The notes below the pieces were generated by a model, which was not told the origin of the DNA, made no database searches, and was given only the letters and a program-made list of their open reading frames with translations. From the NCBI GenBank assembly GCA_022482495.1, contig JAKVPA010000013.1, positions 1 through 32,737 on the forward strand: a stretch of DNA of 32,737 nucleotides, read 5' to 3'. A program made the translations under genes and the position numbers. This document shows, piece by piece, positions 1 to 32,737 of this stretch. The stretch's first letter is position 1; every line of letters starts with the position of its first letter. The DNA comes from Sphaerochaeta sp. GTDB lineage: Bacteria; Spirochaetota; Spirochaetia; Sphaerochaetales; Sphaerochaetaceae.

Positions 1-31
1 CACGCGCTCTAACCACCTGAGCTACAGTCCC
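1..31 (-). tRNA. tRNA-Ile, 5' part only (cut by window edge)
   Basis: Read on the minus strand from position 31, the sequence gives a 7-nt acceptor strand GGGACTG, then TA, the D-stem GCTC, a D-loop AGGTGGTTA, GAGC and the first bases of the anticodon stem. The GGTTAGAGCGC D-loop/stem pattern is typical of tRNA-Ile(GAT), and a tRNA-Ile in the 16S-23S spacer is common. The anticodon lies outside the window, so the isotype is inferred from the D-arm and the position just downstream of 16S. Confidence 0.75.
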
Positions 32-32
32 C

Positions 33-57
33 TTGACAGTCTATAAGAGAAGAGAAG
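33..57. repeat. 3' arm of the pre-16S rRNA processing stem
   Basis: This 25-nt arm is the inverted copy of 1899-1923, with 23 of 25 positions matching and one mismatch convertible to a G-U pair. The two arms bracket the 16S gene in the transcript, as the long RNase III-type processing stem of bacterial pre-16S does. The arm ends 2 nt before the spacer tRNA, so one cut could separate the two RNAs. Confidence 0.8.
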
Positions 58-161
58 AAAAGTTTTGTGGAAACCTGAGGAATTGCCGGACTCTCACCGG
101 CTGTACTACGTACGTCAGTCTCCGCCTTCGGGTGTGAGGCCCTCCGGCGCCCTTTCTTTCC

Positions 162-1701
<1,540 letters not shown>

Positions 1702-1898
1702 GAAACCCGGCGCAGCCCTCGCGGGCACGCCGGAAATCTCTGCTTCAAATCCTCCCCAGTCCCTCAAACAAACACCAACGTTCTCTACTCGATCCCGTTT
1801 TCTGTTCGTATCTGAATTGACAAGGAAGCCCTCAAGCTTCCACATCACCAACTGGACCAACGACCTTTCGGCAATCGTCCAGTCAATTTTTTACTTCT

Positions 1899-1923
1899 CT
1901 TCTCTTCACTTATAAACTGTCAA
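1899..1923. repeat. 5' arm of the pre-16S rRNA processing stem
   Basis: On the minus strand this reads TTGACAGTTTATAAG followed by TGAAGAGAAG, and it pairs with the transcript of 33-57 across the 16S gene. The TTGACA at its start resembles a -35 box, but no -10 hexamer lies at a usable distance. The pairing explains the conservation better than a second promoter does. Confidence 0.8.
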
Positions 1924-1966
1924 AAACCCATCGCTCATCAACTTGGTTTTTTGAGCGTGCCCAAAT

Positions 1967-1996
1967 AACATAGCCAAAACTCTTGAAACATGTCAA
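1967..1996 (-). promoter_or_regulatory. rRNA operon promoter, TTGACA-N18-TATGTT
   Basis: On the minus strand there is a perfect -35 TTGACA (1991-1996) and a -10 TATGTT (1967-1972) with an 18-nt spacer, about 265 nt upstream of the mature 16S. Strong match, correct direction and correct place for an rrn promoter. It sits only about 37 nt downstream of the glpP stop, so readthrough from the glp/ugp operon is possible. Confidence 0.75.
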
Positions 1997-2032
1997 GGGG
2001 GAATTCTTCTTTTTTTTCTTATCTCTGGCGGC

Positions 2033-2605
2033 TTACAGCGCCCAAAGCTCGGCTTTCGTCGTGGAGATGGCGCAGGCGCCCCCATCCAACGCCCGGAGAA
2101 TGTCCGTTTTGTTCCGGATCAACCCTCCTGCGACCAATGGCACATCCGTCATCTCATGAAGCTCATGGATAATGGTTGTAGCCACACCGGGCATGATTTC
2201 CAGAAAATCGGGCCGGCAGGTGGCAAGGTGCTGGGTGACAGTGGCGAACGCCATGCTGTCGATCATGAAGGTGCGCTCTCCTGCGATCAAGCCCAGTTCC
2301 TTTGCCCTCCGGACCATTTGCTGCTTGGTGCTGATGATTCCATCCGCCTTGGTGTGGCGGCGGATGAATTCCGCCCCGACCGGATCCTTGCCGGCCAGCC
2401 CCGCCACCAGATCTGTGTGGACGATGGCGATCTTCCCCCGAGCCTTGACCTGGTCCACGATGGCGTCAATCGTGCAGATCGAGCCGTACAGGATGAACAC
2501 CATCATGCACTCGCTTTCCAGCGCTTTCTGCAGAAGCTCTTCGGATTTCACCGCCGCGATGATCGGCGACTGTTCGAACAGATCCTTGATGCCACGCACA
2601 TCCAT
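2033..2605 (-). CDS. glpP: GlpP-type glycerol-3-phosphate-responsive antiterminator
   Basis: Complete 190-residue protein of the GlpP family. In Bacillus, GlpP with bound glycerol-3-phosphate acts on leader mRNA of glp genes so that transcription passes an intrinsic terminator. Seen here: full-length family pattern, with ESECMMVFILYGSI, KIAIVHTDLVAGLAGKDP, GIISTKQQ, FLEIMPG and the phosphate-binding VAGGLIRNK near the C-terminus, as in a small TIM-barrel-like fold. It starts 2 nt after the stop of the preceding gene and is last in a G3P/glycerophosphodiester uptake operon. A likely target within this window is the leader terminator at 12650-12695 before glpA. Family assignment is firm; the RNA target is inferred. 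Confidence 0.92.
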   Translation of the reverse strand: MDVRGIKDLFEQSPIIAAVKSEELLQKALESECMMVFILYGSICTIDAIVDQVKARGKIAIVHTDLVAGLAGKDPVGAEFIRRHTKADGIISTKQQMVRRAKELGLIAGERTFMIDSMAFATVTQHLATCRPDFLEIMPGVATTIIHELHEMTDVPLVAGGLIRNKTDILRALDGGACAISTTKAELWAL

Positions 2606-2607
2606 GC

Positions 2608-3555
2608 TTAGGTTCCGCCTTTATCCACCCAACTTTCCCGTTGCGGGAGCACGGAGACATGGCTTTTGTCATCCAACCGGACCCGAACGGTTCCATTGTA
2701 CAACGTATGGTAGAATGTAGCTCCATACTTCACGTAATCACGATACACGTCCATGCTTCCCATGACATCGTTCATCGCCACGACCACCTGGGGATGCACC
2801 GTTTTGATCCACTTGCGTTGGTTGGACGTATCGATCCCATGATGGTTCGCCTTGGCTACAACGCTCTTCAACGCATCCCCATAGAGATCCAACACCTCGC
2901 GTTCCGCAGAGCGGTAAAGATCCCCGCAGAGCAACACGGTGCTCGTCCCATATGTCAGACGCAACGCAATGGAATGGTCATTGATGAACTGGGTGGCGTT
3001 CATGGGATATCCCTTCGGATAGGATATCTTTTCTCCCTCAGGCCACAGCACCTCAACCTTCACCGCATCACCCAGCATGAACGAATCCCCTTTCGCCACT
3101 ACCTGGACCGGGAGATTGTGCGTCTTGATCGCAGCATCGAACGCCCGGGTGTACTGGGTATCGTACGCCAACGCGGACCGATACACCGTTCCGATTTCAT
3201 ACGTGTCAGCCACCTCAGGGAACGCACCCAGATGATCAATATGCGGATGGGTGTTGAGGAAGATGTCAATCCGCTTCAAGCCCAGCGCGTCCATCACCCG
3301 GCGTACATCCTTACCCGAATCAGGATGGCCGCAATCGACCATCATCACCTTCCCATCCGGACTGATGATGATGGTGCAATCCCCGCTCTTGTCCTTGCTG
3401 CCTTCCGGAACATCCAGATCCACGAAGTACAATGTGAGGTTTCCCGCATTCGACGAGCGGTCCACCACCTCGGCGAATTGGTCAGCACGGTCCGCGGCGA
3501 ACAGGGAGAACGCCGCCACCAGCATGAGAAGGATCGCAACAACCTTCCGTTTCAT
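2608..3555 (-). CDS. Secreted metallo-beta-lactamase-fold hydrolase (ComEC catalytic-domain-like)
   Basis: 315-residue protein with a clear N-terminal signal peptide (residues 1-20, ending SLFA). The zinc-binding motif H-P-H-I-D-H lies at residues 103-108, preceded by VDCGHPDSG and followed by a later D/H region (LLCGDLYRS, NHHGID). The fold resembles the extracytoplasmic MBL domain of ComEC, but with no membrane channel. The start at 3555 overlaps the TGA of the phosphodiesterase gene (ATGA), so the two are translationally coupled. Being exported and lying between a glycerophosphodiesterase and GlpP, it may act on a phosphodiester or nucleic acid outside the cytoplasm. This substrate is inference; the family covers nucleases, phosphodiesterases and other hydrolases. 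Confidence 0.8.
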   Translation of the reverse strand: MKRKVVAILLMLVAAFSLFAADRADQFAEVVDRSSNAGNLTLYFVDLDVPEGSKDKSGDCTIIISPDGKVMMVDCGHPDSGKDVRRVMDALGLKRIDIFLNTHPHIDHLGAFPEVADTYEIGTVYRSALAYDTQYTRAFDAAIKTHNLPVQVVAKGDSFMLGDAVKVEVLWPEGEKISYPKGYPMNATQFINDHSIALRLTYGTSTVLLCGDLYRSAEREVLDLYGDALKSVVAKANHHGIDTSNQRKWIKTVHPQVVVAMNDVMGSMDVYRDYVKYGATFYHTLYNGTVRVRLDDKSHVSVLPQRESWVDKGGT

Positions 3556-4280
3556 TTCGCTCCATCCAGATACTGTCGGCACACCGTGCAGTAGTTGGAA
3601 ATCACCCCGTCAACACCCCAGGCTGCAAGTTGTTCAAGCGGCCCCATGGCGTCAACCGTCCATACATTCATCTTTACGTGATGGGCCTTCAACTCAGCCA
3701 CCGCTGCATCAGTGAGCGCCTCATAACTAGGATGATAGTACTCAAATCCATATTTCTCACAGTAATAGCCCGCATTGACGATCCCCTGTTTGCCAATCAG
3801 AGCGCCGACGGGAATCTGTGGCGCGAGCCGCTTCGTCTCCACCAACGAAAGATGGTTGAACGACGAGAACATCACCCGGTCCATCAATCCATATTTGTCC
3901 AAAATCCCGATGGTCTTCCGCTCAATCTCCGGGTAGTAGACCAATCCGGTCTTCAGCTCGATGTTGGTGGTGATGTGGGCATGGGACGCCCATTCACAGT
4001 ATTCCTCAAACGAAGGGATGTGCTGGACGGGATAGTCACCCGGCCGGATCCGGGAAGCATCCAGCTTTTCCAGCTCTTTGAACGTATATTCCCGAACCGG
4101 TCCGGTTCCATCCGTCGTCCGATCAACCTGCTCGTCATGAATGACGACGACCGTACCGTCCTTGGTCAATTGGACATCCAGTTCGATCTCATCGGCTTTG
4201 GCCTCTTCCGCCATCCGGAACGCCACCATGGTATTCTCCGGATATTTCCCACTATATCCACGATGTGCAACGACGTGCAT
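3552..4280 (-). CDS. Glycerophosphodiester phosphodiesterase (GDPD, UgpQ-like)
   Basis: 242-residue GDPD-family enzyme that hydrolyses glycerophosphodiesters to glycerol-3-phosphate plus an alcohol. The catalytic signature is complete: H6-R7-G8, E15-N16, E33-x-D35 in EIELDVQLTKDG, H48-D49 and DRTT (53-56). There is no signal peptide, so it should act in the cytoplasm like E. coli UgpQ, on substrate brought in by the ABC importer encoded just upstream. A strong ribosome site (GAGGAGG) precedes the ATG. Length is normal for the short cytoplasmic form. Confidence 0.93.
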   Translation of the reverse strand: MHVVAHRGYSGKYPENTMVAFRMAEEAKADEIELDVQLTKDGTVVVIHDEQVDRTTDGTGPVREYTFKELEKLDASRIRPGDYPVQHIPSFEEYCEWASHAHITTNIELKTGLVYYPEIERKTIGILDKYGLMDRVMFSSFNHLSLVETKRLAPQIPVGALIGKQGIVNAGYYCEKYGFEYYHPSYEALTDAAVAELKAHHVKMNVWTVDAMGPLEQLAAWGVDGVISNYCTVCRQYLDGAK

Positions 4281-4292
4281 CTGACTGCCTCC

Positions 4293-5170
4293 TCATTTCA
4301 TTGCAGCTTTACTGTACCCGGAAAGCATGTACTTTTGGAATATGAAAAACAAGATTACCACCGGGAGGATCGCCATGACCGCGCCCGCCATGATCTCATG
4401 ATTGTTCATCGTCCCCTGGCCGGCAAACGTCTCCCGCAACTTGGCCAATCCGACCGTAAGCACACGATGGGATTCCTCTTTGGCGATGATTTTCGGCCAG
4501 AAATAGCTGTTCCAACCGGAAGTGAAGGTGACCAACGTGACGGTGAACAACGTCGAGCTGCACATCGGCACCAAAATCTTGGTGATGATCCCCACCTTCC
4601 CAACCCGTCGATCTTCGCCGCATCGATGTAACTGTCATCAATAGAGAGGAATGTCTGCCGAAGCATGAAGATGTAGTATGGACTGACCGCTTCCGGAAGG
4701 ATCAATCCCAGATAGGTGTCTGTCAGCCCCCAATGGGCGAACATCACGTAGATGGGGATGAACGTCACCTGCAACGGAATCATCAGGGCTCCGAGCACCA
4801 CCAAGAACAATGTGTTCTTTCCCCGGAAATTTCCTTTGGAGAAGCCATATGCCGCGAACACCCCGGTGACGATCTGGCAGACCAAAATACCTGCGGTCAT
4901 GATGATCGTATTCATGTAATACTTTGCGAACTTCACTTTCCGAAGCACGTTGGCATAATTCTCAAAATGGAATTCCTTCGGCCAGAACGTCGGCTTGAGA
5001 AGCAACACCTCATCCTGGCTTTTCACGGAAGTGATCAGCATCCAGTAAATCGGAAAAAACGCGATCACCGTGACGGCAATGGCCAACAACCACTGCACCA
5101 CGCTGATGATCCGTTTTCTTCGTACCGCACGCTCGTTCCGTTCTGTCATGGTCAATGATGAATTACGCAT
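4293..5170 (-). CDS. ABC transporter permease, UgpE-like (one frameshift)
   Basis: Second inner-membrane permease of a CUT1-family sugar/G3P importer. The start at 5170 is preceded by GAGGAAAG; hydrophobic helices begin with VVQWLLAIAVTVIAFFPIYW. The reading frame breaks near 4591-4600, inside the EAA loop that docks the ATPase: YIDAAKIDGLGR in one frame continues as VGIITKILVPM in another. Restoring one G in an AGG run joins the halves to a normal-length protein ending SGYSKAAMK. I think a sequencing deletion is likelier than a real mutation. No ATPase (MsiK/UgpC) gene lies in the operon, so a shared ATPase encoded elsewhere is needed. Confidence 0.85.
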
Positions 5171-5180
5171 CTTTCTTTCC

Positions 5181-6086
5181 TCACGTATCATAGTTCACCC
5201 TGCCATTGGAAAGCTTCATCGTGGAAGCGGTGATGATAAGGAGCAGGGCAAAGAATGCCAACGCCATGACGGCGGCACGATCCATGCGGAAATCCTCCAT
5301 CGCATAGGAATAAATCTGGTAGACGAACACTTCCGTCGACCGGTTCGGCCCGCCGCCGGTCAGAATATCCACGCTCTGGAACACCTTCATCGAGGAGATG
5401 AACGTGGTGACGAACAGGAACAACGTCGTCGGACTGAGCATGGGGAGGGTGATGTGTCGGAGTTTCACCCAATAGGACGCCCCATCAAGATCTGCTGCTT
5501 CGTAATAGTCCGATGGGATGCTCCGCATCGCTGCAAGATAGACGATCATCCCGTATCCGATGGCCCGCCAGCCGGTCAGCATCAGCACGGAAATCATCGC
5601 CCACCCCGGCTTTCCCAGCCAATCGATCCGTTTCCCGCCAAGTCGACTAATGAAGTAGTTCAACACCCCGTTGTCCGTATTGAGAATCCACAGGAAAATG
5701 ACGGCCGCCGAGCTCATGGCGACATACTTCGGCATGAACACGATGGCACGAAGCGCCCCGAAGCCACGATGCATCGTGTTGAAGATCAACGCCAGCAGCA
5801 ATCCTCCGAGCAAGGTAATTGCAAGTTCTCCACCGGAATAGATGAACGTCACTTTCAGGGAATTGAGCAGATATTTTTTCCCTGACCCGTTGAACAACCA
5901 TTTCCAATTCTTGAGACCTACATACTCGTAATGATCGTTCAGCAGGTTCCAGTTGGTGAAACTGATCTGTATCAGCTTCACAATGGGAAAATAGGTGAAC
6001 AACAGAATCAAAACCAGCGCTGGTACCGTGCACCCGAAATCCTGCAGATGGTCAAGCGTGCGCGGTTTGATGCCTTTGAACGCCAT
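5181..6086 (-). CDS. ABC transporter permease, UgpA-like
   Basis: 301-residue first permease of the CUT1 importer. The start at 6086 is chosen because AGGAGG lies 9 nt upstream; an earlier in-frame ATG would overlap that ribosome site. Six or so hydrophobic segments are visible (first at about 18-40, VPALVLILLFTYFPIVKLI). The EAA loop starts at about residue 194 (DYYEAADLDGASYWVKLRHI) and ends in a LP, as needed to contact the ATPase. It forms a heterodimer with the UgpE-like protein. Neighbours suggest G3P or a glycerophosphodiester as substrate, though the family also carries sugars. Confidence 0.9.
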   Translation of the reverse strand: MAFKGIKPRTLDHLQDFGCTVPALVLILLFTYFPIVKLIQISFTNWNLLNDHYEYVGLKNWKWLFNGSGKKYLLNSLKVTFIYSGGELAITLLGGLLLALIFNTMHRGFGALRAIVFMPKYVAMSSAAVIFLWILNTDNGVLNYFISRLGGKRIDWLGKPGWAMISVLMLTGWRAIGYGMIVYLAAMRSIPSDYYEAADLDGASYWVKLRHITLPMLSPTTLFLFVTTFISSMKVFQSVDILTGGGPNRSTEVFVYQIYSYAMEDFRMDRAAVMALAFFALLLIITASTMKLSNGRVNYDT

Positions 6087-6150
6087 GAAACGATGCCTCC
6101 TCATATCCAATGAGGGCACCAGAACGGTGCCCTCATATTGATCTTCAAAC

Positions 6151-7500
6151 CTAATCTTCCAGAACCTCGTTGATCTCCTCAGCCATCTGAGGAATCCCTT
6201 TGTTGATGTCCTGGCCATTGTTGTAGAACTCGGAAAGATAATTCATCCAAATCTTGGCCAACTGGTTCCAGTTTTTGTTCTGGATACGGGGATAAATGTT
6301 GTCAAGGTTGTCGAAAATCGCCTTGAACGCCGGTTTCCTGGCAAGGAAATCCTTCCCTTCCTGCGTCTCAAGCACCGACTTGCGGGTCGGCATGTATCCG
6401 GTCCCTTCCGCCCACTTCATGTTGATGTCCTTGCTGCACAGATAGGAAAGGAACTGCCAAGCAGCATTCTTTGTCTGCTGGTCGTTCTTCGCCGGAATCA
6501 AGAGTACGCATCCGCCGATCTCCTGCTTCCGGGTATCCGTCGCAGGCAACCAAGCCATTCCAACCTCAAAGTCCTTACACTTGTCCACATAGGTGTTGTA
6601 CAGGCTGGTGGTGTGAATGACGGAGAACGCTTTCTTGTCGATGAACGTCTGCCGCATGATGGAAGAGGCGTCCTTGCCCACGGCGAAATAGGCATATCCG
6701 TTGTTGATCCAGTCCCCGATCGCCTTGGTGGTCTCAACAGACGCTTTTCCATCAAGATCGGTGGAAATTCCATCAGGATTGACGATGTTCACGCCATTGT
6801 TCAGGAAGAATGTCTCGAAATACCACTGATCCCATCCAGGGATGATCGTCCCCCACACCTTCGTCGTGCCATCCGCATTGAACTCGGACACCTTGGCGAG
6901 GAACTCCTTCATATCCTTGAACTGTGTGGGGATCTCCACGCCTTTGGCCTTGGCCATGTCCTTGTTGTAATACAAGATCTGAGTAGAGATGAGGAACGGC
7001 AGGGAAACCTGCTTGCCATCATACGCCGCGGCTTGAATCATGCCTTCTCCGAAATCATGAATATCAAAACCGGTCGCCTGGATGTACGGAGTGAGATCCT
7101 CACACAAACCGGAAGCGCCATACTGGGCGACGTACGGCGTGTTTGCGACGACCAGCGCGGGAAGTCCGGTACCCGCAACCTGTGCGGCTACCAACGTCTC
7201 GTTCACCGTGGAATAACTGCCGATGTATTCGGCCTTCACCTTGATCTTGTCCTGGCTGTTGTTGAAATCGTTGACGATCTCATCCACCAGACCGGAATAC
7301 TGGTTCTCCAACGCATGCCACCACGTTATCTCAATCGGAGCTGTTACGGCGTATTTTGACGGATCAATTTTCGGAGTCTCGGTCGTTACCGGAACACTCT
7401 GCGTTGCTGGAGCCTCCTTTGCCCCCCCTGCGAATACACCGGAGACGCACCACAGCGTCACAAAAAGGGCACATAAAAGCCCACTCCCCCTCTTTTTCAT
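6151..7500 (-). CDS. ABC transporter substrate-binding protein, UgpB-like
   Basis: 449-residue extracytoplasmic solute-binding protein, first gene of the uptake operon. Residues 1-24 form a signal peptide ending GVFA, followed by GGAKEAP. There is no lipobox cysteine after the hydrophobic core, so it is probably anchored otherwise or free in the periplasm. ITWWHALENQYSGLVDEIVNDF resembles the start of mature UgpB (x-x-F/W-W-H-S/A), and the rest follows the family-1 binding-protein pattern. AAGGAGG lies 6 nt before the ATG. Context (phosphodiesterase, GlpP) makes G3P or a glycerophosphodiester the best ligand; a sugar cannot be excluded. Confidence 0.9.
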   Translation of the reverse strand: MKKRGSGLLCALFVTLWCVSGVFAGGAKEAPATQSVPVTTETPKIDPSKYAVTAPIEITWWHALENQYSGLVDEIVNDFNNSQDKIKVKAEYIGSYSTVNETLVAAQVAGTGLPALVVANTPYVAQYGASGLCEDLTPYIQATGFDIHDFGEGMIQAAAYDGKQVSLPFLISTQILYYNKDMAKAKGVEIPTQFKDMKEFLAKVSEFNADGTTKVWGTIIPGWDQWYFETFFLNNGVNIVNPDGISTDLDGKASVETTKAIGDWINNGYAYFAVGKDASSIMRQTFIDKKAFSVIHTTSLYNTYVDKCKDFEVGMAWLPATDTRKQEIGGCVLLIPAKNDQQTKNAAWQFLSYLCSKDINMKWAEGTGYMPTRKSVLETQEGKDFLARKPAFKAIFDNLDNIYPRIQNKNWNQLAKIWMNYLSEFYNNGQDINKGIPQMAEEINEVLED

Positions 7501-7543
7501 AGCTTCCTCCTTAAGAAATTAAGCAAACATAACTAATAATTGG

Positions 7544-7563
7544 TTGATATCTTCAGATTTCAA
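7544..7563. promoter_or_regulatory. 20-bp palindrome, candidate LacI-family operator
   Basis: The arms TTGATATCT and AGATTTCAA, separated by TC, form an inverted repeat matching at 8 of 9 positions per arm. It is in the 151-bp region between the divergent regulator and transporter genes, 44 bp upstream of the transporter start. Size and symmetry suit a LacI-family dimer; the typical central CG is absent, which lowers confidence. A TTGACA on the minus strand at 7592-7597 could be the transporter's -35, but its -10 is poor. Confidence 0.5.
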
Positions 7564-7651
7564 ATATGAGCCTAAAGCAGATTCATCCTATTGTCAAATT
7601 TTTTTCAGTTTTCCTTGCGTTTCCAAGTTAAATACGCTTAATAATTATGCT

Positions 7652-8707
7652 ATGAAACACGCACAATGTACCTTACAGGATATCGCAACCCGGGTTGGTT
7701 GCTCAGCCGCAGCCGTCTCCATGATTCTTGCCGGAAAACAGCATGGCCGGTTTTCCCGGGAAACGATCCAGAAGGTGTATCTGACCGCAAAGGAGATGGG
7801 ATATCAGGCGAAACATCGTCTTCCGTCAGAGGGCATCATCATGATCATCTGCCCTTCGGTGATCAATCCCTACTATGCGACGCTCCTTCAAGGCATGGAA
7901 GCGGAGGCGGAGCACAACGGGTACAACACCATCATCTTCACCACCTACTGGTCATTGAAACGGGAACAGAAAGCGCTCCAGATGAGCGCAAGCCCCCAGG
8001 TGCTGGGCATCATTTTCGCCATGGCGCCCCAGCAACCCGACATGGTGCGGGAAGTGGCGAAAACCACCCCGGTAGTGACGGTCAGCGACCGGCAGAGCCA
8101 CTACGGCCTGGATTCCGTGGAGGTGGACAACTACGACGCGGGCTATCGGATCGGCTCCTATCTGATCCAGCTTGGGCACCAGCACGTCTGTTATCTTTCC
8201 ACCTCACTGAACACCCAGCACAGTTCCCGAGTCCTGCGCTACCAAGGGCTGGTGGACAGTTACGCCAACCTGCAGCCCCAGGGATCCGTCTCCGTCCTGT
8301 CACAAGAAGTGGAATCATCACAGGAACTCGCCACGGTGGAAATTGAATACCAGGTCGGCAGAATGCTCGCGAAACGGTGCATCGCCACGCTTCCCAAGGT
8401 GACGGCCATGGTCGCCATCAACGATATGATCGCCTATGGCGTCATGGATGAAACGCTGGAGGAAGGCTTCCGCATCCCACAGGATTACAGCGTCTCCGGC
8501 TTTGATGACATCTACCCGTCCCAGTTCCACAATGTGGCGCTGACCACCATCGACCATCACATCAACCAACGGGGGCACCGGGCGTTCTCCCTGATGCAAG
8601 CGAAACTGGAACACCGTCAGGAACCCGCTTCCTTCACCCATGTGGAGTTCACTAACTTCCTGGTGGTACGGGCGACGACGGCACCTCCACGAACGATCGG
8701 GACTTGA
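7652..8707 (+). CDS. LacI-family transcriptional regulator
   Basis: 351-residue regulator. N-terminal helix-turn-helix at about residues 6-30 (CTLQDIATRVGCSAAAVSMIL), hinge region to about 60, then a periplasmic-binding-protein-like effector domain (IIMIICPSVINPYYATLLQG, DDIYPSQFHNVALTTI). The ATG at 7652 is chosen because the homology starts there; a longer in-frame TTG start at 7544 would add 36 unlikely residues. There is no evident ribosome site. It is divergent from the UgpB-like operon, which it probably controls, perhaps through the palindrome at 7544-7563. The ligand is unknown; the effector domain is of the sugar-binding type, so the inducer may not be G3P. Confidence 0.92.
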   Translation: MKHAQCTLQDIATRVGCSAAAVSMILAGKQHGRFSRETIQKVYLTAKEMGYQAKHRLPSEGIIMIICPSVINPYYATLLQGMEAEAEHNGYNTIIFTTYWSLKREQKALQMSASPQVLGIIFAMAPQQPDMVREVAKTTPVVTVSDRQSHYGLDSVEVDNYDAGYRIGSYLIQLGHQHVCYLSTSLNTQHSSRVLRYQGLVDSYANLQPQGSVSVLSQEVESSQELATVEIEYQVGRMLAKRCIATLPKVTAMVAINDMIAYGVMDETLEEGFRIPQDYSVSGFDDIYPSQFHNVALTTIDHHINQRGHRAFSLMQAKLEHRQEPASFTHVEFTNFLVVRATTAPPRTIGT

Positions 8708-8783
8708 GAATCATCACGCGACACTGAGAGCGATCCATGAAACATTATTCAAGGATGCGGGGAAAAATCCATTGGGATTGTAT

Positions 8784-9578
8784 TCACTTAAGATACGAGC
8801 CTATCTCCCCCAGATCAGTGAAGATGCCGTCCGGTTTGGTCTTTGACGCGGCCACCGTGCCCATATCCGATTCCCCGGAGAGCACCAGCAGCCCGACGGC
8901 CCCGTTGTCCACCCCGGTGGCCACGTCGGTGTAGATCCGGTCGCCGACGAACGCGATCTCCTCACGCTTCCATCCGGTGCGACGGATGATCATATCCACC
9001 GTCTCACGATGAGGCTTGCCGGTGACAAGCGGCTCTTTTCCCCCGGTGGACAGGGAGATCAAGGCGCAGAACGAACCGACATCCGGAATGAAGCCGCCTT
9101 CCACCGGACAGTTGATGTCCAGGTGGGTGGCCAGAAACAGCGCGCCGCCCCGGATCAAATCACACGCCCTCACCAGCTTGGCGTAGGTCAGTGTCGTGTC
9201 GAATCCGATGACGACAATGTTGGCGTTCTGTGAAAGTGGGATACCCCCTTGGCGGAAACTCTCCTCCAGCGCAGGCGTCCCGACCAGATAGACCGGCTCG
9301 CCAAGATGGTGTTCGTTCAGCCAGGCAATCATCACATCCCCGCTGGTCATGATCTGATCCTTTGAAATCCTGCATCCCATCCGCCCAAGCTTGTCCAGAT
9401 ACACCTCCGGACTCTTGGAGGAGTTGTTGGTGAAGAACAGGTAGTCACGCCCCGTCTCCTCCACCTTCCTGAGAAACTCCAGGCTGTGGGGAAGAATGGT
9501 ATCCCCCAGATAGAAAGTGCCGTCCAGGTCCAGGACAAAATGCCGGCACCGGGACAGGAGGTCAGCTTTTTCCTGCAT
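8784..9578 (-). CDS. HAD-family phosphatase, subclass IIA (NagD/PGP-like)
   Basis: 264-residue HAD hydrolase. Motif I is DLDGT (17-21, nucleophile D17), motif II FFTNNSSKS, motif III lysine in TGKPHRETVDM, and motif IV VGDRIYTD. The C2-type cap of subclass IIA fits the length. This group includes NagD, p-nitrophenylphosphatases and phosphoglycolate/glycerol-phosphate phosphatases. It is the last gene of the G3P oxidation cluster and overlaps the previous gene by 17 nt, so glycerol-3-phosphate or a close metabolite is an attractive but unproved substrate. GAGGAAC precedes the ATG. It converges on the LacI-type gene; the 76 bp between them show only a weak AATCC/GGATT hairpin. Confidence 0.88.
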   Translation of the reverse strand: MQEKADLLSRCRHFVLDLDGTFYLGDTILPHSLEFLRKVEETGRDYLFFTNNSSKSPEVYLDKLGRMGCRISKDQIMTSGDVMIAWLNEHHLGEPVYLVGTPALEESFRQGGIPLSQNANIVVIGFDTTLTYAKLVRACDLIRGGALFLATHLDINCPVEGGFIPDVGSFCALISLSTGGKEPLVTGKPHRETVDMIIRRTGWKREEIAFVGDRIYTDVATGVDNGAVGLLVLSGESDMGTVAASKTKPDGIFTDLGEIGSYLK

Positions 9579-9939
9579 GGATGTTCCTCGTCGCCACCAC
9601 GTCAATACCGGTGCCCAACACATCATGGATCACCACATCCCCGATACGCACCGGAGCGTGCATCCTCACCTTGTGGATGGCGTCCATTACCGGGAAGATC
9701 ATCTTTTTGGGTACATCCGACTTGGTTTTGACGGACACCATCGCCATGTCCCCGCCATCCACCGGAACGGAACTGGTCACGATCCGCCTCGGATTGGTCG
9801 CTTCCTTGTGGGCGTAGACATCCCCCGTCCTGCAGGAATTGCCGGTGACGGAGAGTACTTCCCCGGTCTTCTCATCCATTTCCACCACCAGATTGCAACC
9901 CATCGGACAACCGATGCAGATGAATTCTTTCTTGCTCAT
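9562..9939 (-). CDS. DUF1667 family cysteine-rich protein (G3P oxidation accessory)
   Basis: 125-residue protein of the DUF1667 family. It begins with a cysteine cluster C8-x2-C11-x3-C15 and a further C36 (NSCRTGD), which looks like an iron-sulfur or zinc site. DUF1667 genes are regularly found next to GlpA-type dehydrogenases and NAD/FAD oxidoreductases in anaerobes, and that arrangement is seen here. Its biochemical role is not established; an electron-transfer or assembly partner of the G3P dehydrogenase is the natural guess. GGAGG precedes the ATG, which lies 1 nt from the upstream stop. Confidence 0.85.
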   Translation of the reverse strand: MSKKEFICIGCPMGCNLVVEMDEKTGEVLSVTGNSCRTGDVYAHKEATNPRRIVTSSVPVDGGDMAMVSVKTKSDVPKKMIFPVMDAIHKVRMHAPVRIGDVVIHDVLGTGIDVVATRNIHAGKS

Positions 9940-9940
9940 C

Positions 9941-11197
9941 TCACGCCTCCTCCGTCTTCACCGTAACGGATGTGATGCCCGGATACCCGGTGAAACTCTT
10001 CTTCTGCAGGATCACCTGCTCCATCTCACCCGGGGCAAGCACCTTCTTCTTCAGATGCATCACCCGCGTGCCGTCATAGTATACGGATACGTACCGGCCT
10101 TTGTACACATCGCCCACCCGGAAGCGCACCGTCACCAAGTCAGCCATGTGGGAAACATCCAGGGACTGCGGGACGGTGTACCGCACTCCGTCGGTGGCCA
10201 CGATGGGGATCTCCTGTTTGATCTGTGCTCCGCTTGCCACATACCGGGCGGCGCTCCGACCGGCCAACGCCGCCTCTTCGGAGACGTAATCCACCAGATC
10301 ATGGACATGCAGCACGTTGCCGCAGGCGAAAATGCCATCCTGGCTGGTCTGAAGCATATCATCCACCACCGGACCGTTGGTCACCCGGTTGATGGCAACC
10401 CCTGCGCCACGGGACAGTTCGTTCTCCGGGATCAGGCCGACGGACAGCAGGAGCGTGTCACAGTCGTAGTGTTCCTCCGTCCCAGGGATCGGCTTGCGAT
10501 GCTCGTCCACCTTGGCCAGCGTCACCCCGGTGATCCGCTCCTTGCCCTGGATGTCCACCACCGTGTGGGAAAGCTTCAACGGGATGCCGTAGTCGTCCAG
10601 GCACTGGACGATGTTCCGCTTCAGGCCACCGGAGAACGGCATCAACTCGGCGACCACCTTCACCTTGGCGCCTTCCAGCGTCATGCGCCGCGCCATGATC
10701 AGGCCGATGTCACCGCTGCCCAGGATCACCACACGGGAACCAACCTTGCAGCCTTCGATGTTCATCAGCCGCTGGGCCGTACCGGCGCTGTAGATGCCCG
10801 CCGGCCGGTAGCCCGGGATGTTCAGCGCGCCCCGGGGCCGCTCGCGGCATCCCATCGCCAAAATGATCGCCTTGGCGCTGATGGTAACCACGCCCTCCTC
10901 CCGGTTGATGTACGTCACCTGGTGCGGCTGGACATCCAGCACCATCGTGTCCACCAGAGCGGGGATGTGCCGTTTTGTGACCATGTCAATGTATCGCTGG
11001 GCGTACTCCGGTCCGGTCAACTCCTCCTTGAACGCGTGCAGTCCGAATCCGTTGTGGATGCACTGGTTGAGGATACCCCCCAGCTGATGGTTCCGCTCTA
11101 CGATCAAGATGTCCTGGATTCCAGCGTCTCGTGCCGCCACGGCAGCGGACAATCCGGCCGGGCCTCCTCCGATCACCACGATGTCATGCGCGTTCAT
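9941..11197 (-). CDS. FAD/NAD(P)-dependent oxidoreductase, partner of GlpA
   Basis: 418-residue pyridine-nucleotide-disulfide-type flavoprotein. FAD site IVVIGGGPAGLSAA near the N-terminus, second nucleotide site RVVILGSGDIGLIMARRM in the middle, and a late GIFACGNVLHVHDLVD flavin-closing motif. It lacks a CxxC redox disulfide near the first flavin site, so it is not a thioredoxin reductase. Start at 11197 (or 11200) follows AGGGGGG and overlaps the glpA end by 14 nt. In related clusters this protein probably passes electrons from the dehydrogenase to NAD(P) or another carrier; that is inference from gene order. Confidence 0.9.
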   Translation of the reverse strand: MNAHDIVVIGGGPAGLSAAVAARDAGIQDILIVERNHQLGGILNQCIHNGFGLHAFKEELTGPEYAQRYIDMVTKRHIPALVDTMVLDVQPHQVTYINREEGVVTISAKAIILAMGCRERPRGALNIPGYRPAGIYSAGTAQRLMNIEGCKVGSRVVILGSGDIGLIMARRMTLEGAKVKVVAELMPFSGGLKRNIVQCLDDYGIPLKLSHTVVDIQGKERITGVTLAKVDEHRKPIPGTEEHYDCDTLLLSVGLIPENELSRGAGVAINRVTNGPVVDDMLQTSQDGIFACGNVLHVHDLVDYVSEEAALAGRSAARYVASGAQIKQEIPIVATDGVRYTVPQSLDVSHMADLVTVRFRVGDVYKGRYVSVYYDGTRVMHLKKKVLAPGEMEQVILQKKSFTGYPGITSVTVKTEEA

Positions 11198-12628
11198 CAT
11201 GATCCCCCCTGAGCAGTTCCGAACCCTTCTGGTTCTTGCAGACCGACTCCATCCGCATCTTCCTCTTCTCACAGAGCAGTTCCATGGTGCGCGGCGTGCA
11301 GAACCCTGCCTGGCACCGGCCCATCCCCGCTCTGGTCCTCCGTTTGATGCCATCCATGCTGACCGCACCCAGCGGCCGGGTGATGGCGTCGATGATCTCT
11401 CCTTCGGAGACCTGTTCGCACCGGCAGACGATCGTTCCGTACTCCGGATGTTCCTTGATCAGCTTGGTCCGCTCCTGAGGATCCATATCCCTGGTGCGGA
11501 GCATACCCTTGCGTGTGGCGATGAAGTCCTTCTTCTCCGACGCGCCTGCAGCTTGCGCGACCATCTTCGCCACCTCCTCCCCGATGGCGGGGCTGCAGGA
11601 CAGGCCGGGGCTTTCGATGCCGGCGGCGTCAAAGAACCCCGGAGCCCCGGAGGCCTCGCCGATGACGAAGTCCCCTCCCTCTTCATGGGCGCGGAGTCCG
11701 GAGAAGCTGGTGATCACCTTGCGCATCGGAATCTCCTTGACCGGACAGCGATCCCATTTTCGCCACTTCGGCAAGATCGTCTGCATAGGTGGCCGTATTC
11801 TCCCTGTCCTCCACCACTTTGCTGGTCGGACCAACCATCAGGTTGCCATGGACCGTCGGAGTGACCAACACCCCTTTGCCCGCAGCGGTCGGCAACTGGA
11901 AGATTGTATGGGAGACGTAATCCCCCACCTCTTTGTCAAACAGCAGGTAGTTTCCCCTGCGGGCGATGATCTGTATCGGCGTGTCACTGACCATGTTGTG
12001 GAACGAGGTCAGCGTACACCCCGGCGGCATTGACCACAAAACGGCTGGTCATGGACGACCCGTCGGCAAACGAGAGTTCGTATCCTCCCTGGGTTTTGCG
12101 CACCGCATCCACCGCGGCATTGAAACGGAACTCCACCCCGTTGGCATAGGCGTTCTCGGCAAACGCGATGGTGATGCCGAACGGACAGACGATGCCGCTG
12201 GTCGGGCAGTACAACGCGCCGCAGACGGCGTCACTCAGGTTGGGTTCCAGCGCCCGGGCTTCATCCCCGGAAAGCAGCTGCATCCGCTCCACCCCGTTGG
12301 CAAGCCCCCGCTCGTACAGCGCCTTGAGTTTGGGCAGCCCCTCGGGGTCGAAGCAGACCACCATCGCGCCGTTCTGCCGGTAGTCGAAATCCAGTTCGCG
12401 GGAAAGGGCAGGCATCATGGCGCTGCCCCAGATGTTCAGCTTCGCTTTCAGCGTACCAGGTTCCGGATCATAGCCGGCATGGACGATGCCACTGTTCGCC
12501 TTGGACGTGCCGCTGCACACGTCCTCCCCTTTTTCCACCAGACAGACGGACAACGCGTACCGGGAAAGGCTCCGCGCGATGGAGCACCCCGTCACGCCCC
12601 CTCCGATCACCACCACATCATACTGCAT
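11184..12628 (-). CDS. glpA: GlpA-type glycerol-3-phosphate dehydrogenase with BFD-like [2Fe-2S] domain (two frameshifts)
   Basis: FAD-dependent dehydrogenase oxidising G3P to dihydroxyacetone phosphate. FAD motif VVVIGGGVTGCSIARSL at the start, DAO-type core (NAAGVYADL, FQLPTAAGKGVLVTPT, ITSFSGLRA), and a C-terminal BFD-like domain with CRC, then GRCQAGFC giving four cysteines. The frame is broken twice by apparent one-base insertions: near 12000-12001 (extra C on the coding strand before HNMVSD) and near 11753-11755 (extra G before the PVKEIPMRKVITSF stretch). Correcting both gives 480 residues, normal for this fused form. GGAGG lies 8 nt before the chosen ATG. Expression is probably governed by the leader terminator just upstream. 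Confidence 0.88.
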
Positions 12629-12649
12629 GCATGACACCTCCAGACGCAT

Positions 12650-12695
12650 AAAAAAAGAGCAAGGTATCCCCAGGAAACTCCTGTACCTTACTCTT
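12650..12695 (-). terminator. Leader terminator (attenuator) before glpA
   Basis: On the minus strand AAGAGTAAGGTA pairs with TACCTTGCTCTT (12 pairs, one G-U), with an inner CAGGA/TCCTG stem, and is followed at once by seven T. It is a strong intrinsic terminator, but it lies after a candidate promoter (12729-12757) and ends only about 22 nt before the glpA ATG, so it is inside the glpA leader. This is how glpD is built in Bacillus, where GlpP with G3P allows readthrough. It could also simply end the pgsA transcript. Confidence 0.85.
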
Positions 12696-12728
12696 TATCT
12701 CTCAGGTTTCTTGCTAAATTGTACGGAC

Positions 12729-12757
12729 AGCATACCACCCCTCAGGGTGGCTGTCCA
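12729..12757 (-). promoter_or_regulatory. Candidate glpA promoter TGGACA-N17-TATGCT overlapped by an inverted repeat
   Basis: The -35 TGGACA (12752-12757) and -10 TATGCT (12729-12734) are 17 nt apart, a few bases after the pgsA stop. An inverted repeat (GGACAG...CTGTCC enclosing CCACCC...GGGTGG, 12725-12756) spans the whole promoter, so it may be an operator, or the hairpin may instead be the 3' end of the pgsA message. The same two hexamers and spacing occur before pgsA. Confidence 0.5.
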
Positions 12758-12763
12758 CAAAAA

Positions 12764-13360
12764 TCACCGGGTCATCCGTGAAAGGCTGCCATCTTTATGG
12801 ATTTTTGACACATACACCACAAACGAGAACAGGCTGGCGGCGGCACAAAGCACAAACACCACGGTCAGGGCGATGAAGTAGCCGGGAAGCCAGGATGCGC
12901 CCGGCATCCAGCTGAGGAACGCCAGATACAGAATACCCAGCACACCGCTTGCCGCGTAGGTGACCGTCTTCGCCTTGCCGAACATGTTGGCCGGCATCAC
13001 CTTGCCCTGGGAGATCATCAACATCCGGATGAACAGGATGGAGAACTCCCGGTACATGATGATGACAAACACCCAGCTGGGCATGATGTCCGCCATCATG
13101 AAGCAGACGAAATAGGTCAGATGGGCCAGCGTGTCGCCAAACGGATCCATCACCTTGCCCAAGTCAGTGACCAGATGACGCTTCCGGGCGATCTTCCCAT
13201 CCAACAGGTCGGTCAGCTCGATGACGCAGAACAGCACCAGGCACAGAATGGTGGAGAGGTCCGTAGCCCCTTGCCCGATCCAGAAGCGCAGGTTGAACAC
13301 AATGAAAAACACCGGCGACAGGACCAGTCGCACCACGGTGAGCTTGTTGGGTAATGTCAT
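12764..13360 (-). CDS. pgsA: CDP-alcohol phosphatidyltransferase, PgsA-like
   Basis: 198-residue membrane enzyme that joins CDP-diacylglycerol to an alcohol phosphate; the PgsA type uses G3P to make phosphatidylglycerophosphate. The family signature is complete: DLLDGKIAR followed by G...D...D in TDLGKVMDPFGD. About six hydrophobic segments are visible. ATG at 13360 is preceded by GGAGG at 8 nt; an upstream GTG is less well placed. Its position beside the G3P genes suits a G3P-consuming enzyme. Another alcohol acceptor is possible, since the family is broad. Confidence 0.85.
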   Translation of the reverse strand: MTLPNKLTVVRLVLSPVFFIVFNLRFWIGQGATDLSTILCLVLFCVIELTDLLDGKIARKRHLVTDLGKVMDPFGDTLAHLTYFVCFMMADIMPSWVFVIIMYREFSILFIRMLMISQGKVMPANMFGKAKTVTYAASGVLGILYLAFLSWMPGASWLPGYFIALTVVFVLCAAASLFSFVVYVSKIHKDGSLSRMTR

Positions 13361-13372
13361 TTCCACTTCCTC

Positions 13373-13393
13373 CCGGGGCGAGATGCGCCCCGG
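13373..13393 (-). promoter_or_regulatory. GC-rich hairpin abutting the pgsA ribosome site
   Basis: CCGGGGCG and CGCCCCGG form a perfect 8-bp stem with a 5-nt loop in the pgsA leader. The 3' arm ends directly at the GAGG of the ribosome site. It could limit ribosome access; no T-run follows, so it is not a normal terminator. Confidence 0.45.
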
Positions 13394-13417
13394 TGTCGTT
13401 TCGCAATCTGGTTCTTA

Positions 13418-13446
13418 AGCATACACCACCGTACATCCCATGTCCA
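13418..13446 (-). promoter_or_regulatory. Candidate pgsA promoter TGGACA-N17-TATGCT
   Basis: -35 TGGACA (13441-13446) and -10 TATGCT (13418-13423), 17-nt spacer, 58 nt upstream of the pgsA ATG and just after the M32 peptidase stop. Hexamers are identical to those before glpA. Confidence 0.5.
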
Positions 13447-13454
13447 GAAACAGC

Positions 13455-14944
13455 TTACCAGGAAGTGTGGTACTTATCCGTCAGGTAGCGGACGTAGGCG
13501 CCGGCATCCAACGAGGCGCCGGTGACCTTTTTGAGCAACGCTTTGGGAGGATACAGCAACCCCTGGGAATACACCTTCTCCCTCAGCCAGGAGACAATCG
13601 GGAAAAGATCACCACGGGCAAGCAGGTGGTCGGTATCCAAATCCTTCCGGAGCGTCTCCCAGATCTGCGCGCCGTACAGGTTTCCCAGCGCGTAGGTGGG
13701 GAAGTATCCGATCTCCCCGCTGGCCCAGTGGACGTCCTGCAGGCACCCCAGCCGGTCGTCGGTGATCTCCAACCCCAACAGGTCACGGGAAGCTTCGTTC
13801 CATGCCTGGGGGATGTCCGGAACGGCAAGCGTTCCTGCGATCAACTGCTTTTCCAGACGGTAGCGCAGCATGATGTGCAGCGAATAACTCACCTCGTCGG
13901 CGTTGGTGCGGATCGGCGTGCGCTCCACCTTGTTCACCGCATGGTAAAACTCCGCCAAGGTGACGTCTCCCACCTGTTCGGGGAACGTGTCCCGGAACAA
14001 CGGGAAGTAATGCATCCAGAACGGCAGGCTCCGGCCGATGATGTTCTCCCACAGCCGGGACTGGGATTCATGCATGCCGTACGAGGCGCCGCCGGCAAGG
14101 CTGGTTCCCTTCAGCCGTCCCTGGGAGGCGGTCTGCTCGTAGATGGCATGTCCGCACTCATGGACGGACGAGAAGAAGCTGTCCATCACCGAGGGATCGG
14201 TGTACCGGGTGGTCACCCGCACATCATCCTCCCCCAGGGCGGAAGTGAACGGATGGGTGGAGACACCCCTGAGCCCCGGGTGAAATCAAAGCCCATGTCG
14301 GTCATCACCCGTTGGGCGAACTGATCCTGCAGGTCAATGGGATATGGCTGGCGGAGGAACGCGTCATCAACCTTCTGGGCGGAACGCTCATCGACCAGCG
14401 AGACCAGAATCGGACGGAGGGCATCAAACAGCGGATCAACCTCTCTGGTGGTCATCCCTTCTTCGTACATATCCAGGAGTGCGTCGTACCGCCCCGTCTT
14501 TCCACCGCTGAGCAGGGACGCCTGCTCACGGGTCAAGGAAACGAGCTCTTCCAGGGCCGGGACGAACGACGCGAAATCGTTGTCCTTCCTGGCTTGGAGC
14601 CATACCACATACCCTGTGGTTTTGGCTCGTGACAATCTTCCCACCAAATCCTCGGGGAGCGCTTTGCCCAATCGATAGGAACGGGAACGGACCCTCACCA
14701 GAGCGGCGGCAAAAGGATCGTCCTCCTTCCCTTCCAACCGGGAAAGGACCTCCCCCATCACCTCTGAGCTCTCCCGCCGATGGATCTCCCGCTGGAGGAA
14801 TTCCATCTGTCTGCCCCGCTCATCACTCTCCGCCGCCGGCATGTACAGCTCGGAATCCCACTCCATCACCGCGGCGATATGCTCCAGCATGGTGATCTCG
14901 CGATCCATCGTTTCCAACCGTCCCAACGCCTGTTCCCTGGTCAT
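13455..14944 (-). CDS. Carboxypeptidase Taq, M32 metallopeptidase (one frameshift)
   Basis: Zinc-dependent cytoplasmic carboxypeptidase of family M32, which removes C-terminal residues from peptides. The zinc motif HECGH is present (SSVHECGHAIYEQ), with a downstream glutamate in HESQSRLWEN, and TNADEVSYSLHIMLRY typical of M32. The frame breaks near 14271-14277: the first part runs to DMGFDFTRG, and the remainder resumes as GVSTHPFTSALGEDDVRVTTRY. Adding one G to a GGGG run restores about 496 residues, the usual length. AGGAGG precedes the ATG at 14944. It follows the thrS terminator by 12 nt and may depend on readthrough. Confidence 0.88.
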
Positions 14945-14956
14945 CTACTCCTCCTG

Positions 14957-14996
14957 AAAAACAAAAATCCTGCCCGAACCACATCCGGGCAGGATT
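14957..14996 (-). terminator. Intrinsic terminator after thrS
   Basis: ATCCTGCCCG and CGGGCAGGAT form a 10-bp stem with an 8-nt loop, followed by TTTTTGTTTTT on the minus strand, 16 nt after the thrS stop. Confidence 0.92.
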
Positions 14997-15012
14997 GGAA
15001 CGAAACGGTTGC

Positions 15013-16773
15013 TTACAACTGTTCCTTGGAATCAACCTTGGCGCGCACTTCCTTCAGGAAGTCCGCCACAGCCAGGCCGTTGGCCTGCTTGCCGTTCCGG
15101 TAGCGCACCGAGACCTGCTTGTCATCCATCTCACGCTGGCCGACGATCACCATGTAAGGAATCTTCAGGTTCTGGGCGTTGCGGATCTTCATGTTCATCC
15201 GGTCATCGGAGAGATCGGAGGAAACACGGAAGCCGGCGTCCTTGCACTGCTTCTCCACTTCCTTGGCGTAGTCGTCGTACTTGTCGCTGACCGGAATGAT
15301 CTTGATCTGCTCCGGAGAGAGCCAGGGCGGGAACGCTCCGGCGTACGTCTCAAGCAACACGCCGAAGAACCGTTCGATGGATCCCAGCAGGGCGCGATGG
15401 ATCATGTACGGCTGTTTCTCCTTGCCATCCTTGTCCACGTAGGTCATGTGGAACCGCTCCGGCAGGTTGAAGTCAAACTGCACGGTGGAGAGCTGCCACT
15501 CACGACCGATGGCGTCCTTGACCTTCAGGTCGATCTTCGGCCCGTAGAAGGCTCCGCCGCCCTCGTCGACATCGTAGTTCAGCCCTTCCTTCTCAATGGC
15601 TTTGCGCAGCGACTCCGTCGCGGCGTCCCATTTCTCCTTGGCGCCGACGGACTTGTCCTTCGGCTTGGTGGACAGGTAGGCGTGGAATTCGTTGAAGCCA
15701 AAGCTCTTCAGCATGTGCAGGCTGAAGCGCAGCACTTCGATGATCTCACCTTCCATCTGCTCTTCCGTGCAGAAGATATGGGCGTCGTCCTGGGTGAATC
15801 CACGCACACGGAACAGGCCGTTCAACGCGCCGGACTGCTCATAGCGGTACACCGTGCCGAGCTCCGCCCATCTGCAGGGAAGATCCCGGTAGCTCTTCGG
15901 ACTGTTCATGTAGATCATGATGTGGAACGGGCAGTTCATCGGCTTGACGTAGTAATCCGCCTTGTCCATCACCATCGGGGGATACATGTTCTCCTTGTAG
16001 AACCCAAGGTGACCGCTGGTCTCCCACAGCCAGGACTTGCCGACATGCGGCGTATAGACCATCTCGTATCCGTTCTTGTAGTGCTCCTGTCTCCAGAAGT
16101 CCTCGATGACCTCGCGGACACGCGCCCCCATCGGATGCCAGTACACCAGACCGGGACCGGCTTCCTCATGTAGGCTGAACAGATCCAGATCCTTGCCCAA
16201 CTTGCGATGGTCACGCTTTGCGATCTCCGCAAGGTGGTCCAGGTACAGTCTGAGCTCCTTGGCGTTGTTCCAGGCCGTCCCGTAGATACGGGTCAGCATC
16301 TGGTTGTGCTCATCCCCTCTCCAGTAGGCTCCGGCGATCTTCATCAGTTTGAACGCGTCGGCATGAAGTTCCTTGGTGGAAGCGACATGCGGTCCCCTGC
16401 ACAGGTCGGTGAATCCGCCCTGGTTGTAGATGGAGACCGTCTCCCCCTCGGGGATGGCGTCAAGGAGTTCCAGCTTGTACTTCTGGTCCTTGAACATCTC
16501 CCTGGCTTCCTCGCGGGAAACCTCTTTGCGGACGAACGGTTTGTTCTGGGCGATGATTTTCTTCATCCGCTCGGTGATCTCGTCCAGATCCTTGTTCTCC
16601 AGCGGTCTGGGCAGTTCAAAATCATAGTAGAACCCATCCTCGATCGCCGGTCCGATGGCGATCTGCGCCGATGGGAACATCTCGAGCACCGCTTCCGCCA
16701 TGACGTGACTCATGCTGTGCCGGATACGCGCCAATTTCTCCTCTTGGGGAGTCTGCGGTTTATTCGTTGCCAT
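15013..16773 (-). CDS. thrS: Threonyl-tRNA synthetase lacking the TGS domain
   Basis: 586-residue class II synthetase charging tRNA-Thr. It starts directly with the N2 editing domain: HSMSH (19-23) and CRGPH (125-129) give the HxxxH and CxxxH editing-site residues. The catalytic core has the zinc ligands in MNCPFH, DDAHIF and HRALLGS, and class II motif 3 in that last region. The anticodon-binding domain ends the protein (IKIIPVSDKYDDYA to the C-terminus). The usual N-terminal TGS domain of about 60 residues is missing. The start at 16773 is firm: GGAGG lies 5 nt upstream, and the sequence further upstream is the T-box terminator. Expression is controlled by the T-box leader. Confidence 0.96.
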   Translation of the reverse strand: MATNKPQTPQEEKLARIRHSMSHVMAEAVLEMFPSAQIAIGPAIEDGFYYDFELPRPLENKDLDEITERMKKIIAQNKPFVRKEVSREEAREMFKDQKYKLELLDAIPEGETVSIYNQGGFTDLCRGPHVASTKELHADAFKLMKIAGAYWRGDEHNQMLTRIYGTAWNNAKELRLYLDHLAEIAKRDHRKLGKDLDLFSLHEEAGPGLVYWHPMGARVREVIEDFWRQEHYKNGYEMVYTPHVGKSWLWETSGHLGFYKENMYPPMVMDKADYYVKPMNCPFHIMIYMNSPKSYRDLPCRWAELGTVYRYEQSGALNGLFRVRGFTQDDAHIFCTEEQMEGEIIEVLRFSLHMLKSFGFNEFHAYLSTKPKDKSVGAKEKWDAATESLRKAIEKEGLNYDVDEGGGAFYGPKIDLKVKDAIGREWQLSTVQFDFNLPERFHMTYVDKDGKEKQPYMIHRALLGSIERFFGVLLETYAGAFPPWLSPEQIKIIPVSDKYDDYAKEVEKQCKDAGFRVSSDLSDDRMNMKIRNAQNLKIPYMVIVGQREMDDKQVSVRYRNGKQANGLAVADFLKEVRAKVDSKEQL

Positions 16774-16804
16774 ATTTCCTCCAAAATCTCTCTCTTCCAA
16801 TCCT

Positions 16805-16892
16805 AAAAAAAAGAAGCCTTCATGCCTTCGCCTTCCGGCTACGGCCTTAAGTCCCGTATGCCCGGCAAGGACGAAAGCATCAAGGCTTCCGC
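16805..16892 (-). terminator. Terminator stem of the thrS T-box leader
   Basis: GAAGCCTT at the 5' side pairs with AAGGCTTC before eight T, with further pairing inside (ATGC..., TCCTTGCCGG against CCGGAAGG). It overlaps the 3' half of the antiterminator, as in T-box switches, and ends about 32 nt before the thrS ATG. Confidence 0.85.
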
Positions 16893-17092
16893 GGTTCCAC
16901 CCTGCTTCCTTTCCCCACATGAGGAAAGACGCTCATTGCAGCGTATCTCGAACGCCACCCGGCCCCATTTACTTGGTTTTCCGTTCAAGGGGCGGCTCAA
17001 AAGGGGTTTTCATCGGAACGTCTTCCGGTCCCTTTCACCCGAGAGGACCTTCTCTACGAAGCCGGCATCCGACTACTCGTCTTTCTCAACGC
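16805..17092 (-). promoter_or_regulatory. T-box riboswitch, thrS leader
   Basis: The leader carries the conserved T-box sequence AGGGTGGAACCGCG (16890-16903), whose TGGA bulge pairs with the 3' end of uncharged tRNA. Upstream is a Stem I-like region: AAAGACGAGTAG near 17075-17087, an AGAGA segment near 17055, GGGTGAAAGG near 17031-17040, then GATGAAAACCCC. An ACC threonine codon (about 17005-17007) sits where the specifier is expected; a one-base shift would read AAC, so the exact triplet is uncertain. Downstream is the terminator. Uncharged tRNA-Thr should favour readthrough. A weak promoter with TTGACT near 17124-17134 could start the leader. Confidence 0.93.
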
Positions 17093-17130
17093 CTGTAACA
17101 AGAATGGTACGGAAGAGGAAAATAGTCAAG

Positions 17131-17595
17131 TCAAGCGAACAGTTTGGAGACCAACACCCCGGCGCAGGCGGCAAGCGCCGCGGCATCCTCTGTGGTGAAC
17201 CGTCCCACCGTTCCGCTGTCGATATCCAGCACGCCCACCACCCGGTCATCCTGCACCACGGGAACGACCAGTTCGCTCTGGGACGCGGGATCGCAGGCGA
17301 TGTGCCCGGGAAAGCGGTGCACATCAGGGACGACCACCGTCCGTTTTTCCTGGGCGGCGGTTCCGCACACGCCCCGGCCGAACGGGATACGGCCGCAGGC
17401 GACCTTTCCCTGGAACGGTCCCAGCACCAGGTTTTCCCCACTCTGGTCCGTCAGATAAAAGCCCACCCAACTGACATCCTCCAGCTGGTGGTACAGCAGG
17501 GCGCTGGCGTTGGAGAGTCCGCTGAAGCGAAGCAACATGCTGCCATCCCAGGCTTCCACCAAGGATGACAGCATCGACACAAGACCGTCACTCAT
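17131..17595 (-). CDS. msrC: Free methionine-(R)-sulfoxide reductase (fRMsr, GAF fold)
   Basis: 154-residue single GAF-domain enzyme reducing free methionine-R-sulfoxide with thioredoxin-type electrons. The three functional cysteines are at C67, C77 and C101, with spacings of 10 and 24 that equal those of the E. coli enzyme (C84, C94, C118), within VACGRIPFGRGVCGTA and GHIACD. SWVGFYL and the C-terminal GVLDIDS are also typical. Its ATG overlaps the hydrogenase TGA (ATGA), so it is co-translated as the last gene of the hydrogenase/phosphatase operon. This suggests repair or sensing of oxidative damage tied to redox control. Confidence 0.93.
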   Translation of the reverse strand: MSDGLVSMLSSLVEAWDGSMLLRFSGLSNASALLYHQLEDVSWVGFYLTDQSGENLVLGPFQGKVACGRIPFGRGVCGTAAQEKRTVVVPDVHRFPGHIACDPASQSELVVPVVQDDRVVGVLDIDSGTVGRFTTEDAAALAACAGVLVSKLFA

Positions 17596-19043
17596 TTGGA
17601 CATCGACTTCACCGGAGTGGCGGCCTTCTCCCCGCCGCGGAGCTTCATGGCCACGGCAGGCTTGACCACCGTTCCGGGACCGGCGATGCATCCGCCTTCG
17701 CAGCACATCACCTCGACGATATCGGCGTCCGGAGCGTGCTTCTCCCATATCTTCATCAACGTGTAGGCCTTCTTGTCCACACCGTTGACGGGCAGCACCT
17801 TCGGAGCGGGACCGTCGTAGCGGCGCATCACGCTGTTGGCCACCCCATGGGTGATGGCGAACTCGCGGCAATCCTCGAAGGACGAGGTGTCGCCAAGATC
17901 GGCCTTGGCCATCTCACGGACGTCGATTCCCTTGGCCATGAACATGCAGGCCAGCTCGCTGAAGGTGATGACGCCATCCACGTTGGGGTCGCGCGCCGCC
18001 TCGATCTTCTTGGCAAGGCATGGTCCGACGAACACCGTGTAGTTGCCGGGATCCTCTTTCTTGCAGATCTCCCCGGTGTAGCCCATCGGGGTTTTGGCGT
18101 CGCTGCGTTTGTCCTTCAGGTACGGCAGCAGCTTGTTGCCGATCTCAAGGTAGGCGGGACAGCAGGAAGTGGTCATCCACCCCAGTCCTTCCGCCTTCCG
18201 TTTGGAGAGCTCCTTCGCCTCATGCTGGGCGGTGGTCTCCGCACCGCGGGACACCTCCACCACTTTGGAGAAGCCCACCTGGAGCAACGCTTGTTTGATC
18301 TGCGAAAGCGTACCGGGGAACTGTCCTTCGATGGCGGGAGCGATCATCGCCGTCACCGGCTTGCCGCTCTTCAGCATCTTCAGCACCGGGAAGATCCCGG
18401 AGCGTTCCACGATGGCCCCAAACGGGCAGCTCATGGCGCACCGGCCGCAACTGATGCACTTCTTGTGGTCGATCTCCACGAACCCAGCGTCGTTCTTCTT
18501 CACCGCACCGACCGGACAGGCATCCTCACAGGGGACGGGAATGTGGATGATGGCGTGGAATGGGCACACCTCCATGCACTTGCCGCAACGGACGCACCGA
18601 TCTTCCTGGATGTGGGCCTGGCCGTTGATGAAGTTCACCGCGTCCCGCGGGCAGTTGGCGATGCAGGGACGTGCGAAACAACCACGGCAGGAATCGCTGA
18701 CCCGGTACTGGTTGGGCGGGCACCCCGAACACCCCGTGCTGATCGTCGTCAATGACGGTGCCGGCGGCTGGTCTTCGGCCATCACTTCCTTGACATACTC
18801 GGTCAACGGTTTCATCTCATCGTCAAACCGTTCGATGTCGATGCCAAGAAACGCCATGATCCGATAGCGGATCATCGCCCGTTCCTTGTAGATGCAGCAC
18901 CGGTTGGGAATGCGGTCCTTGGGGATGATGACGAACGGGATCTTGTCGGCGTCCTTTTCCAGCGTCCCGGCGAAAAACTGCTTCAGCACTTCCGTCTGCA
19001 CACGCCGCTTCATCAACGTATATTGGTTGTTCAGTTCAAGCAT
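17592..19043 (-). CDS. [FeFe]-hydrogenase family protein with several [4Fe-4S] clusters
   Basis: 483-residue iron-sulfur protein. The N-terminal half has many cysteines: GCSGC, SCRGCFARPCIANCP, CVRCGKCMEVCP, CEDACP and CISCGRCAMSCP, enough for at least three clusters. The H-cluster domain has L1 TTSCCPAY, L2 FVGPCLAKKIEA and L3 CCEGGCIAGPG. Both L1 cysteines are kept, including the proton-relay one. L2 and L3 differ from the standard bifurcating catalytic enzymes (MPCxxK and ACPGGC), which places it outside classical group A. It may produce or use hydrogen with ferredoxin; maturases HydEFG are not in the window. The start overlaps the previous gene by 8 nt with GGAGG upstream. Confidence 0.9.
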   Translation of the reverse strand: MLELNNQYTLMKRRVQTEVLKQFFAGTLEKDADKIPFVIIPKDRIPNRCCIYKERAMIRYRIMAFLGIDIERFDDEMKPLTEYVKEVMAEDQPPAPSLTTISTGCSGCPPNQYRVSDSCRGCFARPCIANCPRDAVNFINGQAHIQEDRCVRCGKCMEVCPFHAIIHIPVPCEDACPVGAVKKNDAGFVEIDHKKCISCGRCAMSCPFGAIVERSGIFPVLKMLKSGKPVTAMIAPAIEGQFPGTLSQIKQALLQVGFSKVVEVSRGAETTAQHEAKELSKRKAEGLGWMTTSCCPAYLEIGNKLLPYLKDKRSDAKTPMGYTGEICKKEDPGNYTVFVGPCLAKKIEAARDPNVDGVITFSELACMFMAKGIDVREMAKADLGDTSSFEDCREFAITHGVANSVMRRYDGPAPKVLPVNGVDKKAYTLMKIWEKHAPDADIVEVMCCEGGCIAGPGTVVKPAVAMKLRGGEKAATPVKSMSK

Positions 19044-19314
19044 TCACGGCCTCCGCGAGCAGTTTGCAGAACCTCTCCTGCGTCACCCCGCCGTAGACTT
19101 TTCCATTGATCGAAATGAATGGGGGTTTGTCCTCGGCTTTGGTCGCGTCGCAGGTCTTCTTGCATGATTGGAGGCAGGAAGCCCCTTCGATCTCACAGCC
19201 TGCCAGCACGTTCGGGTCCAGAAAATCGTTGTACAGGAGCAGGTCAGCCCCTCCCTGGACGAAACATGCCGTCCCTACGCAGATCCTCACCACTACTTTC
19301 TCTTTCTTGTCCAT
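19036..19314 (-). CDS. Thioredoxin-like [2Fe-2S] protein (NuoE/HydC-like)
   Basis: 92-residue single-domain ferredoxin of the NuoE C-terminal type. Cluster ligands are CVGTAC (C-x4-C) and, later, CLQSC (C-x3-C). The start at 19314 follows GGATGGAG; an upstream GTG at 19332 is less likely. No NuoF-like flavin/NADH subunit is encoded nearby, so it should serve the hydrogenase-type proteins of this operon as an electron carrier rather than a NADH-linked bifurcating complex. Confidence 0.88.
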   Translation of the reverse strand: MDKKEKVVVRICVGTACFVQGGADLLLYNDFLDPNVLAGCEIEGASCLQSCKKTCDATKAEDKPPFISINGKVYGGVTQERFCKLLAEAVNA

Positions 19315-19332
19315 ATTGGCTCCATCCTCCAC

Positions 19333-20526
19333 TCACATGTATTCCAATGAGGTTTCCTTCAGATAATGCTCTTCCAGAACCTTCCTCAATCTCGCGATCA
19401 TTGTTCTTCGGATCCCGATCTCCGCCGGAATATTGGGATCCTGGTGCGCCTCGTTGATCTTGGTGCCGACGATGAAGTGCACCTGGTCGCTGTCCAGCAG
19501 AATGTGGACGAACCGTCGCACCGCGTCATCCGGCAACATCGCCTCCGGCGTCTTCTCCTCCAGCACCTTGACCACCTTGCTCAGCGTCAGCATCCCCTCG
19601 GTGACCAGGTCAATGCCGTCCATCGACGAGAACGGCGGCACATCCTTGGACCAGTGCACCATGTCCACGTGGATCGGGGAGCCGAACAGACGGCTGACGA
19701 TCAAGGCGGTGGTGCCACCGGCGACGATCTTCCTGCCGTTGAACGAGCGGATCTTCTCCCCCAGCGCGGCGTCGTTGTCCTTGGTGAACGGGGGTCCGGT
19801 GACCACCAGGGTACGGCGGGGACTCCGGACATACACCACCGAACAGGTGATGTCGTCCTTGCTGCACAGCCCATCCAGCGAATAGGCGTGCTGGACGATC
19901 GCCCGGGACAGCTCATGGCTGGAGATGTCCGGATCACGCTCAATGCACGCCTTGGCGAACTGCCGCACGCCATCCAGACGCCATCCCAACGGCATCGTCG
20001 AACCCATGCCGCTTTGGGTGACGCCATCACTGAACATCACCAGCCGGTCCCCGTTCTTCATGGAAAACTCGGAACGTTTCAGGATCTCCTGCTTGAACGC
20101 CCCGGGACGCTTCAGATCGATCAAATCACGGTTCCAGGAAATCTCCTGGCTGCCGGAGAACCGCAGCACCGGAGGGTTGTCGTACTCCACCAGCGACATG
20201 CTGATGTCCTTCATCGACGGGTAGCGGATGTCGACGATGGTGAACGTGGCGTAGCTGATCTTCCGCTCCTTGCAGACGGGAAGCGTGTTCATGATGATCC
20301 GGGCGCTGTGGGTCAGATCCATGTCGCTGAACGACAGCTTGTGGGCCATGTGAGCCGTCAGTGAGGCGAGGACGTTTGCCTTCACCCCACTGCCCAGTCC
20401 ATCACTCAACGTGGCGACGATCTGATTGCTGTCCGGATTTTTGGACAGCAGAAACACGTCCCCGCCGATTTCCTGGTCGTGTTTGTATATCTGATCATAA
20501 TCCACGTCGATGAAGATATCGTTCAT
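19333..20526 (-). CDS. SpoIIE-type PP2C serine phosphatase
   Basis: 397-residue protein. The first 225 residues form a PP2C/SpoIIE catalytic domain: GGD at 21-23, SDGLGSG with metal-binding D42, FSDGVTQSG and KDDITCSVVY. The remaining 170 residues (from RRTLVVTGPPFTKDND) are not a domain I can name, though GPP...GRKIVAGGTTA looks like a small alpha/beta unit that may bind a ligand. It probably dephosphorylates a partner protein in response to redox state sensed by the adjacent PAS-hydrogenase, whose stop codon it overlaps (ATGA). No anti-sigma factor or kinase is visible nearby. Confidence 0.88.
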   Translation of the reverse strand: MNDIFIDVDYDQIYKHDQEIGGDVFLLSKNPDSNQIVATLSDGLGSGVKANVLASLTAHMAHKLSFSDMDLTHSARIIMNTLPVCKERKISYATFTIVDIRYPSMKDISMSLVEYDNPPVLRFSGSQEISWNRDLIDLKRPGAFKQEILKRSEFSMKNGDRLVMFSDGVTQSGMGSTMPLGWRLDGVRQFAKACIERDPDISSHELSRAIVQHAYSLDGLCSKDDITCSVVYVRSPRRTLVVTGPPFTKDNDAALGEKIRSFNGRKIVAGGTTALIVSRLFGSPIHVDMVHWSKDVPPFSSMDGIDLVTEGMLTLSKVVKVLEEKTPEAMLPDDAVRRFVHILLDSDQVHFIVGTKINEAHQDPNIPAEIGIRRTMIARLRKVLEEHYLKETSLEYM

Positions 20527-22340
20527 GTCAGGTCCTGCTGGTCGTCCTTGGCGAACCCGTTCTCATCATCCTTCTCCGTCGGAGGAACCTTGAACGCGTC
20601 GATCAGACTGTTCAGCATGATCTCCGTATCCGCGGCGTTCTCCCCCAAAAGGCTTGCGATCTGCTGGACGGTGGAAAGGCTCTTCTGGATGACATCCTCC
20701 GCCTTCTTCACCACCGTCTCACGGCGGACCGTCGGGCTGGTCACGTCCTCGAACAGCGCGCCGACCAGATGCTGGCTGTCCACGTTGAAGAACGTCACCC
20801 GAAGGAACTTGTCCTTGTAGTGCAACCGGTACTGGTTGGTCTTCCCCTGGGAGGAGAACTGGTCATGGAACTTCTCGTAGAACGGCACGAAACGGTCCAG
20901 AGGAAGCCCTTTGACCAGGTTCAGCGCCTGGGCATCCACCTCGAATCCAATGTCCCCGAACAGCATCAGGAAGCCGGCGTTGCAGTCATGGATGCGCAGC
21001 TGGTCGTCCACCATGACCACCCCCATCGGGATGGTGCGCAGCAACACATCCACCTTGGACTGGGCTTCCTTGCGCATCTTGGTCACGCACATCTCCGGCT
21101 CGGCCATCCCGTCCAGGCAGGCGATGGCCATCTCACGGCAACTGTTGTAGCCGCATCCGCCACAGTTCAACTCATCACTCTTGTCGTTCTTCCCCAGCAC
21201 GTGCAGCGCCTTCTGGATCTCCGCTTCCGTATGACGGCTGGCGAACGGCTTGTATACGGAAAGGTCCTCTTTCTCCCGGATCGGCTTCAGCGCACCATAT
21301 CCTTCGGCGCAGAGGTACGCGACGAAATCCTCCGGAGGGACGAACGTCCCTTCCTCACGGATCCGCTTTGCGGTGTACCGGGAAGCGCTGCCCTTGCGGT
21401 CGGCGGGGGAGCACCCTTTTGCCGTTCCCGGCCCGTTGATGCACCCGCCTTCACAGCAGAGGAGCTCCAAGAACGACTGGGCGCCCGGCCCATCCGGACT
21501 CTTCAGGTTCTTCAGCGTGCCGATGATCGGCTCGGTGCCACTGATGGCAACCGCATGGGTCTGGAACGGATCACTCCCCCAGACCAGGCTGGCGATCATC
21601 CCGCCTTCCACCGGATAGAACGAAGAAGCCCCCGCCTTGCAAGGGATGAACGCCGGAACGTCGTGGTCATCCACCTCGTCCAACGAGATGTTCTCTGCGG
21701 CAAGCCACTGGCGGTATTCGTCAAACGTCAGGGAAAAATCGGGATATCCGGGATACTCGTCCGCCTCCACCTTCTTGGCGATGCACGGACCGATGAACAC
21801 CACGCCGATGTCATCCCCGTACAGGTGGCGGAGGTAGGCGCAGTGGCACTCCAGCGGAGACGGCACCGGGGCGAGGTTTTCCTTCAGCTCGGGAAAATAC
21901 TTCTTCACCAACGCGACGACGGAGGAGCACGCCGTGCTGATCTTCGGGCAGGAACCTCCGTGCTGGCGGGCATACTCCTCGATGGTGGCGTTGACCAACG
22001 CAGCTCCCAAGGAGGTCTCGCTGACGGCGGAGAAGCCCAGTTTGAGCAGCGAGCAGAGGAATTTGCCCTCTTTGCCGCTGAACTCGGAGGCGAAGGAGGG
22101 AGCGACGGACGCGATGACCCGCTTCTTCGTTTTCATGAACTGGCGTACCCGGGCGACATCGCTGCGCACCTTCTTGGCATGGGCGGGACAGGTGTCCACG
22201 CAACGGCCACAGTAGATGCACCGGTCCTTGACCACCACGGCGGAGGCATCCTTCACCTGGATTGCCTTCACCGGACAGTTGCGGACGCACTTGTAGCAGT
22301 CACGACACTCCGTGATCTCCGTGTAGATGGGATAGATCAT
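20523..22340 (-). CDS. Putative sensory [FeFe]-hydrogenase with PAS domain (HydS-like)
   Basis: 605-residue multidomain protein. Two [4Fe-4S] motifs lie at the start (C12/C15/C18/C22 and C41/C44/C47/C51). The hydrogenase domain has L1 T136-A-C-S-S, L2 FIGPCIAKKVEA and L3 CCEGGCINGPG. Then come a four-cysteine Fe-S domain (CGGCGYNSCREMAIACLDG), a PAS domain (TIPMGVVMVDDQLRIHDCNAGF) and a helical tail. In L1 the proton-relay cysteine of active hydrogenases is alanine (A137) and the usual proline is absent, while the cluster ligand C138 remains. This fits a sensor with slow or no turnover, as described for Thermotoga HydS. The architecture recalls the hfs cluster of Thermoanaerobacterium. Confidence 0.9.
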   Translation of the reverse strand: MIYPIYTEITECRDCYKCVRNCPVKAIQVKDASAVVVKDRCIYCGRCVDTCPAHAKKVRSDVARVRQFMKTKKRVIASVAPSFASEFSGKEGKFLCSLLKLGFSAVSETSLGAALVNATIEEYARQHGGSCPKISTACSSVVALVKKYFPELKENLAPVPSPLECHCAYLRHLYGDDIGVVFIGPCIAKKVEADEYPGYPDFSLTFDEYRQWLAAENISLDEVDDHDVPAFIPCKAGASSFYPVEGGMIASLVWGSDPFQTHAVAISGTEPIIGTLKNLKSPDGPGAQSFLELLCCEGGCINGPGTAKGCSPADRKGSASRYTAKRIREEGTFVPPEDFVAYLCAEGYGALKPIREKEDLSVYKPFASRHTEAEIQKALHVLGKNDKSDELNCGGCGYNSCREMAIACLDGMAEPEMCVTKMRKEAQSKVDVLLRTIPMGVVMVDDQLRIHDCNAGFLMLFGDIGFEVDAQALNLVKGLPLDRFVPFYEKFHDQFSSQGKTNQYRLHYKDKFLRVTFFNVDSQHLVGALFEDVTSPTVRRETVVKKAEDVIQKSLSTVQQIASLLGENAADTEIMLNSLIDAFKVPPTEKDDENGFAKDDQQDLT

Positions 22341-22603
22341 GTTCCGTTCCCCTTCGCCTTCTTCTGGAGCGCCGTTTCGATGAGATCCTCCATCACATCG
22401 GCCTTCACTCCGTGGTACTGGACGCCATCAATGGTGACATTCGGTCCGATGGAACAGGCATTGTCGCACAAATGCCCAACCAATCTGACCTTGTCCTCCA
22501 GATGATGCTCCTTGATGTACGCCTCCAACATGGACAACGCCTGGGAATTGCCCCGTGCGAAACACGAACTCCCAAGACACAACTCCACCGTAATCGCTTC
22601 CAT
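22337..22603 (-). CDS. Small thioredoxin-like [2Fe-2S] ferredoxin
   Basis: 88-residue protein, first gene of the operon. Ligands CLGSSC (C9, C14) and CDNAC (about C46, C50) match the thioredoxin-like [2Fe-2S] family. AAGGAAAAGG lies just before the ATG, and its stop overlaps the start of the PAS-hydrogenase (ATGA). It presumably passes electrons to or from that protein. It is similar in layout, but not closely in sequence, to the 92-residue paralogue at 19036-19314. Confidence 0.87.
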   Translation of the reverse strand: MEAITVELCLGSSCFARGNSQALSMLEAYIKEHHLEDKVRLVGHLCDNACSIGPNVTIDGVQYHGVKADVMEDLIETALQKKAKGNGT

Positions 22604-22626
22604 ACCTTTTCCTTTTGTTCATCTCC

Positions 22627-22655
22627 AAGGTATCCCTTTTTCCGCAACCCGTCAA
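22627..22655 (-). promoter_or_regulatory. Weak candidate promoter of the hydrogenase operon
   Basis: TTGACG (22650-22655) and TACCTT (22627-22632) are 17 nt apart, 24 nt before the first ATG. The -35 is good and the -10 poor. Confidence 0.3.
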
Positions 22656-22706
22656 TAAAGGTGAAGTGTTGTTATGCAGATGATGGAAGTTATTTCCGTT
22701 TATCAG

Positions 22707-22736
22707 AAAAATAAACCATAAATATGTGAATATGGT
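22707..22736 (-). terminator. Possible weak terminator after ispH
   Basis: ACCATA/TATGGT (6 bp) with a 10-nt loop, then TTATTTTT on the minus strand. AT-rich and weak, but well placed between ispH and the hydrogenase operon. Confidence 0.3.
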
Positions 22737-22761
22737 AATATTATTAAACAATCAATTCTTA

Positions 22762-23631
22762 TTATTGAGAAACTTTTCCCGGTTCATGTTCAGCTCCCAA
22801 AGCGTCTTTGCCGAGAAGTCTTGCCTGAACCCGTCTGATCGTCTCCAACGACGTGGATGTACCGGAGGCCAGCCCCACCGTGGCGTAGCCGCGCATCTGG
22901 TCGGTCACCTCCGATTCGTTCTCGATGTGCCATACCGGTTTGCCGGTGGATGCGGCGATATGGGCGAGCATCGCCGTATTGGCGCTGTTCTTTCCGCCGA
23001 CCACGATGACGGCGTCACATTGCCTGGCAAGCCGCAGAACGGCATTCCGCCGTTTGATCGGGCTGGCGCACACTTTGTTTGCGCTGAAGAACTGATAGCC
23101 CGCATCCCCCATCGCGCGGATGATCGTCTCGTATGTGGAAACCTCGAATGTCGTCTGGACAAACACTGCGTAGGATTTGTCTTTGGGAAGGGAGGAAAGA
23201 TCCGAAACGGACGAAATGACCGTCACCGGGGCGCCATCCACATGGCACATCGACCGCACCTCGTCATGCTCCTTCTCCCCGATGACAAGAATCGCATGGC
23301 TGGCGGCAAGTTCCTTGATCCGTTCCAGGTTGTGCAGGACGATCGGACAGGTGGCGTCGCACAGTGTGAACCCGGCATCCAGAAAGCGCCTCTTCACATC
23401 ATCCCCCACCCCATGGGCCCGGATCACCACCGTGCCAGGAGGAACATCTTCCGGGGAGGTGATGACCTTCAACCCCTTCTCCTCCAGCCTGGAACACACC
23501 TCCTGGTTGTGGATCAACTGCCCCAGGCTGTACACCGGTCCGGGAGCGTCACGAAGGCATGCCTGGGCAAGCCGGAGGGCCCGGTCTACGCCGCCGCAGT
23601 AGGTGATGACATCTGAAAGGATCACACGCAT
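22762..23631 (-). CDS. ispH: 4-hydroxy-3-methylbut-2-enyl diphosphate reductase (LytB)
   Basis: 289-residue iron-sulfur enzyme, last step of the MEP pathway giving IPP and DMAPP. The three cluster cysteines are C12 (ITYCGGV), CDATCPIV and NKVCASPIKRR; substrate-binding histidines are seen in GQLIHN and RAHG. The chosen ATG lies only 6 nt after a good -10 box, so the message may be leaderless. Its neighbours secF and the hydrogenase operon are functionally unrelated apart from shared need of Fe-S clusters. Confidence 0.95.
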   Translation of the reverse strand: MRVILSDVITYCGGVDRALRLAQACLRDAPGPVYSLGQLIHNQEVCSRLEEKGLKVITSPEDVPPGTVVIRAHGVGDDVKRRFLDAGFTLCDATCPIVLHNLERIKELAASHAILVIGEKEHDEVRSMCHVDGAPVTVISSVSDLSSLPKDKSYAVFVQTTFEVSTYETIIRAMGDAGYQFFSANKVCASPIKRRNAVLRLARQCDAVIVVGGKNSANTAMLAHIAASTGKPVWHIENESEVTDQMRGYATVGLASGTSTSLETIRRVQARLLGKDALGAEHEPGKVSQ

Positions 23632-23637
23632 GACCCA

Positions 23638-23666
23638 AGTATACACCAATACGAAAAAACCGCCAA
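23638..23666 (-). promoter_or_regulatory. Candidate ispH promoter TTGGCG-N17-TATACT
   Basis: -10 TATACT at 23638-23643 and -35 TTGGCG at 23661-23666, 17-nt spacer. The expected transcription start, about 7 nt after the -10, is the A of the ispH ATG. The -35 lies within the 3' arm of the secF terminator. Confidence 0.5.
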
Positions 23667-23683
23667 AGGATACCCTCTGGCGG
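23654..23683 (-). terminator. Intrinsic terminator after secF
   Basis: CCGCCAGAGG and CCTTTGGCGG form a 10-bp stem (one G-U) with a GTAT loop, followed by six T on the minus strand, 24 nt after the secF stop. Confidence 0.93.
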
Positions 23684-23706
23684 CTTGCAACCACAGAAAC
23701 CAAAAA

Positions 23707-24906
23707 TCACTTCGCAGCGGCCTTGGCTTCCTTGTGCTTTTTCTGGGAAGCGGTGATCCAGTTGAGGAACACCGGAGCGAGGAAGTTGGAACTGTACGTT
23801 CCGACCACCACGCCGAAGATCATGTTGATGGCGAACAGCTTGATGTCTCCGCTTGCCAGAATGGCCAACGGAAGGACGGCCAGCACGGTGGTCACCGAGC
23901 TGAACATCGTCCGGCTCATGCTCTGCGTCACCGACTGGTCGATCAAGCTGTCGAACGCGGCGTCCTTTTCCAGCTTCACGTTCTCACGGACACGGTCGAA
24001 AATGACGATTGTGTTGTTCAGCGAGTATCCGATGATGGTCAACAGCGCGGCGACCGTCGTGCTGGAGAACTCAAAGCGAAGCAGGCTGATGAATCCGAGC
24101 AGCATGAACACATCGTGGAACAACGCCAGGATGGAACTGACCGCATAGGCGAAACGGAACCGGATCCAAATGTAAACCAAAATCAGCGCCAGCGCCACAA
24201 TGATGGAAAGGATCGAGCCCTTCAACAGGGAGGAGCTGAACTTCGGTCCGACGTAATCGCTCTGCAGGACGACCAGGTTCTGCGCACCGAATGCGTTTCC
24301 CAACGCAGTGCTGATCGCTTCCTCCATCGAAGCCTGGGTGTCCCCTTCCTTGATGCCGACACGGATCTGGAAGATCTGGTCAGCGGCAGCGCCGACCGTC
24401 TGGATCTTCACGTTGCCCAGCGACTCCAAAGCCTTGCGGACCTCGTCGATCGTCACCGTACCACCGTTCGCGAAATTCAGCACGGTCCCCTTCTCACTCA
24501 GCGTGGCAGGGAATCCGTATCCGGAAAGGATGTTGGCTGTCTTCAGCGAACCATCCACCGTGGTCACCGTTACTCCGGAGATCTTTGCCAGACCGGCAGC
24601 GACATCAGCCACCGTCGGATAGGTCACAGGATCGAAGACGTAGTTCTGCACGCCTTCCTCACCACGCACTTCCACCGTGATGGAGGAAGAGGAGATGGAA
24701 AGCGTAGCGCTCTCTGCCCCGGTGTACGTGACGGTCATGCCGGTCGGAGCAAGCTGCACCCGTTCGCCAAGACCACTTTCGAAGTCAATGCCCCGGTTGA
24801 ATCCACCATAGGCAATGAAGCTGATGATTCCCACCAGGAGCAGCACACAGGCCAGCGCCACGGAATACCAGCGGAACTTGATGACAGGAATATTTTTCTT
24901 AAACAT
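23707..24906 (-). CDS. secF: Protein translocase subunit SecF
   Basis: 399-residue inner-membrane protein that, with SecD, uses the ion gradient to aid late steps of Sec export. N-terminal FRWYSVALACVLLLVGIISF helix with GIDFESG, large periplasmic part, then five helices with SLNNTIVIFDRVREN and the GVVVGTYSSNFLAPVFLNW end typical of SecF. It overlaps secD by 8 nt, so is coupled to it. The periplasmic domain (about residues 35-220) is longer than in E. coli SecF. Confidence 0.96.
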   Translation of the reverse strand: MFKKNIPVIKFRWYSVALACVLLLVGIISFIAYGGFNRGIDFESGLGERVQLAPTGMTVTYTGAESATLSISSSSITVEVRGEEGVQNYVFDPVTYPTVADVAAGLAKISGVTVTTVDGSLKTANILSGYGFPATLSEKGTVLNFANGGTVTIDEVRKALESLGNVKIQTVGAAADQIFQIRVGIKEGDTQASMEEAISTALGNAFGAQNLVVLQSDYVGPKFSSSLLKGSILSIIVALALILVYIWIRFRFAYAVSSILALFHDVFMLLGFISLLRFEFSSTTVAALLTIIGYSLNNTIVIFDRVRENVKLEKDAAFDSLIDQSVTQSMSRTMFSSVTTVLAVLPLAILASGDIKLFAINMIFGVVVGTYSSNFLAPVFLNWITASQKKHKEAKAAAK

Positions 24907-26636
24907 TTTGGTCCTTCCTCCAGCCGATGTGCAGCTTTGCGTTCTTTCTGTCCGTCACCGCCGCATCCATGATCAGATGGGAGACGAACAGCGCGGTGAA
25001 CAGCGAACTGACAATACCGATGGCCAACGTGTTGGCGAATCCCTTCACCGCGGAAGACCCGAGGGAGGAAAGCACCAACGCGGCGATGATCGTCGTGATA
25101 TTGGAGTCCATGATGGTCCAGAACGCCTTTCCATAGCCTGCCTGTACGGCTGCCTGGGGGCTCTTCTTCTGGCGGAGTTCTTCTTTGATACGTTCGTTGA
25201 TGATCACGTTTGCGTCCAGCCGCCATGCCGAGGGTCAGCACCAGACCGGCAACGGAGGAGAGCGTGACGGTGAAGTTGAACGCCGACAACACGCTTACCA
25301 TGATGATCAAGTTGAAGAGCAAGGCGAGATCCGCCACCAACCCGGTGACGTTGTAGTAGGCGAACATGAACACCATCACCAGAATCAGACCGATCAACAA
25401 CGCCTTGAAGCCTTGGCTGACGGAATCTTCTCCCAGCGTTGCGCCGACGCTCTGCTGGTTGGCGACGGTCAGCTGGATGGGAAGCGCGGCGGTCTTCAGC
25501 ACGATGGCCAAATCATTGGCTTCCTTCTGGCCGAATCCGCTGATCTGCACGCTGGCGCGGATCGGTTCGTTGATCGTCGCGATCGACTTGACGTTTCCGT
25601 CCATCACAACGGCCAGGGACTTGCCCACATTGGTCGAAGTGAGTTTGTAGAACAAATCACCACCCGTGGTGTCCAGCTGGAAGTTGACCACCGGTTTTCC
25701 GGTGATGCCATCCGTCGAGGTGGTGGCGCTTTCCAGATGCTCGCCATCCAACCCGATCTCTTCGTCCAGCACGACGAAGCTCTTCAGCTCGTCGATGCCG
25801 TACTCATCATTCTCATAGTATCCCGTGGCGACCTTGCCGGCAGGCAGGAAAGACGGTTGCTTGATGGCGCCCGTCGCCGTGTACACCTCGCTGGGATTCG
25901 CCTTGAAATACTCCTGAAGCTGGGTGGTCAGGTCGGTATCGACCATCTGGAACGTCAGGGAGCCTTTGCCGCGCAGGAACGAGTTGACCCGTTCCGGATC
26001 GGAAGCGCCAGGAATCTCGATCAAAATCTGGTCGGTGCCCTGCAACCGGATTTCCGGTTCGCTGACACCAAACTGGTTGATCCTGTTCTGCAGGATCTCG
26101 ATGTCCTGGGAGACCAGATCAGTCACCTCGCTCGCCTTAGCCGGCGAACCTTTCTTGGCTTCGTACGCCTTCACGTCGGCATCCAGCAAAATGCTCATGC
26201 CTCCACGGAGGTCAAGTCCAAGCTGAAGCGCCCGGTTGGACAGCTTCTTGGCCGATACCAAACTGGTCCGATAGTTGGACTCGATGGTGTCGAACAGATC
26301 CTGTTCCGTATAGAAGCCCCGAAGCAACGAGGATACCGTCCACTTGGAAGGCACCTTCTCCTTGGAGGCTTTGTACGTTGCCTTGGCGGACGCCACCAAG
26401 TACCGGTACTCACTGGGCACCGGCGCGTTGCCGTCACTCGCGACGAGTTCCTTCAATGCGCGCAAATCCCTTGTGGCCTGACCGCGGGCATACTCTTTGA
26501 TCTGTACGTTCGAGCCTGTTGCCAAGTCCTTGGTAGTCTGCGGCACGAACCAGTACCACTTCACCGTCGGATACAGGAACGCGACGCACATCACGACTAC
26601 CAGAATCACAATGACCAGACGACTCCGTTTACTCAT
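24899..26636 (-). CDS. secD: Protein translocase subunit SecD (one frameshift)
   Basis: Partner of SecF. Signal-anchor helix (LVIVILVVVMCVAFLYPTVKWYW), periplasmic P1 region with LGLDLRGGMSILLD, QNRINQFGVSEPEI and QILIEIPG, then six helices. The frame breaks at about 25219: VAGLVLTLGMA in one frame continues as DANVIINERIKEELR in another once one inserted base is removed, giving 578 residues and the GMAVDANVIINERI motif shared by all SecD. As this motif lies in the functional core, a sequencing insertion is much likelier than loss. GGAGAG precedes the ATG. Confidence 0.93.
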
Positions 26637-26663
26637 GATACTCTCCAGATGATCTAAGATTCT

Positions 26664-27122
26664 TCATTTCTTTTCGGTTTTCTCAGCGGTGTCGGACGGC
26701 GTCTCGGCCGGAGCGGCAGCCTGCGGGGCGGGAGCATCAATCTTCTCCACCGTCTCCGCTTTCTTGTCTTTCTTGCCGGTGGCGACCGGGGCCTGCTTGG
26801 CCTTGTCCACCACCTGACTGATGGCGCTCTTGGAGAACTCCAACCGGGTGTTGTCGTCAACCTTCACGATGACGGTCTGCTCCTTGACGGCGATGACCGT
26901 TCCATGAATGCCTCCGATGGACACCACCTTGTCGCCCTTCTTCATGGCGTTCAGCATCTCACGCGCTTCCTTGTCCTTCTTCTTCTGGGGACGGATCATC
27001 AGGAAGTAGAAAATCAGGATGATCAGAACGAACGTGACCAACGTGGTCATCATCGACCCTTGGGCGCCCGCGGCATTGGAACTTTCTGCGCTCGCAGCGG
27101 CGTTAAGCAAAAATGTCACCAT
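26664..27122 (-). CDS. yajC: Preprotein translocase subunit YajC, with long tail
   Basis: 152-residue accessory membrane protein of SecDF. One transmembrane helix (about residues 27-44, TLVTFVLIILIFYFLMI) followed by RPQKKKDKE and the conserved KKGDKVVSIGGIHGTV. Start at 27122 follows GAGAGGAAA. Compared with the usual 85-110 residues it has an extra N-terminal stretch of about 20 residues rich in Ala/Ser and a C-terminal Ala/Pro/Lys/Glu-rich tail of about 45 residues, probably disordered in the cytoplasm. First gene of yajC-secD-secF. Confidence 0.94.
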   Translation of the reverse strand: MVTFLLNAAASAESSNAAGAQGSMMTTLVTFVLIILIFYFLMIRPQKKKDKEAREMLNAMKKGDKVVSIGGIHGTVIAVKEQTVIVKVDDNTRLEFSKSAISQVVDKAKQAPVATGKKDKKAETVEKIDAPAPQAAAPAETPSDTAEKTEKK

Positions 27123-27162
27123 ACTTTCCTCTCTTTTGCTGGTGGATGGACATCGGAAAAAC

Positions 27163-27168
27163 AGTATA
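27163..27168 (-). promoter_or_regulatory. Candidate -10 box of the yajC-secDF operon
   Basis: TATACT preceded by GGGTG, as in the ispH promoter, about 40 nt before the ATG. No good -35 is seen at 16-18 nt. Confidence 0.4.
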
Positions 27169-27273
27169 CACCCATTTTTCCAAGTATCGAACAAAGTACC
27201 ACGCCAAGCCGGTGATAGTCAAGTTTGGCGAGGGGCCGTCCCGGCAAACACAACGGAAGGACACTTTCTTTTC

Positions 27274-27302
27274 TTGACACATTCACCATGAAGTGTCAAA
27301 AT
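27274..27302 (+). promoter_or_regulatory. Candidate promoter and operator of the acyl-CoA ligase
   Basis: TTGACAC (27274-27280) and GTGTCAA (27293-27299) form a perfect inverted repeat with a 12-nt spacer. The left arm doubles as a -35 TTGACA, with CAAAAT 17 nt later (27297-27302) as a fair -10. A repressor bound here would cover the promoter. It lies 40 nt before the ATG. Confidence 0.5.
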
Positions 27303-27341
27303 ACTGCCTATCAAACCTACCACCTTTGCAAGGAGAACCGT

Positions 27342-29036
27342 ATGTCACATATCTGGGACGAACTTGATGCATATCGAGGCAAGTTGTTCACCGGCCAATG
27401 GCCCACCATCGCACAGCTGTTTTTGATCGCGGTGGAAAAATACCCGACCAACCGATGTTTCACCTGTTTCACGCCGAACCGGCAGACCCTCACCTATATT
27501 GAAACCTACCAGCGGATCCTCCGTGTCAGCGGTTATCTGCAGGAACGGGGACTGAAACCGGGGGACCGGGTGGTCCTCAACGGAAAGAACTCCCCCGCCT
27601 GGGCCATCGCGTACCTTGCCGTCCAGTTCGCCGGCGGGGTGATCGTCCCGCTGGACAACCACATGCACCCCGACCGGGTGATGGCCCTCAGCGCCTTCAG
27701 CGAAGCGTCATTCCTGTTCGCCGACGCCGACGTGCTGGAACATCTGGATGGGAACGATCCCTGGATCAAGCAGGTCAAAAACTCGATGGTCTGCCTGCTG
27801 GGCACGCCCCCGGAGGGAGTCCCATCGTGGGAGTCCCTCTCCCCAAACAAAACCTATCCGCCGGTTCCCCGCACGGAAGACGACCTTGCGGCGATCCTGT
27901 ACACCAGCGGAACAACCGGAAACGAAAAGGGCGTGATGCTGACACACCGGAACATCATCAGCGACGTCTATCAGGCGGCTGACGGCATCTTCCTCCGTGT
28001 CACGGAGAAGGATGTGCTGTACGCCCTGCTTCCGCTGCACCACAGCTACTGTTGCACCGCCGTGCTGCTTGAGACCATCAAGCACGGCGCGGAATGCGTC
28101 TTCGGCCAGGGGATTGTCGTCTCCAAGATGATCAACGACCTGAAACGGGGCCATGTGACGGTGTTCATGGGCATCCCGCTTCTGTACAACAAGGTACTCT
28201 CCGGCATGATGAAGGAAGTCCGGAAGAAAGGAATCTTCGCCTATGGGTTCGTACGCCTCTGCATGACCATCGGCGGTACGCTGAAACTGATCACCGGAAA
28301 GAATCCGTTCCGCCCCCTGTTCAACAAGCTGCTGCTTTCCAAGATCGGGCTCGACCACAACCACTACTGCATCTGTGGCGCCGGTCCGTTGGCCCCCCAT
28401 GTCTTCAAGCAGTACCAGCAGCTCGGACTGGACTTCATCCAGGGCTACGGCCTGACGGAGACCAGCCCCATCGTGACGCTCAATCCGGTAAGCCATTTCA
28501 AGATCACCTCCGTCGGGAGGGTGCTCCCGCTGGATCAGGTGATCATCGGAGAGCCAAACGAGCACGGCATCGGGGAGATCCGGGTCAAGGGACCAAACGT
28601 CACCCAGGGATACTATAAGGATGAGGAACACACCAAGGAACTGTTCGACCAGGACGGATACCTGCGCACCGGAGATCTGGGATACATGGACAGCGAGTCG
28701 TACGTCTACCTGAAGGGACGGGCCAAAAACCTGATCGTCACCGAAGGCGGGAAGAACGTCTATCCGGAGGAGATCGAGGACATGTTCCAGCTGTATCCGG
28801 AAATCCAGCAGATTCTGATCCGCGGATACCAGGAAAAGAAGGACGTCCCCTCAGAGAGCATCGAGGCGGTGATCTTCCCATCCCCGGAACTGAAGAATCC
28901 CGCAAGGATTGATGCCATCATCCGAGAGGTGAACGCCAAGCTGTCCGGTTACAAGAAGATATCCAAGGTGACCATCCTGGACAAACCGATGGAGATGACC
29001 ACCACGCAGAAGATCAAACGGAACCTGGTTTCCTGA
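27342..29036 (+). CDS. Long-chain acyl-CoA synthetase / AMP-dependent ligase (FadD-like)
   Basis: 564-residue adenylate-forming enzyme activating a fatty or other carboxylic acid to its CoA ester through an acyl-AMP. Phosphate loop YTSGTTGNEKGVMLTHRN, GYGLTETSPIV, and RTGDLGYMDSESYVYLKGRAKNLIV with the catalytic lysine region near the end (TTTQKIKRNLVS). The ATG at 27342 has AAGGAGAA at a good distance; an earlier in-frame ATG at 27288 falls inside the promoter palindrome. Monocistronic, divergent from yajC-secDF. Substrate chain length cannot be told from sequence alone. Confidence 0.9.
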   Translation: MSHIWDELDAYRGKLFTGQWPTIAQLFLIAVEKYPTNRCFTCFTPNRQTLTYIETYQRILRVSGYLQERGLKPGDRVVLNGKNSPAWAIAYLAVQFAGGVIVPLDNHMHPDRVMALSAFSEASFLFADADVLEHLDGNDPWIKQVKNSMVCLLGTPPEGVPSWESLSPNKTYPPVPRTEDDLAAILYTSGTTGNEKGVMLTHRNIISDVYQAADGIFLRVTEKDVLYALLPLHHSYCCTAVLLETIKHGAECVFGQGIVVSKMINDLKRGHVTVFMGIPLLYNKVLSGMMKEVRKKGIFAYGFVRLCMTIGGTLKLITGKNPFRPLFNKLLLSKIGLDHNHYCICGAGPLAPHVFKQYQQLGLDFIQGYGLTETSPIVTLNPVSHFKITSVGRVLPLDQVIIGEPNEHGIGEIRVKGPNVTQGYYKDEEHTKELFDQDGYLRTGDLGYMDSESYVYLKGRAKNLIVTEGGKNVYPEEIEDMFQLYPEIQQILIRGYQEKKDVPSESIEAVIFPSPELKNPARIDAIIREVNAKLSGYKKISKVTILDKPMEMTTTQKIKRNLVS

Positions 29037-29040
29037 AGTC

Positions 29041-29076
29041 AAAAAAAAGACGGATCGGGGAAATCCTCGGTCCGTC
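29041..29076 (-). terminator. Intrinsic terminator, mainly of groEL
   Basis: GACGGA/TCCGTC with an inner G-U rich stem, followed by eight T on the minus strand, 22 nt after the groEL stop. The same hairpin lies 12 nt after the acyl-CoA ligase stop, where the following T-tract is poor (TCTTCCCTCTC), so it may also end that transcript. Confidence 0.88.
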
Positions 29077-29098
29077 TCTTCCCTCTCTGGGGGTCAGA

Positions 29099-30754
<1,656 letters not shown>

Positions 30755-30915
30755 TTAGTATTTGATTTCGTTTTTGAATGGCTTTTTCTACCGTGATGTA
30801 ATGTACTCATTTTTCAGGGAAGAGGCAAGGTCAAATTTTTCTTACCCCAACCATACGCTTGCTGTGGTTTTCTCTCAGTACTGAAGAAGCTTGCGGACAC
30901 CCCTCAGTACCTTCC

Positions 30916-32670
30916 TTACGTGATGGATACCATTATCTCTTGACCATATGGGATAGTGGTCCGATAGATATGTTCCCCCCAGACATTCCGAAGCTTCTCA
31001 TCTTCCAGAAGAATGGATTCTGTCTTCGGAATACCTTGAAATTCCAAGCAGGCGGGACCGATCATCAATCCAGTTGCCGTACGTTGTGGGAAAAAGGCAC
31101 TCATCAGGACCAGTTCGTGGGAGACGCTTGTCCGTACCACATCCCGGATGACGACGCAACCATTGCCGAAGCTGACCTCTCTCCGATAGGACTCCAAAGG
31201 CATGGAAGGAGGATACGCTTTGGCAAGCTCACAGGAAACCCCATGATCGGAAACCATCACGTCCGTCGCACGGAAGGACGCCCCTGCCTGTTGCTGGAAC
31301 GAAGGGAAAATCGTCAGGTTGTGGAACCAGTCCTGCATCGTCCAGATGGTATACCGCTCGGGAGAAAAGGTCTTCGCGGTGTACGTTTCAACGCCAACAT
31401 CGATCAACACCGGTTTCCCTTCCTTGAAAAGGATGATGGACCCCGTGTCGTTATGATTGTGTGACACCCCATTGTTTCCGGCATTCAGCGCCACATCGAA
31501 TCCCTTCGTCCGGAACAGATGAAGGCCGGTCGAAGGGAAATGAACGGCGCCTGTTTTCCGCTGGTCCGCAATCGGGACATCAGGAGCTTCCGTCACTTCC
31601 TTCCAGAGAGCATAGGTACAGAGCCGGTCAAACGCATATCGGGAGGAGAGCAACAGCTTTTCCGGTATCGAGCGACACATCCATCTCGTTCGGAAAAAAC
31701 GCATCAAATCGGTATCATGGACCGCTTTCGCAAAACCATACTCCTTCAGGCCGGAAGGGGCGATCCGGGCTGAACAATCCGAAAAATTGAAATACCAATC
31801 TTCAGAGATATGCATCTGCTTCACGAACGCCGCCATATTCCGGATCTTGGCTTCCTCGAATACGCAGGAGAATGCGTTTCCCGTCATCCCCTGCAACACC
31901 CAGAGAGAACCAAACAACGTCACCGCCGCATGATGGTAGTACTCCGGCCCCTCTTCGCACGCGCCATCATCCCCGTATCCTTCAAGGAACCGATCAAGCG
32001 TCCGGCATGCGTGTTGGATCGCCTGTTGCTTGCGGATGGGATCCGCAACCAGCAGCGCATAACAGAGCAAGACGTTCTGCGTACACCAAGGCCCCCAGTT
32101 GTTGACTTGCTCCCCGCCATCCCCCATCCACCAGAAATGCATCGTTTCATACGGAATGAGGATCCTCCGTTCAATCTCCGCCTTCACATGCCGGATCGCC
32201 TCACCAGGCAACCGATCATCCAAAAGCGTGACGGTAAGGGCGAGCAACGCCGCAGTTTCCGCCGCATGAAGGCAAATGATCGGCCGTGTGGTGTCCGGAT
32301 ACGCAATAATCCGCGCATCCCGTTGATAGAGGTTGTGCGCGGGGAGCCACCAGGCGATTTCCGAAGTAATGAGATACACCAGATCCAAAAGCGAAGGAAT
32401 GCAGGCATCCGTCTGGTCGAAAAACGCAGCGAACAGCAGATCGGCAAGATCCGCGTTGCGTTCTTCCACCAAGCGCTGGTAATGGGTCCGGTTTCCATTC
32501 CGATGGAATTCACCAAACGCAGAAAGAGGAATGGAGGGATAAGTTTTCCCGATCAACGAGGCGGCATGGGATCTGAGGATCTGCCGCGTTTCTTCAGGAA
32601 GGATGTCCTGGGCAAGCAGGCGTGGAAAATGGGAAGCAACCTGAAAAGGAATGGTGGAAAGGTTACGCAT
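30916..32670 (-). CDS. Heparinase II/III-family polysaccharide lyase
   Basis: 584-residue protein with an N-terminal alpha/alpha-toroid part (WWLPAHNLY, WWMGDGGEQVNNWGPWCTQN) and a C-terminal beta-sheet part starting near GAVHFPSTGLHLFRT. The family motif GNNGVSHNHNDTGSIIL holds the likely catalytic and metal-binding histidines. No signal peptide is seen, so it probably acts in the cytoplasm on imported uronic-acid-containing oligosaccharides. The start overlaps the end of an AraC-family regulator gene (ATGCGTAA), so it is co-transcribed with it. The precise substrate (heparin, alginate, other) is unknown. Confidence 0.85.
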   Translation of the reverse strand: MRNLSTIPFQVASHFPRLLAQDILPEETRQILRSHAASLIGKTYPSIPLSAFGEFHRNGNRTHYQRLVEERNADLADLLFAAFFDQTDACIPSLLDLVYLITSEIAWWLPAHNLYQRDARIIAYPDTTRPIICLHAAETAALLALTVTLLDDRLPGEAIRHVKAEIERRILIPYETMHFWWMGDGGEQVNNWGPWCTQNVLLCYALLVADPIRKQQAIQHACRTLDRFLEGYGDDGACEEGPEYYHHAAVTLFGSLWVLQGMTGNAFSCVFEEAKIRNMAAFVKQMHISEDWYFNFSDCSARIAPSGLKEYGFAKAVHDTDLMRFFRTRWMCRSIPEKLLLSSRYAFDRLCTYALWKEVTEAPDVPIADQRKTGAVHFPSTGLHLFRTKGFDVALNAGNNGVSHNHNDTGSIILFKEGKPVLIDVGVETYTAKTFSPERYTIWTMQDWFHNLTIFPSFQQQAGASFRATDVMVSDHGVSCELAKAYPPSMPLESYRREVSFGNGCVVIRDVVRTSVSHELVLMSAFFPQRTATGLMIGPACLEFQGIPKTESILLEDEKLRNVWGEHIYRTTIPYGQEIMVSIT

Positions 32671-32737
32671 TGCGATATTTCTCCTGATAATCGGTAGGAC
32701 TCATATGGGCATATTTTTTGAACACTTTGGAAAAATA
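32663..32737 (-). CDS. AraC-family regulator, C-terminal end only
   Basis: Only the last 24 codons are in the window. YFSKVFKKYAHMSPTDYQEK is the second helix-turn-helix end of AraC/XylS regulators (family pattern YFSKxFKKxxGxSPxxYR). The gene starts beyond the right edge, and its stop codon overlaps the heparinase start, so it probably controls the polysaccharide-degradation genes. Confidence 0.9.
   Translation of the reverse strand, partial: YFSKVFKKYAHMSPTDYQEKYRNA

Follow-up and report, generated by a model that had tools for sequence, protein, structure and literature searches.

A class I T-box riboswitch upstream of thrS in Spirochaetia and a probable replacement of the gene behind it

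Among the closest described counterparts of the leader analysed here are the class I T-boxes (RF00230) in front of the threonyl-tRNA synthetase gene thrS of Bacillus and Clostridium; in Bacillota, thrS often carries two or three of them in tandem (PMC12452182). For spirochaetes, a 2008 survey found T-boxes in none of six genomes (PMC2494555), a 2013 survey named only Firmicutes, Actinobacteria, Chloroflexi, Deinococcus-Thermus and Geobacter as T-box carriers (PMC3766115), and a 2023 Borrelia study gave the TPP riboswitch as the sole characterised riboswitch of the phylum. No spirochaete T-box was found in our search of the open literature, and no first sighting is claimed. A sequence-only reading of the window, as we call the whole analysed stretch of 32,737 nucleotides from Sphaerochaeta sp., had proposed a threonine-specific T-box controlling thrS, and comparison with related genomes supports this proposal. 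From the leader anatomy, covariation, specifier, tRNA match, competing hairpins, distribution, gene trees and the exchange at the locus, all read from sequence, it is very probable that a canonical class I T-box controls thrS, that this arrangement is old and was inherited mainly vertically in Spirochaetia with repeated losses and without import of a clostridial thrS, and that the coding sequence alone was swapped in the other two genomes of the genus (G001 and G002).

The leader, its tRNA and the competing hairpins

RF00230 aligned over the whole model (positions 1-219 of 219) to window positions 17098-16864 on the minus strand, the strand of all leader features described below, with 89.0 bits and an E value of 4e-20, a significant match of the kind the sequence-only reading had anticipated. 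The score is 4 bits lower than the gathering score of the family (93 bits), so that a default Rfam scan of the window at the gathering threshold missed the T-box and reported 16S rRNA alone. This threshold is a curation cut-off and not a biological feature, and among the 72 Spirochaetota genomes with a T-box it was exceeded in 25 and missed in 47. No second T-box was seen in the 2.25 Mb of the window genome (G000). The boundaries given earlier for the element, 16805-17092, proved accurate, since Stem I begins with base 17092 and the U-tract ends at 16805.

Stem I with the specifier loop (16995-17092) was assigned from the Rfam alignment and its helices 1-6 covary, bearing out the Stem I-like elements noticed before; its motifs are a GA/K-turn-like base, GACGAGUA, and AGAGA and GGUGAAA in the distal loop. 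Stem II (16963-16992), assigned from the same alignment, corresponds to helix 7 with both-side changes in 6/6 pairs and 72% of cells paired, and is followed on its 3' side by a IIA/B-like region at about 16961-16945. Stem III was read directly at 16929-16908 (feature 16908-16934 with its flank), and helix 10, which represents it, covaries with 90.6% of cells paired. Its 5' flank is the purine string GAGCG (16934-16930) and its 3' flank AA (16907-16906), in agreement with the pattern of RRRxG and AA around Stem III described for T-boxes (PMC7583486). The T-box sequence itself, AGGGTGGAACCGCG, is present as claimed at 16903-16890, both by direct reading and in the RF00230 alignment, with the bulge UGGAACC at 16899-16893. 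Judged by its sequence, the leader is a canonical class I (transcriptional) T-box riboswitch with all motifs intact.

The antiterminator (16865-16905), predicted from folding and alignment, consists of helices A1 and A2 with a G-U wobble at the base of A2, a pair found in 26/26 spirochaete sequences and tied to the rejection of aminoacylated tRNA in the structural literature (PMC7583486). Folded with its 7-nt bulge it reaches -16.9 kcal/mol, and taken alone its stability is ordinary (z -1.1), as expected for a conformer that is stabilised by tRNA. The competing terminator directly before thrS was likewise recovered by folding and covariation (16805-16890), as a hairpin at 16890-16812 and a tract of eight U at 16812-16805, with the ATG of thrS at 16773. 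It folds with -49.4 kcal/mol (z -7.6; 0/200 shuffles as good), and because its 5' arm reaches into the 3' half of the antiterminator (16905-16865), the two hairpins are mutually exclusive. When 26 spirochaete leaders were aligned without structure information, compensatory changes on both sides were detected in 33/46 pairs of the T-box helices, with 89.5% of cells in standard pairs, and in 22/32 pairs of the terminator. Sliding the pairing partners by 1-3 columns as a control reduced pairing in the T-box helices to 41-52%, and 0/500 shuffles reached the observed T-box covariation values.

The specifier codon is ACC (threonine) at 17007-17005, as the earlier claim of a threonine codon in the specifier region required. 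Its three columns (A92, C93 and C94) are invariant in 26/26 spirochaete T-boxes, whereas the flanking bases differ among them, indicating that ACC is the true codon and not a shifted reading. The window genome contains tRNA-Thr genes with the anticodons GGU, UGU and CGU, of which GGU is the only one to read ACC by Watson-Crick pairing, and a gene for this cognate tRNA-Thr(GGU) is located at G000:C5:20597-20668. All three tRNA-Thr genes found have U as discriminator base 73 and do not encode CCA; with CCA added, which is assumed, the 3' end UCCA is complementary at all four positions to UGGA of the T-box. U73 also occurs in tRNA-Thr(GGU) of nine relatives, and the T-box base opposite N73 in the relatives is mostly A, with G in two, allowing a wobble, and U in two (G012 and G029), where the U-U mismatch with U73 counts against the reading preferred here. 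Since every tRNA-Thr examined has U at this position, N73 offers no usable covariation and was dropped as an independent test.

Upstream of Stem I, an alignment of 50 spirochaete leaders led to a likely sigma-70-type promoter (17101-17129), with TTGACT as -35 element (17129-17124), a 17-nt spacer and CATTCT as weak -10 element (17106-17101). In these 50 leaders a hexamer resembling TATNNT and a TTGACA or TTGACT lie at a fixed distance upstream of Stem I; given this conservation, the T-box is most likely transcribed from a promoter of its own, situated between thrS and the GAF-domain gene upstream of it. A generic promoter scan of the leader region in the window did not reach its threshold. Downstream of the terminator, a Shine-Dalgarno sequence GGAGG (16778-16782) precedes thrS (15013-16773, minus), which encodes a threonyl-tRNA synthetase (ThrRS) of 586 aa. 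Pfam assigned the domains tRNA_SAD, tRNA-synt_2b and HGTP_anticodon to this protein, found no N-terminal TGS domain in it, and the thrS product is the only full-length ThrRS match in the window genome. The M32 carboxypeptidase gene that follows (13455-14944, minus) is split into overlapping frames at 14944-14213 and 14222-13455; as the two parts are in line in relatives, this reflects a frameshift or an assembly error. Apparent frameshifts were also observed at 4293-5191, 11184-12649 and 24735-26636 (-), affecting an ABC permease, an FAD-dependent oxidoreductase and secD, and suggest indel errors of the assembly.

The course of regulation, with tRNA binding, charge sensing and readthrough, can be modelled on established T-box biology. 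RNA polymerase would start just 5' of the leader and transcribe it. Under threonine shortage the leader would bind uncharged tRNA-Thr(GGU): the anticodon GGU would pair with the Stem I specifier ACC, the elbow would rest against the distal loops of Stem I, and the free 3' UCCA would pair with UGGA of the T-box bulge. This pairing would stabilise the antiterminator, by which the strong terminator is blocked and thrS transcribed. The 3' end of charged tRNA-Thr would be unable to dock, the terminator would form and transcription would halt before thrS.

Distribution in Spirochaetota and origin of the unit

A T-box was detected in 35/61 relatives of the window genome and, with stricter filters, in 72/393 Spirochaetota genomes. 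Of the T-boxes fetched from relatives, 26/30 stand before thrS; a scan of genome contigs gave at least 80 neighbour loci. Within Spirochaetia, the class of the window genome, at least 18 families contain a thrS T-box, which argues for an old and mainly inherited feature and against a recent local acquisition. Genomes without a thrS T-box often share the same ThrRS type, which points to repeated losses (or gains) in Spirochaetia. Many genomes of the class share the window's gene order around thrS. The contig belongs to a spirochaete host and is not a stray piece of a Firmicutes genome, a placement that would have spoken against the original proposal.

In a tree of 180 ThrRS sequences the window sequence is located within a clade of 52 spirochaete ThrRS (support 82), and spirochaete and Chloroflexota sequences form one superclade (support 99) apart from Firmicutes. 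A tree of 69 sequences under a mixture model again placed it in a spirochaete clade (support 97) adjoining Chloroflexota and at a distance from typical clostridial sequences, with two atypical clostridial sequences joining this neighbourhood; support for the main-type spirochaete clade, 82 with 180 sequences and 97 with 69, is moderate. The ThrRS tree suggested earlier as a check has thus been built. The nearest non-spirochaete ThrRS are those of Anaerolineae (L108-L110, L113 and L115, including Leptolinea tardivitalis), in which T-boxes are found directly before a TGS-less thrS. The statement that T-boxes are overwhelmingly a Firmicutes device is incomplete, and the common occurrence of the T-box-thrS unit in Anaerolineae and Spirochaetia fits it poorly.

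Of the other explanations, the one that survives best is a transfer of the unit of T-box and TGS-less thrS from Anaerolineae-like Chloroflexota to an early spirochaete, or in the reverse direction, followed by vertical descent. The position of the Anaerolineae T-boxes, immediately upstream of the ThrRS genes closest to those of spirochaetes, and the superclade support of 99 are what such a transfer would leave behind, yet an older shared ancestor predicts the same picture, the T-box sequences are too short for dating or orienting a transfer, and the support for the sister group is moderate and differs between the two trees. We regard this history as slightly less than an even prospect. A separate observation concerns four genomes of the window's family (G009, G035, G025 and G020; loci L208, L209, L210 and L211), which possess another ThrRS type, 40-42% identical to that of the window and grouping within Chloroflexota; no T-box core was found upstream of these four thrS genes.

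Besides those before thrS, T-boxes with other specifiers were observed in spirochaetes. An UGG (Trp) specifier is present in T-boxes before a gene for a TrpX-like ABC substrate-binding protein (L015:1745-1502 (-) and L019:126-372 (+)) and, read from a weaker alignment, before trpB (L335:3563-3808 (+)). In family f11, an apparent tyrosine specifier (UAC) occurs in three T-boxes (L001:1501-1753, L244:1501-1748 and L247:1501-1782), whose targets, named by sequence reading, are a sodium/solute symporter, an AMP-binding enzyme and a tryptophanase/tyrosine phenol-lyase-like enzyme; these may constitute a possible regulon for tyrosine uptake and degradation. The window's own family has T-boxes whose specifier appears to be GUC (Val) or AUC (Ile) (L026:1718-1501 (-), L212:2648-2892, L213:3471-3710, L215 and L250) in front of large fusions that read like helix-turn-helix, cupin and AMP-binding acyl-CoA synthetase, an unusual T-box target. 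In G102, from another class of Spirochaetota, a divergent T-box with 54 bits and a largely unaligned Stem I (L347:3100-2910 (-)) precedes a class I aminotransferase-like gene.

Probable exchange of thrS behind the T-box

G001 and G002 retain the T-box before thrS in the same order as in the window (hydrogenase genes, GAF gene, T-box, thrS, M32 carboxypeptidase, pgsA), and the neighbouring genes are 41-81% identical to those of the window. Their ThrRS, however, shows 46% identity to the window ThrRS, compared to mostly 70-78% for other genera of the family, and a search of 297 Spirochaetia genomes gave no match over 49% identity to this type. Constraining it to join the main spirochaete clade was disfavoured (AU p 0.03, for a group picked after the identities had been seen). 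The T-boxes of G000 and of G001/G002 are identical over 44 consecutive nt across the antiterminator, in the expression platform; this stretch is common to genomes of this genus only, the longest exact run with thrS T-boxes of Firmicutes or Chloroflexota being 20 nt. As platform and syntenic locus are shared and the ThrRS is nevertheless only 46% identical, a foreign thrS most likely replaced the coding sequence behind the resident T-box.

Alternatively, T-box and thrS might have been replaced together by recombination through the flanking genes, with the likeness of the T-box to that of G000 arising from convergence. The T-box tree does not reject a grouping of G001/G002 with Firmicutes and Chloroflexota (AU p 0.48), a result obtained with short sequences and an arbitrary rooting, and the same tree was not decisive as proof of retention, as three clostridial T-boxes move among the spirochaetes. 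Nevertheless, the nearest non-self T-box to G001/G002 on this tree is that of G000, which is also among the nearest by alignment, and together with the antiterminator run confined to the genus this makes a joint replacement improbable.

A second ThrRS type (type II; L202, L203 and L205) is found behind T-boxes in families f18, f27 and f29, with the M32 gene adjacent. It was not accepted as a proven second foreign type; since kinship with the main type is not rejected (AU p 0.069), its foreign origin is only suggestive. Another candidate for a second swap, G393 (L254; 46% identity across a partial N-terminus), was rejected, its ThrRS being the main type of its own family with 65% identity to L106. 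Whether the thrS T-box represents an ancient resident platform of Spirochaetia, with promoter, leader and terminator fixed, behind which foreign thrS genes were inserted more than once, appears to us evenly balanced, the insertion being clear in G001/G002 and suggestive for f18, f27 and f29. If true, the regulator would be evolutionarily more stable than the essential gene under its control.

For the window itself, the joint acquisition of leader and thrS from a clostridial donor, as put forward in the sequence-only reading, could draw on the existence of thrS T-boxes in Clostridia and on the position of the G001/G002 ThrRS and the second spirochaete ThrRS type near Firmicutes in the trees. 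The window ThrRS, in contrast, belongs to the spirochaete clade near Chloroflexota, and forcing the main spirochaete and typical clostridial sequences together was rejected (164 log-likelihood units worse, AU p 3.9e-10; this test and that on the G001/G002 ThrRS were done with 69 sequences). Moreover, clostridial thrS products have about 65-100 extra N-terminal residues that are absent here, and thrS T-boxes were seen in at least 18 Spirochaetia families. With the ThrRS trees, the AU test and the T-box-thrS units of Anaerolineae, the clostridial donor is left unsupported and very unlikely. Least credible of all is a decayed T-box that has lost regulation, for although the score just under the gathering cut-off and the weak -10 hexamer of the window genome would suit it, the functional motifs are all intact and compensatory changes abundant in relatives.

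Comparison with known systems

Mechanism and family are textbook, and the new part is distribution and history. The thrS T-box in at least 18 families would make tRNA-sensing attenuation an old trait of a diderm phylum as well, and bears on the question whether T-boxes spread from Firmicutes or were already present in a common ancestor. In architecture, bulge, competing terminator, threonine specificity and target the leader resembles the thrS T-boxes of Bacillus and Clostridium, from which it differs as a single T-box, in Spirochaetota, and before a TGS-less ThrRS. A typical clostridial unit combines the T-box with a TGS-containing ThrRS, whereas the window ThrRS lacks TGS and does not group with typical clostridial enzymes. 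The thrS T-boxes of Anaerolineae such as Leptolinea tardivitalis (L109) are also single and directly before a TGS-less ThrRS of the same superclade, but their sequences have clearly diverged (mean identity 0.47 to spirochaete T-boxes vs 0.56 among spirochaetes), and these genomes carry 4-7 T-boxes compared to one in the window genome. A literature search found no description of a gene replacement behind a retained tRNA-sensing leader, and the G001/G002 locus would provide a concrete case of an essential gene replaced while its riboswitch was kept. It resembles gene displacement in situ (xenologous replacement) in that a thrS of foreign type is located in a syntenic locus, with the difference that in G001/G002 the replaced gene sits behind a tRNA-sensing leader that appears to have been retained.
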